NCBI GenBank assembly: GCA_000299115.1
Contig: CP003801.1
Coordinates: 372,001 to 436,000 of the forward strand
Origin: an alpha proteobacterium HIMB59
GTDB taxonomy: Bacteria; Pseudomonadota; Alphaproteobacteria; HIMB59
Reading direction: 5' to 3'
Length of the DNA stretch: 64,000 nt
The translations under genes were made by a program, and so were the position numbers. Positions 1 to 64,000 of the stretch are shown one piece after another (positions within the stretch are counted from its first letter, which is position 1; the number at the start of each line of letters is the position of its first letter). The notes below the pieces were generated by a model that was not told where the DNA came from, did no database searches, and saw nothing but the letters and a program-made list of their open reading frames with translations.

Positions 1-518
1 TCATCAATTTTTTTTTGTAACTTCTCTGGATAAAAATCTAAATTATTATTGGTAAGCTTATTAAAAGAATAATTGAACATTCTGATAATCTCAGATGACT
101 CGTTACTGACAATGGTTTGATTTTTTTTATCCCATAGGACAGGCACTGTCACACGACCCGAGTAATTCGGATTAGCTTTAAGATATATTTGATAAAGGTA
201 CTCTTTTGAAAATAAATGATCAGCAGTTGTACCGGGAAAATTTTCTTCGAAGGTCCAACCATTTTCTAACATGTATGGGTTAACTACACTGACAGAAATA
301 TGATCGTCTAAATCCTTCAAACTTCTATAAATAAGTGTGCGGTGAGCCCAAGGGCAAGCTAAAGAAACATAAAGGTGATACCGACCACTGTCCGGTGTAA
401 AATCACTATCGAAATCAATAAAATGTCTAAACTGAGCTTCAGTTCTTATAAATTTTCCACCTGATTTTTTGGTGTCGTACCATTGATCTTGCCAAACACC
501 ATTTACTAGTAATCCCAT
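1..518 (-). CDS. Glutathionyl-hydroquinone reductase (GST superfamily, YqjG/PcpF type), C-terminal part cut off
   Basis: The N-terminal 172 codons run off the left edge of the window. The protein opens with MGLLVNGVWQDQW and carries the ACPWAHRTL motif of S-glutathionyl-(chloro)hydroquinone reductases at about residues 57-65; the Cys there is the catalytic residue of the family. RVTVPVLWD and SNESSEIIRMFN further on match the thioredoxin-like N-domain, including the ES pair that binds glutathione. The family regenerates hydroquinones by removing glutathione adducts in the cytoplasm. The ATG at 518 is chosen because the family N-terminus begins there. It is divergent from the persulfide operon 70 bases away, which suggests a shared thiol-stress theme, though that is inference. 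Confidence 0.85.
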   Translation of the reverse strand, partial: MGLLVNGVWQDQWYDTKKSGGKFIRTEAQFRHFIDFDSDFTPDSGRYHLYVSLACPWAHRTLIYRSLKDLDDHISVSVVNPYMLENGWTFEENFPGTTADHLFSKEYLYQIYLKANPNYSGRVTVPVLWDKKNQTIVSNESSEIIRMFNYSFNKLTNNNLDFYPEKLQKKID

Positions 519-547
519 GTGTTACAATTACGCTATGATAGAGAAAC

Positions 548-567
548 AGATTGATAATCATCAATCT
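548..567. promoter_or_regulatory. Perfect 8-bp inverted repeat, operator candidate
   Basis: AGATTGAT-aatc-ATCAATCT is a perfect inverted repeat with a 4-base spacer. It sits in the 69-bp gap between two divergent genes and covers the likely -35 element of the downstream persulfide operon, which is where a dimeric repressor would act. ArsR-type persulfide sensors (BigR, SqrR) control such operons in other alphaproteobacteria. No regulator gene is in this window, so the binding protein is unknown. Confidence 0.45.
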
Positions 568-580
568 TTGACTATATAAA
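551..580 (+). promoter_or_regulatory. Likely promoter of the persulfide operon
   Basis: TTGATA at 551-556 is a good -35 element. TATAAA at 575-580 (18-bp spacer) or the overlapping TATATA at 573-578 (16-bp spacer) can serve as -10. The ATG at 588 follows within a few bases, so the leader would be very short or absent. The -35 lies inside the 548-567 inverted repeat. Confidence 0.4.
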
Positions 581-587
581 TTGTATC

Positions 588-1619
588 ATGATATTCAGAC
601 AGTTATTTGACCATACTTCCTCTACTTATACATATGTAGTAGCTAGCAGAAAGGGCGGTGAGGCCCTAGTTATTGACCCCGTATTAGAAAATGTTGAAAG
701 ATATATTAAGCTAATGGAAGAGCTAGATTTAAAGTTAGTCAAAGTTATTGATACACACATTCATGCCGATCATATTTCTGGTATGGCAGAATTAAGAGAT
801 AGAACAAACTGTATCACTATCATGGGAGACGCCACTCCGAGCGATGTTGTTTCAATGCAAGTTAAAGATAATGATGAGGTTTCTATTGAAGGTATAAAAT
901 TAAAAGCTCTTCATACCCCTGGTCACACGAATGACTCATTTAGTTATTTAATGAATGATAGAATTTTTTCCGGAGATACTTTGTTAATACGAGGTACTGG
1001 AAGAACAGACTTTCAAAATGGCGATCCTTACGATGCGTATAACTCTATTTTTGAAAGAATACTTAAACTACCTGAGGAAACACTTTTATATCCCGCACAT
1101 GATTATAAAGGAGATACTGTTAGTACAATTGGTGAAGAAAAAAAATTCAATCCACGTTTACAAGTAAGTTCAGCAGAGGAATATGCAAATATTATGAATA
1201 ATTTGAATCTTCCTGATCCTAAAATGATGGATATTGCCGTTCCTGGTAACTTAAAGCTTGGTATTGATTTAAAAAGACAAAAAAATACTAATGGTCTAAC
1301 TGTTGAAGAGTTTCAGAATGTTACAACAAATGATGAGCATGTTCTTTTAGATTTAAGAGAAGATAGTGAAATCTATCATGATGGTATAATTAAAAACTCT
1401 ATTCATGTCCCATTTGATCAAGTGTCTGATTATTTGATTAAAGAAAAAGAAAATCTTCAAGGTAAAAAAATCTTAATGTATTGTGCTGTTGGGCACCGAT
1501 CTACGCTTGCTGTCCAAGTTTCTAAATCTTATGATTACAAAAATTGTTACCATTTAATGGGTGGTGTTAAAAACTGGGTTGCCCAAGGCAATCCTATTGA
1601 AAAGAAAGACCATCATTAA
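588..1619 (+). CDS. Persulfide dioxygenase-rhodanese fusion (ETHE1/CstB-like)
   Basis: A metallo-beta-lactamase-fold persulfide dioxygenase is fused to a C-terminal rhodanese domain (343 aa). The MBL half shows the H57-x-H-x-D-H62 motif, H113 in PGHT, D130 and H171. By analogy with ETHE1, H57, H113 and D130 would hold the mononuclear iron. The rhodanese half starts near residue 250 and has the active-site loop CAVGHRS with Cys299. The expected reaction is oxidation of glutathione persulfide to sulfite, with sulfur transfer by the rhodanese part, in the cytoplasm. It is followed at once by a second rhodanese and a TauE exporter, which fits sulfide/persulfide detoxification with sulfite export. 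The exact substrate and which domain acts first are not visible in the sequence. Confidence 0.85.
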   Translation: MIFRQLFDHTSSTYTYVVASRKGGEALVIDPVLENVERYIKLMEELDLKLVKVIDTHIHADHISGMAELRDRTNCITIMGDATPSDVVSMQVKDNDEVSIEGIKLKALHTPGHTNDSFSYLMNDRIFSGDTLLIRGTGRTDFQNGDPYDAYNSIFERILKLPEETLLYPAHDYKGDTVSTIGEEKKFNPRLQVSSAEEYANIMNNLNLPDPKMMDIAVPGNLKLGIDLKRQKNTNGLTVEEFQNVTTNDEHVLLDLREDSEIYHDGIIKNSIHVPFDQVSDYLIKEKENLQGKKILMYCAVGHRSTLAVQVSKSYDYKNCYHLMGGVKNWVAQGNPIEKKDHH

Positions 1620-1945
1620 TGGGTTTTAAATCATTAAGCGTTGAAGAGGCTGTCAAATCAATTGAAAATGGAGCTTTGATTGTTGATGTCAGAGAACAGA
1701 GTGAATATGAAGAAGCCCATTTAAATAATGGGATTTTAGTTCCATTATCGACGATTAGTGCTGAAAAAATTACAGAAATCAATCCTGACAATAAAACGAT
1801 TTTAATACATTGTCGTTCAGGAAAAAGATCAAAGGTGGCAGCTAATATTCTTTTAAGTCAAAATTATACTGGTGAAATTTTAGAATTAGACGAAGGCATT
1901 AATGCTTGGATGGAGTCTAATCAACCTGTCATATCTAGCATATAA
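1619..1945 (+). CDS. Single-domain rhodanese sulfurtransferase
   Basis: This 108-aa protein is one rhodanese domain. LIVDVREQSEYEEAH is the usual substrate-side motif, and HCRSGKRS carries the catalytic Cys65 loop. It takes sulfane sulfur as a Cys-bound persulfide and passes it to an acceptor. Its ATG overlaps the last base of the preceding stop codon (TAATG), so translation is probably coupled. Having a free rhodanese next to a dioxygenase-rhodanese fusion suggests a relay, but the acceptor is unknown. No signal peptide is seen, so it should be cytoplasmic. Confidence 0.88.
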   Translation: MGFKSLSVEEAVKSIENGALIVDVREQSEYEEAHLNNGILVPLSTISAEKITEINPDNKTILIHCRSGKRSKVAANILLSQNYTGEILELDEGINAWMESNQPVISSI

Positions 1946-2740
1946 GTGTTTATCTTAGGTCTTTTGGGAGCCTTTATTATGGGCTCAGTTTTATCTTTAT
2001 TAGGCGCAGGTGGGTCAATCCTCACTATGCCTATTTTGGTCTATTTATTTTCTATACCTGCTTTAGAAGCCACAAGCTATTCATTATTGTTAGTTGGCTT
2101 AACTGCTTTAATGGGTTCAATCGGATATTTTCGCCAGGGAACGATCGATATTAAAACAGCAGTTCTCTTTGGTATTCCTTCTATTCTTGGAGTGCTTTTG
2201 GCAAGACACTATTTACTTCCATCAATTCCCAATCAATTTGAAGTTGGCATCTTAATTACAAAAGATTTTTTAATTATGTTCATTTTTTCTGTTCTGATGA
2301 TTATAGCGGCATTGATGATGATCAAAAAAAACAACAATAAGAAAAATGCCAGCCAAAATGCTCCAAAGAATAAATCTATATTAGTGCTACTCGAAGGACT
2401 AATTGTGGGAGGCGTTACTGGCTTTGTGGGAGCCGGTGGAGGTTTTTTAATTATTCCTGCACTTGTTTTGCTAGCAGGTTTAGAAATGAAAATAGCGGTT
2501 GGAACTTCATTAATTATTATCGCACTTAAATCGATTATTGGTTTTGGAGGAGATTTAATAGGCGGCTTTCAGACAAATTGGTTATTTGTACTCTACGTTA
2601 TGGTTGCCACTCTTATAGGTGTGATAGTTGGAAACTCTTTATCTAAAAAATTTACAGGAGATCAGCTTAAAAAGTATTTTGGAATAATGGTATTAGTTAT
2701 TGGATTTTATATTGTCGCTGAACAAATTATTAACCTTTAA
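1946..2740 (+). CDS. TauE/SafE-family sulfite/organosulfur exporter
   Basis: A 264-aa integral membrane protein with about eight hydrophobic segments and the two glycine-rich TauE/SafE repeats: SLLGAGGSILTMPIL near the N-terminus and FVGAGGGFLIIPALV in the second half. The family exports sulfite, sulfoacetate and related anions. Directly after a persulfide dioxygenase, sulfite is the natural cargo. The start is a GTG touching the upstream TAA. The C-terminal stop overlaps by four bases the end of a small convergent ORF. Function is inferred from family and context; no substrate-determining residue can be read here. Confidence 0.82.
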   Translation: MFILGLLGAFIMGSVLSLLGAGGSILTMPILVYLFSIPALEATSYSLLLVGLTALMGSIGYFRQGTIDIKTAVLFGIPSILGVLLARHYLLPSIPNQFEVGILITKDFLIMFIFSVLMIIAALMMIKKNNNKKNASQNAPKNKSILVLLEGLIVGGVTGFVGAGGGFLIIPALVLLAGLEMKIAVGTSLIIIALKSIIGFGGDLIGGFQTNWLFVLYVMVATLIGVIVGNSLSKKFTGDQLKKYFGIMVLVIGFYIVAEQIINL

Positions 2741-2907
2741 CTAAAATAATTAGTTGAGATCATATAGTAGACCATATAGCCAGCCAGTCCCACTACCAAC
2801 ACTATTAGAGGTATAGTTGACAGGGTAAAGGCTTCACGAAATTTCTTATTAAAAATAAGTAAGCTTGCAACCAATAGAATTAGTAAAATTACGATTAACC
2901 TGATCAT
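2737..2907 (-). CDS. Small two-helix membrane protein, unknown
   Basis: An ATG-started 56-codon ORF encodes two strongly hydrophobic stretches (about residues 2-19 and 32-49) separated by a basic loop KKFREAF. It fills the gap between tauE and dapB and overlaps the tauE stop by four bases. Composition and tight packing look like a real gene, but I recognise no family. The alternative is chance coding in AT-rich intergenic DNA. It would be an inner-membrane protein; nothing in the context predicts a role. Confidence 0.45.
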   Translation of the reverse strand: MIRLIVILLILLVASLLIFNKKFREAFTLSTIPLIVLVVGLAGYMVYYMISTNYFS

Positions 2908-2978
2908 TAATTACATTATCTTTATTTTAAAAATTTTTACTATTCTATAACTGCTATTTTCTCTATAAATAAGGATAT

Positions 2979-3752
2979 ATGACTACTAAAATTGCAATTG
3001 CTGGAGCTAAAGGCAGAATGGGGAAAAATCTGATACGATCAGGTCTAGCAAACCCCCATACAGATGTCGTTGGAATATTTGATATATCTGAAATAGGTAA
3101 AGATTTTTTAGATGAAATGGGCTTGCCCCATGAGGTGGCCAATACAAGAGAGACTTCTTTTGAAATTGCTGATGTCATTATTGATTTTACATCTCCCAAA
3201 GCATTATTTGCCTTTACTGAAAGTGCTGTAGCAAACAAAACGGGTCTTGTTGTTGGTACAACGGGCTTGGAAGAGCAACATTTCAACCTTCTAAAACAAA
3301 CTGGAAATTCAACCAATGTTTTTTACGCACCCAATATGAGCTTTGGAGTGAATTCTTTTTTTAGTATTGCCAGAAAGGCAGCATCTTATTTAAAAGATTT
3401 TGATATCGAAATCATAGAAACACACCACCGCTTTAAAAAAGACTCACCAAGCGGTACGGCAATTAAATTAGGTGAAGAAATAGCAGAAGAGTTAAATTTT
3501 TCTAGAGATCAATTCAACTTTAATCGCCACCAAGATCAACAAGAAAGAAAAAAAGATGAAATTGGTTTTTCTTCTATTCGCGGGGGGAATATTCCAGGGG
3601 AGCATACAGTTATTTTTCATGGAGAAAATGAAAGTATTGAATTAACTCATAGAGCTTTTAACAGAGAAATATTTGCTGATGGTGCCATTCATGCTGCAAT
3701 TTGGCTATCAAAGCAAAACAGTGGTTACTATACTTATAAAGATATGCTCTAA
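2979..3752 (+). CDS. dapB: 4-hydroxy-tetrahydrodipicolinate reductase
   Basis: DapB reduces the product of DapA with NAD(P)H on the way to meso-diaminopimelate and lysine. At 257 aa it has normal length. The Rossmann loop GAKGRMG sits at residues 9-15. ETHHRFKKDSPSGTA is the family active-site signature: its His pair acts as acid/base and its Lys and SGT bind substrate. A C-terminal HRAFNREIFADGA segment is also typical. The ATG at 2979 follows a short AT-rich gap. Its 3' end overlaps the convergent DUF2244 gene by four bases. No other lysine-pathway gene is nearby. Confidence 0.96.
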   Translation: MTTKIAIAGAKGRMGKNLIRSGLANPHTDVVGIFDISEIGKDFLDEMGLPHEVANTRETSFEIADVIIDFTSPKALFAFTESAVANKTGLVVGTTGLEEQHFNLLKQTGNSTNVFYAPNMSFGVNSFFSIARKAASYLKDFDIEIIETHHRFKKDSPSGTAIKLGEEIAEELNFSRDQFNFNRHQDQQERKKDEIGFSSIRGGNIPGEHTVIFHGENESIELTHRAFNREIFADGAIHAAIWLSKQNSGYYTYKDML

Positions 3753-4183
3753 GATAAACGAGACTTATAGCGCTCAATAATTTTTTTTAATTTCAATCGA
3801 CGTTGGGGACTTAAAAATTTTGCGAATGCATTTTTTTTACCAGCATAATGTACTGTTAAATCATCTTTATTGTTTTTGAGGCTGCTCCAATGCAAATTAT
3901 AACTTTGATCATCTTCGATTTCCTGATCATTTAATTTTTGGATTTGTAATTCTTCTTGATTAAGAATAATCCTCTCTTTTTTCTTTGTAAAATTGAAGTA
4001 AAGATAGGTGCATAAAACAAGAATAAAAAATTCAACAATACCAAATATTAAAATGGGCCATGCCCCAACAATGACAAATCTGACTCCCATAAAAAAAATT
4101 AGTCCACCCGTAATAATTAAAAAAAGTATTATCTGTTTGTGATTTAAACTTTTGTTTGGTTTAATATCTAACTGTTTTTTCAT
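3749..4183 (-). CDS. DUF2244-family membrane protein
   Basis: The 144-aa protein has two membrane helices (about residues 18-36 and 40-62), the GAWPILIFG stretch diagnostic of DUF2244, and a soluble C-terminal half rich in Lys and charged residues, ending in a basic LSPQRRLKLKKIIERYKSRL tail. DUF2244 genes often lie beside nth in alphaproteobacteria, as here. No biochemical function is established. It is head-to-head with nth, with only one base between the two start codons, so the promoters of the two genes must lie inside each other's coding sequence or there is little regulation at all. Confidence 0.8.
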   Translation of the reverse strand: MKKQLDIKPNKSLNHKQIILFLIITGGLIFFMGVRFVIVGAWPILIFGIVEFFILVLCTYLYFNFTKKKERIILNQEELQIQKLNDQEIEDDQSYNLHWSSLKNNKDDLTVHYAGKKNAFAKFLSPQRRLKLKKIIERYKSRLS

Positions 4184-4184
4184 C

Positions 4185-4841
4185 GTGAATACATCAACAC
4201 TAAATCAAATTTTTTCCAAATTATCAAAAGCTATTCCGACCCCTCAATCTGATCTTCAGTATGTCAATCATTATACTTTGTTAGTAGCAGTGGTACTATC
4301 AGCACAGTCTACCGACGCCCAAGTTAACAAAGCGACTAAAGACCTTTTCGCAAAATACGATACTCCAGAAAAAATTCTAAAATTGGGACTTCAGGGAATA
4401 ATCCCATATGTCAAAAGCATAGGACTATTTAATTCTAAAGCAAAAAATGTCATTGCACTCTCCCAAATACTGGTCGACAAACATAACAGCAAAGTCCCAG
4501 AAAGCTTCGATTTGTTATGTGAATTACCAGGAGTAGGAAGGAAAACAGCAAATGTCGTTATGAGCGTTGCTTTTGGTCATACTACCATTGCTGTTGATAC
4601 CCATGTTTACCGTCTTTCGAGAAGGCTCAATCTCAGTCTAGGAGAGACACCAGATGCTGTTGAAAAAGATCTTATGGATATTGTGCCTGATCAGTACAAA
4701 AAGACCGCCCACCATCTTCTCATTCTTCATGGCCGATATACTTGCAAGGCACGAAATCCTGAATGTGAAAAATGTGTAATATCCAAAGAATGCATACATT
4801 TTTTGAACGTTAATTATGGAAAAATTAAAAATTTTCTGTAA
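4185..4841 (+). CDS. nth: Endonuclease III (DNA glycosylase/AP lyase)
   Basis: This base-excision repair enzyme removes oxidised pyrimidines and nicks abasic sites. The helix-hairpin-helix motif LPGVGRKTANVV contains the catalytic Lys, VDTHVYR contains the catalytic Asp, and the C-terminal 4Fe-4S loop has the canonical C-x6-C-x2-C-x5-C spacing. The reading frame is open further upstream, but residues before VNTSTLNQIF do not resemble the family, so the GTG at 4185 is preferred (218 aa, close to the usual 211). That start is one base from the divergent DUF2244 start. Function is certain; the start codon is less so. Confidence 0.93.
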   Translation: MNTSTLNQIFSKLSKAIPTPQSDLQYVNHYTLLVAVVLSAQSTDAQVNKATKDLFAKYDTPEKILKLGLQGIIPYVKSIGLFNSKAKNVIALSQILVDKHNSKVPESFDLLCELPGVGRKTANVVMSVAFGHTTIAVDTHVYRLSRRLNLSLGETPDAVEKDLMDIVPDQYKKTAHHLLILHGRYTCKARNPECEKCVISKECIHFLNVNYGKIKNFL

Positions 4842-4862
4842 AACATTGAAGGACCATCCATC

Positions 4863-7800
4863 ATGAGAGCTATAAAAAAAATTCTAATCGCTAATAGAAG
4901 TGAAATTGCTATTCGTATTTCAAGAGCGGCCACAGAGCTAGGGTATAAAACTGTTTCTATTTATTCTTATGAAGATCGTTTTGCATTGCACCGTTTTAAA
5001 ACAGATGAAAGTTATTTGGTCGGATCAGGCTTAGGACCCATTCAAGCTTATCTTGACTATAAGGGTATTGTTCAGATCGCCTTAAACTCTGGATGTGATG
5101 CCATTCACCCAGGTTATGGTTTTCTTTCAGAAAACCCAGAGTTCGCGGATGAGTGCGCGAAACACAATATTCTTTTTGTAGGGCCGTCTTCAAAGATTAT
5201 GCGCTCCTTAGGAAATAAAGTAGAAGCCAAAAAGACTGCTGACAAAGCAAAAGTTCCGACAATTCCTTCCACCGGACCTCTTCCGCGCGATATTAAAAAA
5301 TGTAAAGCTCTTGCCAAAAAAATTGGTTACCCAATTATGTTGAAAGCATCTTGGGGTGGTGGTGGCAGAGGAATGAGAGTCATCCGTAAAGAAAATGAAT
5401 TAGAAAATCAAATTAACACAGCTCGTCGTGAAGCAAAAAGTGCCTTTGGTAAGGACGATGTTTTTTTTGAGAAATTAATTGAAAAAGCATTTCATGTGGA
5501 AGTCCAAATTATTGGTGATACGCATGGAAATATTGTTCATTTATTTGAAAGAGATTGTTCATTACAGAGAAGACATCAAAAAGTGGTGGAGCGCGCTCCT
5601 GCTGCTTATCTAAGTGATAAAGAACGAGAAGCAATTTGCCAAGCCGGTGTTCGCATAGGTAAGCAAGTTGATTACTCATGTGCCGGCACTGTTGAATTTT
5701 TAATGGACGCCAAATCCCGAGAATTCTTTTTCATTGAGGTAAACCCTCGTGTTCAAGTTGAGCATACAGTGACCGAAGAAATCACAGGCATTGATATTGT
5801 CAAAGCACAATTTCTTTTAGCCTCAGGCGCTAAAATCGGAGATGGAATTTGTGGTGTTCCTGAACAACAAGATATTAAAATGAAAGGGCACGCCATCCAA
5901 TCGCGTGTTACAACAGAAGACGCAGCAAATGATTTTGCCCCAGATTATGGAAAAATAACCGTTTATCGATCAGCTAGTGGCCACGGTATTCGATTGGATG
6001 CTGGGACTGCAGCAACGGGTACTGTTATTACTCCTTATTATGACTCTCTTTTGGTGAAAGTTTCTGCAAAAGGTCAGTCACCTGTTGAAGCGAAACAAAG
6101 AATGAATAGAGCTCTCAGTGAGTTTAGAGTTCGAGGCGTTAAGACAAATATTCCCTTTTTATTAAAATTAATTAATCACCCGGGCTTTGATAAATTTGAC
6201 TACCATACAAAGTTCATTGATAGTGAGAAAAGTTTATTTGAGTTTTCAGGCAGAAAAGATAGAGCTTCTAAGACATTAAACTTCCTGGCCGAAGTAATTG
6301 TTAATGGTAATACCGAAGTTGCTAATCGACCTAAATTACGTGAAACAACTCCAGCAAAATTATCTGACTTTGGTATAGCAAAATCAAAAAAAGCACAACA
6401 AGCCGTTGGCAAGACTTTTAAACAAATTTTAGATGAGAAGGGCCCAAAAGAAGTTGCCCAAGCAGTTTTAAAAGAAAAAAAATTACTTATTACTGATACA
6501 ACTTTTAGAGATGCACATCAGTCTTTAATAGCAACTCGCATGAGAACTCAAGATATGTTAGGCATCACTGATTTATATGAAGAGAGATTAAAAAGTTTAT
6601 TCTCCATTGAGTGTTGGGGTGGGGCTACCTTTGATGTTGCTCTGCGTTTCTTAAAAGAAGATCCTTGGGATCGATTAGAAAAATTAAGAGAGCAAATGCC
6701 ATCAGCATTACTGCAAATGTTATTCCGTGGGTCTAATGCACTAGGGTATACCAACTATCCTGATAATGTTTTAAGAAGATTTATTCAGTTATCAGCAAAG
6801 TCTGGTATCGATGTTTTTAGAATATTTGATGCGCTTAACTGGATTGAGAATATGCAAGTCTCAATCGATGAAGTGTTGAAGTCAGGAAAAATTTGTGAGG
6901 CCTCAATCTGTTATTCAGGTGATCTTTCGTCTCCATCTGAAAAAAAATATACCCTAGATTATTACTTAAAAATGGCAGAAAAGCTGGAAAAAATGGGCAT
7001 TCATTTTCTTGCTATCAAAGATATGGCAGGTTTGTGTAAACCAAAGGCAGCAAAAATTCTTTTCAAAGAACTGAAAAAAAATATCAAAATACCAATTCAC
7101 TTTCATACTCATGATACGAGTGGCAACGGTGTCGCCACCTTATTAAATGCATCTGATGCTGGAGTAGATATTGTGGATGTTGCTATCGATTCTTGGTCTG
7201 GATTTACCTCACAGCCTAGTTTTGGTGCAATGGTTGAGTCCTTAGACGGCAATTCCCGCGATCCTAAAATTTCATCCGCAGTTGTTAGAACAGCTGCAAA
7301 TTACTGGGAGGGTGTCAGAAAACAATATCAGCCTTTTGAAAGCAAAGTTCGAACCAGTATGTCTGAAGTATATCTGCACCAAATGCCAGGAGGCCAGTAC
7401 ACAAATTTAAGAGAACAAGCTAGGTCTATGGGAATCACTGATGAAAGATGGCCTGAACTTGCATCGATGTATGCCGAAGTAAATAAAATTTTTGGAGATG
7501 TAATTAAAGTTACTCCAATTTCAAAAGTTGTAGGTGATATGGCGATCTATATGCTCGCAAACAATATTCAAATCGAAGATGTTCTTGACCCTAAAAAAGA
7601 TGTTGGTTTTCCAGCCTCTGTCATAGAATTCTTTAGTGGTCGACTAGGTCAACCTTATAAAGGTTTCCCAAAGGCTCTTCAGAAAAAAATACTTAAGGGT
7701 AAAAAACCTATTAATTACCGATTTGGTTCTAAGCTAAAATCGTTAAATATTAAAAATAGGACAAAAGAACTAGAGCAAAAATACTCTGAAGTCATTTCTG

Positions 7801-8327
7801 AAAAAGATACCTTGTCTCAAATTTTCTTTCCTGAAGTTTTCGATGAGTATATGAAACATCGACAAAAATTTGGAAATACTAGTGTGATTCCTACCTCTAA
7901 CTATTTCTTCGGGATGAATACGGGCGAAGAGATATATGTTTCAATTGAGCCAGGAAAAACTCTTATTATTAGATACTTCACCCTGAGTGAACCAAATGAA
8001 AAAGGCTATAGAACTGTTTATTTTGAGCTTAACGGTCAGCCTCGCTCAGTTGATGTTAAAGATAACTCAATAGCTGTTGATGATTTAGCCAAAGAAATGG
8101 CCGATCCAAGTAATACAGAACATGTAGCGGCACCTATTCCTGGATTGCTAGTTGATGTTGCTGTTACTGAGGGTATTAAAGTTCAAAAAGGCGCTAAGCT
8201 ATGCACCATTGAAGCTATGAAAATGGAAACTGTGATTTACGCTGATCAAACAGGAACTGTTGATAAGCTTTGTGTCAAAGCAGGCGAAAACATTGAAGCC
8301 CAACAATTATTATTTGTTATAAAATAA
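4863..8327 (+). CDS. pyc: Pyruvate carboxylase
   Basis: The 1154-aa single-chain enzyme carboxylates pyruvate to oxaloacetate with ATP, bicarbonate and biotin. Domain order is complete: biotin carboxylase (about 1-455; GGGGRGMR ATP-grasp loop, FIEVNPRVQVEHTVTE), carboxyltransferase (about 535-805; DTTFRDAHQSL, FHTHDTSG metal site), PC tetramerisation region, and biotinyl carrier domain with EAMKMET, biotin Lys at about residue 1120. It is the main anaplerotic entry and lies 6 kb from proteorhodopsin. In some rhodopsin bacteria light boosts anaplerotic CO2 fixation, but a link here is only suggested by proximity. Codon use and length look ordinary. Confidence 0.97.
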   Translation: MRAIKKILIANRSEIAIRISRAATELGYKTVSIYSYEDRFALHRFKTDESYLVGSGLGPIQAYLDYKGIVQIALNSGCDAIHPGYGFLSENPEFADECAKHNILFVGPSSKIMRSLGNKVEAKKTADKAKVPTIPSTGPLPRDIKKCKALAKKIGYPIMLKASWGGGGRGMRVIRKENELENQINTARREAKSAFGKDDVFFEKLIEKAFHVEVQIIGDTHGNIVHLFERDCSLQRRHQKVVERAPAAYLSDKEREAICQAGVRIGKQVDYSCAGTVEFLMDAKSREFFFIEVNPRVQVEHTVTEEITGIDIVKAQFLLASGAKIGDGICGVPEQQDIKMKGHAIQSRVTTEDAANDFAPDYGKITVYRSASGHGIRLDAGTAATGTVITPYYDSLLVKVSAKGQSPVEAKQRMNRALSEFRVRGVKTNIPFLLKLINHPGFDKFDYHTKFIDSEKSLFEFSGRKDRASKTLNFLAEVIVNGNTEVANRPKLRETTPAKLSDFGIAKSKKAQQAVGKTFKQILDEKGPKEVAQAVLKEKKLLITDTTFRDAHQSLIATRMRTQDMLGITDLYEERLKSLFSIECWGGATFDVALRFLKEDPWDRLEKLREQMPSALLQMLFRGSNALGYTNYPDNVLRRFIQLSAKSGIDVFRIFDALNWIENMQVSIDEVLKSGKICEASICYSGDLSSPSEKKYTLDYYLKMAEKLEKMGIHFLAIKDMAGLCKPKAAKILFKELKKNIKIPIHFHTHDTSGNGVATLLNASDAGVDIVDVAIDSWSGFTSQPSFGAMVESLDGNSRDPKISSAVVRTAANYWEGVRKQYQPFESKVRTSMSEVYLHQMPGGQYTNLREQARSMGITDERWPELASMYAEVNKIFGDVIKVTPISKVVGDMAIYMLANNIQIEDVLDPKKDVGFPASVIEFFSGRLGQPYKGFPKALQKKILKGKKPINYRFGSKLKSLNIKNRTKELEQKYSEVISEKDTLSQIFFPEVFDEYMKHRQKFGNTSVIPTSNYFFGMNTGEEIYVSIEPGKTLIIRYFTLSEPNEKGYRTVYFELNGQPRSVDVKDNSIAVDDLAKEMADPSNTEHVAAPIPGLLVDVAVTEGIKVQKGAKLCTIEAMKMETVIYADQTGTVDKLCVKAGENIEAQQLLFVIK

Positions 8328-8362
8328 ATTTCTTCCATCTATATATATGTTAGTTTTGACTT

Positions 8363-9301
8363 GTGCTTAAAAAAATCGTAACAGCAAAACACCGAGGTTT
8401 TTGTGCGGGAGTTGACCGAGCTGTTGAAATTGTTGAGAAAAGTTTAGTTAAATACGGTGCACCAGTCTATGTGCGCCATGAGATTGTCCATAATAAGTTT
8501 GTTGTTCATAATTTAAAAGAAAAGGGAGTTATCTTTGTGGAGTCTTTAGATGAAATTCCACAAGGAACCAAACAACCTGTGATCTTTTCAGCTCACGGAG
8601 TTGCCAAAAGGGTAATTGAAAAAGCGAAAGATTATAATTTACAATTTTATGATGCTATCTGTCCTCTTGTGAGCAAAATTCATAAAGAAATTATTCTATT
8701 AGAAACACAGGGATACCAAATCATTATGATTGGCCATGAAGGTCATCCAGAAGTTGAGGGAACAGCAGGACAACTCCAAGACATCAGTAAGTTAACTCTG
8801 GTTCAAGAATTAAATGATGTTGAAAAATTATATTTTCCCTCTGATCAAAAAATAGCTTACATCACTCAAACAACTCTATCTGTATTTGATACACAGGAAA
8901 TAGTTGATGCTTTAGAAAAGAAGTTCCCTGAAATTTTAGCCCCTAAGAAATCAGATATTTGTTATGCAACTTCAAATCGTCAAACTTCTGTTCAGGAGAT
9001 AGCCAAAAATGTGGATGCTTTTTTTGTGATTGGTGCTTTTAATAGTTCTAATTCAATTCGTCTTGTTGAGACAGCTAAAAAATTTGGATGCGAAGATAGT
9101 GAATTAATTGAAAATATAGATGATTTTGATTATCAAAAATTAAATCAGTATCAATCAATAGGACTGACCGCCAGTGCATCAGCACCAGAGGAACAATTAA
9201 ATTTATTCATTGATCGAGTAAGAGAGAATTTTAGTCCAGAAGTAATTGATTTTAAAGAAGATGAAAATATTGTCTTCAAAGTACCCAATTTCCTTAATTA
9301 A
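8363..9301 (+). CDS. ispH: 4-hydroxy-3-methylbut-2-enyl diphosphate reductase
   Basis: IspH (LytB) makes IPP and DMAPP in the last step of the MEP pathway using a 4Fe-4S cluster. The three cluster cysteines are seen in HRGFCAGVDRA, DAICPLVSKIH and SDICYATSNRQ. GHEGHPEVEGT and the SNSIRL substrate-binding stretch are also present. The start is a GTG at 8363; the conserved LKKIVTAKHRGFCAG immediately follows, so no longer N-terminus is needed. It overlaps the convergent blh gene by eight bases. Sitting next to the carotenoid genes, it supplies the C5 units for retinal, although the gene is essential in its own right. Confidence 0.97.
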   Translation: MLKKIVTAKHRGFCAGVDRAVEIVEKSLVKYGAPVYVRHEIVHNKFVVHNLKEKGVIFVESLDEIPQGTKQPVIFSAHGVAKRVIEKAKDYNLQFYDAICPLVSKIHKEIILLETQGYQIIMIGHEGHPEVEGTAGQLQDISKLTLVQELNDVEKLYFPSDQKIAYITQTTLSVFDTQEIVDALEKKFPEILAPKKSDICYATSNRQTSVQEIAKNVDAFFVIGAFNSSNSIRLVETAKKFGCEDSELIENIDDFDYQKLNQYQSIGLTASASAPEEQLNLFIDRVRENFSPEVIDFKEDENIVFKVPNFLN

Positions 9302-10109
9302 ATTTTTTCCTATAAAAAAAATCAATTAAAGTCATGTGGGGTAATGTTAAGGCTGCCAAACCAATAAAAATAGTTTTAATAAAAGACTCGGAAAAAGAAA
9401 AATTATCATTCAAATAAATTATGGCGATACAACCGCCAATCCAAGTGATCAGAGTAAAAATTGCTGTCGTGGTAAAGACAAACTTTCTATTTTCTAAATA
9501 TTTATTTGTATTTTTTAATATTGCATAAACATGCTTAGTCGTATGCACAAAACAAAAATACAATGCAAAGCCCGTTAAAGGATCGAGTTGAGAGACTATA
9601 AAAAGAATGGAAATCATCTCTAAAATTCCCCACCTTAGTTTTTTTAAATTAATAGATAGATAGCAATATACCAAAAACAAAATTCCAAATAAGAAATAAG
9701 CTAAAAAAAGATATTGCTCAAAAAATATAAAGTTATCATTAGATAAAAATGTAAAAATTTGAAATGACTCCTTAGTATGAAAAAAAATTATTCCAAAAAT
9801 AATATTGAATCCGTGGGTAAAAGAAATAATCCATTTAAATTGATTCACTTTTAAAAAAGACCAGTCACATAATCCAAAATGAATAACGCTCATGATAATA
9901 AATAAAAGCAATGCAATTAAGGGAAACTTAATCCAGAAAAAGATGACTGCTATAGAGATGATGGTGTACCAAAAAGTAAAAGTTAAGAATCTTTTTTTCG
10001 ATTGATATCCTAATAGAGCTGCGACCGCACCATCAAAAGATCCATGAGGCACTCCGATAAAGGATACCAAACATAAAGCAATTAAAGATATTATACTTAA
10101 CTCATACAT
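9294..10109 (-). CDS. blh: Beta-carotene 15,15'-dioxygenase, Brp/Blh family
   Basis: Blh cleaves beta-carotene into two retinal molecules, the chromophore of proteorhodopsin. The 271-aa protein is almost entirely hydrophobic helices. The four conserved histidine sites that bind iron are visible: PHGSFD (H22), VIHFG (H76), THGFN (H98) and FVHTTKH (H188, H192). Its ATG overlaps the end of crtY by eight bases, marking it as the last gene of the minus-strand carotenoid operon. The 3' end runs eight bases into ispH on the other strand. The assignment rests on His pattern plus context and is strong. Confidence 0.94.
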   Translation of the reverse strand: MYELSIISLIALCLVSFIGVPHGSFDGAVAALLGYQSKKRFLTFTFWYTIISIAVIFFWIKFPLIALLLFIIMSVIHFGLCDWSFLKVNQFKWIISFTHGFNIIFGIIFFHTKESFQIFTFLSNDNFIFFEQYLFLAYFLFGILFLVYCYLSINLKKLRWGILEMISILFIVSQLDPLTGFALYFCFVHTTKHVYAILKNTNKYLENRKFVFTTTAIFTLITWIGGCIAIIYLNDNFSFSESFIKTIFIGLAALTLPHMTLIDFFYRKKFN

Positions 10110-11184
10110 TTTTACTCAAAGTGGAATTGATGAAGCTTTTTAAAAAACCAATCTTTGGCATTGCAAAGATTGTTTTTAATTTAGTTGAAAATTTTGCATT
10201 GCCCATCATAAAGGAACCAAATTCCTCTCCGCTCAACTTTTTAGCCATTTTCATAAAAATTTCATCAGATTTACTATTATTTTCAAGGTATTTTACAAAT
10301 ATTTTATCCATCCATTTATCCCAATAAGAGTGATAATCGCTTTTTTCAGAGGTTAATTGTTTTAAGAAAAAGGAAAAAGCATACCCAGAGGATATTTTTG
10401 TGGCACCTCCTTTGGCGCCAATCTGGATATAATTATCATCATTCTGTGAATTAACTTCAAACATCGGAAGGACCCCTTGTTCAGTATCAATAATTTCATA
10501 TTTTTTTATTCCAAGGTTATTTTCAACATAAGTTGAAATTTGATTTTGGTACCATCTTGAATCCAATAAAAATTTCGAGAATACGGTGGACTCTACTAAA
10601 AGACGCGTATCATCCAAAGGAAGTAGATATATGAAGTGGAGCCCCTGATCTTGTGTAACACGAAAATCCATTAATCGCGCGTTTTTAATTTGATGCGCCT
10701 CTTCGATTGAGATTATATTTCCAATAAAGTGTTGTTTAAGTCCATCATTTTCCATAGCTACTGATCGACTATCATAAATTTTTTTAGAATAAACTTTCTC
10801 TTGGTTATCAAGAGTGATTTCAAAAAAATCATTATTTTTTTTAATTTTACTCACATTATTTTCTTTAAACGAAATATTATGAGTCTCTTCTAAACAAAAC
10901 TTTTTCCAATCTTGATATCGTATTACACAATATGGAGAGATAATACTTTCATGAGTTATTTTTTGTTGCTGGTAATAAAATTCCCATTTGATCCATTGAT
11001 TTTTTATAAGGTTTTTAAATGGACTCATCCAGTCTGTCATCCAGAATGCAAAAAAATTATCTCTAGGGCTATTGAAGTTTTTATCAATTCCAATAATTGA
11101 GCAAGCCTGATTATGATATTTTAATTTATAGGTTCCAAGAGCGCTGGCCCCCATTCCAACAAAGGCAATATCATAAATTTTCAT
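10102..11184 (-). CDS. crtY: Lycopene beta-cyclase
   Basis: CrtY converts lycopene to beta-carotene. The 360-aa protein has an N-terminal FAD-binding segment, IAFVGMGASALG, the family motif FRVTQDQGLHFIYLLPLD with LVESTVFS after it, and EQGVLPMF and GAKGGATKISSGYAF in the C-terminal half. It overlaps crtB by 14 bases and blh by eight, so the four genes are probably translated as one coupled unit. There is no sign of a ketolase or hydroxylase nearby, so beta-carotene should go straight to cleavage. Confidence 0.93.
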   Translation of the reverse strand: MKIYDIAFVGMGASALGTYKLKYHNQACSIIGIDKNFNSPRDNFFAFWMTDWMSPFKNLIKNQWIKWEFYYQQQKITHESIISPYCVIRYQDWKKFCLEETHNISFKENNVSKIKKNNDFFEITLDNQEKVYSKKIYDSRSVAMENDGLKQHFIGNIISIEEAHQIKNARLMDFRVTQDQGLHFIYLLPLDDTRLLVESTVFSKFLLDSRWYQNQISTYVENNLGIKKYEIIDTEQGVLPMFEVNSQNDDNYIQIGAKGGATKISSGYAFSFFLKQLTSEKSDYHSYWDKWMDKIFVKYLENNSKSDEIFMKMAKKLSGEEFGSFMMGNAKFSTKLKTIFAMPKIGFLKSFINSTLSKNV

Positions 11185-12043
11185 TTTGAAAACTTTCTCT
11201 TATTGGTGTGTAGGACCTGTATATCCTTTTTAAAAATATAAATTCAGGTAATGATTTAATTGTGACCCACAGTTTATTAAATTTATTAAGGTAAACTCTT
11301 TTATTTGAATATTGATATTGATTACTTTTAATTTTCATACCTATACCCCGATAAATTTTGGCAGCAAAAAAAATTGCCAATCTTGTCTTTATAGGAATAT
11401 ACTTCATCCCGCTAAAACCGTTTTGATAATAAACCTCTGACAAATCAATGAGTTTTTTTATAATTATGCTCATTTGTGACTGAATTTGTTGAATTGAGTT
11501 GCTTGTTAGCTGTTCAATGGAAATATCCTTCAACCATTCTTTGGGTAAATAAACACGATTCATGGTTGCATCCTCATAGATATCTCTTGCAATATTAGTC
11601 AATTGCATCGCAATACCAAGATCTACGGCATGTTTATTGGCTTCTTTATTATTAACTAAGATCAAAGGTTGCATCATTAATCCGACTGTACCAGCCACTT
11701 GGTAGGAATATTCAATTAAATCTCTTTCTGTTTCTATTCTGACTAATTTTTGATCTTTAATTAATCCTTGGATGAGGTCGCCTAAAACTTGAATAGAAAT
11801 ATTATTATTTTTAAAAAACTTATTTATCGGGTGTTCAGCTCTATTACAAATTTGTTCAAATTCCTCTTTTAACTTCTCAGATTGATCAGTGGAGGTTTCG
11901 TCTGCTAAATCATCAAAATATCTACATATACTATAGAGTTCAGATGCAGCATCCTTGCTCTTATTAGGTAAAAAAAAACTTGCCCAATAAAAACTTTTAC
12001 CATGGTTCTCTAGTGATTGAGGATCATAAGAATAGATAGTCAA
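11171..12043 (-). CDS. crtB: Phytoene synthase
   Basis: CrtB joins two GGPP molecules head-to-head to give phytoene. At 290 aa it has the usual length. The two Asp-rich Mg-diphosphate sites are YSICRYFDDLADE (about residues 37-49) and NIARDIYEDATMNRVYLP (about 150-167), the second matching the phytoene synthase signature. It lies one base from the crtI stop and overlaps crtY downstream. Squalene synthase-like relatives can look similar, but the crtI/crtY context settles the role. Confidence 0.95.
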   Translation of the reverse strand: MTIYSYDPQSLENHGKSFYWASFFLPNKSKDAASELYSICRYFDDLADETSTDQSEKLKEEFEQICNRAEHPINKFFKNNNISIQVLGDLIQGLIKDQKLVRIETERDLIEYSYQVAGTVGLMMQPLILVNNKEANKHAVDLGIAMQLTNIARDIYEDATMNRVYLPKEWLKDISIEQLTSNSIQQIQSQMSIIIKKLIDLSEVYYQNGFSGMKYIPIKTRLAIFFAAKIYRGIGMKIKSNQYQYSNKRVYLNKFNKLWVTIKSLPEFIFLKRIYRSYTPIRESFQNENL

Positions 12044-12044
12044 T

Positions 12045-13532
12045 TTAATTTAGTTGAAAATCTTTTTTAATTAATTTTTCTACAACCTTTGCTGAACAAA
12101 GTACACCGGGTATACCGGCACCAGGATGAGACCCAGCTGTTGAAAAATAAAGTTTAGATATTTTTTTATCTTTATTGTGATATCGAAACCAAGCTGATTG
12201 TGAAAAAATTGGTGCAATAGAAAAACCAGCTCCGTGCATTGATCTATAGTCATTTTTGAAATCTTTGGGTGTCATCCAAAAATCAGCTTCAATATTTTTA
12301 TCTAAATCAGGCATGATTGTTTCACTCAGCGCTTTGACTATTTTGTCTTTTAATAAAGGGCCTTCTTTATCCCAATCGACAGGTGCCTGCAGATTGGGTA
12401 CAGGGCATAACACATAAAAGCTATCCTTTCCAGAAGGTGCAAAGGTTTCATCAGTTGCGGTAGGTCGATGTAAATAAAGAGAAAAATCCTCTGTTAATAT
12501 TTTATTCTCAAAGATGTCTTTTAATAAATCTTTATACCGTTCTGCCATCCAAATTGTATGGTGCGCTACAGATGGATATTTTTTCTTACTACCAAAAAAT
12601 AAAACATACAAACCCATCGAGTACTGAGTAAGCTTTTCAGGTTTGATCAGGGGATTTTTTCCATAATTGCCATCAAGCATTTCATTGTAAACTGTTGGCG
12701 GGTCCGCATTACAAATAACAGCATCTGCATGTAATTCTTCTCCATTTTTAATTTTTATTCCCACAGCCTTGTCTTTTTCGACTAGTATTTTCTCTACATC
12801 TGCATTTTTTTTAATTTCGATACCTGTTTCTCGCATTAATTTTTCTAGTTCATGAACGATCTTTCCTGTGCCCCCCATACAAAAGAATACGCCCCATTTT
12901 CTCTCTAAATAATGGATGAGGGCATAAATCGAGGTCGTTGTGAAAGGATTCCCCCCTACTAACAAAGGATGAATAGAAAAGGCTTTTCTTAAATACTCGT
13001 TTTTAAGCTTACTATTTACTAGTTGACTGACGGTAAGATAGCTTTTGAGTTTCAATAGCGAGGGTATTTGTTTCACCATCTCCCAAAAAGATGAAAAGGG
13101 TTTGTCTGATAATTTCTCAAAACCAATTTGAAAAATATCTTTTGATGTCTTTAAAAGTTTTTCATATCCTTCAACATCTCTTTCATCGAATTTTCTAATT
13201 TCAGCATTGGTGTCTTCTATAGAGGGTCGGTAGTCAAATGTCTTGCCATTATGAAAGTAAAATCGATACCAAGGATCTAAGGGAACAAAATTTAGATGAT
13301 CACTTAACTTTTTTCCATATAGCTCATACAGTTCCTCAAATAAAAAAGGTGCAGTTATTACTGTTGGGCCCGCATCATGACGATACCCTTCTTTTTGAAA
13401 AACTCGAGCACGTCCTCCCAAAGTATCTAGTCTTTCAACTAGAGTTACCTTAAAACCAAGCTTATTGAGTCTAAGGGCAGACGCTATACCACCAAAACCA
13501 GATCCAATAACTATTGCTTTTTTATTCATCAT
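12045..13532 (-). CDS. crtI: Phytoene desaturase (lycopene-forming, CrtI type)
   Basis: CrtI introduces four double bonds into phytoene to give lycopene, using FAD. The dinucleotide fold begins at once with KKAIVIGSGFGGIASALRL, followed by ERLDTLGGRARVF and the CrtI RHDAGPTVIT motif (here YRHDAGPTV). The C-terminus has the bacterial-type desaturase signature AGSHPGAGIPGVLCSAK. Four codons upstream of 13532 are also open from an ATG at 13544. The ATG-ATG-AAT start at 13532 is preferred because it overlaps the end of the upstream 68-aa gene by only 11 bases. Length is about 495 aa, normal for the family. Confidence 0.95.
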   Translation of the reverse strand: MMNKKAIVIGSGFGGIASALRLNKLGFKVTLVERLDTLGGRARVFQKEGYRHDAGPTVITAPFLFEELYELYGKKLSDHLNFVPLDPWYRFYFHNGKTFDYRPSIEDTNAEIRKFDERDVEGYEKLLKTSKDIFQIGFEKLSDKPFSSFWEMVKQIPSLLKLKSYLTVSQLVNSKLKNEYLRKAFSIHPLLVGGNPFTTTSIYALIHYLERKWGVFFCMGGTGKIVHELEKLMRETGIEIKKNADVEKILVEKDKAVGIKIKNGEELHADAVICNADPPTVYNEMLDGNYGKNPLIKPEKLTQYSMGLYVLFFGSKKKYPSVAHHTIWMAERYKDLLKDIFENKILTEDFSLYLHRPTATDETFAPSGKDSFYVLCPVPNLQAPVDWDKEGPLLKDKIVKALSETIMPDLDKNIEADFWMTPKDFKNDYRSMHGAGFSIAPIFSQSAWFRYHNKDKKISKLYFSTAGSHPGAGIPGVLCSAKVVEKLIKKDFQLN

Positions 13533-13728
13533 CTTTGCGATCATAATTGGAACTACGAAAAACTAAAAAAGCGATAAACAACACAGCAAAAACATAAATA
13601 ATCACTACCAGCGGGCTGTTGACAAAAGCTTCATGCAATTGATCATTAGCACAAATAAAGTCCTTTTTAAAATCACCTGCAGTTTCTGATTGTTGAATTT
13701 GTTCGCAAGTTGATTGTGAGTGTTTCAT
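13522..13728 (-). CDS. Small single-helix membrane protein of the rhodopsin-carotenoid locus
   Basis: A 68-aa protein with a polar N-terminal half containing two cysteines (about residues 8 and 26), one transmembrane helix (about residues 39-58, VVIIYVFAVLFIAFLVF) and a short charged tail ending RKDDE. It is translationally coupled to the 145-aa gene before it (TAATG overlap) and overlaps the crtI start. I do not recognise a family. Its fixed place between proteorhodopsin and crtI makes a photosystem-related membrane role plausible, but that is only guilt by association. Confidence 0.65.
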   Translation of the reverse strand: MKHSQSTCEQIQQSETAGDFKKDFICANDQLHEAFVNSPLVVIIYVFAVLFIAFLVFRSSNYDRKDDE

Positions 13729-14165
13729 TAAATTAAAGTATTTGCCTTAATTATTCTTAATATGAACATGATAGTAAAATAGCCTGCATTAATCATTAAA
13801 ATAAAACCAATAAAATAGATAATTTCTTTTGGCAATTGGTCATCAAAAAACTTTACAAAGAAATTTCGTGAAAGAATAATTCCCATCTCTATGTAGAGGA
13901 TAGAGATAATTACGGCTGTAAAGATCATTAAAGTGAAGGATGAATATTGATAGATAAAGTAGTTCAAAGTGAACAAAACCAGTCCAAATAGAATGATTAG
14001 AGAAAAGCCAAAGATATTTAAGGATATATCAAAGGGTATTAATATTTTTAATTTCTCTTTATAGTTTTTTTTTAGAGCGAGTATGGCAATAAGAATTAAA
14101 ACCTCGATGAAAGTAATGATAATGAGTTTTGAAGTGAGAAGATTAGGATTGAATATCTCTTCCAT
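13728..14165 (-). CDS. Four-helix membrane protein of unknown function
   Basis: The 145-aa protein has four predicted membrane helices (about residues 12-30, 49-71, 76-98 and 114-138) and almost no large loops. The second cytoplasmic or periplasmic turn carries LPKEIIYFIGF. It has none of the retinal-binding features (no Lys in a final helix) and no recognisable catalytic motif. It is the first gene after the proteorhodopsin terminator, on the same strand, and is coupled to the 68-aa membrane protein and then crtI. Read-through from the proteorhodopsin promoter could feed this operon. Possible roles include carotenoid or retinal handling, but nothing in the sequence proves one. Confidence 0.7.
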   Translation of the reverse strand: MEEIFNPNLLTSKLIIITFIEVLILIAILALKKNYKEKLKILIPFDISLNIFGFSLIILFGLVLFTLNYFIYQYSSFTLMIFTAVIISILYIEMGIILSRNFFVKFFDDQLPKEIIYFIGFILMINAGYFTIMFILRIIKANTLI

Positions 14166-14181
14166 AAGAAAATATTAGGAC

Positions 14182-14213
14182 AAAAAAAAAGCAGGGTCCG
14201 AAGACCCTGCTTT
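14182..14213 (-). terminator. Intrinsic terminator downstream of proteorhodopsin
   Basis: On the minus strand, GCAGGGTC-TTCG-GACCCTGC is a perfect 8-bp GC-rich stem closed by a stable UUCG tetraloop and followed by nine T residues. It lies 20 bases past the proteorhodopsin stop. It should cap most proteorhodopsin transcripts and lower expression of the carotenoid operon behind it. Confidence 0.93.
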
Positions 14214-14233
14214 AATAAAATTAATCTAATTAA

Positions 14234-14986
14234 TTAAGCTTTAGATTCTACTGTTGCAACGTTCCAGATGATCACACCGAATGCAATCTTGTTTAGAACG
14301 TCAGCAAGGTTATAGATAACGTTTAGAGATTCCATGCTTGCTCCGCCTGTTAAATAACCAAAGAAATATCCTAAAGGATAAATAGCCCAACCAATTGTTA
14401 CGATCCATCTCATTGTTGAGAAAGCAGATTGAACTGAAGCAGGTGCTTTGTCAGCAGCCATTTTTCCAGCTTCACCAGCAAATACCTCATATAAGATATA
14501 TGCCCAACCAGCCATACCAACGATGAAACCAGCCCATAGGTTGATGTATCCAGCTTCACCCATATAACCACCAACTAGCATTACTAGTGTACCGATCATA
14601 AGTCTCCAGAAGATACCGCCAGAAGCACTTCCGACAGCTCTTAGGATGATGTAGAATTCAACCATCAATAATGGAACAGTGATTAGCCAGTCGATATATC
14701 TATAAACTGTTGGTGTATCGCCTGTTGCGATCCATACATCACGCATATAGAAATAGTGAACAGCAGCAACTAAAGTAACTAGACCAGATACTGTTAGTGA
14801 AGTTTTCCACTTAGCAGAAACTCTCTGAGTCTCTAAAAAGAAGAATGCTGTTGAAGCGACTAGGGCCATAGAAATCAGCCAAAATGAAATACCAACGAAA
14901 TCGTCGGATTCTAAGTTCGCAGCTGCGTTAGCGAACTGAGGTAATACCAACAATAGAGATGCTGGTAATAGGGTTTTTTTAAACAT
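14234..14986 (-). CDS. Proteorhodopsin, green-absorbing proton pump
   Basis: This 250-aa seven-helix rhodopsin begins with a cleavable signal peptide (residues 1-21, ending ANA). In helix C, RYIDWLITVPLLMVEF gives proton acceptor D99, proton donor E110 and the spectral-tuning residue L107, equivalent to Leu105, which marks green absorption. H77 in VAAVHYFY matches the His that pairs with the acceptor Asp, and K233 in NLADVLNKIAFG is the retinal Schiff-base lysine. The D/T/E pattern indicates outward proton pumping. It makes proton-motive force in light. A strong AAGGAG ribosome site lies ten bases before the ATG, and the gene ends at its own terminator, as expected for an abundant protein. 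Confidence 0.98.
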   Translation of the reverse strand: MFKKTLLPASLLLVLPQFANAAANLESDDFVGISFWLISMALVASTAFFFLETQRVSAKWKTSLTVSGLVTLVAAVHYFYMRDVWIATGDTPTVYRYIDWLITVPLLMVEFYIILRAVGSASGGIFWRLMIGTLVMLVGGYMGEAGYINLWAGFIVGMAGWAYILYEVFAGEAGKMAADKAPASVQSAFSTMRWIVTIGWAIYPLGYFFGYLTGGASMESLNVIYNLADVLNKIAFGVIIWNVATVESKA

Positions 14987-14996
14987 AAGAGTACTA

Positions 14997-15002
14997 CTCC
15001 TT
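14997..15002 (-). promoter_or_regulatory. Strong ribosome binding site of proteorhodopsin
   Basis: AAGGAG preceded by a run of A residues, ten bases upstream of the proteorhodopsin ATG. Most genes in the window have weak or no Shine-Dalgarno sequences, so this one stands out and fits high expression. Confidence 0.75.
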
Positions 15003-15071
15003 TTTTTTATTATTCGTACGTACTAGTACTTGTATGTGAATCTTTAGTTAGTAGATGTCACATTGCGACGC

Positions 15072-15077
15072 AGTATA
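15072..15077 (-). promoter_or_regulatory. Tentative -10 element for proteorhodopsin
   Basis: TATACT on the minus strand, about 85 bases before the ATG, with a T-rich stretch but no good -35 match at 17 bases upstream. It would leave a leader of about 80 nt that contains the palindrome GTACTAGTAC (15020-15029). The 165-bp divergent gap must hold the promoter; this is the best candidate I find, not a firm call. Confidence 0.3.
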
Positions 15078-15105
15078 GAGATAAAAGTTAAAAAAAAAAC
15101 CTTTT

Positions 15106-15140
15106 TTGAGATGTTTTTTCCACACTTATATATGTATAAT
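15106..15140 (+). promoter_or_regulatory. Tentative promoter for the 71-aa gene and GGPP synthase
   Basis: TTGAGA (15106-15111) matches the -35 consensus at five of six bases. TATATG lies 17 bases on, and a perfect TATAAT is at 15135-15140. With the TATAAT the transcript would start within about five bases of the ATG at 15152, i.e. nearly leaderless, which fits the lack of a ribosome site there. Confidence 0.3.
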
Positions 15141-15151
15141 TAAGCCAAAAA

Positions 15152-15367
15152 ATGGCTATATTTCAAGATTCTGTGCTTATGGGGGGGTTCTTCTTCTTCT
15201 TATCCACATATTTACTATATTTTTCAACGAAAAAAATTAGCCAATCTCAATTGCCAGAAAAAACTCGCAAAAAACTTAATGTTTTTTGTTTCGTCGTCTT
15301 TATTGCAATCGTCATTCTCATATTTGCCTACCATTCATCTCATTATATGAGTAATTTAAATGGCTGA
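15152..15367 (+). CDS. Small two-helix membrane protein upstream of GGPP synthase
   Basis: A 71-aa protein with two hydrophobic helices (about residues 7-25 and 42-61) and a basic loop between them (KKISQSQLPEKTRKK). The stop overlaps the next start as TGATG, so it is coupled to the GGPP synthase gene. I recognise no family. It is divergent from proteorhodopsin. Together with the 145-aa and 68-aa proteins it makes three small uncharacterised membrane proteins in this locus. There is no clear ribosome site in front of its ATG. Confidence 0.6.
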   Translation: MAIFQDSVLMGGFFFFLSTYLLYFSTKKISQSQLPEKTRKKLNVFCFVVFIAIVILIFAYHSSHYMSNLNG

Positions 15368-16266
15368 TGAGACTTCGTAATAGTTTTCAAGAAAAGCATA
15401 TCAAAGACTTTTCGAAAAAATTCGATCAGACTCTATTATCACATATTTCAAAACAAGCTTCTGTCGATAAAAGAATTAAACAGTCCATGGTTTATTTTGT
15501 CAAAACTGGCGGTAAAAGAATTCGTCCATTTTTAATTACTACAATGGGATCGCTCATTGGTATCAAATCTCAGATTTTAAATGACTTTGCTCTTGCGGTA
15601 GAATGTGTGCATTTGCATTCTCTCATTCACGATGACTTGCCCGCGATGGACAACGATGATTATCGAAGAGGCAAACTAACCGTTCATAAAAAATTTGATG
15701 AGGCGACCGCTGTTTTAGCAGGTGATATGTTCCAAGTACTTTCCGTTAAAACACTTGTGGACTCAAAGCACCTTTCTGCAAATCAAAAAGTAGAGGCTAT
15801 TCAAATGCTCTCTAAAGCAAATGGTTTAGAGGGACTTATTGCTGGGCAATCGCTTGATATTTATATGAAAAAAAAATCAAGTGTGAAAGATATCGAAACC
15901 ATGTACCTATTAAAGACAGGGGCCTTGTTCAGTTTATGCTTTAACTTGTTATTGACTGTGAAAAAACTGAATGCCCAAAAGGCAAAAGATCTGAGAGTTA
16001 TTGGTGATACGATAGGTAAAATTTTCCAGGTCACTGATGACATGCTAGATCGTTGGGGTGACGAAAAAAAAGTAGGAAAGAAAATCAATAAAGACTCAAA
16101 AAAAGCAAACATCGCTTATAAATTCAATCATCAAGATTGCTTGAAATACCTACATCAGATACAAAATAAAAATTATCAATCATTAAAAAAATTTTTTTCC
16201 AATAATCAAAAAGGCTTAGTGTATATCTCTGGCTTGGTTGATTTTATTTCTAACCGTGTTAAATAA
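15367..16266 (+). CDS. crtE: Geranylgeranyl/farnesyl diphosphate synthase
   Basis: A trans-polyprenyl diphosphate synthase of 299 aa. GGKRIRPFL opens the core, HDDLPAMDNDDYRRG is the first Asp-rich motif and TDDMLDRWG the second; LIAGQSLDI is also typical. The enzyme condenses IPP with allylic diphosphates. The first Asp motif resembles both IspA and CrtE-type enzymes, so chain length (C15 or C20) cannot be read safely. The carotenoid context favours GGPP, since CrtB needs it, and one enzyme may serve both purposes in a small genome. It is coupled by TGATG to the membrane protein before it. Confidence 0.88.
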   Translation: MRLRNSFQEKHIKDFSKKFDQTLLSHISKQASVDKRIKQSMVYFVKTGGKRIRPFLITTMGSLIGIKSQILNDFALAVECVHLHSLIHDDLPAMDNDDYRRGKLTVHKKFDEATAVLAGDMFQVLSVKTLVDSKHLSANQKVEAIQMLSKANGLEGLIAGQSLDIYMKKKSSVKDIETMYLLKTGALFSLCFNLLLTVKKLNAQKAKDLRVIGDTIGKIFQVTDDMLDRWGDEKKVGKKINKDSKKANIAYKFNHQDCLKYLHQIQNKNYQSLKKFFSNNQKGLVYISGLVDFISNRVK

Positions 16267-16287
16267 AATGAATTTAAATTATTACAG

Positions 16288-16764
16288 ATGACCATTACAG
16301 AAAAAGAACTTGCCGAAGCTCGTATTAATTGGGGAAAAGGTTTAATTGATATTTCTAGCTCCTATGACCAAGACGGTATTAACAAAGTTAATTCCTTAGC
16401 TAGTGGAATTTTAGATAAATTGTACGGTTTCGAATTTGGCCCTATTTTATTTAAACCTACTTTGAGTGGAGGAATTCAGACATTTCGCACAGATAAAGAG
16501 GGTACTTTGTCTTATTTTATAGGCCAAAACTCTAAATACTCATCCGATACAGGTTTTGCTTTAAAATCATGGCGGGAGTCAAATTCTGAGACGTCCTCAG
16601 TCTTTGTTGAAAATGATATTGCTATGTGGATGGGATGGGTTTCATTGACAAATAAAGACGGCGATGTCGTAAAAGTGGACAAAAGTTGGGGATATAAAAG
16701 AAATAAAGATGGAATATTAAAGATTGTTTTACATCATTCCTCTTTGCCCTATCGAACTACATAA
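16288..16764 (+). CDS. NTF2-like (CaMKII association-domain-like) protein
   Basis: The 158-aa protein ends with LKIVLHHSSLPY, a hallmark of NTF2-fold proteins related to the calmodulin-kinase association domain, and contains KVDKSWGYKRNKDG before it and FKPTLSGGIQTFRTDKEGTLSYF in the middle. Relatives in marine bacteria are sometimes labelled phosphoribosyl-AMP cyclohydrolase, which the sequence does not support. A small-molecule binding or isomerase-like role is possible for this cone-shaped fold; the substrate is unknown. It follows the GGPP synthase by 21 bases on the same strand and is probably co-transcribed. No signal peptide is seen. Confidence 0.6.
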   Translation: MTITEKELAEARINWGKGLIDISSSYDQDGINKVNSLASGILDKLYGFEFGPILFKPTLSGGIQTFRTDKEGTLSYFIGQNSKYSSDTGFALKSWRESNSETSSVFVENDIAMWMGWVSLTNKDGDVVKVDKSWGYKRNKDGILKIVLHHSSLPYRTT

Positions 16765-16774
16765 AAAAAAGATT

Positions 16775-17179
16775 TTATTTTGAAACTTTAATTTCGAATT
16801 CTATTGGTTTGTTATCAATAGTTAATTCATCATGAAGATTTGTAAATAGTTTTATTTTTATTGAATTTTCTTTTTGATTAAAAAATCTTTTAGGAGCATG
16901 AAACCAACTTGAATAAATTCTACTTATTTTGATATCATTAATGAATAGTTGTAGATAACCAGAATTACCATCATTTTTAATTTCTATATCCTCAGGAGAT
17001 AATTTAAAGTTTTGTAAATCAAAAAATAAATTATACCCATCTATTTTATCACTAGAAACTTCTATATTAATTTTAGGATAGGGCATTTCTGCTTCAATTT
17101 TATTTCCCGGATGGTGAGCATTTAAGTTAGATAAAAAAGTAAAGTTTAAAAAAAATATGAAAAATAATTTTATAAACAT
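16775..17179 (-). CDS. Secreted periplasmic protein, unknown
   Basis: The 134-aa protein has a signal peptide (residues 1-21, hydrophobic core FFIFFLNFTFL, ending LNA) and starts its mature part with HHPG. The rest is beta-rich with alternating polar residues and no cysteine. I do not recognise the family. It overlaps the upstream lipoprotein gene by ten bases, so the two are probably made together in the cell envelope. The N-terminal His pair could bind metal, but that is speculation. Confidence 0.6.
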   Translation of the reverse strand: MFIKLFFIFFLNFTFLSNLNAHHPGNKIEAEMPYPKINIEVSSDKIDGYNLFFDLQNFKLSPEDIEIKNDGNSGYLQLFINDIKISRIYSSWFHAPKRFFNQKENSIKIKLFTNLHDELTIDNKPIEFEIKVSK

Positions 17180-17571
17180 TTTTCTTCTTCATATTTTTCA
17201 TAAACACTATTTGTTTCTAAATCATAAATTGTGATATGAATGATTAATTTATTAGAAGTATAATTTTGAATGAAAACTCGACAGCCTCCAGCATTATATC
17301 TATGAAACTCAAAAGTTTGTTCTAGTTTTGAAAAATTAAAATCACCATATTGTTCTTGAAGGGTTGCAATTTTTTTTCCTTCAAAAGATTTGATATTGGA
17401 AAAATCCTTTATTTTTCTTTCATCTTTTTCTTCAATGACCTGAACTTCTTCTTTTGGTTCATAAATTATCTTTTGTTCAGGCTCTGGGATAATTTCTGGT
17501 GAGGCAACAGGGGAGGTCGTTTCACAACTAATGACAAGCACACCCAATAGAAAAAGTATAATAAATCTCAT
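17170..17571 (-). CDS. Small lipoprotein, unknown
   Basis: Translation is placed at the ATG at 17571 because it gives a clean lipoprotein signal: MRFIILFLLGVLVISC, with VISC as lipobox. The frame is open 23 codons further upstream, but that extension has no signal character. The mature protein (133-aa precursor) has a proline/glutamate-rich linker, then a domain with YNAGGCRVFIQNYT. The GGCRV pattern recalls small envelope proteins of alphaproteobacteria, but no function can be assigned. It is followed by the 134-aa secreted protein. Confidence 0.65.
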   Translation of the reverse strand: MRFIILFLLGVLVISCETTSPVASPEIIPEPEQKIIYEPKEEVQVIEEKDERKIKDFSNIKSFEGKKIATLQEQYGDFNFSKLEQTFEFHRYNAGGCRVFIQNYTSNKLIIHITIYDLETNSVYEKYEEEKCL

Positions 17572-17633
17572 TATTTTAAGAAAATTGCTGAGATCATAGG
17601 CTAAAAAATAACCTAAACAATTACAAACATTGT

Positions 17634-17662
17634 TTGACATATAAAACTAAATTCTATATAAA
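17634..17662 (+). promoter_or_regulatory. Strong sigma70-type promoter of metY
   Basis: A perfect TTGACA (17634-17639) is followed after exactly 17 bases by TATAAA (17657-17662). Transcription would begin near 17669, leaving a leader of about 28 nt with a GAGG ribosome site before the ATG at 17697. This is the best consensus promoter in the window. Confidence 0.75.
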
Positions 17663-17696
17663 GAACATAATTTAAATAACAATAAATGAGGATAAT

Positions 17697-19025
17697 ATGA
17701 CTACTACATCTAAACACCCAGAAACACTTGCCCTTCACGGGGGAAGTTATCGTAAAGACCCTACTACTAATGCAGTAGCGGTTCCAATTTATCAAACTAC
17801 ATCATATGAGTTTAATTCCACTGAACATGCTGGCAATTTATTTGCATTGAAGGAACTTGGTAATATTTACACACGTATTATGAATCCTACAAATGCTGTT
17901 CTTGAAGAAAGATTAGCTGCCATTGAAGGAGGAGCCGCGGCTCTTGCTCTTAGCTCAGGTCAGGCAGCATCTGCATTCAGTATTCAAAACGTTGCTCAAG
18001 CTGGAGATAACATTGTTTGTTCCACAGATATTTATGGGGGAACTTGGAATTTATTTAACAACACTTTAAGAGCGCAAGGCATTGACGTCAGATTTGCTGA
18101 CCCATCTGATCCTGAAAATTTTAGAAAATTAACAGATGATAAGACCAGAGCTTATTATGCTGAAACTCTTCCTAATCCAAAACTTTCCGTTTTTCCAATT
18201 GAAGAAGTAGCTAACATTGGAAGACCGCTCGGAATACCTCTAATTGTAGATAACACTGCTGCACCATTAAGTTGTAAACCTTTTGATTATGGTGCGGCAA
18301 TCGTCATGCACTCCTTAACTAAGTGGATTGGCGGCCATGGGACATCTATTGGTGGTATTATTATCGATGGCGGTAATTTTGATTGGACTGCAGTGCCAGA
18401 GCGTCAACCTTTTTATAACCAACCTGACTCAAGTTATCATGGTGCAGTTTGGGGAGATGTTGTTCCACAAATCTTTGGTGTACAAATTGCGTTTGCTATT
18501 CGTGCACGTGTTGTCTTATTAAGAGACTTGGGTGCTGCCATTGCTCCACAAAACTCGTTCAATTTAATTCAAGGACTTGAATCACTTCCTTTAAGAATTA
18601 AACAACACAATGCTAATGCATTAGAAGTTGCAGATTTTTTAAAAGGTCATGATCAAGTGTCGAAAGTCACATTCCCTAAATTTGCAGAGGGCAAAGCAAA
18701 AGAAAATGCTGATAAATACCTCAATGGCAATTATGGATCAATGATTGGCATTGAAGTGAAAAATGGCGTTGAGGGCGGCAAAGCATTTATTGATGCTCTT
18801 CAATTACACTATCACGTGGCTAATATTGGCGATTCTAGAAGCCTTGCCATTCACCCTGCATCAACTACGCACTCACAATTATCTGCAGAAGAGCAATTAA
18901 AAGCAGGTGTTACACCTGGCTATGTTCGACTCTGTGTGGGTATCGAGCATGTAGAAGATATCATTGAAGATCTTAAGATCGGACTTGAAGCAGCAAGTAA
19001 AGCGACTGCAACAGCAGCTGCATAA
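17697..19025 (+). CDS. metY: O-acetylhomoserine sulfhydrylase (aminocarboxypropyltransferase)
   Basis: The 442-aa PLP enzyme makes homocysteine from O-acetylhomoserine and sulfide. The N-terminal ALHGGSYRKDPTTNAVAVPIY and YTRIMNPTN segments, SSGQAAS near the cofactor phosphate and MHSLTKWIGGHGTSIGG with the PLP lysine are all typical of the MetY branch of the Cys/Met metabolism family. The 430-450 aa length separates it from the shorter MetB/MetZ. It stands alone with its own promoter and terminator. An alanine-rich tail (ATATAAA) closes the protein. A free-sulfide route to methionine suits marine bacteria that assimilate reduced sulfur. Confidence 0.94.
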   Translation: MTTTSKHPETLALHGGSYRKDPTTNAVAVPIYQTTSYEFNSTEHAGNLFALKELGNIYTRIMNPTNAVLEERLAAIEGGAAALALSSGQAASAFSIQNVAQAGDNIVCSTDIYGGTWNLFNNTLRAQGIDVRFADPSDPENFRKLTDDKTRAYYAETLPNPKLSVFPIEEVANIGRPLGIPLIVDNTAAPLSCKPFDYGAAIVMHSLTKWIGGHGTSIGGIIIDGGNFDWTAVPERQPFYNQPDSSYHGAVWGDVVPQIFGVQIAFAIRARVVLLRDLGAAIAPQNSFNLIQGLESLPLRIKQHNANALEVADFLKGHDQVSKVTFPKFAEGKAKENADKYLNGNYGSMIGIEVKNGVEGGKAFIDALQLHYHVANIGDSRSLAIHPASTTHSQLSAEEQLKAGVTPGYVRLCVGIEHVEDIIEDLKIGLEAASKATATAAA

Positions 19026-19064
19026 ATAAAAAAGTTTAGGTAGTACCCTCATTTACCTAAGACC

Positions 19065-19098
19065 AAGGGCGCAACGTTTTCTTGTTGCGCCCTTTTTT
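19065..19098 (+). terminator. Intrinsic terminator of metY
   Basis: AAGGGCGCAAC / GTTGCGCCCTT forms a perfect 11-bp stem with an eight-base loop followed by six T residues. It lies 40 bases after the metY stop. A weaker hairpin, TTAGGTA...TACCTAA, precedes it. Confidence 0.93.
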
Positions 19099-19127
19099 CA
19101 TTTTAGTTTTAGTTTATAATAATAAGT

Positions 19128-20039
19128 GTGAGGATTAAGTACGTACAGCCTGAGGTCTGTCCGCAATCGTATAAAAGTATTCTGGGTCAACGCCCTATTT
19201 GGGATTGGCGCCATGATAAGCTATTGTGGGTTGATATTTATGAAAATAAAATCATTGAGTCTGATCAAAATAATTCACAAGAAAAACATTACATAGTATC
19301 CGAAGGGGTTACTAATATTTTGCTTCAAGATAATGAGAATTATTTGATGAGTTCTTACGACTCTTTATTTTCTCTTCACTCTTCTATTTCTAAAAAAGAT
19401 TTACTGACAAAAATTCCCTTAGAAAATTCTAATAATCGCATCAACGATGCTGATGTCGACTTAAATGGACAAGTTTGGATTTCAACAATGGATACACAAC
19501 AAAAATCAGAAACAGGAAAAATTATTTGTCATGATAACACTCTGCAACCTATCTGTTATGACAATTCTTATATTATCTCTAATGGGCCTATCTTTGATTA
19601 TGAGAGAAATGTGGGATATGTCACAGACTCTATTAAAAGAATTATTTATCGATTTTCCATGTCCAATATTGAAAATAATGGAATTCAAAAACAGGTATTT
19701 CTTTCTATGAACAATGTTGATGGAAATCCAGACGGCATGGCCGTTGATAAAAATGGAAACCTTTGGGTAGCCATGTGGGGAAGTGGAAAAGTCTGTTGTT
19801 TTGATGCCGAGGGTAACATTAAATTAATTGTTCAACTCCCAGTATCTAAAGTCACTAGCTGTACTTTTGGAGGAACTGACCTTAATGAACTCTATATCAC
19901 TACAGCCTCGGTAGGATTAAATGATATTGAGTTAGAACGACAACCTCATGCGGGTAAATTATTTAAATTAACCACTCAAGAGCAGGGATACGCATCGAAT
20001 TGTTATAGATCTGATCACTCTGCGAACTTGTATCATTAG
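19128..20039 (+). CDS. SMP-30/gluconolactonase/regucalcin-like protein
   Basis: This 303-aa six-bladed propeller belongs to the SMP-30/LRE family of lactonases. Family features are WDWRHDKLLWVDI, NNRINDADVDLNGQVWISTMD, ISNGPIFD and GNPDGMAVDKNGNLWVAMW, which provide the Asn and Asp metal ligands. The first metal ligand, normally the Glu of LGEGPVWD, is replaced: the sequence reads LGQRPIWD (Q21). Activity may be altered or the metal held differently. The start is GTG at 19128. Substrate is likely a sugar lactone but cannot be read. Next are a TIGR03643-like small protein and msrA on the same strand. Confidence 0.82.
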   Translation: MRIKYVQPEVCPQSYKSILGQRPIWDWRHDKLLWVDIYENKIIESDQNNSQEKHYIVSEGVTNILLQDNENYLMSSYDSLFSLHSSISKKDLLTKIPLENSNNRINDADVDLNGQVWISTMDTQQKSETGKIICHDNTLQPICYDNSYIISNGPIFDYERNVGYVTDSIKRIIYRFSMSNIENNGIQKQVFLSMNNVDGNPDGMAVDKNGNLWVAMWGSGKVCCFDAEGNIKLIVQLPVSKVTSCTFGGTDLNELYITTASVGLNDIELERQPHAGKLFKLTTQEQGYASNCYRSDHSANLYH

Positions 20040-20045
20040 GTATTA

Positions 20046-20264
20046 ATGAAATTTAGCGTCAGTGAAATTAGTGATATTATTGAGTTAGCGTGGGATGATC
20101 AGACTGACTTCAGTCATATCACTAAACTTTATAATATCGACGAGGGCGAAGTAAAAAAAATTATGAAAAAAAATATTAAACGCAAAAGTTATGAGATATG
20201 GAGAAAGCGCATTGCACAACGAAGTGCACAAAAAACACAATTAAAAGGAAGAGCTCATGGCTAA
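20046..20264 (+). CDS. TIGR03643/DUF2805-type small protein
   Basis: A 72-aa basic protein with the pattern IIELAWDDQTDFSHI, then EGEVKKIMKKNIKRKSYEIWRKR. This matches the small TIGR03643 family of marine bacteria, which looks like a helix-turn-helix but has no proven function. Its end overlaps the msrA start by eight bases, indicating co-translation. The Lys/Arg-rich tail could bind nucleic acid; this is inference. Confidence 0.72.
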   Translation: MKFSVSEISDIIELAWDDQTDFSHITKLYNIDEGEVKKIMKKNIKRKSYEIWRKRIAQRSAQKTQLKGRAHG

Positions 20265-20721
20265 AGCAGTATTTGGCGCTGGATGTTTCTGGGGAGTAGA
20301 AAAAAAATTCTCTGAAGTTAAAGGTGTCACTTCTACCGAGGTAGGATATTCCCAAGGTAAAAATTCTAAAACCAGTTATGAAGAGGTATGTACAGGAACA
20401 ACAGATCATGTAGAGGTCGTGCTAGTTGAATTCGAAGAAGATCAGGTCTCCTATGAAAACCTCGTTCATTTATTTTACGATTTGCATGATCCTACAACTC
20501 TCAATCAACAAGGGCCAGATCGAGGTACCCAATATCGCTCTCTTTTAGGATATTACGATGAAAGCCAAAAAACAGTGGCAGTAACTACAACTGAAAAATT
20601 AAATAAAGAAAAATTTGATAATAAAATTACTACAACAATTGAAGAAGTAAAAAATTATTGTCCTGCTGAGGAATACCATCAAAAGTATATTGAAAAAAAA
20701 TATTCTTTTTTAAATATCTAA
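20257..20721 (+). CDS. msrA: Peptide-methionine (S)-S-oxide reductase
   Basis: MsrA repairs oxidised methionine in proteins. The active-site GAGCFWGVE begins at residue 7, and GTQYRS and the conserved YxEVCTGTTDHVEVV block are present. At 154 aa it is a compact member and lacks an obvious second or third resolving cysteine except the Cys near the C-terminus in KNYCPAEEYHQKY. It is cytoplasmic (no signal). It is convergent with tsaB, with one base between the stops. Confidence 0.95.
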   Translation: MAKAVFGAGCFWGVEKKFSEVKGVTSTEVGYSQGKNSKTSYEEVCTGTTDHVEVVLVEFEEDQVSYENLVHLFYDLHDPTTLNQQGPDRGTQYRSLLGYYDESQKTVAVTTTEKLNKEKFDNKITTTIEEVKNYCPAEEYHQKYIEKKYSFLNI

Positions 20722-20722
20722 T

Positions 20723-21376
20723 TTAAACAGGAGAATAAGGATAAATGATTTTAGGAAATTTTCCTTGTGGTTTTTTTTGATACACATTGTTCAGAAAATA
20801 ATTTGATTTTAATTCAATAGGACCCATCAATTTTTTTTTAATAAAACTATAGTCTTTTATTTTTTTTAATTTTTCTATCCCGTTACCTATAAGAACATAA
20901 TCGCTACTTAGAAGCTCAATTAACTGATCATCAATTAAATATGTTTTTGTTTTGCCGATAAGTTTTCCTTGGGGACTTAACTTTTGAATAGCAAGATCTC
21001 GTCGATTAGTGTCAATAATACAAAGAATATTTTTTTGATAAGAGTGTTTAATTCCCAGGAAGTAATGTTCAAAAATTTTATAGCTTAATATTTGAACTTT
21101 ATGGCCAAAGAAAAAACCTTTCATCAGTGCATGACAATTACGAATAGCAGTAAAACGAGCAGGGCCGTTATTTAAATGTAATAAACTAATATTTTTAGGG
21201 GTTATTTGAGTTTCAATGAGCATTTTTTGAAGCATCAAAGAGAGATTTTTTTCATGACCAAAGTCATTTTTTTTAAATCCATCCCATAAAATTTTTTTAT
21301 TTTTAAATAAAGTGATTGAACAGTATGATAGCGAGCTATCAATGCCTAGCTCTAGATTTTTTAGTTGTCTGCTCAT
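20723..21376 (-). CDS. tsaB: TsaB-like tRNA threonylcarbamoyladenosine protein
   Basis: TsaB is the dimerisation partner of TsaD in making t6A37 on ANN-decoding tRNAs. The 217-aa protein starts with LELGIDSSLSYCSITLF, the ASKHA phosphate-1 region, and contains NNGPARFTAIRNCHALMKG. The latter corresponds to the TsaB motif GPGSFTGIRxG but with GP-ARFTA, so this copy is divergent. The 5' end overlaps the polysaccharide deacetylase start on the other strand by about 35 bases. The identification rests on these two motifs and length; sequence drift lowers certainty. Confidence 0.75.
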   Translation of the reverse strand: MSRQLKNLELGIDSSLSYCSITLFKNKKILWDGFKKNDFGHEKNLSLMLQKMLIETQITPKNISLLHLNNGPARFTAIRNCHALMKGFFFGHKVQILSYKIFEHYFLGIKHSYQKNILCIIDTNRRDLAIQKLSPQGKLIGKTKTYLIDDQLIELLSSDYVLIGNGIEKLKKIKDYSFIKKKLMGPIELKSNYFLNNVYQKKPQGKFPKIIYPYSPV

Positions 21377-22343
21377 AATAGTTGGGCTACTGCCGTTCTC
21401 TATTAATCTATCCTACGCAACATCGCTAGAGGATACAATTCCAAATAATATCATTATGTATCATCGCTTTGGCGAAACGAAGTATCCTTCAACAAATATC
21501 ACCGAAGAACAATTAGACAGTCATTTAAACTATTTAATTGAACAAAATTATCGTTTTATCCAAGCAAGTGATTTGTTGGACCCTAGTCAACTGAATGAAA
21601 AAACCATTACTGTTACTATTGATGATGCTTACCTATCTTTTTATGAAGTAGGACTTCCCATATTTGAAAAGTATCAAGTGCCCGTCACATTATTTTTAAA
21701 TACCGAAAATGTTGGAGGTTTTAATTATATGTCATGGGATCAATTAAGAGATGCTTTAAATAGGGGCGTACAAATTCAAAATCACTCTCATACGCATAGT
21801 AGTTTTGCTACTTTAGATGATGAGTCTATTATTAGTGAAATTGAAACTTCACAAAGTCTCATCCTTGCCAACTTAAACATCACTCCAAATTTATTTGCAT
21901 TCCCTTTTGGCGAAAGTAGTGATGCCGCACAAAAAATTATTGAAACGTATTTTGATGCAGCTTTTGGACAACACTCTGGTGCTTTCTCCATGAATTATCG
22001 CTATTATATTCCTCGTTATCCTTTAAATGAAAATTATGGATCCATTGATCGATTAAGAGACATCTCTAAATCTCTACCATTTCAAGCAGCACAACTGCAG
22101 CCATCTAATCCTACCCTCAATCCTCCATCGACGAGATTTGTTCTAGATATTGCAGAGGGTGTTAATGGAGTGAACTGTTTTATTAGTGACTTTCAAGGAT
22201 CGATTGAAAAACAAATGACTGTTCTGGAAAATAAACTCTTAATTGAACTTTCAAGAATGCCAGTATCCGGACGTCTACGCTTTAATTGTACAAAGGTTGA
22301 TAATGGTATTTTCTGGTATGGTCACCAGTACTTTTTAAATTAA
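21342..22343 (+). CDS. Exported polysaccharide deacetylase (NodB/CE4 family)
   Basis: Starting from the ATG at 21342, the protein has a signal peptide (FFSCLLIIVGLLPFSINLSYA) and a NodB homology domain. TVTIDDAYLSFYEVG carries the Asp pair and QNHSHTHSSFA the His-x3-His metal site; FPFGE is motif 3. It removes N-acetyl groups from an envelope or external glycan. A C-terminal part of about 80 residues after PRYPLNENYG is beta-rich and not part of the catalytic domain. The frame is open ten codons upstream, but that would precede the signal peptide. The substrate is unknown. Confidence 0.83.
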   Translation: MPSSRFFSCLLIIVGLLPFSINLSYATSLEDTIPNNIIMYHRFGETKYPSTNITEEQLDSHLNYLIEQNYRFIQASDLLDPSQLNEKTITVTIDDAYLSFYEVGLPIFEKYQVPVTLFLNTENVGGFNYMSWDQLRDALNRGVQIQNHSHTHSSFATLDDESIISEIETSQSLILANLNITPNLFAFPFGESSDAAQKIIETYFDAAFGQHSGAFSMNYRYYIPRYPLNENYGSIDRLRDISKSLPFQAAQLQPSNPTLNPPSTRFVLDIAEGVNGVNCFISDFQGSIEKQMTVLENKLLIELSRMPVSGRLRFNCTKVDNGIFWYGHQYFLN

Positions 22344-23195
22344 TTAATAAGCAAAACGATCGAATTCACGTAACTTATTAGACTCAATAATGAGCTCTAA
22401 TTTGTCCACATATTCCTGACCAATCTCTGCGTAGGCAGCCAAAAACTTTACTTTTGCACTGATTGGGTCGGTATATTGAACTCTTTCTGCAATTCTTCGC
22501 ACCACTCGAAAACTGTAATACGCCCGATGTGTGTTGATATTATGCATGTATGCTTGGACACTTCGTTGTAAGTTTTCAAACTTTCTGACAGCATGCGTTT
22601 TATCCTCATCACGATCTTCTGGGATAATTCCTTTTTGCTCATTGGTCGTCCATTGACCATACAGCGCATTACCTTCTAGTGCGAAACGAGATTGACCCCA
22701 ACCACTTTCAACAATTGCTTGGGCCAAAGCTAGGGATACCGGAATAATATTAATGCGTTGTTTTAAATCTCTAAAAAGTTTTAGATCAATTGTACTGTAA
22801 TCAAGTTTATATTTTACAGCTAAACGCACTGTTTCGTTGACTTCATTTTCATTTAGGGTTTTTCTTAAAAACTTTTTTTCAATATTAATAATCATTTCAC
22901 GGTCTTCTAATATAAGACGATTGGATTCATGAATAATGGGAAGTGTAATAAGATAAAATAATTTTTTTTTTAATTTTACATCTTGGAGTTGATCAAAATC
23001 AGAGGGAAGGCTAGATAAAATTGGCAGATAGTCTAATTCTTGTTCTGTAATGGTAAAAGGATCAAAGTTATTTTTTTTATAATAAATTTCTAATTGCTTC
23101 CAACTTTCAAAACCTTTAGCTGATAAAAAAAAAGGACTCAGAAAAAGTCCTAAGAAAAAAATAAAAAATTTAGGCTTCAACGGGGCGAACTTCAC
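22344..23195 (-). CDS. Bax-family glucosaminidase (murein hydrolase)
   Basis: The 283-aa precursor has a basic start and a hydrophobic signal (FFIFFLGLFLSPFFLSA). The catalytic domain is in the C-terminal half: LAQAIVESGWGQSRFALEGNALYGQW has the catalytic Glu and the asparagine-rich fold signature of mannosyl-glycoprotein endo-N-acetylglucosaminidase-like domains, as in E. coli Bax. It presumably cuts peptidoglycan glycan strands in the periplasm. Its first 26 bases overlap the end of the Nfu gene. The name Bax has no relation to the apoptosis protein. Confidence 0.82.
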   Translation of the reverse strand: MKFAPLKPKFFIFFLGLFLSPFFLSAKGFESWKQLEIYYKKNNFDPFTITEQELDYLPILSSLPSDFDQLQDVKLKKKLFYLITLPIIHESNRLILEDREMIINIEKKFLRKTLNENEVNETVRLAVKYKLDYSTIDLKLFRDLKQRINIIPVSLALAQAIVESGWGQSRFALEGNALYGQWTTNEQKGIIPEDRDEDKTHAVRKFENLQRSVQAYMHNINTHRAYYSFRVVRRIAERVQYTDPISAKVKFLAAYAEIGQEYVDKLELIIESNKLREFDRFAY

Positions 23196-23727
23196 GAACT
23201 TCTGGAATATAATGTTTTAACATGTTTTCTATTCCCATCTTTAAAGTTGCTGTAGAGCTCGGGCATCCTTGACATGCTCCCTGCATTTGAAGAAATACTA
23301 TCCCTTCATTGTATTTATCAAAAATAATATCGCCACCATCCATGGCTACCGCGGGTCGTACTTTCGTATCAAGAAGCTCTTTTATCTTTTTGACCACATC
23401 ACTGTCATTTTCATCATAGGTATGTTCAGTTCGGGGTGCCTGCTCAGAAATGACAGGTTTGTTCATCGTAAAGTGTTCGATGATACATCCAAGAATAGCG
23501 GGCTTCATCAGTGTCCACTCGTTAGCTTCCGCTTTTGTAATCGTAATAAAGTCGGATCCAAAAAAGACACTTTCAACACCTTTCACATTAAACAGGTTTT
23601 GAGCCAGGGGGGAATTTACTGCTGAGTCTTGATTTTGAAAGAAAATGGTGCCTTCTTTCATTACTTCGCGACCAGGAAGAAACTTTAAAGTTGCCGGATT
23701 GGGCGTGGGTTCAGTCTGTACAAACAT
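23170..23727 (-). CDS. nfuA: Nfu-type iron-sulfur cluster scaffold/carrier
   Basis: The protein has an N-terminal Nfu_N domain (FVQTEPTPNPATLKFLPG...VKGVESVFFGSDFITITK) and a C-terminal NifU-like domain with MDGGDI and the cluster-binding GACQGCPSS (two Cys). It delivers 4Fe-4S clusters to client enzymes in the cytoplasm. The 185-aa length and domain order are standard for alphaproteobacteria and mitochondria (NFU1). Likely clients in this window include IspH, MiaB and Nth. Confidence 0.93.
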   Translation of the reverse strand: MFVQTEPTPNPATLKFLPGREVMKEGTIFFQNQDSAVNSPLAQNLFNVKGVESVFFGSDFITITKAEANEWTLMKPAILGCIIEHFTMNKPVISEQAPRTEHTYDENDSDVVKKIKELLDTKVRPAVAMDGGDIIFDKYNEGIVFLQMQGACQGCPSSTATLKMGIENMLKHYIPEVREVRPVEA

Positions 23728-23774
23728 TATTATTTAATATGTCGATAAATTACGAAAATTCAACTCAAACGGAC

Positions 23775-24779
23775 TTACTTAAATCCGACGATTTTATAAA
23801 CCTCTTCTATTATGGGGTTAGCGATAGCTGCGGCTTTTTCGGTTCCATCCGCTAAAATCACATTCAGCTCATCTCTGTTATTGAGTAAATTATTAATTTC
23901 ACCTCTGATGGGGCTGATCACTTGAATAAGACTATCGGCTAAATCTTTTTTTAAAGCGGAGTACTCTTTGCCTGCATAATTACCCAGCACTTGATCTACG
24001 GATTGGTTAGTTGTTGCGGATAAAATATTAATCAAATTTAAACATTCTGGTTTGTTTTGAAGATCATCCTTTGAGCTTGGTATTAATTCAGAATCAGATT
24101 TTGCTTTTCTAATTTTTGCAGAAATCGTGTCGTCATCATCAGTTAAAAGAATTCGTGAAAAGTCAGATGGATCAGATTTAGACATTTTTTTATTACCATC
24201 TCGTAAGCTCATGACTCTGGTGGCACTTCCATAAATTAAAGGTTCTGGCTGGGGAAAGAACTCCACACCAAAATCATTATTAAATTTTTGTGCAATATCT
24301 CTAGATAGCTCTAGGTGTTGTTTTTGATCGTCTCCAACAGGAACGTGCGTTGCAAGATATGCCAGAATATCCGCGGCCATCAAATTAGGATAGACCATTA
24401 AACCTACACTAACATTTTCTCTATTCTTTCCAGCTTTGTCTTTAAATTGAGTCATGCGATTAAGCCAGCCAATACGACTGACACAATTAAAAACCCAGGC
24501 TAACTGAGAGTGAGCAGGAACACTTGATTGTTGAAAAATGATTTGTTTTTTATAATCCACACCTGCTGCAATAAAGGAAGCAAGTACCTCTAAAATATTG
24601 GATCGCAATTCTTTTGGATCTTGATCCACAGTTATTGCATGTTGATCTACTACACAATAAACACAATTATATTTATCTTGGAGTTCGACAAAATTTTTAA
24701 TCGCACCAAGGTAGTTGCCTAAATGCAATGTTCCTGTCGGCTGCACACCTGAAAAAACACGTTCTTGAAATTTAGTCAT
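23775..24779 (-). CDS. trpS: Tryptophanyl-tRNA synthetase
   Basis: This class I synthetase of 334 aa has the HIGH-like [11 protein letters not shown] at residues 17-27 and the KMSKS loop in the [11 protein letters not shown] segment. [19 protein letters not shown] and [19 protein letters not shown] are TrpRS-specific. The ATG at 24779 gives the standard N-terminus [13 protein letters not shown]. Length is typical. Confidence 0.97.
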
Positions 24780-24830
24780 ATTGATTATTTAGAAATTGAT
24801 ATCAGAAATATCTTCTATTTTCGAGTGGGT

Positions 24831-25154
24831 TCATTGCCCATTCGCCTTCCAGTAATCAAGCGCATTTTTTGAAGAGGGAATTTCTTCTGACTCATAGTGA
24901 CAAGTTAGTCCTTCACCTAAAATATCATATAAATCAATTGCTTTTTGATGAGCGGGCGAATAAACATAGCCCATCATTGCATCCCTCGACACCCAAGCGG
25001 TAAGAGTATGATAATAGCCCTGATGAGTAAATCGCTCAGTATGAATATTTCCAGGGCTTTTTTGAGCTAATTGAAATAAAGGAACAGCGTGGGATAAAAA
25101 CCGAAATTTTTTAAGAAGGTTTTTAGGCTTGAAGCCAGTGATTGCAATGATCAT
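24831..25154 (-). CDS. Dimeric alpha/beta-barrel protein (DUF3291/CrtA-like), unknown
   Basis: The 107-aa protein has HTLTAWVSRDAMMGYVYSPAHQKAI, a pattern like that in DUF3291 and spheroidene monooxygenase-type ferredoxin-fold proteins, where the His near the end of the segment can bind heme. It starts within the last four bases of glnD, so it is probably co-translated with it. A link to carotenoid chemistry is conceivable but not supported by position. The assignment is tentative. Confidence 0.5.
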   Translation of the reverse strand: MIIAITGFKPKNLLKKFRFLSHAVPLFQLAQKSPGNIHTERFTHQGYYHTLTAWVSRDAMMGYVYSPAHQKAIDLYDILGEGLTCHYESEEIPSSKNALDYWKANGQ

Positions 25155-27706
25155 GATAAAATTTTGAGTAATTGATCTTCTAGGGTTTTGAGGATTTTCG
25201 TGTCTTTGATTTTTTTATTTTTTAAATCAGTAATTTGAAAAATATCAAAAACTTTTTCACCGTAGGTAGAAATTTTTGCAGATTGAACACTCATATTTTG
25301 ATCATGAAATATTTGAAGGATGTCCATTAACAAACCTTGACGATCACCCGATAAAATTTGAAAAGTAGTCACCAATTTACTCATTTGATTATCAATCGTG
25401 ATGCGAGGTTCAACCTCTACTTTAATTTTAGTTTGGAATAAGGGTTGATACGTCTCTAACTCTTCTTGATTGAGTGAGGAAGTAATATTTTGTATTACTC
25501 TTTCTTGTTCATTCTTCTCAACAATTGCTTTTTGTATACTGCTAGTGACCCAAAAGACATCAATGATATCATTATTATTCAGAGAGATAATTCGAGAACC
25601 AAGAATATTGATTTGCGAAGAATTAAATCCCGCTACGATATCTTTTAAAACTCCAGAACGATTAGGACATATAACAATAACCGCACCATATTCCTTATTA
25701 TTGTAATTTAAAAATTTAATCGAGAGTTCTTTTTTGTTTTTTTGATAATCATGGTAAAAACCAAAAATATCTAAAATCATTTTTGAGGAAAAAGCCTCCC
25801 AGTATAGATTGGGGAAATATCGTATTGATTTTTTAATAAATACTTTCATTTCTTTGTCAGCTTGCTCCAAAACCATTTTTTTCAGAGACTCTTGAACAGA
25901 AGAAGAATAGTTTGCCGTATCAAGTCCACGTTGTAAAAAATCTCTCGCATTAAATAAAAGACTTCTTAAAAGACTTATTCTCCACTCATTGAGAATATTG
26001 GGGCCAACGGCTGCGATATCACAAAGAGTGAACAAGAAAAGCGAATTCACCTTTTCTTGGGTATTGGCAATAGCGGTAAAGGAGGCAATGACATCAGGAT
26101 CTTGAGGATCATTTTTGAAAGCTATATCACTCATCAATAAATGATTTTCAATCAACCACAGTGATAATTCTTGATCATCAACACTTAGAGGTAATCGTTT
26201 GAAAATCTTTTGTGTTAATTCTTTTCCATAAATAGAGTGGCTTTTTGGGCCTTTTTTACCTATATCGTGGAATAAGAGAGCGACATGCAAAGCCACTTTT
26301 TGGTGAAGACGACTATAAATCTCCTTATAAAAGGATTTCTTTTTTAATTCGTGAAGGTGGTAGAGCGTAAGAAGTAAATGCTCGTCGGTGGTGTAATGAT
26401 GATAAATATCGAACTGCACCTGACCCCAAACTCGTCCAAACTCAGGAAAGAGCTCATTGAGAACTTTCGTATCATTTAAATTACGAAGGACTTGAATAGG
26501 ATTTTTTTTTGATGAGATAATATCAACAATTGTTTCATACTGATCAGTAGTCATTGACTTTTTGATTTGTTTTCTTTTTTCTTCAATAGTCTTGAGAAAG
26601 CGAGGATGAACAAACAAATTATGCTTTAAAGAAGATTCAAAAACTCCCAGCCAATTTTGAAGTAAATTTTTGGAATTATAATTTTTGAGATGTACAAAAC
26701 CTTTTTCAATAAAGTATTTCTTATCTAAAGATTTTGTTTTTGCAGGCTTACTTTTATGAATAGTTTTAATAATTAATTCTTCAGGAAGTTTTGAATAGAA
26801 AGTATTCAGTAAAGATTCTATTTTTGCAATATTGACGAAAAGATGTTTCATAAATCGCTCCACACCTTTTTCTTTTTGATTATTTCGATACGATAATTTT
26901 TTGGAGATTTTTAATTGGTTTTCAATACTTAAACTATCTCCCTTACTATCATTGAATAAATGTATAAAAGCACGCACGGTTAATAAAAATTTCCATGCGC
27001 TTCGTAATTCTTTTATTTCTTTGGAAGTAAAAATGTTTATTTGAATTAAATCCTCGAGTTTTAAAATATTAAACATGAAAATAGACACCCAGATAATAGT
27101 ATGAATATCTCGCAACCCACCAATACCCTCTTTTATTTGTGGTTCTAAGTTGCTTTTAATTCCCAGGTGGTAATCATGACGTTCAACTAGTTCGAGTAAT
27201 TTCTTTTCACTCAGTTTTAAAGGATTCATTCTTCCTATGAGGATTTTAATAGAACGAACAAACTCTCCATAATAATCCTCATCACCAATTAAATGACGTG
27301 ACTCAGCAAATTTTGTAACCGTCTTAATATCTTTTTTGGAGTCTATAATTGCCTGTTTTAGGGTTAAAAATGAAATTCCAACCTCAAGACCAACATCCCA
27401 AAGACTATTATTCAATGAAGTAATAAAATTTTTAATGTTTTTATTTGCTTTTTTATAAAGGAACAGCAGATCAACATCGCTCTTTGGCGACAAATCATTT
27501 CTGCCATAGCCCCCGACAGCAATTAATGCAAAGCCGTCAATTGAATATTCTTTTATAATACCTTGAACTATATCTCTGACAATATCGTCAACTAATTTTG
27601 TGTGATGATTATTAAATATGAAGCCATCATTACTTGAAATTAAGTTATCAAATAATTGATCCCGTTCTGTTTTGTATTTTTTTTTAAGTTTTAATGCCTC
27701 ATTCAT
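25151..27706 (-). CDS. glnD: [Protein-PII] uridylyltransferase/uridylyl-removing enzyme
   Basis: GlnD senses glutamine and modifies PII to control nitrogen assimilation. The 851-aa protein has the nucleotidyltransferase motif GGYGRNDLSPKSDVDLLF at about residues 64-81, the PII-uridylyltransferase helical region, an HD domain with LLFHDIGKKGPKSHSIYG, and two C-terminal ACT domains (CPNRSGVLKDIVAGF and SGDRQGLLMDILQIF). Domain order is complete. The length is slightly below the usual 880-940. It starts 106 bases from the divergent phosphate-transport pair. Confidence 0.95.
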   Translation of the reverse strand: MNEALKLKKKYKTERDQLFDNLISSNDGFIFNNHHTKLVDDIVRDIVQGIIKEYSIDGFALIAVGGYGRNDLSPKSDVDLLFLYKKANKNIKNFITSLNNSLWDVGLEVGISFLTLKQAIIDSKKDIKTVTKFAESRHLIGDEDYYGEFVRSIKILIGRMNPLKLSEKKLLELVERHDYHLGIKSNLEPQIKEGIGGLRDIHTIIWVSIFMFNILKLEDLIQINIFTSKEIKELRSAWKFLLTVRAFIHLFNDSKGDSLSIENQLKISKKLSYRNNQKEKGVERFMKHLFVNIAKIESLLNTFYSKLPEELIIKTIHKSKPAKTKSLDKKYFIEKGFVHLKNYNSKNLLQNWLGVFESSLKHNLFVHPRFLKTIEEKRKQIKKSMTTDQYETIVDIISSKKNPIQVLRNLNDTKVLNELFPEFGRVWGQVQFDIYHHYTTDEHLLLTLYHLHELKKKSFYKEIYSRLHQKVALHVALLFHDIGKKGPKSHSIYGKELTQKIFKRLPLSVDDQELSLWLIENHLLMSDIAFKNDPQDPDVIASFTAIANTQEKVNSLFLFTLCDIAAVGPNILNEWRISLLRSLLFNARDFLQRGLDTANYSSSVQESLKKMVLEQADKEMKVFIKKSIRYFPNLYWEAFSSKMILDIFGFYHDYQKNKKELSIKFLNYNNKEYGAVIVICPNRSGVLKDIVAGFNSSQINILGSRIISLNNNDIIDVFWVTSSIQKAIVEKNEQERVIQNITSSLNQEELETYQPLFQTKIKVEVEPRITIDNQMSKLVTTFQILSGDRQGLLMDILQIFHDQNMSVQSAKISTYGEKVFDIFQITDLKNKKIKDTKILKTLEDQLLKILS

Positions 27707-27811
27707 TTTAGGTACTTTATTGAAAATATGAAAATATCACATTTATTTAAAGATATAGAATTTGTTTTAATAAAATGTAACAATAATTAAAGAGAAATTA
27801 AGGTAAATAAA

Positions 27812-28480
27812 ATGTTCAATCTTAAGAGTAGTAAATTATCATTATTTGGAAGTAGTAAAAACTTAGAAAAAGATATTGATGAGTTTGTAAATATTTTATC
27901 TGAAGTAGGACTTTCTTTTAAGTCAATTGTAAAAAGATATCTGTCTCATTCTACTGATGAAAATTTTGAAGCAATGCTAGAAAAGGTTACTGAAATGGAG
28001 AGTAGAGCAGATACTATTACCAAACAAATAGAGCATGCTCTATATGAAGAGACTTTAATTCCTGATGCTAGAAGTGATGTTTTGAGATTACTAGAGCACT
28101 TAGATGAACTAATAGGTATGTATCAAGGAAATTGTTATCATTTTTCAATTCAGAAGCCAGATTTCCCTGAAGAATTTCATTCTGATTTGATGAGCCTCAC
28201 AGAAACAGTTGTTGATTGTGTTGAGTCACTATGTTTAACAGTGAGATCTTTCTTTCGAGACGTCAGATCAGTGAGAGATAACGCTCATAAAGTTACATAT
28301 CATGAAAAAGAGTCTGATATTAAATTTAGCTCGCTGGCTAGAAGGATTTTTAGTTCTAATTTAGAATTAGATCAAAAAATGCACTTAAGATACTTCGTTG
28401 AAAAGATTGATCGAATAAGCGATCAGGCTGAGGATATAGCAGACGAATTAATTATATATTCAATTAAACGATCTGTTTAA
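27812..28480 (+). CDS. DUF47/PhoU-like phosphate transport regulator
   Basis: An all-helical 222-aa protein. LRLLEHLDELIGMYQGNCYHF and the E-x3-D motifs (ESDIKFSSLARRIF, KIDRISDQAEDIADEL) match the DUF47 family (TIGR00153), a PhoU relative that travels with Pit phosphate transporters. It likely modulates the transporter encoded ten bases downstream. The acidic helix ends are metal-binding in PhoU proteins. It is distinct from the true PhoU at 44798. Confidence 0.88.
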   Translation: MFNLKSSKLSLFGSSKNLEKDIDEFVNILSEVGLSFKSIVKRYLSHSTDENFEAMLEKVTEMESRADTITKQIEHALYEETLIPDARSDVLRLLEHLDELIGMYQGNCYHFSIQKPDFPEEFHSDLMSLTETVVDCVESLCLTVRSFFRDVRSVRDNAHKVTYHEKESDIKFSSLARRIFSSNLELDQKMHLRYFVEKIDRISDQAEDIADELIIYSIKRSV

Positions 28481-28490
28481 TTATTAACTA

Positions 28491-29543
28491 ATGGAACTAA
28501 CAATCATCCTATTTTTATTTGGCGGACTATTTTTAGGCTGGTCTCTTGGAGCCAACGATGCAGCTAATGTATTTGGCACTGCGGTTGGAACAAGAATGAT
28601 CAATTTTAGAACCGCCGCTATTATTTGTAGTATTTTTGTTATTCTTGGATCGGTAATTAGTGGAGCGGGAACAACAGAGACCATTGGTAAACTAGGTGAA
28701 ATTAATGCTTTGCCCGGAGCCTTTGCATGCTGCATCGCAGCAGGTTTTTCTGTCTATTTAATGACTAAAGCAGGTCTACCTGTATCCACCACTCAAGCTA
28801 TAGTGGGCGCCATTGTTGGATGGAATCTTTTTACTGGCTCGCAGACTGACTACAGCATCCTGACAACAATCCTTGCGACATGGATTTTATGTCCAATATT
28901 AGCGGGATTAATTGCTATTGGTATTTTTTCACTTGTGAAAAAAATTATCATGAACTCTAAAATTCATATCCTTAGATTAGATGCATATACTCGTTTAGCG
29001 CTTTTGCTTGCTGGTGCGTTTGGATCGTACAGTCTTGGAGCAAATAACATTGCAAATGTCATGGGAGTATTTGTAAATATTTCTCCCTTTACAGATATTA
29101 AGATTACAAGCTATCTAACTTTTACATCAACAGAACAATTATTTTTATTAGGAGGCCTTGCAATTGCGGTTGGTGTTTTTACGTATTCTAAAAAAGTCAT
29201 GTACACCGTAGGCAATGATTTATTAAAAATTTCTCCACTCTCTGCTTTTGTTATTGTTTTATCGCATTCTATTGTTTTGTTTTTGTTTGCTTCAGAGGGA
29301 CTCAGTAATTTTTTAACTTCTATGAATTTGCCTTCATTACCATTGGTGCCTGTTTCTAGCTCTCAAGCAATTGTAGGAGGTGTGATTGGAATTGGCTTAC
29401 TAAAAGGGGGCAAAGAAGTTAAATGGTCAGTAGCAGGAAAGATTTCAATTGGTTGGGTAATCCTGCCTGTTATCACAATGTTTATTGCCATGATGCTTTT
29501 ATATATTTTAAAACACATGTTTAATCTAAACGTTATTTTTTAA
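28491..29543 (+). CDS. Pit-family low-affinity phosphate transporter
   Basis: A 350-aa membrane protein with about ten helices and the duplicated Pit signature: WSLGANDAANVFGTAVG near the N-terminus and SLGANNIANVMGVFV in the middle. VSTTQAIVGA and VSSSQAIVGG are the paired second motifs. It moves metal-phosphate with protons across the inner membrane. The DUF47 gene precedes it by ten bases. With the Pst system also in this window, the cell has both low- and high-affinity phosphate uptake. Confidence 0.92.
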   Translation: MELTIILFLFGGLFLGWSLGANDAANVFGTAVGTRMINFRTAAIICSIFVILGSVISGAGTTETIGKLGEINALPGAFACCIAAGFSVYLMTKAGLPVSTTQAIVGAIVGWNLFTGSQTDYSILTTILATWILCPILAGLIAIGIFSLVKKIIMNSKIHILRLDAYTRLALLLAGAFGSYSLGANNIANVMGVFVNISPFTDIKITSYLTFTSTEQLFLLGGLAIAVGVFTYSKKVMYTVGNDLLKISPLSAFVIVLSHSIVLFLFASEGLSNFLTSMNLPSLPLVPVSSSQAIVGGVIGIGLLKGGKEVKWSVAGKISIGWVILPVITMFIAMMLLYILKHMFNLNVIF

Positions 29544-29642
29544 AATTTTTCAGAATTAAAGCTCTTAATTACTAGGTCGATTTATCAGTTGTTTAAAATT
29601 ATTTATAGATTTAGGATGGCTTACATATTTTAGATTTTAAAC

Positions 29643-30875
29643 ATGAATATTAATCATCGAGAATACCCATCTCAAGTTAACAAACCTGTTGTTGTCATTT
29701 GTTTAGATGGAAGTCAAAAAGAATATTTAGATACAGCTTCAAATAGTGGACTAACTCCTAACCTTGATCAAATTACTCAAAAAGGAGAATTTATCATTGC
29801 ACATAGCGCTATTCCTAGCTTCACTAACCCAAATAACATTTCCATTGTTACAGGACAACCAAGTGCCATTCATGGTATTTGCGGTAATTTTTTTTATACA
29901 CCCTCAACGGGAGAAGAGGTAATGATGAATGATCCTCAATATTTGAGAGCGCCCACTATTTTTGAAAAGTTTTATCAAGGGGGTTCTAAAATTGCTGTGA
30001 TCACTGCAAAAGATAAATTGCGTAGCCTTTTAGGTAACGGTTTAAAATTCGATGATAATAAAGCTATCTGTTTCTCATCAGAAAAATCTGATCAAGCTAC
30101 AATGCAACAGAATGGCATTGAGAATGTAAATGAATGGTTGGGGATGCCTGTGCCTGATGTTTATTCGCAAGGCTTATCAGAATTTGTGATGGCGGCTGGA
30201 GTTAAAATACTCAAAGAGTTTAAACCTGACATCATGTACTTATCTACTACTGATTTTATTCAACATAAATATGAACCAGGTCATGAAATAGCAAATAAAT
30301 TTTATCAAATGTTTGATCATTACATTGGTCAACTAAATCAAAATGATATCTCTCTTGTAATTACAGCAGATCATGGAATGAAAGCGAAGACAAATAGTGC
30401 CGGAGAGCCTAATGCTATTTTTTTAGAAGACTATCTTCGAGAAAAATTTCCTGAAGAAAATTTCAAAGTTATTTTACCTATTACCGATCCGTATGTGGTC
30501 CATCATGGAAGCCTCGGTTCTTTCGCAATGGTATATGTAGAAAACCAATCAATTATTGAAAATGTGGTTGCTGAAATTAAAAAAATCTCAGAGATCGAAG
30601 AAGTTTTAAACAAACATGACGCTTGTAAAACTTATCAGCTTCCTGAAGACAGATCTGGTGATATTATTTGTATGAGCTCTGAGTCCTATACCATTGGCAG
30701 TTCGATTGAAAAACACGATCTTTCATCCTTAAAAGAACCTTTACGATCGCATGGTGGTTTGCATGAAAGAGAAGTTCCTTTTATTATTAATTCTAAGACG
30801 GCAAATTTATCAAGTCAGGGACAACTTTATAACTATGATGCATTTTATTATGCCATTCATGCCGCAAATCAATAA
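29643..30875 (+). CDS. phnA: Phosphonoacetate hydrolase
   Basis: PhnA splits phosphonoacetate into acetate and phosphate. The 410-aa protein belongs to the alkaline phosphatase superfamily. The metal and nucleophile residues are visible: VVICLDGS (D22), PSFTNPNN (nucleophile T61 and N62), [21 protein letters not shown] and [12 protein letters not shown]. It is coupled by TAATG to phnY. Together they form the oxidative branch of 2-aminoethylphosphonate use known from Sinorhizobium. No signal peptide, so it is cytoplasmic. Confidence 0.92.
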
Positions 30876-32299
30876 TGAATAAAAAAATGTATATCGCAGG
30901 TAAAGAAGCTACTGCTGAAAAAACCCTAGACGTCATCAATCCTTACAATAATAAGACAGTTGCAACAGTACCTGCTGCTTCAAAGGAACAAGTAAACCAG
31001 GCATTTAAAATAGCTGCTAATTATCAATCCAAACTCACTCGCTATGAGAGACAGCAGATCCTTCAAAAAACGGCAGAACTATTAGTTAAAAATAAAGAAG
31101 AGATTTCCGATATCATCACTAGTGAGCTCGGTATTTGTAAACAAGATTCCTTATATGAAGTAGGTAGAGCTTTTGATGTATTCTCTTTAACTTCTCAGTT
31201 AGTTACCCAAGATGATGGAGAAATTTTCTCTTGTGATCTAACTCCACATGGAAAAGCTAGAAAAATTTTTACGCATCGCGAGCCGTTAAATACAATTTCT
31301 ATTATTACCCCGTTTAACCATCCACTAAACACCGTTGCACATAAAATTGCCCCGGCTATTGCAACCAATAATTGCGTAGTTTGTAAACCAACAGAACTAA
31401 CTCCGCTCACTGCTCTAAAACTTACAGAAATTGTTTATGAAGCGGGATTGCCACCTGAGATGATATCAATGATCACTGGATGGCCGGAAGATATTGGAAG
31501 TGAGTTTATCCAAAATCCAGAAATTGATATGATTACCTTTACAGGAAGTGTGGCTGTTGGAAAACATATTGCAAATACCGCAGGTTATAAACGCACGGTA
31601 TTAGAATTAGGAGGCAATGACCCATTAATTATTTGCAATGATTTAAGCGATGAAGATTTAGTTAAAGCAGCTGAACTAGCTGTCTTAGGAGCCACAAAAA
31701 ACTCTGGTCAAAGATGTACTGCTGTTAAAAGAATTTTATGTCAGGAAAATGTTGCTGATAAATTTGTTCCTCTAGTTTTAGATAGAGCAAAAAAAATTAA
31801 ATTTGGTGATCCGCAGAATATGAAAACAGATATGGGAACAGTAGTGAGTGAAGATGCTGCAAAATTATTTGAAGAGCGAGCACTAAAAGCAGCTGAAGAT
31901 GGAGCTGAGGTACTGTATCAGCCCGAAAGGCAAGGGGCGCTCTTACCTCCCATTGTCTTAGATCATGTTAAGTCAAATAGTGAGCTAGTAGTTGAAGAAA
32001 CCTTTGGCCCAATTATTCCGATTATAAGAGTATCTAATGATTTAGAAGAGGTAGCTAAAGTTTCTAACTCCACAGCTTTTGGATTATCTTCTGGGGTTTG
32101 CACAAATGACCTTAGAACCGCGAACTTTTTTATTAAAAATTTAAAAGTGGGTACAGTAAATATTTGGGAGGTTCCTGGATATCGTATTGAAATGTCCCCA
32201 TTTGGAGGAATTAAAGACTCCGGACTTGGTTACAAAGAAGGAGCACTAGAGGCTATGAAAAGCTACACTAATTTAAAAACTTATTCTCTTCCGTGGTAA
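30875..32299 (+). CDS. phnY: Phosphonoacetaldehyde dehydrogenase
   Basis: This NAD-dependent aldehyde dehydrogenase of 474 aa oxidises phosphonoacetaldehyde to phosphonoacetate, the substrate of PhnA. Family residues: [11 protein letters not shown] with catalytic Cys281, VLELGGNDP with the general-base Glu, FTGSVAVGK in the cofactor site and [10 protein letters not shown]. The substrate is inferred from its place between phnA and an FAD oxidoreductase of the phosphonate type. On sequence alone it would be a generic aldehyde dehydrogenase. Confidence 0.88.
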
Positions 32300-32303
32300 T
32301 CAG

Positions 32304-33428
32304 ATGACAAGTTCACAATATGAATTAGTGATTGTTGGTGCCGGCGTTGTGGGCATGGGGGCAGCATTAGCAGCACACAAACAGGGGGTTAAAAAAATTC
32401 TCATTGTTGATCGCCATCAAGCATGTACGGGTGCATCAATCCGTAATTTTGGGTTTATTACTATTACTGGTCTTCGACAAAAAATAATGCAAGAACGCTC
32501 ATTACGTTCTAGAGAGATTTGGCTTGATGTGATTAAAAAAGCTAAAATTACTATTAATCACCGTGGCTTATATTTAATTGCTCAACATAAGGAGAGCATC
32601 CCAGTTCTTGAAGAATATTTAAAAATAGACCCTCGATCCACAGTGAGACTTCTCTCCAAAAAAGAGATGGAGTCGCAACACCCGCTTTTCAAAAAAAATA
32701 AAAACTTTGGGGGCCTGCACAGTACTGATGAAGTTCGAATTGAACCAAGGCTTGCTATTCCTGCCGTAGCAAAATACTTACAATCCCTTGGAATAGATTT
32801 TTTATGGAAGGAAGAAGTCTTAGACTTTACTCACCAACAAATTATTTCTCAAAAAAGAAAAATTAAATTTAAAAAATTGATTATGGCTCCAGGTAATCAT
32901 TTAAAAGGATTGGGGAGGGACCTTTTTGAAAAAAGAAAAATCCAATCGAGTAAGTTGCACATGTTAAGAGTTATGCCAGAAAAAAAATTCAAGCTTCCAG
33001 GTGGGATCATGGCAGATTTGACTTTAATGCGATATCCTGGTTATGAAAATTTACCTTCCAAGAAAAAACTCGATAAGGTCATTCATAAAACTTGTCGAGC
33101 AGAGTTAGATAACGGGATCCATGTGATTGTCGTGCAAGGTAAAGATGGATCTTTGACAATTGGTGACTCGCATCATTATACCCATGACACTCATTATCCT
33201 TTTGAAAATGAAACAGTTGATAACTTAATTTTGAATAAATTTAATCAAATCCTTCCTATTGGTAAGTACAATGTAGTTGAGCGATGGGTCGGAGAATACC
33301 CATCTGGTAAAAACGATTATTTAGATCATTGGCTTGATAAAAATATATGTATCGCAAACGTCACGACAGGCATAGGAATGTCCACTGGTTTTGCGTTTGC
33401 TGAGGATGTGATAAACAAGCTTTATTAA
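32304..33428 (+). CDS. Phosphonate-associated FAD-dependent oxidoreductase (TIGR03364/DAO-like)
   Basis: The 374-aa protein has a dinucleotide-binding N-terminus (VIVGAGVVGMGAAL) and the fold of glycine/D-amino acid oxidases. ACTGASIRNFGFIT and the C-terminal VTTGIGMSTGFAFAED resemble the TIGR03364 group found in phosphonate operons. Members of this type have been reported to oxidise aminoethylphosphonate or its N-methyl form to phosphonoacetaldehyde. That would replace the PhnW transaminase, which is not in this cluster. It is four bases after phnY. The exact substrate is inference. Confidence 0.78.
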   Translation: MTSSQYELVIVGAGVVGMGAALAAHKQGVKKILIVDRHQACTGASIRNFGFITITGLRQKIMQERSLRSREIWLDVIKKAKITINHRGLYLIAQHKESIPVLEEYLKIDPRSTVRLLSKKEMESQHPLFKKNKNFGGLHSTDEVRIEPRLAIPAVAKYLQSLGIDFLWKEEVLDFTHQQIISQKRKIKFKKLIMAPGNHLKGLGRDLFEKRKIQSSKLHMLRVMPEKKFKLPGGIMADLTLMRYPGYENLPSKKKLDKVIHKTCRAELDNGIHVIVVQGKDGSLTIGDSHHYTHDTHYPFENETVDNLILNKFNQILPIGKYNVVERWVGEYPSGKNDYLDHWLDKNICIANVTTGIGMSTGFAFAEDVINKLY

Positions 33429-33458
33429 TATGATCCTCTAGTTTATTCGAGATACTCT

Positions 33459-34313
33459 TTGTCAATATATCTATTCATTCTTATTCTGCTGACAGCAGTT
33501 GCCCATACAACATGGAATGTGCTTCTCAAAACATCAGAAAATAAAGTTTTATTTCTCAGAAGCTTTCTTTTAACAGCCAGTTTAGTTTTTATACCCATCC
33601 TTTTTTTCATCAGCCCACCTGCTCCTAGCTCTTACAAATTTTTGGCCGCCTCTTTATTTATTCATATTTTCTACAATATTTTTCTTATAAAAATGTATAA
33701 CCATTCTGAAATTTCATTTTCTTATCCAATAGCTCGAGGAAGCCCAACACTAATACTTTTAGTAGTTTCTCCCCTATTATTGGGAGATCAGATTACTTTT
33801 TTAAATGAAATTGGCGCTCTTGTATTAATTTGTGGAATTTTCTTTTTAATTTTCTCTGAGGGTAATTATAAAAAAATAAATTTTAAAGGCTTGGGTTTGT
33901 CTCTAATGGTAGCCACTACTATAGTGGTATATACCCTTGTTGATGCAAAGGGAGCTCGATTATCTCAGAACGTAATTGCGTATGGCATGTATATGTTTGC
34001 CCTTGAGGGAATTACTTTTAATTTGGCCTATATAGTTTTATTTAAAGATAAAAAAATACCGATGTCCTTTATTCTTAAAGAAAAATATAAAATACTCTTA
34101 GCTAGTTTCTTAGTAACTTTTGCTTACCTTCCAATTTTATATGCTTTTACAAAAGTAAATGTCCCTTCTGTGGCAGCACTAAGAGAAATTAGCATTCTAT
34201 TTACCTCTATTTATGGAGTTTATTTCTTAAAAGAAAAATTTGGTTCAATTAAAGTGATTTCAGCTGTGTTAGTAGTGATAGGCTGTATAATTATCCGCAT
34301 AGCGGCAAGTTAA
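33459..34313 (+). CDS. EamA/DMT-family transporter
   Basis: A 284-aa membrane protein with ten predicted helices in two EamA repeats; the first opens with AHTTWNVLLKTSENKVLFLR and the second with LSLMVATTIVVYTLVDAKGAR. The start is a TTG at 33459, since the nearby ATG frame stops at once. DMT proteins export or import small metabolites. It lies 30 bases after the phosphonate oxidoreductase, so a phosphonate-related cargo is possible but unproven. The last four bases overlap the convergent HAD gene. Confidence 0.82.
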   Translation: MSIYLFILILLTAVAHTTWNVLLKTSENKVLFLRSFLLTASLVFIPILFFISPPAPSSYKFLAASLFIHIFYNIFLIKMYNHSEISFSYPIARGSPTLILLVVSPLLLGDQITFLNEIGALVLICGIFFLIFSEGNYKKINFKGLGLSLMVATTIVVYTLVDAKGARLSQNVIAYGMYMFALEGITFNLAYIVLFKDKKIPMSFILKEKYKILLASFLVTFAYLPILYAFTKVNVPSVAALREISILFTSIYGVYFLKEKFGSIKVISAVLVVIGCIIIRIAAS

Positions 34314-34954
34314 ATAAATCGCTCTCCAAAATTTTTGTAATTTAATAATTTGGTTACACGATGTTTTATTTTTACAGGCAAGTTTTTATCATTATTCGTA
34401 TGACGCAAAACTTTTTTTACTTTGGCTTTTAGTGCAGCCTCAATACCAACATCAGAGTCTTCAATAACTAAAACCTCATGGGGTTTGAGGTTTAGCTTTT
34501 TTGAACCAATTACATACCCATCTTTGTAAGGCTTATAGGGAATATTACCCGTGCATGAAGTAATATTTCCTTTGAAATAGGAGAAGAGATTATTTTTTTT
34601 AAGAATATTGATTATGTAATTTTCATGGGCATTAGAGACAATTCCAATTTTTAAATCAGTACTACGGATAAATTTCTTTAAATGTGGGTAAATCATCGGA
34701 CTGTGTTCTTTAAATGTTTTTTTTAGTAGCTGTTGATAAGTTTTCATTATCTCAGAAAGATCGTATTTCTTGTCTGTGATCAAGGTTTGAAAAAGATGCT
34801 CTGAAATAATCCCTATTGTTGATTTTTGTTTAATACTTTTATCATAAGCTATATTCATCTTTTTTAACGTTGATATAGCTGAAGAAAACCAAAGTTTCTC
34901 TGAATCGGCAATAACTCCATCAAAATCAAACAATATTCCCTTAATTTTCTTCAT
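34310..34954 (-). CDS. HAD-superfamily hydrolase, subfamily IA
   Basis: The 214-aa protein has the nucleophile motif ILFDFDGVIADSE, motif II IVSNAHE and motif IV VIEDSDVGIEAALKA, as in beta-phosphoglucomutase and phosphoglycolate phosphatase relatives, with a helical cap. It is not phosphonoacetaldehyde hydrolase: PhnX has FDWAGT in motif I. A phosphatase acting on a small phosphorylated metabolite is likely. It is the only minus-strand gene between 27.8 and 46.6 kb. Confidence 0.82.
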   Translation of the reverse strand: MKKIKGILFDFDGVIADSEKLWFSSAISTLKKMNIAYDKSIKQKSTIGIISEHLFQTLITDKKYDLSEIMKTYQQLLKKTFKEHSPMIYPHLKKFIRSTDLKIGIVSNAHENYIINILKKNNLFSYFKGNITSCTGNIPYKPYKDGYVIGSKKLNLKPHEVLVIEDSDVGIEAALKAKVKKVLRHTNNDKNLPVKIKHRVTKLLNYKNFGERFI

Positions 34955-34995
34955 AAAAAATTTTCCTTCAAATTGTAAAAAAATAGAAAAGTCAA

Positions 34996-35029
34996 TCTTA
35001 ATAAATGTTTAACATAAGGCTGATACGAT
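34996..35029 (+). promoter_or_regulatory. Pho-box-like element and -10 of the phosphonate importer
   Basis: TCTTAAT-aaat-GTTTAAC (34996-35013) has the 7-4-7 layout of a PhoB site. TACGAT, keeping the TA...T core, lies exactly ten bases on (35024-35029), the spacing of PhoB-dependent promoters in E. coli. An alternative -10 is TATAAG at 35030. The match is weak in an AT-rich background but the same geometry recurs before plcP. Confidence 0.35.
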
Positions 35030-35064
35030 TATAAGATAAATTATTATTATTAAGGAGGAATGTA

Positions 35065-36084
35065 ATGATCAAAGTTAAATCATTATTCTTGATGCTATGT
35101 GTCTTTCTATTCGGTTCCGTATCCGTAATGGCGAAAACACAACTTACTGTTTACACAGCAGTTGAAGCAGAAGATCTAAAAAAGTATGCAGCAACATTCA
35201 ATGAGGACCACCCCGATATTGAAATTAATTGGGTTCGTGACTCAACTGGTATTGTTACTGCAAAACTGATTGCTGAAAAAGATAATCCACAAGCTGATAT
35301 TGTTTGGGGACTAGCCGCAACCAGTCTTATGCTTTTAAAAGAAGAGGGAATGCTAGAAGCATATTCTCCAAAAGGCATAGATGATCTTGATCCTAAGTTT
35401 AGAGACTCAGCTAATCCAGCAACATGGACAGGTATGGATGCTTGGGTTGCAGCTGTATGTTTTAATACAGTTGAGGGAGAAAAGAATGGACTTCCTATGC
35501 CAAGTTCTTGGCAAGACCTAACAGATCCTGTTTACAAAGGTCACATTAACATGCCAAACCCAAATTCATCAGGAACTGGTTTCTTAGATGTTTCAAGTTG
35601 GCTCCAGCTATTTGGTGAAGATGGTGGTTGGGCATACATGGATGCTTTACACGCTAACATCAATAATTACACCCACTCCGGATCAAAGCCTTGTAAGCAA
35701 GCTGCTGCAGGTGAGGTTCCAATCGGTGTTTCCTTTGCTTTTAGAGGTGCTAAATCTAAAGCTGCAGGCGCTCCAATTGAAATTATTGTTCCATCAGAAG
35801 GTGTTGGATGGGATATGGAAGCAACAGCAATTATCAAAGGAACTAAAAACCTAGAAGCAGCAAAAACATTAGCTGATTGGTCTATTAGCTTAAAAGCTAA
35901 TCAGATGTACAATGATGCTTATGCTGTGGTTGGTATTCCTGGTATTGCTAAGCCAGTGGAGCATTTTCCTGAAAATCTAGTTGACAGTATGATCGACAAT
36001 GATTTTGAATTTGCGGCTTCAAATAGATCAAGAATTTTAGAGGAATGGCAAAATCGCTATGACTCTAAATCTGAGCCAAAATAA
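35065..36084 (+). CDS. phnS: 2-aminoethylphosphonate-type ABC transporter, substrate-binding protein
   Basis: A 339-aa periplasmic binding protein with signal peptide (SLFLMLCVFLFGSVSVMA). It is of the iron(III)/AEP type: LTVYTAVEAEDLKKYAATF opening, then NMPNPNSSGTGFLDVSSWLQLFG and IPIGVSFAFRG. Neighbour genes encode one ATPase and one double permease, as in the PhnS-PhnT-PhnU aminoethylphosphonate importer set. A strong AAGGAGG ribosome site precedes the ATG. Iron transporters look similar, but no iron-ligand Tyr pair is evident and the phosphonate genes next door favour AEP. Confidence 0.82.
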   Translation: MIKVKSLFLMLCVFLFGSVSVMAKTQLTVYTAVEAEDLKKYAATFNEDHPDIEINWVRDSTGIVTAKLIAEKDNPQADIVWGLAATSLMLLKEEGMLEAYSPKGIDDLDPKFRDSANPATWTGMDAWVAAVCFNTVEGEKNGLPMPSSWQDLTDPVYKGHINMPNPNSSGTGFLDVSSWLQLFGEDGGWAYMDALHANINNYTHSGSKPCKQAAAGEVPIGVSFAFRGAKSKAAGAPIEIIVPSEGVGWDMEATAIIKGTKNLEAAKTLADWSISLKANQMYNDAYAVVGIPGIAKPVEHFPENLVDSMIDNDFEFAASNRSRILEEWQNRYDSKSEPK

Positions 36085-36100
36085 TAAAAATAAAACTTCT

Positions 36101-36128
36101 TGCTAAGCTTATATCTATAAGCTTAGCA
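36101..36128 (+). promoter_or_regulatory. Perfect 13-bp inverted repeat between binding-protein and ATPase genes
   Basis: TGCTAAGCTTATA-TC-TATAAGCTTAGCA forms a long hairpin 16 bases after the phnS stop, with no T-tract behind it. It resembles the stabilising or attenuating stems that keep binding-protein mRNA more abundant than the downstream transporter messages. Confidence 0.7.
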
Positions 36129-36137
36129 TAAGGGACT

Positions 36138-37199
36138 ATGTCAGAATATTTAACAGTATCGAATATCAGTAAATCGTTCGGCTCTTTTCAAGCCTTAAAA
36201 GAAGCATCTTTTTGTGTCAATGAAGGAGAGTTGGTTTGTATTCTTGGCCCTTCGGGATGTGGAAAAACGACTTTGCTACGTGTTATAGCCGGGTTAGAAG
36301 AACAGAGTTCAGGAGAAATCGTCCAAAAAGGCGTCACCATATCTAACCTTCCCCCAGATCAAAGAGATTTTGGAATCGTCTTTCAGTCTTATGCGCTTTT
36401 TCCTAATTTAACGATTAAAAAGAATATTATATTTGGGTTACAAACCCGCAAACAAAGTTCAGAAATAATTGAGAATAGACTTAATGAACTATTATCGTTG
36501 ATCGGTTTAGAGTCTCACAAAAATAAGTATCCAGCACAACTTTCAGGAGGAGAACAACAAAGAGTAGCTCTTGCAAGGGCGTTGGCACCATCGCCCGGAC
36601 TTTTATTACTTGATGAACCTTTATCTGCTTTGGATGCAAAAGTTAGACAATTTTTAAGATTAGAAATTAAAAACCTTCAAAAAAAATTAGGCGTTACGAC
36701 GATTATGGTTACTCATGATCAAGAGGAAGCATTGTCAATGGCCGACCGTATAATTCTAATGAATAAAGGCGTGATCGAACAAATTGGCACCCCTCAAGAA
36801 CTTTACTCCAAACCTGATACCAGTTTTACGGCTGACTTTATTGGGAAAACAAATTTAATTTCTGCAAAAAAAGTATCTGAGAATAAAATCAAAATGCTTG
36901 GGCAAGAGTTTAATTGCAGTGAACCTTTGATGAGTGAAGAGATAACTGTTGCTATACGCCCAGAAGATATCAAAATTTCAAAACAAGAGAGTGACCCCAA
37001 TACAATTCAGGGTAGGGTATTGGAAATAGAATTTTTAGGCTCTTATTCTATTGGTCAAGTTGAAGTGCAATACAATGATCAAAAAGAAATTCTGATATGT
37101 CATTTGCCCATTGACAATAACGAACAAAGCTCAATTGCTAAAAACTCACAAATTTCTTTTTCCCTTAATCCAAATTCTTTGAAAATTGTCTCTAGTTAG
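36138..37199 (+). CDS. phnT: Phosphonate ABC transporter, ATP-binding protein
   Basis: A 353-aa ATPase with Walker A GPSGCGKTT, signature LSGGEQQR, Walker B LLLLDEPLSALDA and switch His in VTHDQEEA. The C-terminal 110 residues form a TOBE-type regulatory domain (AIRPEDIKIS). Length and layout match PhnT/PotA-like ATPases. It energises the import of the cargo bound by the preceding gene product and is followed by the permease. Confidence 0.85.
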   Translation: MSEYLTVSNISKSFGSFQALKEASFCVNEGELVCILGPSGCGKTTLLRVIAGLEEQSSGEIVQKGVTISNLPPDQRDFGIVFQSYALFPNLTIKKNIIFGLQTRKQSSEIIENRLNELLSLIGLESHKNKYPAQLSGGEQQRVALARALAPSPGLLLLDEPLSALDAKVRQFLRLEIKNLQKKLGVTTIMVTHDQEEALSMADRIILMNKGVIEQIGTPQELYSKPDTSFTADFIGKTNLISAKKVSENKIKMLGQEFNCSEPLMSEEITVAIRPEDIKISKQESDPNTIQGRVLEIEFLGSYSIGQVEVQYNDQKEILICHLPIDNNEQSSIAKNSQISFSLNPNSLKIVSS

Positions 37200-37208
37200 T
37201 AATTGGGA

Positions 37209-38876
37209 ATGAAAAAAAGTAAAGACGATTATTTAACCGTTTTTTTTATTGGAATTGCAGCTACTTATATCTTGGTGTCCTTGGCTCTGCCAATGTATGC
37301 AATCTTATCTAAAAGTATTGAGAACAAAGATGGTATTTTTATTGGATTAGATAATTATAAATACTACTTTTCCAACCCTTCACTTTTTTATTCGATTTAT
37401 AACAGTTTATACGTCTCCATTATTTCTACAATTATTTCAGTGAGCTTATCGTTCATGTTTGCTTTTGCATTAACCCGTAGCTGCATGGTTGCTAAACCTT
37501 TTTTCCGCTCTATTGCAATGATCCCCATACTTTTACCCTCCTTATTGGCTGGAATAGCTTTAATTTATTTATTTGGTAATCAAGGAATATTTAAGGAGCT
37601 ATTGATGGGAAGAAGTATTTATGGGCCTATTGGGATTATCATGGCTGAAGTATTTTATACATTTCCCCATGCCTTATTAATTATTATCACTGCTTTATCA
37701 ATCGCTGATGCAAGATTGTACGAAGCGGCAACCGTATTGCGCGCAGGCCCAATCAAAACATTTTTTACAGTCACTATTCCCTCAGCAAAATATGGATTAA
37801 TGAGTGCCTGTTTTGTGGTGTTCACACTTGTAATAACTGACTTCGGTATCCCCAAGGTTGTGGGCGGACAATATAATGTTTTAGCAATTGATGTTTATAA
37901 ACAGGTCATTGGACAACAAAATTTTGAAATGGGAGCAGTAGTAAGTGTTGTTCTTTTAATTCCAGCTATGCTCGCTTTTATTGTTGATAGAATTGTACAA
38001 AAAAAACAAGTTTCTATTTTGACAGCTCGCTCTGTTGTATATCAGCCAAAGAAAAACAAAGTGCTAGATACTATTATGCTTGCATACTGCACAATTATTT
38101 CACTTTGCATTTTGACAGTTGTTGGAATGTGTCTATACGCAAGTTTAATTAAATTCTGGCCTTACAACCTTTCATTGTCATTGAATAATTATCAATTTGA
38201 TTTGATGGATGGGGGAGGTTGGGACTCTTATTATAATTCTATTAAAATGGCTTCTTATGCCGCTTTATTTGGCACCATTATTGTGTTTACCACAGCTTAC
38301 TTTGTTGAAAAAGCACGATCATTTAAATCTGCGAGAACAATGATGCATTTACTTTCCATGATGCCTATGGCCATACCCGGAATGGTTTTAGGATTAGCTT
38401 ACATATTCTTTTTTAATAATCCCAATAACCCATTTAATTTTATTTATGGAACGATGGCCATATTAGTGATTTGTACTATTACTCACTTTTATACTGTTTC
38501 TCATTTAACAGCGCTCACGGCATTAAAGCAAATCGACAATGAATTTGAGAGCGTCGCCTCTTCTTTAAAGCAGCCTTTTTATAAAATGTTTTTTTCGGTC
38601 ACGGTTCCAATAAGTCTTCCTGCAATATTTGAAATTGGCATTTATTTCTTTGTTAATGCAATGACCACCGTATCAGCAGTCGTTTTTATCTATGGACCTA
38701 AAACTACCTTGGCATCTGTAGCAGTGCTTAATATGGATGATGCGGGAGATATCGCCCCCGCTGCTGCAATGGGAATGATGATCTTCTTCACAAATGCTGC
38801 TGTGAGGATTGCTTATGTAGTTTTCACAAAAAATATCCTATCGCGATTTCAAAATTGGAGGTTTAAAACAGCTTAA
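37209..38876 (+). CDS. phnU: Phosphonate ABC transporter, fused double permease
   Basis: A membrane protein of about 555 aa with some twelve helices, carrying two BPD_transp_1 domains. Each has an EAA-type coupling motif: YEAATVLRAGPIKTFFTVTIP in the first half and SVASSLKQPFYKMFFSVTVP in the second. The fusion of both permease halves is the usual form in the AEP (TIGR03262) and iron(III) families. The ATG at 37209 is preferred over a TTG six bases earlier. No second permease gene is needed to complete the transporter. Confidence 0.83.
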   Translation: MKKSKDDYLTVFFIGIAATYILVSLALPMYAILSKSIENKDGIFIGLDNYKYYFSNPSLFYSIYNSLYVSIISTIISVSLSFMFAFALTRSCMVAKPFFRSIAMIPILLPSLLAGIALIYLFGNQGIFKELLMGRSIYGPIGIIMAEVFYTFPHALLIIITALSIADARLYEAATVLRAGPIKTFFTVTIPSAKYGLMSACFVVFTLVITDFGIPKVVGGQYNVLAIDVYKQVIGQQNFEMGAVVSVVLLIPAMLAFIVDRIVQKKQVSILTARSVVYQPKKNKVLDTIMLAYCTIISLCILTVVGMCLYASLIKFWPYNLSLSLNNYQFDLMDGGGWDSYYNSIKMASYAALFGTIIVFTTAYFVEKARSFKSARTMMHLLSMMPMAIPGMVLGLAYIFFFNNPNNPFNFIYGTMAILVICTITHFYTVSHLTALTALKQIDNEFESVASSLKQPFYKMFFSVTVPISLPAIFEIGIYFFVNAMTTVSAVVFIYGPKTTLASVAVLNMDDAGDIAPAAAMGMMIFFTNAAVRIAYVVFTKNILSRFQNWRFKTA

Positions 38877-38921
38877 AGAAATTTCTTCTTCTTTAATCTA
38901 TTCTTTCTTTAGAATTTTTTG

Positions 38922-40115
38922 ATGTTTGTAAAAAAAAATATTTTTATTCTTTTATTTTTTCTTCTCAGCAACTTATCGTTATTCTTCTTTTTTGAAATAA
39001 ATACTATTTTAGTTATATATTTCTTTGAAATATTAACAGTTTTCACTTTTTTCAAACTATATAGACAAAATAAAATTGAAAATAATGGTATAGATCAATC
39101 CGATACTCACCCTAAAAACTCAGAGGAAGAGATCCTATTAAATTTTTTAAATCAATTTTCATTTCCAGTTTTTATTTTGAATGAAAATTTTGTCATTAGT
39201 CATCAAAATGTAGATGCTAAAGAAAATTTTGGTGCCAATGATAACAAGGATATCATTTCAGTAATTCGTGATTATGATTTTATTTCTCAATTCGAAAAAT
39301 ATAAAAAAAATAATAATTACAATAATTTTAATTGGAACAAGCCGCTTCCTGATAATCAATATTTTAAAACTGAAATTTTTAAAGTCTCAAAGTTTTATAT
39401 TATAACAATAGTTGATATTACTTTTGATAAACTAAAAGATGAACAATACAGTGAGAACTTAATGAGCTTAACGCACGAATTAAAAACACCTTTATCTGTA
39501 ATAATTGGATATCTAGAGACAATAAATTTAAATAATCTCTCAAACAAAGAAAATCAAAATTACTTAGATATTATTAATGCTAAAACTTTTCAAATAAGAG
39601 ATTTGATAGACCAAACACTAAAGTTGGCCGAAATTGAATCTCTATCAATTCAGAAAATAAGTAATGATTTGCATTCCCTACTAGAAAAATCATTGGACAA
39701 CTACTCAATTTTGTTCAAGAAGAAAGGTATTCAACTCCATATCGATATCTTAGCTTCAAGAGAAATATTCTTTGATTTCACTCCAAATGACTTTGATTTT
39801 GTTTTAAATAATCTTCTATCGAATGCATTGAAGTACACTCCTGCTGGGAAAAATGTATATGTTACAGCAAAGACACAAGATAATAAGACATCTATCATTA
39901 TTAAAGATGAAGGCATCGGCATTTCTCAAACCGATCTAAACAAAATTACGACTAAGTTTTTTAGAGCCGATCAAAGTAGAAATAGTGAGACAGGCGGGCA
40001 TGGCCTGGGTCTTGCAATAGTTGATAAATTGCTCTCAAAAAATGGACATAAACTTGAATTTTCAAGTGTTTTGGGTGAGGGATCCACCTTTAAGATAGAT
40101 CTTCTTTTGTCATAA
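38922..40115 (+). CDS. phoR: Phosphate-regulon sensor histidine kinase
   Basis: The 397-aa kinase has two N-terminal helices with almost no periplasmic loop, a PAS-like region (about 65-165), the H box LTHELKTPL with H185, the N box NNLLSNALKYTP and G boxes DEGIGIS and GGHGLGLAIV. PhoR senses Pst/PhoU status rather than phosphate itself and phosphorylates PhoB. Here it precedes pstS while phoB comes last in the set. An ATG at 38922 is used instead of the TTG just before it. Its last bases overlap the Pho boxes of pstS. Confidence 0.93.
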   Translation: MFVKKNIFILLFFLLSNLSLFFFFEINTILVIYFFEILTVFTFFKLYRQNKIENNGIDQSDTHPKNSEEEILLNFLNQFSFPVFILNENFVISHQNVDAKENFGANDNKDIISVIRDYDFISQFEKYKKNNNYNNFNWNKPLPDNQYFKTEIFKVSKFYIITIVDITFDKLKDEQYSENLMSLTHELKTPLSVIIGYLETINLNNLSNKENQNYLDIINAKTFQIRDLIDQTLKLAEIESLSIQKISNDLHSLLEKSLDNYSILFKKKGIQLHIDILASREIFFDFTPNDFDFVLNNLLSNALKYTPAGKNVYVTAKTQDNKTSIIIKDEGIGISQTDLNKITTKFFRADQSRNSETGGHGLGLAIVDKLLSKNGHKLEFSSVLGEGSTFKIDLLLS

Positions 40116-40162
40116 ATCTTTCATATTTCTTTAATATTTTATTTATTTAACCAAAGTAATTT
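40107..40162 (+). promoter_or_regulatory. Tandem Pho boxes and -10 upstream of pstS
   Basis: Four 7-mers in strict 11-bp phase: TTGTCAT-aaat-CTTTCAT-attt-CTTTAAT-attt-TATTTAT (40107-40146). The first resembles the E. coli half-site CTGTCAT. Two adjacent 18-bp boxes separated by four bases is the pstS arrangement in E. coli. TAATTT at 40157-40162, ten bases on, is the -10 candidate. Confidence 0.7.
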
Positions 40163-40194
40163 TTTTTAAAATATTAAATCAAAGGAAAATAAGA

Positions 40195-41265
40195 ATGAAA
40201 AAATCATTTGTAACACTGCTAGCTTTTGTTGCTTCAACACTTTTTTCTGTTGAATCTTTTGCAAGAGATCAAATAAATATAGTAGGCTCATCTACCGTTT
40301 ACCCATATGGAACTGTAAACGCTCAAAGACTTGGTGAATCAGGATTTAAAACTCCTACATACAATCCAACAGGAACTGGTGGTGGAATGAAATTATTCTG
40401 CGCTGGTGTTGGTGTTGAGCATCCAGATATCACAGGTGCTTCAAGAAACATGAAGTCCAAAGAAGCAAAGCTTTGTTTGGAAAATGGCGTAACAAATGTG
40501 ATCGAAGTAATGTGGGCTAACGACGGAATTACATTTTCTCATTCAAACACAGCTGAGGATTTTGCCCTAACAAGAAACGATATTTGGAAAGCAATGTCAG
40601 CACATGTTGTCGTTGACGGCGAAGTTGTTGAGAACCCATATACATCATGGAATGAAATTAGAGACGATCTTCCAGATTACAAAATTGAGGTATTAGTTGC
40701 TCCTCCATCATCAGGAACAAGAGATGCATTCGATGGTGGCGTTATGGAAAAAGGATGTGATCTTCCTGAAGAAATGGAAGATGATTGTGTTCTTTATAGA
40801 GAAGATGGAAGAATTATCGAAATGGGCGAAAATGATACTCTAATCGCGCAAAAATTATCTGAAGACAACCAGCGCTTTGGTTACTTCGGTTATTCTTATC
40901 TAAAAGATAATGGCGACAAGTTAAAAGCAGCAAGTGTAGAGGGTGTATTACCATCTGGTGAAACAATCGCTTCTTATGAGTATCCTATGGCGAGACCATT
41001 ATTCATTTACTTAAAAGCTGACCACATAGGTGTCGTACCTGGTATCCAAGAATTTGCACAAATGATGGTAAGTGATGATGCTATTGGTGATAACGGTTAC
41101 TTAACAAAAATTGGCGCCGCTCCTATGGTTCCTGAGTTAATCTCTAGAGTTAAGAACGTTACTGATAATTTAGACCCAATGGGCTTTAGCATCGAAGCAT
41201 GCGCAAATAAAGAACACCCATTAAAAGATGCAGGCTACGCTTTCTCAGGAAAGCTTTGCCCATAA
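40195..41265 (+). CDS. pstS: Phosphate ABC transporter, phosphate-binding protein
   Basis: The 356-aa periplasmic protein has a signal peptide (about residues 1-23, ending SFA) and INIVGSSTVYPYG, the N-terminal phosphate-binding loop of PstS. PTGTGGGMKLFCAG and PPSSGTRDAF complete the oxyanion site. It catches phosphate for PstCAB. A ribosome site AAAGGA lies eight bases before the ATG. Tandem Pho boxes are upstream and a strong terminator follows, so its mRNA should far exceed that of the permease genes. Confidence 0.95.
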   Translation: MKKSFVTLLAFVASTLFSVESFARDQINIVGSSTVYPYGTVNAQRLGESGFKTPTYNPTGTGGGMKLFCAGVGVEHPDITGASRNMKSKEAKLCLENGVTNVIEVMWANDGITFSHSNTAEDFALTRNDIWKAMSAHVVVDGEVVENPYTSWNEIRDDLPDYKIEVLVAPPSSGTRDAFDGGVMEKGCDLPEEMEDDCVLYREDGRIIEMGENDTLIAQKLSEDNQRFGYFGYSYLKDNGDKLKAASVEGVLPSGETIASYEYPMARPLFIYLKADHIGVVPGIQEFAQMMVSDDAIGDNGYLTKIGAAPMVPELISRVKNVTDNLDPMGFSIEACANKEHPLKDAGYAFSGKLCP

Positions 41266-41287
41266 TCTCACAAACATTTATTCACAC

Positions 41288-41316
41288 AAGGGGCAGATTT
41301 TCTGCCCCTTTTTTTT
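41288..41316 (+). terminator. Intrinsic terminator/attenuator after pstS
   Basis: AAGGGGCAGA-TTT-TCTGCCCCTT is a perfect 10-bp stem followed by a run of T residues (41309-41316), 22 bases past the pstS stop. Partial read-through would feed pstC. Confidence 0.93.
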
Positions 41317-41345
41317 GTAAAATCTATAAACTTCGCAATAAATAA

Positions 41346-42782
41346 ATGGTCTATTTTGCTCTTCTTCTCCTTTTTATAATTTCATATAGTTTTTATTATT
41401 TTGGAAAAAGCAGGGCACTGAAATTAAAATTTAATGGCAACCAAAAATTAGCATCCTTGCCAGACTACTACGGTTACTTTTTAGTGCTTGTAGTTTTTTT
41501 ACCTTCACTGCTCATTTGGTTTATCCTCCTTTTATATAAATCTAATTTTCAAGAAATATATGTGATGTCTCCATCACTGTTCCCAGACATTGCAAAGTGG
41601 AGTGATGCAAAGTTTGGATTAATTATGAACAAAATTTCTAATCTTGCCTTGATTGTAAATATCCCAGAGGCAGATTTATTAAAAGGTCAAACTTCATTAT
41701 TGAATATGTCCTCAGAGAGTGAATTAATTGCAGCTAAGAATCTTGCTTCATTTGACAATATTTACGATTGGTCAATTGTTATTGTCTTTATCTTACTTCC
41801 AGTCATTTTAGGTCTCTCTGTTTCACGGTTTATCAATCAAAAATTGAACGTGCAGCCCATCGTCGAAAAAATTATTATCAATATAATTCGTTTAAGCTCT
41901 TTAGTTGCTATTTTGGTTACTTTTGGAATATTTTTTTCTTTGATTTTTGAAGCAATAAAATTTTTCCAATACGTCAATTTATTTGATTTCTTTTTTAATA
42001 CAGCTTGGAATCCTAATCGTGCTTGGGTGATTAGTAGTGGAGAAACGGTTGACCCAGAAATTTTAAAAGATGCATTTGGATGGGTGCCTTTACTTACAGG
42101 CACGTTACTGGTGGGATCTGTTGCTATGTTTGTAGCTATACCTTTAGGACTTGCTTCAGCTATTTATCTTGCTGAATATGCATCTACTAAAGTCAGAGAT
42201 ATTGCTAAACCAATCATTGAGATATTGGCCGGAATTCCTACTGTTGTTTATGGTTTTTTTGCTGCTTTAACCTTGGCCCCAATGTTAAAAAATTTTGGTG
42301 ACTCTGTTGGAATAGACATATCCGCAGAGAGCGCCTTAGCTGCTGGACTTGCAATGGGCGTAATGATTATACCTTTTGTATCATCACTTAGCGATGATGT
42401 GATCAGATCTGTTCCTAATTCTCTTCGAGATGGATCCTATGCTTTGGGCGCCACAAAATCTGAGACGATAAAAAAAGTTATTTTGCCTGCTGCGCTTCCA
42501 GGTATTATGGGCTCCTTTTTATTGGCTATTTCTAGAGCTATTGGCGAGACCATGATTGTTGTGATGGCTGCAAGTTTACGAGCCAACTTGACGTTCAACC
42601 CACTGGAGCCAGCCACAACTATTACGACACAAATTGTTACGGCTTTGATTGGCGATGTAGAATTTGAAAATCCCAAAACTTTAGTTGCCTTTGCTCTAGG
42701 TTTATCTTTATTTGTGATGACATTAATTCTTAACATCATTGCCATAACTATTGTAAGAAAGTATCGAGAAAAATATGACTAA
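41346..42782 (+). CDS. pstC: Phosphate ABC transporter, permease PstC
   Basis: The 478-aa permease has the usual BPD domain in its C-terminal half (GTLLVGSVAMFVAIPLGLASA, EAA-type segment GSYALGATKSETIKKVILP), preceded by an N-terminal extension of about 200 residues with two or three extra helices. Long PstC forms like this are common in alphaproteobacteria. It forms the channel with PstA, whose start overlaps this gene by eight bases. Confidence 0.93.
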   Translation: MVYFALLLLFIISYSFYYFGKSRALKLKFNGNQKLASLPDYYGYFLVLVVFLPSLLIWFILLLYKSNFQEIYVMSPSLFPDIAKWSDAKFGLIMNKISNLALIVNIPEADLLKGQTSLLNMSSESELIAAKNLASFDNIYDWSIVIVFILLPVILGLSVSRFINQKLNVQPIVEKIIINIIRLSSLVAILVTFGIFFSLIFEAIKFFQYVNLFDFFFNTAWNPNRAWVISSGETVDPEILKDAFGWVPLLTGTLLVGSVAMFVAIPLGLASAIYLAEYASTKVRDIAKPIIEILAGIPTVVYGFFAALTLAPMLKNFGDSVGIDISAESALAAGLAMGVMIIPFVSSLSDDVIRSVPNSLRDGSYALGATKSETIKKVILPAALPGIMGSFLLAISRAIGETMIVVMAASLRANLTFNPLEPATTITTQIVTALIGDVEFENPKTLVAFALGLSLFVMTLILNIIAITIVRKYREKYD

Positions 42783-44025
42783 CATTAAGAAACGATTAAA
42801 GGCTGAGAGACGATTTAAATTCTATGGACAATTAGGAGTTTTTCTCTCGCTGCTTTTTGTAACGCTGTTAATGTTAAAAATTTTTACTACTGGTAGTGGA
42901 GCATTTTTTAGAACCACTATAGAGGCTGATGTTTTTTTTGATCCAGCTATCATGAAGGTTGATAAAAACTCTTCAGATAAAGAAATTGAAAGAGCATCTT
43001 TCGAGGCTTTAGCTGATAGTGTGGTAAATAACAATTTCAAAAATTTGAGCGAAGATGAATTTATCAAAGTTAGAGAAATGTTCACTCGTCGATTTGATTA
43101 TCAACTTAGAGATTATTTTTTGAATAATAAAAATGATTTTAACAAAACTGTGAAAATGAACATCACAGCTTCCTCGGATCTTGACCAAATTGTAAAAGGT
43201 AACTATCCAAGAAATGTTCCTGAGTCACAAAGAAAAATAAATGACTATCAATTGGCCATCTTAGATGATTTAACTCAACAAGATCGAATTGGTTCGACTT
43301 TTAACTTTTGGTTTTTTACGAATGGAGATTCAAGAGATCCAGAAACGGCAGGTATCTGGGGAGCAATCATGGGCTCTTTTTATGCTTTAATGGTTTGTTT
43401 GGCCTTTGCGTTTCCGATAGGTCTTTTTGCTTCAGTCTATTTAGAGGAGTATACAAAACCAGGTAAAATTACTGATTTAATTGAAGTAAATATTAATAAT
43501 CTTGCAGCAGTTCCATCAATAGTTTTTGGACTACTTGGACTGGGAATGTTAATTGGAGTATTTAATATGCCATTTCAGGTCCCTCTCGTGGGAGGATTGA
43601 CACTGGGATTCATGACACTGCCAACGATTATTATTGCTTGTCGTTCTTCATTAAGAGCAGTGCCGCCGTCAATTAGGCACGGCGCATTAGCCCTAGGGGC
43701 AACTAAGACACAAACAACTTTCCACCACGTGGTTCCACTCGCTCTTCCTGGAACATTAACAGGAACTATTATTGGAATGGCTCAAGCCCTAGGTGAAACC
43801 GCCCCTTTGTTAATGGTTGGGATGGTCGCATTTGTAATGGAAATTCCTGGAGGCCCTTTAGACCCTGCAACAGGCCTTCCCTCCCAAATTTATCTTTGGT
43901 CTGAAAGTGCCGAGAGAGGTTTTATTGAGAAAACGTCAGCGGGTATAATGCTGCTGCTACTTTTTCTTATTGTAATGAATTTAACTGCTGTTTTAATAAG
44001 AAGAAAGGTTGAAGTTAAATGGTAG
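42775..44025 (+). CDS. pstA: Phosphate ABC transporter, permease PstA
   Basis: The 416-aa protein has an N-terminal DUF3333-type extension (about 1-170, mostly outside the membrane after one helix) and a C-terminal permease domain with [32 protein letters not shown] split across residues of the PstA signature and the EAA segment [19 protein letters not shown]. It partners PstC and PstB. The seven-base overlap with pstB points to coupled translation. The DUF3333 extension is standard in this class of bacteria. Confidence 0.92.
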
Positions 44026-44795
44026 ATAACAATATCGATTTTGCACTAAAGACTAATAATGTTTATGTGCATTACGGGAATAAGATGGCCATTAATAACG
44101 TATCGCTCGATTTTCCTAAAAATGAGGTAACATCCTTGATTGGCCCTTCAGGTTGCGGAAAGTCTACTTTTTTAAGATGTCTTAATAGAATGAACGATGT
44201 GATTGATAACTGTAAGGTTGAGGGATCATTTATTATGAATAATACAATTGATATTTACAGCAATGATTTACCAATTGAAAGTTTAAGAGAAAAAATCGGA
44301 ATGGTTTTTCAAAAACCAAACCCTTTCCCAAAAAGTATTTATGAAAATGTCGCTTATGGTCCTAAGATTCATGGAATTACTTCCTCCAAAAGCGAATTAG
44401 ATGACGTGGTTAAAGAGTCTCTAAACCGTGCTGGTCTTTATGAAGAGGTTAAAGATAGACTAGATGATGTTGCTACTGGTTTGTCTGGCGGACAACAACA
44501 AAGACTTTGTATCGCTAGGGCAATATCTATCAAACCTGAAATAATTTTAATGGATGAACCATGTTCGGCTCTAGATCCTATTGCGACTGCTAAGATTGAA
44601 CAGTTAATTAATGAATTAAAACAAAACTATACTATCATAATTGTAACTCATTCAATGGCACAAGCATCAAGAGTTTCATATAAAACAGCTTTTTTTCACC
44701 TTGGAAATTTAGTTGAATATGGAGATACTTCTAAAATTTTTACGAAACCAGATAATCAAAAAACGAATGACTACATAACAGGGAGGTTCGGCTAA
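44019..44795 (+). CDS. pstB: Phosphate ABC transporter, ATPase PstB
   Basis: The 258-aa ATPase has Walker [10 protein letters not shown], PstB-specific LRCLNRMND and [17 protein letters not shown], signature [14 protein letters not shown] and Walker [12 protein letters not shown]. It drives PstCA and, with PhoU, signals phosphate sufficiency to PhoR. Length is standard. Confidence 0.96.
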
Positions 44796-44797
44796 TT

Positions 44798-45454
44798 ATG
44801 CAACATACAGATAAAAATTATGAAAAGCAGATTAACTCAATTAATGAACAGCTAGTTAAGATGGGATCAATTTTAGAACAGCAGTTTAGCGATGCTCTAA
44901 AAGTTGTTGCTTCAAGAGACCAAAATTTAGCAAATACCGTCATTGAAAAAGATAACTTAATAAATCAACTAAATCACGAAATTAGTGATTTAGTTTTTCA
45001 AATTATTGCAATGAGACAGCCGATGGCAGATGATCTAAGATTTTTATTTTGTTCAATTAAAATTATCAGAGATTTGGAAAGAATAGGTGACCATTTAACT
45101 ACAGTCGCAAAAAAAGGTTATAGAGTAAGTACTAACATTCCTGACCAATTAATTGAAAAACTTGAGGTATTAGGTGGGAAAGCATCTGTGATGACCCATG
45201 ATGCATTAAATTGTTTGTTTGATAGAAAACTGGCAGATGCTGATAAAATAGCCGAACGAGATAATATTATTGATGATTTACATGGTAGTTTTATCAAAGA
45301 CGTCCTCTCTTATATGAAAGAGCACGATGATTTTATTCCAGACTCTTTAGCTTTAATCCAGATTTCAAAAGGTATTGAGCGTATTGGAGATTATGTAACC
45401 AACATTATGGAAGAAGTACATTTCTTAATTGAAGGTAAGTACAATAATTCTTAA
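44798..45454 (+). CDS. phoU: Phosphate signalling regulator PhoU
   Basis: The 218-aa all-helical protein has two PhoU repeats with the metal-binding E/D-x3-D motifs (RDLERIGDHLTTVAK and KGIERIGDYVTNIMEEV). MRQPMADDLRFL is the conserved inter-helix segment. PhoU couples Pst activity to PhoR inhibition and is placed between pstB and phoB as in many alphaproteobacteria. Confidence 0.95.
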   Translation: MQHTDKNYEKQINSINEQLVKMGSILEQQFSDALKVVASRDQNLANTVIEKDNLINQLNHEISDLVFQIIAMRQPMADDLRFLFCSIKIIRDLERIGDHLTTVAKKGYRVSTNIPDQLIEKLEVLGGKASVMTHDALNCLFDRKLADADKIAERDNIIDDLHGSFIKDVLSYMKEHDDFIPDSLALIQISKGIERIGDYVTNIMEEVHFLIEGKYNNS

Positions 45455-45460
45455 AAAAAA

Positions 45461-46153
45461 TTGTTTCCTAAAATATTAGTAGTCGAAGATGATAAGTCTA
45501 TTTCAGACCTTATTTCTTTGCATTTAAAAAAAAATAATTTCGAATACTTAGTTGTTCATAATGGAGAAGACGCATTATCCCATCTTGATACCTTTATGCC
45601 AGATTTCGTTATTTTGGATTGGATGATACCAGGCCTTTCCGGCCTAGAGGTTCTTAGAAGAATTCGAAATAAGCAAGAATATAAAAACTTACCTATATTA
45701 ATGCTTACAGCCAAAAACTCTGAACAAGATAAGATCATTAGTTTTGAAAGTGGATTAGATGATTATATTACTAAGCCTTTTTTACCAAGCGAACTAATTG
45801 CGAGAGTGAAAGCAATTTTAAAAAGAACTAGTCAGTCAAATCAGGATCAAGACAATCTTATTTTTAATGAAATTAAAATAAATACTGTTCAAAAAAAAGC
45901 TTACAGAGGAGATAGGCGACTTAACCTTGGCCCCACAGAATTTAATATTTTATTTTTCCTCCTAAAGAATAAACAAAGAGTATTCTCTCGAGAGCAGATA
46001 TTAAATAAGATTTGGCCTAATCAAGTCAATGTGGAGTTAAGAACAGTTGATGTCCATATTCGCAGACTTCGAAAAGAACTAAATCAAAATGAAGAGAAAG
46101 ACATAATTCGCACAGTTAGGTCGGCTGGTTATTCTCTAGATTTTGATGAATAA
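45461..46153 (+). CDS. phoB: Phosphate-regulon response regulator
   Basis: The 230-aa protein has a receiver domain with phospho-acceptor D53 (VILDWMIPG), acidic pocket EDD at residues 9-11 and the conserved Lys in ITKPF, then an OmpR-type winged-helix domain (LGPTEFNILFFLL, VDVHIRRLRKEL). It binds Pho boxes as a phosphorylated dimer. The start is a TTG at 45461, six bases after phoU, with FPKILVVEDD following at once. It overlaps arsC by eight bases, placing arsenate reduction directly inside the Pho operon. Confidence 0.94.
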   Translation: MFPKILVVEDDKSISDLISLHLKKNNFEYLVVHNGEDALSHLDTFMPDFVILDWMIPGLSGLEVLRRIRNKQEYKNLPILMLTAKNSEQDKIISFESGLDDYITKPFLPSELIARVKAILKRTSQSNQDQDNLIFNEIKINTVQKKAYRGDRRLNLGPTEFNILFFLLKNKQRVFSREQILNKIWPNQVNVELRTVDVHIRRLRKELNQNEEKDIIRTVRSAGYSLDFDE

Positions 46154-46625
46154 TAAAAAAAAAATTTTAGTCCTTTGTACAGGTAACTCTTGTCGTTCAA
46201 TTATGGCAGAAGGGCTAATCAATCATTTTGGTAAAGATGATTTTCAAGCCTTTAGTGCTGGAAGTAAACCGACAGGCTATGTTCATCCAATGAGCATAAA
46301 AACTTTAAAAAAATCAGGTATTTTTAAAACAGATTACAAAAGTCAATCTTGGGATGAATTCCGTGATATAAATTTTGATTTAGTGATCACGGTTTGTGAT
46401 AATGCTGCAGGTGAATCTTGTCCTGTTTATTTGAGCAGTGCCCCTAAAGTGCATTGGGGCGTTGAAGATCCAGCTAAGTTTAAGGGGAGTGAAGAAGAAA
46501 TTGAAAATGAATTTCAGCGAATTTTCACAATTCTTGCGAAACGAACCCACGCAATGGTTGAAAAATATAGCGATACCAAAATGTTTCAAATAGAAGAACT
46601 AAACCTAATTGGAAATTTAGTTTAA
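46146..46625 (+). CDS. arsC: Thioredoxin-coupled arsenate reductase
   Basis: A low-molecular-weight phosphatase-fold arsenate reductase of 159 aa. The P-loop CTGNSCRS has nucleophile C11 and R17. C84 and C92 (VCDNAAGESC) form the redox pair of the ArsC type found in S. aureus pI258; ordinary tyrosine phosphatases lack it. It turns arsenate that enters through Pst into arsenite. The ATG at 46146 sits inside the phoB stop region, so the two are co-translated. The convergent aquaporin downstream would release the arsenite. Confidence 0.9.
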   Translation: MNNKKKILVLCTGNSCRSIMAEGLINHFGKDDFQAFSAGSKPTGYVHPMSIKTLKKSGIFKTDYKSQSWDEFRDINFDLVITVCDNAAGESCPVYLSSAPKVHWGVEDPAKFKGSEEEIENEFQRIFTILAKRTHAMVEKYSDTKMFQIEELNLIGNLV

Positions 46626-46653
46626 AAATACCTCTTTTAAGTTTTTGAAGAAG

Positions 46654-47301
46654 TTAAGATTTTTTCTCAAATACTAGCTTATAGATTTTGTAAGCAATAC
46701 CTAGTCCTATGACTTGAGACCCAATGAATAAGAGGATAGTGGAGGGATGGATACCAGTAAAAGACTCCGTAAGCATTCTTGAAATGGTGACTGCAGGGTT
46801 TGCAAAACTAGTAGAAGAAGTAAAAATGAGAGCGGCGCATATGTATATTCCTACATTAAAAGCCACGATATTTTTCCCGTCTGCTCTAGATAGCAAGATA
46901 ACCATGAGTAATCCAAAAGTAGCAAAGATTTCTGAGATATAAATATTATGTCCACTCCTAATATTGGAAGAGATGTCAATCACATTAAGTCCAAAGAGAA
47001 AGTTTGCAAACATCGTGCCTAGGATGGCAGCTACACACTGAATGACTATGTAGATCACTAAATCTTTAGAGGATAATTCTCTCTTAAAAAAAAATAATAA
47101 AGAGACAATAGGATTAAAGTGAGCACCAGAGTAGGTTGCAAATATTCGAATTAAAAAAATAAGAGTAAATCCAATAACTATTGCATGACTAAAAAGAATA
47201 ACCATTTGATCATCTGTATATTGTTGACCAGCAATTCCTGACCCCACAATACTTAATAAGAGGATAAAGGTGCCTAAAAACTCAGATACGTACTTTTGCA
47301 T
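46654..47301 (-). CDS. Aquaglyceroporin-like channel, probable arsenite exit channel (AqpS type)
   Basis: A MIP-family protein of about 215 aa with six helices. The first half-helix motif is NPI (residues 63-65, in SGAHFNPIVS) instead of NPA; the second is NPA (168-170). The filter position after the second motif is Val171, not the Arg of water channels, which widens the pore. Such channels next to arsC in rhizobia (AqpS) let arsenite leave the cell. The ATG at 47301 begins MQKYVSEFLGTF, a typical MIP start; a GTG ten codons upstream is possible. It is convergent with arsC, 28 bases apart. Confidence 0.8.
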   Translation of the reverse strand: MQKYVSEFLGTFILLLSIVGSGIAGQQYTDDQMVILFSHAIVIGFTLIFLIRIFATYSGAHFNPIVSLLFFFKRELSSKDLVIYIVIQCVAAILGTMFANFLFGLNVIDISSNIRSGHNIYISEIFATFGLLMVILLSRADGKNIVAFNVGIYICAALIFTSSTSFANPAVTISRMLTESFTGIHPSTILLFIGSQVIGLGIAYKIYKLVFEKKS

Positions 47302-47428
47302 TTTAATCTGCCACTCTAAATTAATTTTCACAAATAAATTATGAATTTTTAGTTACATACATCGATTCCTTATCTAGTTCTAAAGATGCAGGGTTTCATG
47401 TATTGAAGTAACGATCTAAAAGGGAATA

Positions 47429-47788
47429 TCAGTTTAAAAATAATTTACTAATATCTAACAAAACTACTGCGCCATAGGCAACTAAAGCTAAAAAAATTGC
47501 AGCTGATCCTAAATCTTTAGCTTTTTTTATTTTATTTGACCTATCCATTGTGATCTTATCGCAGGTGTATTCAATTCCTGTATTAAGAGCCTCAATGCTT
47601 AAGATTAATAAAGGCAATACTACAAGCCAAATGATCATATTCAAATCAGGTTGCATCAAAAAAATATATAGAATTGAAAAAATAACTAGTAGGAGTTCAC
47701 GTCTCGCTGCTTTTTCTTCAAATAAAATTTTTAATCCATCAATAGAACACCAAAAAGCATCGAGGATATTTTTATTTTTGTGATCCAT
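47429..47788 (-). CDS. dgkA: Diacylglycerol kinase
   Basis: The 119-aa protein is a prokaryotic DgkA with three membrane helices. The conserved EKAARRELLLVI and SIEALNTGIEYTCDKI segments hold the catalytic Glu residues. It phosphorylates diacylglycerol to phosphatidate at the inner membrane. Diacylglycerol is also the product of PlcP, encoded 1.3 kb away, so DgkA and Agt would compete for it. The gene follows the coiled-coil ORF by six bases. Confidence 0.93.
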   Translation of the reverse strand: MDHKNKNILDAFWCSIDGLKILFEEKAARRELLLVIFSILYIFLMQPDLNMIIWLVVLPLLILSIEALNTGIEYTCDKITMDRSNKIKKAKDLGSAAIFLALVAYGAVVLLDISKLFLN

Positions 47789-47794
47789 GGTTAT

Positions 47795-48220
47795 TTAATA
47801 AATGCGCTTTATTCTTGCTGGTCGATAGTTTTGAAAATCTATTTCATCTAACCGAGAATAAAACGTGTTTACTTTCTTTTGGTGATCATCCAGTTTGATG
47901 GTAATGGAGTCTTTAAGAGTTGCTATTTCTTCTTTTAATGAGTGGATTTCATTTTGAAATGAATGCAACTCGGGTTCGACATTGAGCCCATTAAATTGTT
48001 TGTTGATTTGTTGTAAATTTAAATCGTGTTGAAAAATTTGAGCATACTGTTTTACTTGATCTTTAATTTTTAAAACGGTTTTTTCAAAAAGATTAAGTTT
48101 TTTCTCAATTCTTTTAAGTTTCTTTTCTTGTTCAAGTTGACGTTTTTTTAATTTTTTGCCGAGAATAACTTGGGGAGCGATGGATTTCTTTACAACAGAT
48201 TTTAGCGAATCTTTGTTCAA
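47795..48220 (-). CDS. Lysine-rich coiled-coil protein, unknown
   Basis: The 141-aa protein starts, if correctly placed, at a TTG (48220) with no clear ribosome site. Residues 20-120 have heptad-like Leu/Ile spacing (KLKKRQLEQEKKLKRIEKK and HSFQNEIHSLKEEIATLKD) and a basic first half, so a long coiled coil is likely. There is no methionine in the reading frame to offer another start. I recognise no family. It lies between the SET-domain gene and dgkA on the same strand. Confidence 0.55.
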   Translation of the reverse strand: MNKDSLKSVVKKSIAPQVILGKKLKKRQLEQEKKLKRIEKKLNLFEKTVLKIKDQVKQYAQIFQHDLNLQQINKQFNGLNVEPELHSFQNEIHSLKEEIATLKDSITIKLDDHQKKVNTFYSRLDEIDFQNYRPARIKRIY

Positions 48221-48275
48221 ATCTAATTTTATTTTAAAGGAAAAAGATACAGCGATGTATGAAAATTTTGTTAAA

Positions 48276-48776
48276 TTATTTCTTCTTCTTTTTATCTTTT
48301 AATTTTTTTTCTACGCGCCAACGCAAATTACTGCGAACAATATAACCAATGCAGTTTTTGGAGCCACAGCGACAGGGATGGTCCTCAAAACATTCCATGT
48401 CATATCCATAGTCATAGGTCAATTCCTCACCTTTTTTTATGTTTTTAATAGCATTAATCCAAATCTTACCCCGCACAATGTCTGTCTCACAATTAGGATC
48501 ACAGGAATGATTGATATATTTTGCTAAATTCCATGCAACTTTTCCATTGATATCGTAGCGCTCATTTAGGGTAAAAATATATACAGCACCAACGGTGCCC
48601 TGTTTTTTATTGGCAGCAATATGAACATCAGCGATTTTATCGGACTGAGCTTTAGTGATTTTTAAGCCACGATATTCAATAATTCTAGCTCCAGGCTCGA
48701 TGTCATATTTTGCAAAAAGTCCATTTGCATGAATTTTCGAATTTTTGCGAATATACAGTTTTCGATCTTTCGTCAT
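48276..48776 (-). CDS. SET-domain protein lysine methyltransferase
   Basis: The 166-aa protein is a stand-alone SET domain. The cofactor and catalytic knot is visible in YINHSCDPNCE (N89 H90 S91 C92, C96) with ELTYDYGYD (Y121, Y123). A post-SET zinc site follows: C135-R-C137-x4-C142, joined by C96. AKYDIEPGARIIEYRG is the opening strand. SET enzymes methylate lysine with SAM. In bacteria the targets are mostly unknown; a Lys-rich tail (KDKKKKK) ends the protein. The start codon lies inside the plcP promoter region. Confidence 0.88.
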   Translation of the reverse strand: MTKDRKLYIRKNSKIHANGLFAKYDIEPGARIIEYRGLKITKAQSDKIADVHIAANKKQGTVGAVYIFTLNERYDINGKVAWNLAKYINHSCDPNCETDIVRGKIWINAIKNIKKGEELTYDYGYDMECFEDHPCRCGSKNCIGYIVRSNLRWRVEKKLKDKKKKK

Positions 48777-48808
48777 TTAATAAAACTTTAACATGTCCTT
48801 TTTATAAT
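48775..48808 (+). promoter_or_regulatory. Pho-box-like element and -10 of plcP-agt
   Basis: ATTTAAT-aaaa-CTTTAAC (48775-48792) has the 7-4-7 PhoB layout and each half differs by one base from the CTTTAAT half-site of pstS. A perfect TATAAT (48803-48808) follows after exactly ten bases, and there is no -35 consensus, as expected for a PhoB-activated promoter. The leader would be about eight nt. Confidence 0.5.
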
Positions 48809-48822
48809 CTCCGAAAGAATCT

Positions 48823-49611
48823 ATGAAAGTTACCAAGCATCGCTCGATCTTTATTTCGGATGTTCATATTGGCATACGTGCTTCAAAAGTAAAGGAACTC
48901 TTACATTTCCTTAAATATAATGACTGTGAACATTTATATTTGTTAGGAGATATTATTGATGGATGGCGTTTAAAAAAAAATTGGTTTTGGGTCCCCGATT
49001 TTAATTCTTTTATACAAAAAGTTTTACGAAAAGCACGCTCAGGTACCAAAGTCTATTATATACCTGGAAACCATGATGAAGTTTTTTCAGATTATTGTGG
49101 TTTTTCATTTGCAAATATTAAAGTTCGCAAAAATAGAATTCATACAACAGCGAACAATAAAAGACTTCTCTTAATGCACGGGCATGAATTTGATGGAATA
49201 GTTCTAAATTCAAAATGGTTAGCAAAGATAGGTGCTGCCCTTTATGACTACTCTGTTTGGTTTAACAATATTTTAAACTTTTGTCGAAGAAAGCTTGGTT
49301 TTTCCTATTGGTCCTTATCAGGATATTTAAAAACACGAGTAAAAGATGCTCAACGGTTTATTGAAAATTTTGAAAATGCATGTCTTGAGAGAATAAAAAA
49401 AAATAATTGTGATGGAATTGTTTGTGGTCATATTCATCATCCCCAAATAAAAAAAATTGGAGATAAGACTTATCATAATCTAGGAGATTGGGTAGATAGC
49501 TGTAGTGCAATGGTTGAGGATTTTAATGGCAACTTGGAGCTAGTCTTTTGGGATGAAAAAAAAATCCAGTCTCTAGAAAAACAAATTCTTAATAAGGTAT
49601 CTGCAGCTTGA
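48823..49611 (+). CDS. plcP: Metallophosphoesterase, probable phospholipase C of lipid remodelling (PlcP type)
   Basis: A 262-aa calcineurin-like phosphoesterase with metal ligands D13/H15 (ISDVHIG), D43 (LGDIIDGW), N83-H84-D85 (GNHDE), H165 region LLMHGHEFDG and GHIHHPQ. UDP-diacylglucosamine hydrolases (LpxH) look alike. The coupled downstream glycosyltransferase, the Pho-box candidate in front and the adjoining Pho regulon favour PlcP, which cuts phospholipid head groups to release diacylglycerol and phosphate during phosphate starvation. Without lipid data LpxH-like activity remains possible. Confidence 0.78.
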   Translation: MKVTKHRSIFISDVHIGIRASKVKELLHFLKYNDCEHLYLLGDIIDGWRLKKNWFWVPDFNSFIQKVLRKARSGTKVYYIPGNHDEVFSDYCGFSFANIKVRKNRIHTTANNKRLLLMHGHEFDGIVLNSKWLAKIGAALYDYSVWFNNILNFCRRKLGFSYWSLSGYLKTRVKDAQRFIENFENACLERIKKNNCDGIVCGHIHHPQIKKIGDKTYHNLGDWVDSCSAMVEDFNGNLELVFWDEKKIQSLEKQILNKVSAA

Positions 49612-50600
49612 AATTATTATTAGTAACGGATGCTTGGAAACCGCAAGTAAACGGCGTCGTCCGTTCTTATCTGAATACCATACCGGAATTAGAAAAAATG
49701 GGCATGCAGGTAGAAGTAATACATCCTGAGTTGTTTAAAGTTCGTTTTGGTCTTCCTTCGTATAATGAGATTAAAGTTGTGATTACTCGCAAAAAGACAT
49801 TGAAAAATATGATGGATCAGATCAATCCTGATCATATTCACATCGCTACTGAGGGACCTTTGGGTTTTTTGGCTAGAAAAATTTGCCTTGCTGAAAAAAT
49901 AGTATTTTCCTCTTCTTTTCACACACGGTTTCCTGAGTACATTCAACAACGTACAAAAATACCTGCAAGTTTTTTTTATTTTTTCATCAAGCATTTTCAC
50001 AATAAAGCGAAAAAGGTTCTTGTTCCTACCCCATCCATGCAGGCCGAATTAATAAAAATGAATTTTAAAAATACCGTGGTCTGGTCAAGAGGGGTTAACC
50101 ATGAAAAGTTTGGTCATTATCAAAAATTGGACCTTGGACCGGGCCCAATTTTTTCTTATATCGGTAGAGTCGCTACTGAAAAAAATATTCAAGCTTTTTT
50201 AGATCTAGATTTAGATGGAACTAAAGTTGTCGTTGGTGATGGACCACAATTAAATAAATTAAAAAAAAAATATACAGATGTAAAATTTGTTGGTTACCAG
50301 TTTGGCCAGGACTTAGTGAATTACTATGCTAGTTCAGATGTAATGGTTTTTCCTAGCAAGACTGATACCTTTGGAAATGTAGTAACTGAAGCAAATGCAA
50401 CCGGTACACCAGTTGCTGCTTATGATGTAACAGGCCCTAAAGATATTATTGTTAATGGGATCAACGGTTTTATTGGTGATAATTTAAAAGAAAATGTTTT
50501 GAATTGTTTGACTATTGATCGAAAAAAATGCCAAGAATATACAAAAAAATTTAACTGGTATGAGTGTTCTAAGGTTTTTTATGATAATATTGTGGCTTGA
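49608..50600 (+). CDS. agt: GT4 glycosyltransferase, probable glycolipid synthase (Agt type)
   Basis: The 330-aa GT-B protein begins LLVTDAWKPQVNGVVRSYL, a hallmark of GT4 lipid glycosyltransferases, and has SRGVNHEKFG and SKTDTFGNVVTEANATGTPV in the donor-binding half. In marine bacteria this enzyme uses UDP-sugars to put glucose or glucuronate on diacylglycerol, giving phosphorus-free membrane lipids. The start is a TTG sharing TTGA with the plcP stop, so the two are tightly coupled. Which sugar is used cannot be read. Confidence 0.8.
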   Translation: MKLLLVTDAWKPQVNGVVRSYLNTIPELEKMGMQVEVIHPELFKVRFGLPSYNEIKVVITRKKTLKNMMDQINPDHIHIATEGPLGFLARKICLAEKIVFSSSFHTRFPEYIQQRTKIPASFFYFFIKHFHNKAKKVLVPTPSMQAELIKMNFKNTVVWSRGVNHEKFGHYQKLDLGPGPIFSYIGRVATEKNIQAFLDLDLDGTKVVVGDGPQLNKLKKKYTDVKFVGYQFGQDLVNYYASSDVMVFPSKTDTFGNVVTEANATGTPVAAYDVTGPKDIIVNGINGFIGDNLKENVLNCLTIDRKKCQEYTKKFNWYECSKVFYDNIVA

Positions 50601-51076
50601 ACTTTGTACACACTCTATCTGATTCTAAAAATTGGATTATCAATCATAAAGACCAACTAGAGATTAATTGGAGTGAAAAAGATATTGAGCTACATCTCAA
50701 TAAAGAAACAAGTTTTAACATTTATCTTCTAGATCAGACTAACGTCAAAGGTGCTTTGATAGGACATTTTTTATATCAAGATCAAAAGGTCAGTGAATTT
50801 GAAATTTTACACATTGCAGTTTTGCCTGAATTTAGAAACCAAGGGTTGGGAAGAATGATTTTAGAAGAGCTTGAAAAACAACTCAAAAGTACAGGAAAAT
50901 CAGTCAAAATCTTTCTGGAAGCAAGTGCGATCAATAAATTTGCTATTAAACTTTATGAAAAATTAGGCTATAAAGCCTACAATGAACGAAAAAATTACTA
51001 TGGGAGCAATCCTATAAACCCTTCTTCTTTGCAAGACGCAATTTTATTTGCAAAAACTCTTAATGCCAGTAGCTAA
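50597..51076 (+). CDS. GNAT-family acetyltransferase, RimI-like
   Basis: The 159-aa GNAT domain carries the acetyl-CoA loop RNQGLGRMILEELE (about residues 86-99) and LEASAINKFAIKLYEKLGYK, typical for RimI-like N-acetyltransferases that modify ribosomal protein S18 or other N-termini. The start is a TTG within the TTGA at the end of agt. In related bacteria rimI sits near tsaB or miaB; here miaB follows. Substrate is not certain, so the symbol is withheld. Confidence 0.75.
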   Translation: MNFVHTLSDSKNWIINHKDQLEINWSEKDIELHLNKETSFNIYLLDQTNVKGALIGHFLYQDQKVSEFEILHIAVLPEFRNQGLGRMILEELEKQLKSTGKSVKIFLEASAINKFAIKLYEKLGYKAYNERKNYYGSNPINPSSLQDAILFAKTLNASS

Positions 51077-52376
51077 AAATTTCTTTATCAAAACTTTTGG
51101 TTGTCAGATGAACGTTTATGACTCTGATAAAATGAAGGACATCTTTCTTGCTAATAACATTCAGCCTACAGAAGACTCTTTTAACGCCGATTATGTTGTC
51201 TTGAATACTTGTCATATACGAGAAAAGGCTACGGAAAAAACATTCTCTGACTTAGGGAGAATTCATAAAAAAGGTAAAAAAGATCAAAAAGTAATTGTAG
51301 CGGGCTGCGTTGCCCAAGCGGAGGGTGAGCTTATCCAACAACGTGCCCCTTACGTGGACTTAGTCATCGGACCTCAGTCAATCCAATCTCTTGATAAGTT
51401 TTTAAAAAAAGAAGACCTTTCTAAGGCAGCTATCACTGAATTCGATGCCATTGAAAAATTCGATACCCTTAATTTAATTAAAAGAAATCATAACAGCAAA
51501 TCTGCTTTTGTTACTATTCAAGAAGGGTGTGATAAGTTTTGTCATTTCTGTGTCGTTCCTTATACAAGGGGCGCCGAATATTCTCGAAGTGTCTATGAAT
51601 TAGTCGATGAGGTGAAATCCCTTGTGGATTTAGGCGTTGTAGAGTTTACTTTGTTGGGCCAAAACGTAAACGCTTATCACGGCGCGGATGCAACAGGTCA
51701 ATCACACAGTTTGGCTTCTTTGATTAACACCATCTCTGAAATTGGAGGTGTAGAACGTATTACTTATTCAACGAGTCATCCGATTAATATGACAGATGAT
51801 TTAATTGAACTCCACGGGACTAATCAAAAGCTTATGCCGTATCTGCATTTACCAGTTCAATCAGGATCTGATAATGTTTTAAAATTAATGAACCGTAAAC
51901 ATACCCGCGATTATTATTTTGAAATTATTGAAAAAGTAAGAAAAGCTAAGCCAGATATTGCTCTTTCTTCTGACTTTATTATTGGTTTTCCTGGCGAAAC
52001 AGATCAAGATTTTGAGGATACGCTCGATTTAATTCGAAGAGTTAAATATATGAATTCTTACTCTTTTAAATACAGTCCTCGACCTGGAACTCCTGCTGCA
52101 AATAAAGAACTCATCAACGATGAGATTTTAGATGAGCGTTTAGAGCGTACTCAGGCTTTATTAAATGAACAACAACTAGAATATAATAAACAATTTATTA
52201 AAAAAACGGTTCAGGTATTAATTGATGGAGCAGGTAAACACGAAGGTCAAGTCAAAGGCAAATCAGAATTTAATCAAAGTGTAGCGCTGCAAGGAGAAAA
52301 ACAAATCATCGGCCAGATTGTTCCTGTACAAATTAAAGAGGCATTGACTCATTCTTTATTAGGAGAGAGAGCTTAA
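51063..52376 (+). CDS. miaB: tRNA-2-methylthio-N6-dimethylallyladenosine synthase
   Basis: MiaB methylthiolates i6A37 in tRNA. The MTTase N-domain has the cluster cysteines in FGCQMN, NTCHIRE and AGCVAQ; the radical-SAM motif is CDKFCHFC (CxxxCxxC); a TRAM domain (about 370-437) closes it. The frame is open from a TTG 15 bases earlier, but the ATG at 51063 (MPVAKNFFIKTFGCQMN) fits the family. The gene overlaps rimI by 14 bases and phoH by one. Confidence 0.95.
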   Translation: MPVAKNFFIKTFGCQMNVYDSDKMKDIFLANNIQPTEDSFNADYVVLNTCHIREKATEKTFSDLGRIHKKGKKDQKVIVAGCVAQAEGELIQQRAPYVDLVIGPQSIQSLDKFLKKEDLSKAAITEFDAIEKFDTLNLIKRNHNSKSAFVTIQEGCDKFCHFCVVPYTRGAEYSRSVYELVDEVKSLVDLGVVEFTLLGQNVNAYHGADATGQSHSLASLINTISEIGGVERITYSTSHPINMTDDLIELHGTNQKLMPYLHLPVQSGSDNVLKLMNRKHTRDYYFEIIEKVRKAKPDIALSSDFIIGFPGETDQDFEDTLDLIRRVKYMNSYSFKYSPRPGTPAANKELINDEILDERLERTQALLNEQQLEYNKQFIKKTVQVLIDGAGKHEGQVKGKSEFNQSVALQGEKQIIGQIVPVQIKEALTHSLLGERA

Positions 52377-53332
52377 TGGCTACTTCCAGTATTCCATTAC
52401 ATCAAAAAAAATTAGAGTTTGAAGATAATCAGTTTCTCTCTAGTTTATTTGGTTATCATGATAAGAACCTCAAAGTATTAGAAGATAAGTTTAAAGTAAA
52501 ATTATACAGTCGCGGAAATTTACTCTCGATTAAAGGAAATCGTGACCCTGTAGAAAAAGCCTACTTCATTATTCAAGGTCTTTACCAAAAATTGAAAAAT
52601 AAAGATATTACTCCAGAAGAAATCGAAAATAATATCGATTTAGCGAAGCCCTCTTATATTAAAGAGCAAATTGAACAAGATCAGAAATTTCAAATTACAA
52701 CCAAACTTAAAACAATTTATCCCAAAACAAAAAACCAAGAAATTTTTCTAAAACAAATGAGATCAAAAGATATAGTTTTTGCCGTTGGACCTGCTGGAAC
52801 AGGAAAAACTTATATGGCTGTTGCATACGCAGTGAGTTTATTTGTTGAAGGTAAAATCAATCGTCTTATTCTCTCTCGACCTGCTGTGGAAGCCGGAGAG
52901 CGCTTGGGATTTCTACCTGGGGATATGAAAGAAAAAATTGATCCTTATTTAAGACCCCTTTATGACGCTTTATATGAAATGATGCCCGGAGAAGAAATCG
53001 ACCGAAAAATGGTGAATAATTTAATTGAAATAGCCCCATTGGCTTTTATGAGAGGACGCACCCTTAATAAGTCTTTCATTATCTTAGATGAAGCACAAAA
53101 TACCTTATCTACTCAAATGAAAATGTTTTTAACAAGACTAGGGCAAGACTCCAAAATGGTGATTACGGGCGACTTAAGTCAAAAAGATTTACCGGATAAT
53201 GCGAAAAGTGGAATGCAGGATGCGATGGAAAAATTAGAAAAAGTGAAAGATATCGGCTTTGTTCATTTAAATAGTAGTGATGTGTGCCGCCACAGTTTAG
53301 TTGAAAAAATAATAAACGCTTACGACAAGTAA
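52376..53332 (+). CDS. PhoH-like ATPase (YbeZ)
   Basis: The 318-aa protein has Walker A GPAGTGKTYMA, ILSRPAVEAGERLGFLPGD and FIILDEAQNT as Walker B, the signature of the PhoH/YbeZ family. An N-terminal KH-like part precedes. It probably acts with YbeY in rRNA/ribosome quality control. Despite the name, the gene is not obviously part of the Pho regulon here: it sits in the conserved miaB-phoH-ybeY-corC-lnt operon. Confidence 0.93.
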   Translation: MATSSIPLHQKKLEFEDNQFLSSLFGYHDKNLKVLEDKFKVKLYSRGNLLSIKGNRDPVEKAYFIIQGLYQKLKNKDITPEEIENNIDLAKPSYIKEQIEQDQKFQITTKLKTIYPKTKNQEIFLKQMRSKDIVFAVGPAGTGKTYMAVAYAVSLFVEGKINRLILSRPAVEAGERLGFLPGDMKEKIDPYLRPLYDALYEMMPGEEIDRKMVNNLIEIAPLAFMRGRTLNKSFIILDEAQNTLSTQMKMFLTRLGQDSKMVITGDLSQKDLPDNAKSGMQDAMEKLEKVKDIGFVHLNSSDVCRHSLVEKIINAYDK

Positions 53333-53334
53333 TC

Positions 53335-53784
53335 TTGAAAATTAAAAACAAAAAATTTGAAATTGAATTTATAGGTGATACCCAACTTAAAAAATTTTTG
53401 CGAGACTCTAAAGATCGACTTAAAAAACTATCAGAATACTTTCAAATTCTTCACCAAAATGAAGATCAAACGATGATTACCATAAAAATTGTCTCCAATG
53501 AGGAAATAAAAATTTTAAATAAAGAATTTAGAAATAAGAATAAAGTAACCGATGTTCTTTCATTCCCTGATGAGCACGCTGCTGGTGATATTGCAATAGC
53601 AGATAGTTATATTCTCAATAAGAATAAAAGCATCAATGCTCAAAACTTTTTTATGTTAGTAGGTCACGGTCTTTTGCATCTTTTTGGCTATACTCATTAT
53701 GATAAACAATCTCGATCTAATATGAGATTTTTAGAGAATACATTTATGTTAATGTTAGGATTAAAAAAAGTTCATGAAGATTAA
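53335..53784 (+). CDS. ybeY: Endoribonuclease YbeY
   Basis: The 149-aa zinc RNase matures 16S rRNA and takes part in ribosome quality control. The zinc-binding H-x3-H-x5-H motif is GHGLLHLFGYTHYD. NKVTDVLSFPDE is the other family motif. Translation starts at a TTG (53335) two bases after phoH. It is followed by an overlapping corC-like gene. Confidence 0.95.
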   Translation: MKIKNKKFEIEFIGDTQLKKFLRDSKDRLKKLSEYFQILHQNEDQTMITIKIVSNEEIKILNKEFRNKNKVTDVLSFPDEHAAGDIAIADSYILNKNKSINAQNFFMLVGHGLLHLFGYTHYDKQSRSNMRFLENTFMLMLGLKKVHED

Positions 53785-54601
53785 ACGAAATATTGCCATG
53801 TCCCTGATTAAAGATCTTATTCAGGATGAAAAGTTCAAAAAAGAAATGATTGATTTGATTTCATCAACTTCAGATAGCTCAGGGGTGGCCAGACATGAAG
53901 AAAAAAAGATCTTCAATAATTTATTAAAAGTTCATAAAAAAAATGTCGATGATGTGATGGTTCCCAGAGGAGAAATCATTTTTATTGATGAAAAAATTGA
54001 TAAAGAAAATTTAATTAAAATTATCAATAGAGAGGCACACTCTCGTATGCCGGTGGTCAAAGGCGAGCTGGAAAACTGCCTTGGTATGGTTCATATCAAG
54101 GATTTATTTAAGAAAATCAACAATAAATCATTCAATATAAAAAGCCTTTTACGCGAGGTATTGTTTATCCCTTCCGCGACACCGGTTTTTAATCTTCTTC
54201 AAAAAATGAAAAAACAAAATATTCACCTCGCCATTGTTATGGATGAATTCAATAGCGTTGCGGGGTTAGTGACCATTGAAGATCTCGTGGAAGAGATTGT
54301 TGGTGAGATTGAGGATGAACACGATAAAGAGGAAACCCCAATGTATCATCTGAAAAATAATAATCTTGTGATGGATGCTGCGATGTTGGTTGATGATTTT
54401 GAAAGAGAGTTTGATGTTTCCATTCCAGAGGAGTTAAAGGAAGATGTGGGCACTATTGGGGGAATTATTTTTAATTTGGCTGGTCGTATCCCTAAGAAAA
54501 AAGAAAAATTTACTATAAATAAAAAATTATCATTCACCATACATAAAGTTTCTTCTAGAAAAATTTTAGAAGTTATTGTTCATGGTGTTAAATCCCAATA
54601 G
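53774..54601 (+). CDS. CorC/HlyC-like CBS-domain protein
   Basis: The 275-aa protein has two CBS domains (VMVPRGEIIFID, then HLAIVMDEFNSVAGLVTIEDLVEEIVGEI with the CorC signature) and a C-terminal CorC_HlyC domain. There are no membrane helices, unlike the larger HlyC/TlyC transporters. It may modulate magnesium or cobalt efflux or bind adenine nucleotides. It lies between ybeY and lnt, the canonical position. Confidence 0.9.
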   Translation: MKIKRNIAMSLIKDLIQDEKFKKEMIDLISSTSDSSGVARHEEKKIFNNLLKVHKKNVDDVMVPRGEIIFIDEKIDKENLIKIINREAHSRMPVVKGELENCLGMVHIKDLFKKINNKSFNIKSLLREVLFIPSATPVFNLLQKMKKQNIHLAIVMDEFNSVAGLVTIEDLVEEIVGEIEDEHDKEETPMYHLKNNNLVMDAAMLVDDFEREFDVSIPEELKEDVGTIGGIIFNLAGRIPKKKEKFTINKKLSFTIHKVSSRKILEVIVHGVKSQ

Positions 54602-56084
54602 TTTGTCTTTATTTTTTTCTCGACAATTTTTAGTTATTGTCATCAGTGCTTTTCTTATTCTTTTATCACTTCCGCCATTTGGACTTTCTCTTTCTTATTG
54701 GATAGGAATAACACTTTTTTTTTATTTTTTATTAAGAGATCAAACGTTTAAGTTAAAACATATTTTTATTTTTTTTTATTTCATTCAATTCATTAGTCTG
54801 ATTTGGATTATTCAATCTTTTTCATCAGGAGGTTGGGGCTACTTAATTTTAGGGGTTATTTTGATTTCATTCCTTGCAGGTTTTATTGCATTTCTCCATT
54901 TAGGATCTATTCAATTTATTTATTATTTTTTTCGTGGAAAAAATTTATTACCCTTTTTATTACCTTTAAGTCTAAGCATCACAGAGCTATTAAAAGAATT
55001 TATAATTGGGGGATTTCCGTGGAACCCCTCTGCAATCATTTATTATAAAAATCTCTTTGTCTTAAAATCACTACCTATGCTGGGTGTCTATGGTTTAGGC
55101 TTAGCTATCCATTTAATAATAGGTTTAATGTTACTGTGTCTAGTTAATGGGAAACGCTTTAGTCTTTATATAATAAGTATCCTTGTCATAATTTCATTTT
55201 CCTTGGGCTTTATAAAACAACAACCGCATTCTCAACAGGTTGAGGAGTCTTTAAATTTTTTAGTTATTCAGCCTAACATCTATGAGTCATTGGTTAACCA
55301 TGATGTCTTAGAAAATCTTGAAAAATATGAACAATTAACTCTTGAAGCACTTCAACAAAAACCTGAGGCAGATATTATTATTTGGCCTGAAGGGTCACTT
55401 CCCATTGATTTGAATAACAGACCAGGATTATTGCAGCGACTGGGGAGCATTATTGGAGATAATCAAAAACTCATCTTAGGTTCCAGCGCCATAGAAAAAG
55501 ATGTCCTGCTTTATAATCGTCTTTATGTATTGAATGAAAAGGGAGCGATCGAACAGTTTTACGATAAGCAAAAGTTAGTTTTGTTTGGAGAATACGTACC
55601 TTGGGTCAAACCTCTTGTGAGTCGTTTTTTAAATTTAGGAATGAACTATGTTCCAGGAAAAGATCAATCGCTGATTAACTTACCAAATGAAGTAAAGGCA
55701 ACACCTATGATTTGTTTTGAGTCGATATTTGAATACCAATCAATAAATCAAAATATTTGCAAATCAGATTTGGTTATACAAATTTCCAATGACTCCTGGT
55801 TTGGCAAATGGTATGGACCTCAACAGCATTTAGCTAATTCTTTAATTCGCAGCGTTGAATTTCAAAAAACTCTGATACGATCAACTCCATCAGGGGTTTC
55901 TGCCGTTATCCAACCTAATGGAGCTATTAGTCATCGAATTGATAATGATCAACGAGGTTACTTTTATTTCTCTTACAATCCTAGTGATCAAATTATAAAT
56001 TGCTCTTCGACACTATATTATGTGATTAGTTTGTTACTTTTAATTTTAATTTCTAGTTGGATCTATGTTCGAGTCAAAAAATAA
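54582..56084 (+). CDS. lnt: Apolipoprotein N-acyltransferase
   Basis: Lnt adds the third acyl chain to lipoproteins. About 500 aa with six N-terminal helices and a C-terminal nitrilase-like domain: catalytic Glu in WPEGSLP, Lys in YDKQKLVLFGEYVP and Cys in ICFESIFEY. The ATG at 54582 overlaps corC by 20 bases; a TTG six bases earlier is an alternative. Its last 20 bases overlap trmB. Lipoproteins in this window include the 17170-17571 product. Confidence 0.94.
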   Translation: MVLNPNSLSLFFSRQFLVIVISAFLILLSLPPFGLSLSYWIGITLFFYFLLRDQTFKLKHIFIFFYFIQFISLIWIIQSFSSGGWGYLILGVILISFLAGFIAFLHLGSIQFIYYFFRGKNLLPFLLPLSLSITELLKEFIIGGFPWNPSAIIYYKNLFVLKSLPMLGVYGLGLAIHLIIGLMLLCLVNGKRFSLYIISILVIISFSLGFIKQQPHSQQVEESLNFLVIQPNIYESLVNHDVLENLEKYEQLTLEALQQKPEADIIIWPEGSLPIDLNNRPGLLQRLGSIIGDNQKLILGSSAIEKDVLLYNRLYVLNEKGAIEQFYDKQKLVLFGEYVPWVKPLVSRFLNLGMNYVPGKDQSLINLPNEVKATPMICFESIFEYQSINQNICKSDLVIQISNDSWFGKWYGPQQHLANSLIRSVEFQKTLIRSTPSGVSAVIQPNGAISHRIDNDQRGYFYFSYNPSDQIINCSSTLYYVISLLLLILISSWIYVRVKK

Positions 56085-56709
56085 ATATTTTGGTAGAAAA
56101 AAAGGTAAGTCTTTTGCTCGATTAGAGCAGTTTCAAAAATTTCTAGTGCCTCCATCAAAAGAATTTTTCAAAAAAATAAAAAAGCCAAGAGTGTTAGAGA
56201 TAGGTATCGGTGATGGTGAAAAAATAAGTGCAGATGCAAAACTATATCCAGAAATTAATTATATTGGTTGTGATATTTTTGCAGATGGTGTTCTGCGAGC
56301 TATCCGCAACTCGAAGGAAAATTCTCTTCAGAACCTTTTAGTTTTCCACTTAAACATTCAAGATATTCTCCCTTTTATTCCAGCTAAATACTTTGATGGT
56401 ATTCGAGTGTTCTTTCCTGATCCCTGGCCTAAAACAAAACATAAAAGAAGAAGAACTTTTAATCGTGAGTTAGTTCAAACCTTGAGCTCTAAATTAAAGA
56501 AAAATGGTTATATCCATTTTGCCACCGATCATGGTGATTATTTTTTAGATGCGCTCGTTTTATTGCAGGATCAAGGATATCGAATGGATAATATCAGCCC
56601 CAATTCATGGAAATACAATGAATTCAATGCTTTAGACACCAAATTCGAGAAAAAAGCCTTAGACAAAAATCATAAATTATTCTATTTTAGCGTTCTTAAA
56701 AATTATTAA
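56065..56709 (+). CDS. trmB: tRNA (guanine-N7-)-methyltransferase
   Basis: The 214-aa protein methylates G46 in tRNA. It has the SAM-binding VLEIGIGDGEKI and the signature FPDPWPKTKHKRRRT. Length is typical. In alphaproteobacteria rimP normally follows; here a terminator and then nusA follow directly. Confidence 0.95.
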   Translation: MFESKNKYFGRKKGKSFARLEQFQKFLVPPSKEFFKKIKKPRVLEIGIGDGEKISADAKLYPEINYIGCDIFADGVLRAIRNSKENSLQNLLVFHLNIQDILPFIPAKYFDGIRVFFPDPWPKTKHKRRRTFNRELVQTLSSKLKKNGYIHFATDHGDYFLDALVLLQDQGYRMDNISPNSWKYNEFNALDTKFEKKALDKNHKLFYFSVLKNY

Positions 56710-56721
56710 CCAACAAGAGAG

Positions 56722-56748
56722 AAGGTGGGTTATCCCGCCTTTTTTTTT
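56722..56748 (+). terminator. Intrinsic terminator between trmB and nusA
   Basis: AAGGTGGG-TTAT-CCCGCCTT forms an 8-bp stem with one G-U pair followed by eight or nine T residues. It ends the miaB-lnt-trmB transcript; nusA begins 15 bases later. Confidence 0.88.
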
Positions 56749-56763
56749 AACTAGAAAAGATAA

Positions 56764-58266
56764 ATGCTAAATAACACAGAAATTTTAAAAGTTGCCGAAG
56801 TCGTCTCTCAAGAGAAGGGCATCGATATGGATATTGTAATGGAGGCTCTTGAAGAGTCTTTTGAAATCATTGGTAAATCAAAATATGGAATGGAAAATAA
56901 TATTAAAGCTTCCATTGATCGTTTGACAGGAAACATTTCGATGTCTCATATCAAAGATGTCGTAGAAACTATCGACCCAGTTTTACAATCAAACCAAATA
57001 CTATTAGATCAAGCAAAAAAATATGATGCGAACACAGAAGTTGGAAAGCAAGTCACGATTCCATTACCTGCTGTAAACTTTGGTCGTGTCACTGCTAACA
57101 TGGCTCGACAAGTTATTTATTCTCGAGTGCGTGAAGCAGAAAAAAGAAGACAGTTTAATGATTTCAAAGATCGCGTCGGAGAAGTGTTATCAGGTATAGT
57201 TAAAAGAATTGAATTTGGAAACATTATCGTTGACTTAGGAAAAGCTGAAGGCTTTTTGCGTAAAGATGAATTAATTCCAAGAGAAAGTTTTAAAACGGGT
57301 GATCGTATCCGAGCTTATTTCTTTGATATCAAAGAAGAGGCTAAAGGCCATCAGATATTCTTATCGAGAACACATCCTCAATTTATGGCAAAACTTTTCG
57401 TACAAGAGGTTCCAGAAATTTATGAGGGACAAATTGAAATTTTATCTGTTGCCCGTGATCCCGGAAGCCGTGGAAAGATCACTGTTCGTGCAAATGATAA
57501 ATCGATTGATCCTGTCGGTGCTTGTGTGGGAATGAGAGGTTCCCGTGTTCAAGCTATCGTCAATGAACTTCAAGGAGAAAAGATTGATATTGTGAACTGG
57601 AATGAAGTTAAATCCATTTATGTTCAACATGCCATTGCTCCAGCTCAGGTAGCAAAAGTTAATGAATTTGAAGACTCTAATCGTGTGGAAGTAGTCTTAC
57701 CGGAAGATCAATTGAGTATCGCGATTGGTCGTCGTGGTCAAAATGTGAAATTAGCCTCTATTTTAACAGGTTTAGAGATTGATATCTTAACTGAAAAAGA
57801 AGATGCAGAAAGACGTCAAGAAGAATTCAAAAGAATTACCACTCTATTTGCTGAAAAGTTAGATCTTGAAGACATGATTGCTCAGTTATTAGCAGTTGAG
57901 GGATACACAAGCATTGAAAAAATTTCTAATGCTTCAGTGACTGATATTGAAAAAATTGAGGGTTTTGATGGTGAGTTAGCAGCTGAGATTTATGACCGTG
58001 CTTCTCAATACACAGCTAATGAAAAAGCAGAATTGCAAAAATTTATTCAAGACTCAAGCTTAGACGATTATGTAAAAGGCATCGCTGAGTTTGATCATAA
58101 GATGCTTGCAACTTTGATTGAGAATAAAATTCTTACTAGACAAGATTTAGCAGATCTAGCAACTGATGAATTAGTAGGCAAAGAAGGTATTCTTCAAAAA
58201 AGAATTCAAAAATCTGTTGCTGAAAAAATAATTATGGATGCCAGGGAGATTTATCTTAATAGTTAA
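56764..58266 (+). CDS. nusA: Transcription termination/antitermination factor NusA
   Basis: The 500-aa protein has the NusA N-domain (1-125), S1 (about 135-200), two KH domains (about 200-345; VGMRGSRVQAIVNEL, IGRRGQNVKLASIL) and C-terminal Asp/Lys-rich HhH repeats (from about 355). It binds RNA polymerase and modulates pausing. Normal upstream partner rimP is absent. It is 11 bases from infB. Confidence 0.97.
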   Translation: MLNNTEILKVAEVVSQEKGIDMDIVMEALEESFEIIGKSKYGMENNIKASIDRLTGNISMSHIKDVVETIDPVLQSNQILLDQAKKYDANTEVGKQVTIPLPAVNFGRVTANMARQVIYSRVREAEKRRQFNDFKDRVGEVLSGIVKRIEFGNIIVDLGKAEGFLRKDELIPRESFKTGDRIRAYFFDIKEEAKGHQIFLSRTHPQFMAKLFVQEVPEIYEGQIEILSVARDPGSRGKITVRANDKSIDPVGACVGMRGSRVQAIVNELQGEKIDIVNWNEVKSIYVQHAIAPAQVAKVNEFEDSNRVEVVLPEDQLSIAIGRRGQNVKLASILTGLEIDILTEKEDAERRQEEFKRITTLFAEKLDLEDMIAQLLAVEGYTSIEKISNASVTDIEKIEGFDGELAAEIYDRASQYTANEKAELQKFIQDSSLDDYVKGIAEFDHKMLATLIENKILTRQDLADLATDELVGKEGILQKRIQKSVAEKIIMDAREIYLNS

Positions 58267-58277
58267 GAATTATATTT

Positions 58278-60287
58278 ATGACAAAAGATAATAAGACTAC
58301 AACAACCCCACCAAAAAGCCCTGCAACAGGCACGACGGGCGGAGCTGCGCCTCGTAAAAAGCTAACTCTCAATACAACAGCTTTTCAAAAAAAATTATCT
58401 TCTCTGTCTGTTAATAATATTTTAGAAGATGAGCCCGATTATGAAAAAATGCCAAGCCTGGCAAAAACAAAAAGAAATCGAGAAAAACAGAATAAAAAAT
58501 TTAAGCCTAACTTAACAAGCTCTCAAAAGATTGTCCGTGAAGTTGATATCCCTGTAAAGATTTCAGTTCAGGAATTAGCGAGCCGCATGTCAGAAAAAAC
58601 TGGTGATGTGGTTAAGGCATTGATGAAGAGTGGCGTAATGGCAACAGCGAACCAATATATTGATGGCGATACGGCAGAACTAATTGTTACAGAATTTGGT
58701 CATACTCCAAAAAGAGAAGAGGCAATCAGTTTAAAAGATGAAATTGCTAATCATCAAAAAACTTCAAGCTCCGATATTAAGGCTAGACCTCCAATTGTAA
58801 CGGTCATGGGTCACGTTGATCATGGAAAAACCTCACTTTTAGATGCTTTAAGAAATACTAATGTTACTGCTCGAGAGTCAGGGGGTATTACTCAGCATAT
58901 TGGTGCTTATCAAATTCAACATAATAAAAATCCTATCACTTTTTTAGATACTCCCGGTCACGCAGCGTTTTCTAACATTCGTTCTCGTGGAGCTAATTTA
59001 ACGGATGTGGTTGTTCTAGTAGTTGCGGCTAATGACAGTGTTAAGCCTCAAACAATCGAAGCTATTTCTCATGCCAAAGCAGCGGGCGTACCCATTGTTC
59101 TTGCCATTAATAAAATGGACTTACCTGATGTGGACCCCAACATTGTTCGTAATGATTTATTAAGTCATGAAGTTGTAGTCGAAAGTTACAGCGGTGATGT
59201 TTTAGAAACAGAAATCTCTGCCGTTAAAAAAACTAATCTTGATAAGCTTTTAGATAACATTCTTCTTCAAATTGAAATTCTAGATCTTAATGTTGAGCAT
59301 AACAAATTAGCAGAAGCGATTGTGGTTGAGTCAAAAATTGAAACAGGTAAAGGTTCAGTCGCTACAGTGATTATTAAAAATGGTACATTGAAAGAAGGAG
59401 ATCACTTTACTTGTGGTTCTGCTTTTGGTCGTGTCCGCGCTCTTTTGGATGAACAAGGAAAAAGAGTAAAGTCCGCACCTCCCGGTATGCCAGTAGAAGT
59501 TTTAGGTTTTGACTCAGTTCCTCAAGCGGGAGACGTTATGTATGTGATGCCTAATGAAGAAACCGCAAAGGATATTACCGAAAAAGTCAAAGAACAGAAA
59601 AAATTAGAAAATACAGCTTCAGTAACTAAATCATCCCTCGAGGAAATGATGGCTAATGTCTCAAAAGGAGAAGTAAAGAAATTACCGATCATCGTGAAAG
59701 CAGATGTGCAGGGCTCTCTTGAAGCAATCGTTGCTTCCTTAGAGAAAGTAGGAAATGACGAAGTAAAGATTAATGTCATTCATAATGCTATTGGTGCGAT
59801 AAACGAGAGTGATGTGAGCTTGGCTAATTCTGCCCAAGGTGTCGTTATTGGTTTTAACATTCGTGCGATCCCACAGGCTCGTACCATCGCTAAAAGAGAT
59901 AAAGTTGATATTCGTTACTATTCAATTATTTACGAATTAATTGATGATATGAAGAAAATGCTATCAGGCCTCTTAACTCCTGATACTAAAGAAGAAATCA
60001 TTGGCCACGCTGAGGTCAGAGATACCTTTAGTTCATCAAAATTTGGCACAATTGCTGGTTGTTTTGTCACTAATGGTTATGTTTCAAATTCTGCAAAAAT
60101 AAGACTTGTTCGTGAAGGTAAGATTATTCATGAGGGAGAAGTGGGAACATTGAAACGTTTCAAGGATGATGTCAAAGAAGTTCGAGAAAACTATGAGTGC
60201 GGTATCTCCTTTAAAGATTACTCTGACATTTTAATCAAAGATGAGATCGAGTTTTATATAACTAAGGAAGTTCAAAAAGAATTATAG
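58278..60287 (+). CDS. infB: Translation initiation factor IF-2
   Basis: The 669-aa GTPase has G1 GHVDHGKT (about residue 177), DTPGHAAF, NKMD and the two C-terminal IF-2 domains; SQKIVREVDIPVKISVQELA is the IF2_N segment. The N-terminal region before it is short, so the protein is smaller than most alphaproteobacterial IF-2 (about 830-900 aa). It delivers fMet-tRNA to the 30S subunit. The ylxR gene usually found between nusA and infB is not present. Confidence 0.97.
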   Translation: MTKDNKTTTTPPKSPATGTTGGAAPRKKLTLNTTAFQKKLSSLSVNNILEDEPDYEKMPSLAKTKRNREKQNKKFKPNLTSSQKIVREVDIPVKISVQELASRMSEKTGDVVKALMKSGVMATANQYIDGDTAELIVTEFGHTPKREEAISLKDEIANHQKTSSSDIKARPPIVTVMGHVDHGKTSLLDALRNTNVTARESGGITQHIGAYQIQHNKNPITFLDTPGHAAFSNIRSRGANLTDVVVLVVAANDSVKPQTIEAISHAKAAGVPIVLAINKMDLPDVDPNIVRNDLLSHEVVVESYSGDVLETEISAVKKTNLDKLLDNILLQIEILDLNVEHNKLAEAIVVESKIETGKGSVATVIIKNGTLKEGDHFTCGSAFGRVRALLDEQGKRVKSAPPGMPVEVLGFDSVPQAGDVMYVMPNEETAKDITEKVKEQKKLENTASVTKSSLEEMMANVSKGEVKKLPIIVKADVQGSLEAIVASLEKVGNDEVKINVIHNAIGAINESDVSLANSAQGVVIGFNIRAIPQARTIAKRDKVDIRYYSIIYELIDDMKKMLSGLLTPDTKEEIIGHAEVRDTFSSSKFGTIAGCFVTNGYVSNSAKIRLVREGKIIHEGEVGTLKRFKDDVKEVRENYECGISFKDYSDILIKDEIEFYITKEVQKEL

Positions 60288-60288
60288 T

Positions 60289-60633
60289 GTGGATAACAAA
60301 CCGAGTTTTCGTACCAAAAAAATTGAACTCTCAATTAAACGATTAGTTTCTGAATACCTCGTCACTCACCGAGACTATCTTAATAAATTTCCTAACTTAC
60401 GCTTTGAAATTACAAGTGTAAAAGTAAGCAAAGATCTTCGCTTTGCAAAAATTTTTTTAATTCATAATATTACCGAAGAAGAGTTTGCTCAATTTAACAA
60501 ACTATACTTACACGGTATTCAAAACTTAATTGCAAATACGTTAACAAGTAAATACACCCCGAAAGTCTCTCTTATTTTTGATCAAACATTTCAAGACTCT
60601 TTAAAAGTACAATCACTGATTGATTCACTTTAA
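60289..60633 (+). CDS. rbfA: Ribosome-binding factor A
   Basis: A 114-aa KH-like cold-shock protein for 16S rRNA 5' end maturation, with LRFEITSVKVSKDLRFAKIF and YTPKVSLIFDQTF. Start is a GTG one base after the infB stop. Followed by truB after five bases. Confidence 0.92.
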   Translation: MDNKPSFRTKKIELSIKRLVSEYLVTHRDYLNKFPNLRFEITSVKVSKDLRFAKIFLIHNITEEEFAQFNKLYLHGIQNLIANTLTSKYTPKVSLIFDQTFQDSLKVQSLIDSL

Positions 60634-60638
60634 AGATA

Positions 60639-61334
60639 ATGAAACAAAAGTTTACCTCGAATGGCTGGTTAGTAGTCAATAAACCCGAAGGCGTAGAGTC
60701 TTTTGGCGTTATACGAAAATTAAAATTCCGTTACCAATTTCATAAAATTGGTTTTGCGGGAACGTTAGATCCCTTAGCTTCTGGTATTTTATTAATTGGA
60801 ATTAATAAAGCGACCAAACTGATACCGAAAATACATCTTTCCAAAAAAAGCTATGAAGTCCAAGTACGTTTCGGTGCAACGACTCCAACTCTTGACTCAG
60901 AGGGTCGATATACCTCTTTGGATCCGGTTGCTCATGATCTTCAAGATCGACTCCATCACATCAAAAAATTTATTGGAACTTACCAGCAAAAAATTCCTAA
61001 TTTTTCTGCTCATAAAAAAGAGGGTAAAAATTTTTATGAATTAGCGAGAAATAATGAAGAGATGGAAGATCGATATAAACAAGTGTCTATCAGCTCATTG
61101 AAAGTCTTATACTCCAACCTCTCCACGTTAGGAATTGAGCTTGAGTGTCAAACAGGCTTTTACGTCAGGGCATTTGCCTCAGAATTAGCTTCCTCTTTGG
61201 GTGACAAAGGGTATGCGTCTTATATAAAAAGACTGAAAATAGGGGAGTTTTCGATGGATCGCTCTGTGGATTATGAGAATATCCTTGATTTTTCAAGCAT
61301 AAATGATTTAGATACCCACTTGATTTCCATTTGA
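60639..61334 (+). CDS. truB: tRNA pseudouridine-55 synthase
   Basis: The 231-aa enzyme makes psi55 in tRNA. WLVVNKPEGVESF opens the fold, GFAGTLDPLASGIL holds the catalytic Asp, and IPNFSAHKKEGKNFYELAR and CQTGFYVRAFASELA are conserved motifs. It is short compared with the usual 290-310 aa because the C-terminal PUA-like domain is absent or minimal. Confidence 0.94.
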   Translation: MKQKFTSNGWLVVNKPEGVESFGVIRKLKFRYQFHKIGFAGTLDPLASGILLIGINKATKLIPKIHLSKKSYEVQVRFGATTPTLDSEGRYTSLDPVAHDLQDRLHHIKKFIGTYQQKIPNFSAHKKEGKNFYELARNNEEMEDRYKQVSISSLKVLYSNLSTLGIELECQTGFYVRAFASELASSLGDKGYASYIKRLKIGEFSMDRSVDYENILDFSSINDLDTHLISI

Positions 61335-61382
61335 TCTGGGCGACATCCTGGACAAATGATGTTTACTTTGAAAGGAGTATTG

Positions 61383-61637
61383 ATGTCGGATATACAAATT
61401 AACGATATAGCACGTGCTGAAAATGATACCGGTTCTCCGGAATCACAAATTTTTTTTCTCACACAGAAAATTAATCTGTTAACAGAACATATCAAAGTTC
61501 ATAAGAAGGATTTTCATTCTCGAAGAGGTCTGCTCATGATGGTTGGTAAAAGAAATAGATTGATGGCGTATTTAAAGAAGAAGAATGTTGGTAAGTACAC
61601 AGAAGTAGCAGACAAGTTAAAGCTAAGAAAAAAGTAA
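61383..61637 (+). CDS. rpsO: 30S ribosomal protein S15
   Basis: Start at the ATG at 61383 after AAAGGAG, giving 84 aa; nine upstream codons are open but not part of S15. [35 protein letters not shown] are family signatures. S15 binds 16S rRNA in assembly and often autoregulates its own translation; the 48-base leader may do that here. Confidence 0.96.
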
Positions 61638-61672
61638 TACTTTTTTATTAGTTGTAGGCAGAAAAGAGGAAA

Positions 61673-63736
61673 ATGAAAATAGAACATACGTTTACGTTGG
61701 GAAACCAACAAATTACCCTTGAAACTAATCGAATAGCTAAACAAGCCGATGCGTCGGTAGTAGTTTACTGTGGTGAGACCATGGTGATGGCTAATATTTG
61801 TGCTGCAAAGTCACAAAAACCTGATATCGATTTTTTTCCATTAACAGTTAACTATCAGGAAAAATATTATGCATCTGGAAAAATTCCAGGTGGATTTTTT
61901 AAAAGAGAGGCTCGACCAACCGAACGTGAGACATTAATTAGTCGTTTAATTGATCGACCTATTCGACCTTTATTTCATAAAAATTTTAAAAATGAAACTC
62001 AAGTAACCCTGACTGTTCTTTCTTATGATGGAACTGTTGATCCGGATGTCATTGCAATGTATGCCACTGGTGCTGCATTAGCGATTTCAGGATTACCGGT
62101 TGCAGGAACTCTAGGAGCTGCGCGTGTTGGATATATTGATGGCCAACTAGTTGCTAACCCAACCATACAAGAGATGGAAAATTCTGAACTTGATCTTGTT
62201 TTAGCTGGAACCGAAGAAGGCGTTTTAATGGTGGAGTCAGAAGCACAAGAGCTTCCTGAAAGCACCATGTTGGATGCCGTTAACTTTGGTCATGAATTTT
62301 ACCAAAACTTCATCAAAGAAGTTCATGCATTTGCTGAAAAGACAGAGATTAAAACGTTTGAAGTCCCAAGCCTTCCTGACTTTTATGAAGGTCTTCAAAA
62401 AGATATCGCTGGTAAAATTACTGATCCTATTCGCGAAGCTTATGGCCTTGTTGATAAACAGGAAAGAAGCCAAAAGCTAAATGAAATTAGATCTTCAATC
62501 ATTGATAATGTAGAAGCTGATCAAGTTTTAGCCGCAACAACCATCATTAAAGACATTGAAAAAGATGTTGTCCGTGGTGACATCATTAAGAACAAAAGTC
62601 GTATTGATGGACGAAAGCTAGATGAAGTCAGACAAATTACTTGTGAGTTAGACATTCTACCGCGAGCACACGGCTCTAGTTTATTTACTAGAGGTGAGAC
62701 TCAGGCATTAGTGGTGACCACTTTAGGTACTGGTGATGATGAGCAGATGATTGACTCACTAGATCCAATGCACAAACAACATTTTATGTTGCACTATAAC
62801 TTCCCTCCTTATTCTGTTGGAGAAGTTGGTAGAGTGGGTGCTACTGGAAGAAGAGAAATTGGTCACGGTAAGCTTGCATGGCGTGCTGTTCACCCAATGT
62901 TACCGAAGAAAGAAGACTTCCCTTACACACTGCGTTTAGTATCAGAGATTACTGAATCAAATGGTTCAAGTTCTATGGCTACTGTGTGTGGTTCCTCTCT
63001 TGCATTAATGGCAGCGGGCGTTCCAATCAAAAAACACATTGGTGGTATTGCAATGGGTCTGATTAAAGAAGGAGACGACTTTGTTGTATTAAGTGACATC
63101 TTAGGAGACGAAGATCATCTAGGTGACATGGACTTTAAAGTTGCAGGTACCATGGATGGTATTACTTCTCTTCAAATGGATATTAAAATTACAAGTATCA
63201 CTAAAGAGATTATGGAAATTGCACTTAACCAGGCATCTGGTGGAAGAAAGCACATTATTGGTATTATGTCCGAAGCTCTTCCAGAGGCGAGAACGAAATT
63301 CTCTAAGCATGCTCCTCAAGTCATCTCTATCACAATCGATAAAGCAAAAATTAAAGATGTGATTGGTTCTGGTGGTAAAGTCATTAAGAATATTGTTGAA
63401 GTGTCTGGTGCAAAACTAGAAGTTAACGACGATGGAATTGTGAAAATTGCATCGAGTAACGAAGAGTCCATTAACAAAGCTAAACAAATGGTAGAAGATA
63501 TTGTAGCAGAGCCAGAAGTAGGGAAAGTCTACACTGGTAAAGTTGTCAAAATCGTTGAGTTTGGTGCTTTTGTTAACTTTATGGGCGCTCGTGATGGACT
63601 TTTACACGTCTCTCAAATCTCTCAAAAAAGAGTAGAGAATGTCTCTGATGTATTATCAGAAGGTCAAGAAGTTCAAGTCAAAGTTCTTGATGTCGATCGT
63701 GCGGGCAAAGTAAAGCTCAGCATGAAAGAAGTCTAA
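61673..63736 (+). CDS. pnp: Polyribonucleotide nucleotidyltransferase (PNPase)
   Basis: The 687-aa 3'-5' phosphorolytic exonuclease has two RNase PH domains ([22 protein letters not shown]; in the second, RGETQALV and [13 protein letters not shown]), a KH domain ([17 protein letters not shown]) and an S1 domain ([17 protein letters not shown]). Length and order are normal. It ends at a bidirectional hairpin facing fabI. Confidence 0.97.
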
Positions 63737-63749
63737 TAGATAATTATTA

Positions 63750-63789
63750 ACAGCACAGCGGCTGTAATTAGTCGTTTGTGCTGTGTTTT
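63750..63789. terminator. Shared terminator between pnp and fabI
   Basis: ACAGCACA...TGTGCTGT forms an 8-bp outer stem, extended inward by GCGGCT/AGTCGT with G-U pairs around a short loop. TTTT follows on the plus strand. It lies between the convergent pnp and fabI ends and may serve both. Confidence 0.65.
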
Positions 63790-64000
63790 ATAAGTCTTGG
63801 ATGCTCATACCGACTTTATTATAGCCGTTATCAACATATAAAATCTCTCCCGTTACACCCTTCGATAAATCGCTCATCAAATAAACGGAAGACTTACCAA
63901 TATCGTCTAAAGATAAGGGTTTTTTGATAGGAGAGTTATCAATTGTGTAGTTATAAATTTGACGGGATTTATTGATAACTGCACCTGCTAAAGTTCTCAT
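63788..64000 (-). CDS. fabI: Enoyl-ACP reductase FabI, C-terminal part
   Basis: Seventy codons to a stop at 63788. MRTLAGAVI matches the IRTLAASGI helix of FabI, and LSLDDIGKSSVYLMSDLSKGVTGEILYVDNGYN is the C-terminal SDR segment of the same enzyme. The first Met in the window is internal; the gene continues beyond 64000. FabI does the last reduction in fatty-acid elongation. Confidence 0.85.
   Translation of the reverse strand: MRTLAGAVINKSRQIYNYTIDNSPIKKPLSLDDIGKSSVYLMSDLSKGVTGEILYVDNGYNKVGMSIQDL

Follow-up and report, generated by a model that had tools for sequence, protein, structure and literature searches.

A translationally coupled pair of membrane proteins between proteorhodopsin and crtI in HIMB59 and its relatives outside rhodopsin loci

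We have defined an undescribed, co-inherited pair of inner-membrane proteins, X145 and Y68, in abundant ocean bacteria, where the two genes lie between proteorhodopsin (PR) and crtI; neither protein could be placed in a family by Pfam, NCBIfam, PDB or Foldseek. The pair is probably a general, perhaps metal-related, membrane module and not a set of dedicated retinal helpers, because relatives keep it elsewhere, in one family within an iron-uptake operon. This Fe(III) uptake operon provides a first functional lead, and it corrects the tempting guess that anything encoded between PR and crtI serves retinal. Additionally, we document that blue and green PR alleles, with accessory genes linked to them, have been exchanged in the HIMB59 group while the rest of the gene background is vertical.

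The gene pair and its setting in the retinal locus

The window, the whole stretch of 64,000 nucleotides that was analysed, spans positions 372001-436000 of a single-contig genome of 1,410,127 bases (Table 1). Both reading frames of the original prediction, one of 145 aa with four helices and one of 68 aa with a single helix, were recovered. By hydropathy X145 has four transmembrane (TM) segments and Y68 a single one, and AlphaFold modelled X145 as four long helices (pLDDT 84, pTM 0.76) and Y68, at low confidence (pLDDT 67), as an amphipathic stretch and one TM helix. The placement of positively charged loops suggests, by the positive-inside rule, an N-out topology for both proteins.

Table 1. 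Features of the pair and of the surrounding retinal genes, in window coordinates
Feature	Position	Strand	Remarks
Proteorhodopsin (PR)	14234..14986	-	DTE motif, L105; green-tuned by the published rule; allele common to the three X145-Y68 genomes
Intrinsic terminator 3' of PR	14188..14213	-	11-bp stem, UUCG loop, T-run; between PR and X145
X145	13728..14165	-	145 aa, predicted four-helix inner-membrane protein; conserved E93 in TM3 and N126-x-G-Y-F-T131 in TM4
TAATG stop/start overlap, X145 to Y68	13728..13730	-	conserved in three genomes
Y68	13522..13728	-	68 aa, single TM; N-terminal extramembrane segment with C8, C26, D29 and H32
Overlap of Y68 3' end and crtI 5' end	13522..13544	-	crtI start at 13544, 13532 or 13529; conserved in two relatives
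crtI, phytoene desaturase	12045..13544	-	downstream partner in the overlap with Y68
crtB, crtY, blh	9294..12043	-	remaining retinal pathway genes, downstream

Against L070, X145 has a dN/dS ratio (Nei-Gojobori) of 0.07 and Y68 one of 0.014, with dS of at least 1.5 in each case. Thus, we conclude that both genes encode functional proteins under strong purifying selection. The AT-rich sequence is rich in chance open reading frames and neither protein has a family match, as would be expected of spurious or decaying reading frames, but the low ratios, the conserved lengths and the remote homologues in another family leave that explanation a negligible probability, and conservation already refutes it. 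The X145 stop and the Y68 start share one A, Y68 overlaps the start of crtI, and both arrangements recur in the relatives L002 and L003. The translational coupling that had been proposed for the pair, together with its overlap with crtI, is therefore kept in three genomes.

Searches of X145 and Y68 against Pfam, NCBIfam and PHROGs returned nothing above the cut-off, PDB profiles gave no match, Foldseek gave nothing significant, and no relatives were found in viral contigs, phages or plasmids. These results agree with the earlier impression that neither protein resembles a carotenoid enzyme or a rhodopsin, and by sequence or fold neither falls into a known carotenoid, rhodopsin or retinal-binding family. 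DUF4396, TMEM175 and Holin_BlyA were considered as families for X145 and rejected, as their Pfam scores lay below the curated cut-off and the best member E-values (0.0077-0.2) were not significant. A weak match of Y within a 320-aa glycosyltransferase-like protein of the genus was judged to be chance.

The locus has the same order of PR, crtI, crtB, crtY and blh, with a divergent GGPP synthase, as most other loci of the genus examined in these marine Alphaproteobacteria (HIMB59/AEGEAN-169). Only in three of the 52 same-genus genomes, which represent two lineages (HIMB59 itself, here G000, with G005 and G009), are two membrane genes added between the PR terminator and crtI; PR directly adjoins crtI, as PR-crtI-crtB-crtY-blh, in the other same-genus relatives examined. 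The flotillin-associated rhodopsin (FArhodopsin) cluster described from the same organism group likewise combines a rhodopsin with associated extra membrane protein genes (PMC10308929), but the HIMB59 locus differs from it in its DTE-L pump, its other genes and the lack of a flotillin in the annotated stretch. The HIMB59 genome carries one rhodopsin only.

The hairpin in the gap between PR and X145 has a GC-rich stem of 11 bp (-20.8 kcal/mol, z -3.2), and all other genus members examined have a terminator-like hairpin of different sequence at the corresponding position. A strong terminator here implies a closer coupling of the pair to crtIBY-blh than to PR. Thus, one continuous PR transcript that includes X145 is not a given and would require read-through; the short gap upstream of X145 may also hold a promoter. 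The assignment of the pair to the retinal operon, as first proposed, holds in part: overlap and coupling with crtI on the same strand are present in HIMB59, but PR and X145 are separated by a terminator, and co-occurrence with PR-crt clusters does not extend across relatives.

Relatives of the pair in other genomic settings

X145 belongs to a single-copy four-helix family of the order, here called X, that we have shown to have several genomic homes. Within the genus X was found in 37 of 52 genomes, one copy in each, with absence counts that are approximate given that most of these genomes are incomplete MAGs or SAGs; a second X match in G005 is weak, contains stop codons and is put down to chance. 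Beyond the three genomes with X145, the gene lies directly behind clpB in 33 of 34 X-bearing genomes, and in the remaining one the contig ends. The clpB-X138 unit, usually continued by an UptA-like VTT protein and then one of 60 aa, is not near PR, and no Y homologue was detected in the genomes that carry it. X138 is the counterpart of X145. Identity between X145 and any X138, those of close relatives included, is just 38-45%, so a recent move of X138 from the clpB locus to the PR locus was rejected.

In HIMB59 and G005 the VTT gene follows straight after clpB with no X, and the clpB locus of G009 likewise lacks X. When loci were gathered through ClpB instead of X, ten had an intact downstream region, and the three without X among them (seven had it) were the X145 genomes. 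Such an exclusion would arise by chance once in 120 cases, and it involves at least two independent lineages. The two kinds of X copy thus look mutually exclusive. Every genome with X145 lacks the clpB-linked copy, and X145 may do the job of that copy.

Other details of the clpB region were seen in passing. The HIMB59 locus (L072:4618-5365) encodes ClpB, the UptA-like VTT/DedA-type protein and the 60-aa protein, which is basic (MKKVITLEIGNSSWWKNRKYR...), conserved across the genus and unrecognised. In the assembly of G006 (L025/L153/L155), clpB is split by a frameshift or stop.

Many genomes of a second family of the order carry X in a third context, among genes for a methyltransferase, a glutamine amidotransferase and sugar-type ABC permeases, with no PR or crt genes near. 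An apparent linkage in this family, where many genomes have X some 19 kb downstream of PR, was discarded because the genes around PR are ribosomal or housekeeping genes with no crt nearby. In L135, L136, L139 and L142 of the family, PR is flanked by a plsX-ihfA-merR set on one side and by rplM-rpsI on the other. A rhodopsin is present in most genomes of the order. With the standard profile, no X turned up among 399 sampled genomes of the phylum beyond this group.

A class-wide search with the Y68 profile, a shallow one of three rows, detected homologues in another alphaproteobacterial family, f10, in four genomes from two genera (E 4e-10 to 3e-6). These proteins are 34-42% identical to Y68 (hhalign 96.8%, E 2e-10), and C8, C26, D29 and H32 of Y68 are invariant across the Y homologues. 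Each is adjoined by a multi-helix homologue of X, a remote relative (hhalign 86%, E 5e-6) that gave the best match of the X profile among 306 background open reading frames besides X145 itself (E 8e-5). A further X match in G193, on contig C9, has stops inside and was set aside as chance; the real X of that genome stands beside Y on contig C10. Y was seen only beside an X. Because a homologous pair is also present in f10, we conclude that the X-Y pair is old, and probably older than its place at the PR locus.

In f10 the two homologues lie side by side in a FutABC/FbpABC-type Fe(III) ABC transporter operon with a DUF6494 gene (PF20104), in the order FutA/FbpA-permease-ATPase-DUF6494-Y-X, with a two-domain permease and the pair at the operon end. 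The periplasmic protein matches FutA/FbpA-type Fe(III)-binding proteins, among them several solved iron-binding structures (E 1e-81 to 2e-60). The arrangement differs from that of HIMB59 in that Y precedes X and no rhodopsin or crt genes lie beside the operon; conversely, the HIMB59 pair is not within a FutABC/FbpABC operon, its context in the window being PR and crt. The DUF6494 gene of HIMB59 lies elsewhere, with no iron transporter, X or Y beside it, and no X-Y neighbour was found at DUF6494 in larger Alphaproteobacteria. DUF6494 as a fixed partner of the pair was therefore rejected.

Proteorhodopsin alleles and the role of the pair

A tree of PYC, IspH, ClpB and MetY places G009 with G011, and HIMB59 and G005 with G004, and a clade of the X145 genomes is rejected (p-AU 9e-7). 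A tree of five crt-pathway genes gives the same placement and likewise rejects that clade (p-AU 3e-5). In contrast, the PR sequences of the three genomes group together with support of 100/100, and PR synonymous divergence is 0.15 for G005 and 0.53 for G009, while that of neighbouring genes runs from about 1 to saturation. L105 occurs in the PR of these three genomes and of G008, and Q105 in all other PRs of the genus that were read; by the published tuning rule, L gives a green and Q a blue pump (PMC5864233). Taken together, the low PR divergence, the grouping of PR against the other trees and L105 lead us to conclude that the PR allele, blue or green, has passed between lineages.

The synonymous divergence of X145 and Y68 is high, as in the neighbouring genes, so neither gene moved together with PR in its latest exchange. 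The pair possibly came with an older exchange, or it is ancestral and was lost several times. G008 has the green PR and a full PR-crt-blh set, with X-Y absent and nothing between PR and crtI.

Our leading reading, which we hold tentatively, is that of an inner-membrane pair older than its place at the PR locus, a metal- or iron-linked accessory and not retinal-dedicated, that forms an allelic variant with the green PR. X145-Y68 would take over from the clpB-linked X of relatives an accessory inner-membrane task that, judging from gene context, may be linked to the uptake or sensing of a metal, most likely iron. The two cysteines, aspartate and histidine of Y could form a metal or redox site. 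At the PR locus the pair would be part of an allelic variant with the green-tuned pump, and it would be translated with crtI by way of the overlapping genes, on mRNA that comes from read-through of the PR terminator or from a weak promoter beyond it. Being expressed from the crt operon would presumably be advantageous.

An iron role is suggested by the gene neighbours in a single family, seen in four genomes of two genera, and by the four-residue motif; the clpB and second-family contexts of X carry no hint of iron. Rhodopsins are reported to help diatoms under iron limitation (PMC10627834), which makes an iron link to a rhodopsin locus conceivable. If the link proves true, the capture of light energy and the economy of iron would be connected in a way open to testing. 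In a more far-reaching version, which appears distinctly doubtful to us, X-Y would be an iron-linked module that, inserted between PR and crtI, links iron status to how the iron-free light-energy system is expressed or assembled; two separate lineages would then have gained, along with a green pump, a retinal operon coupled to iron.

The pair could instead be a passenger of the locus exchange, with an unrelated membrane function in the envelope or in stress, lying between PR and crtI on exchanged DNA and profiting from transcription there. The varied contexts of X, the clpB neighbour and UptA-like VTT gene beside it in most relatives, and the recombination signature in PR are all consistent with this; however, the overlaps of starts and stops have survived in two lineages although synonymous divergence is saturated, which argues for useful co-expression, and a Y on its own, away from any X, was never found. 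On balance we consider a passenger somewhat unlikely.

A role in delivering carotenoid or retinal to PR, or in assembling a PR complex, might have been gained after the pair entered the locus. The coupling to crtI is conserved in two non-sister lineages, X145-Y68 is present only with the green PR allele, and Y68 is under strong purifying selection, all of which favour such a role. Yet same-genus relatives, and G008 with its green PR, have complete PR-crt-blh sets with nothing between PR and crtI, and a terminator separates PR from X145. Additionally, occurrence in unrelated operons of relatives, which the original prediction had named as evidence against itself, was found in part: X stands behind clpB and in the second-family context, and X-Y in the Fe(III) operon of f10. 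We therefore regard the role as unlikely. The idea of carotenoid or retinal delivery, or of a membrane photosystem complex, has lost its main support with these settings, and is possible as a secondary role.

Other genes of the retinal locus

Two further observations concern the genes flanking the pair. In L065-L068, where the gap separates PR from crtI, crtI begins with TTG soon after a conserved TATAyTTT-like element 3' of the PR terminator, and element and start codon together hint at a promoter and a near-leaderless crtI mRNA. On the other side of PR, positions 15152-15367 encode S71, a 71-aa protein with two TM segments and no family match, whose stop overlaps the start of the GGPP synthase gene (15367). 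S71 is 38-62% conserved outside the nearest relative and stands beside the GGPP synthase in most members of the genus.
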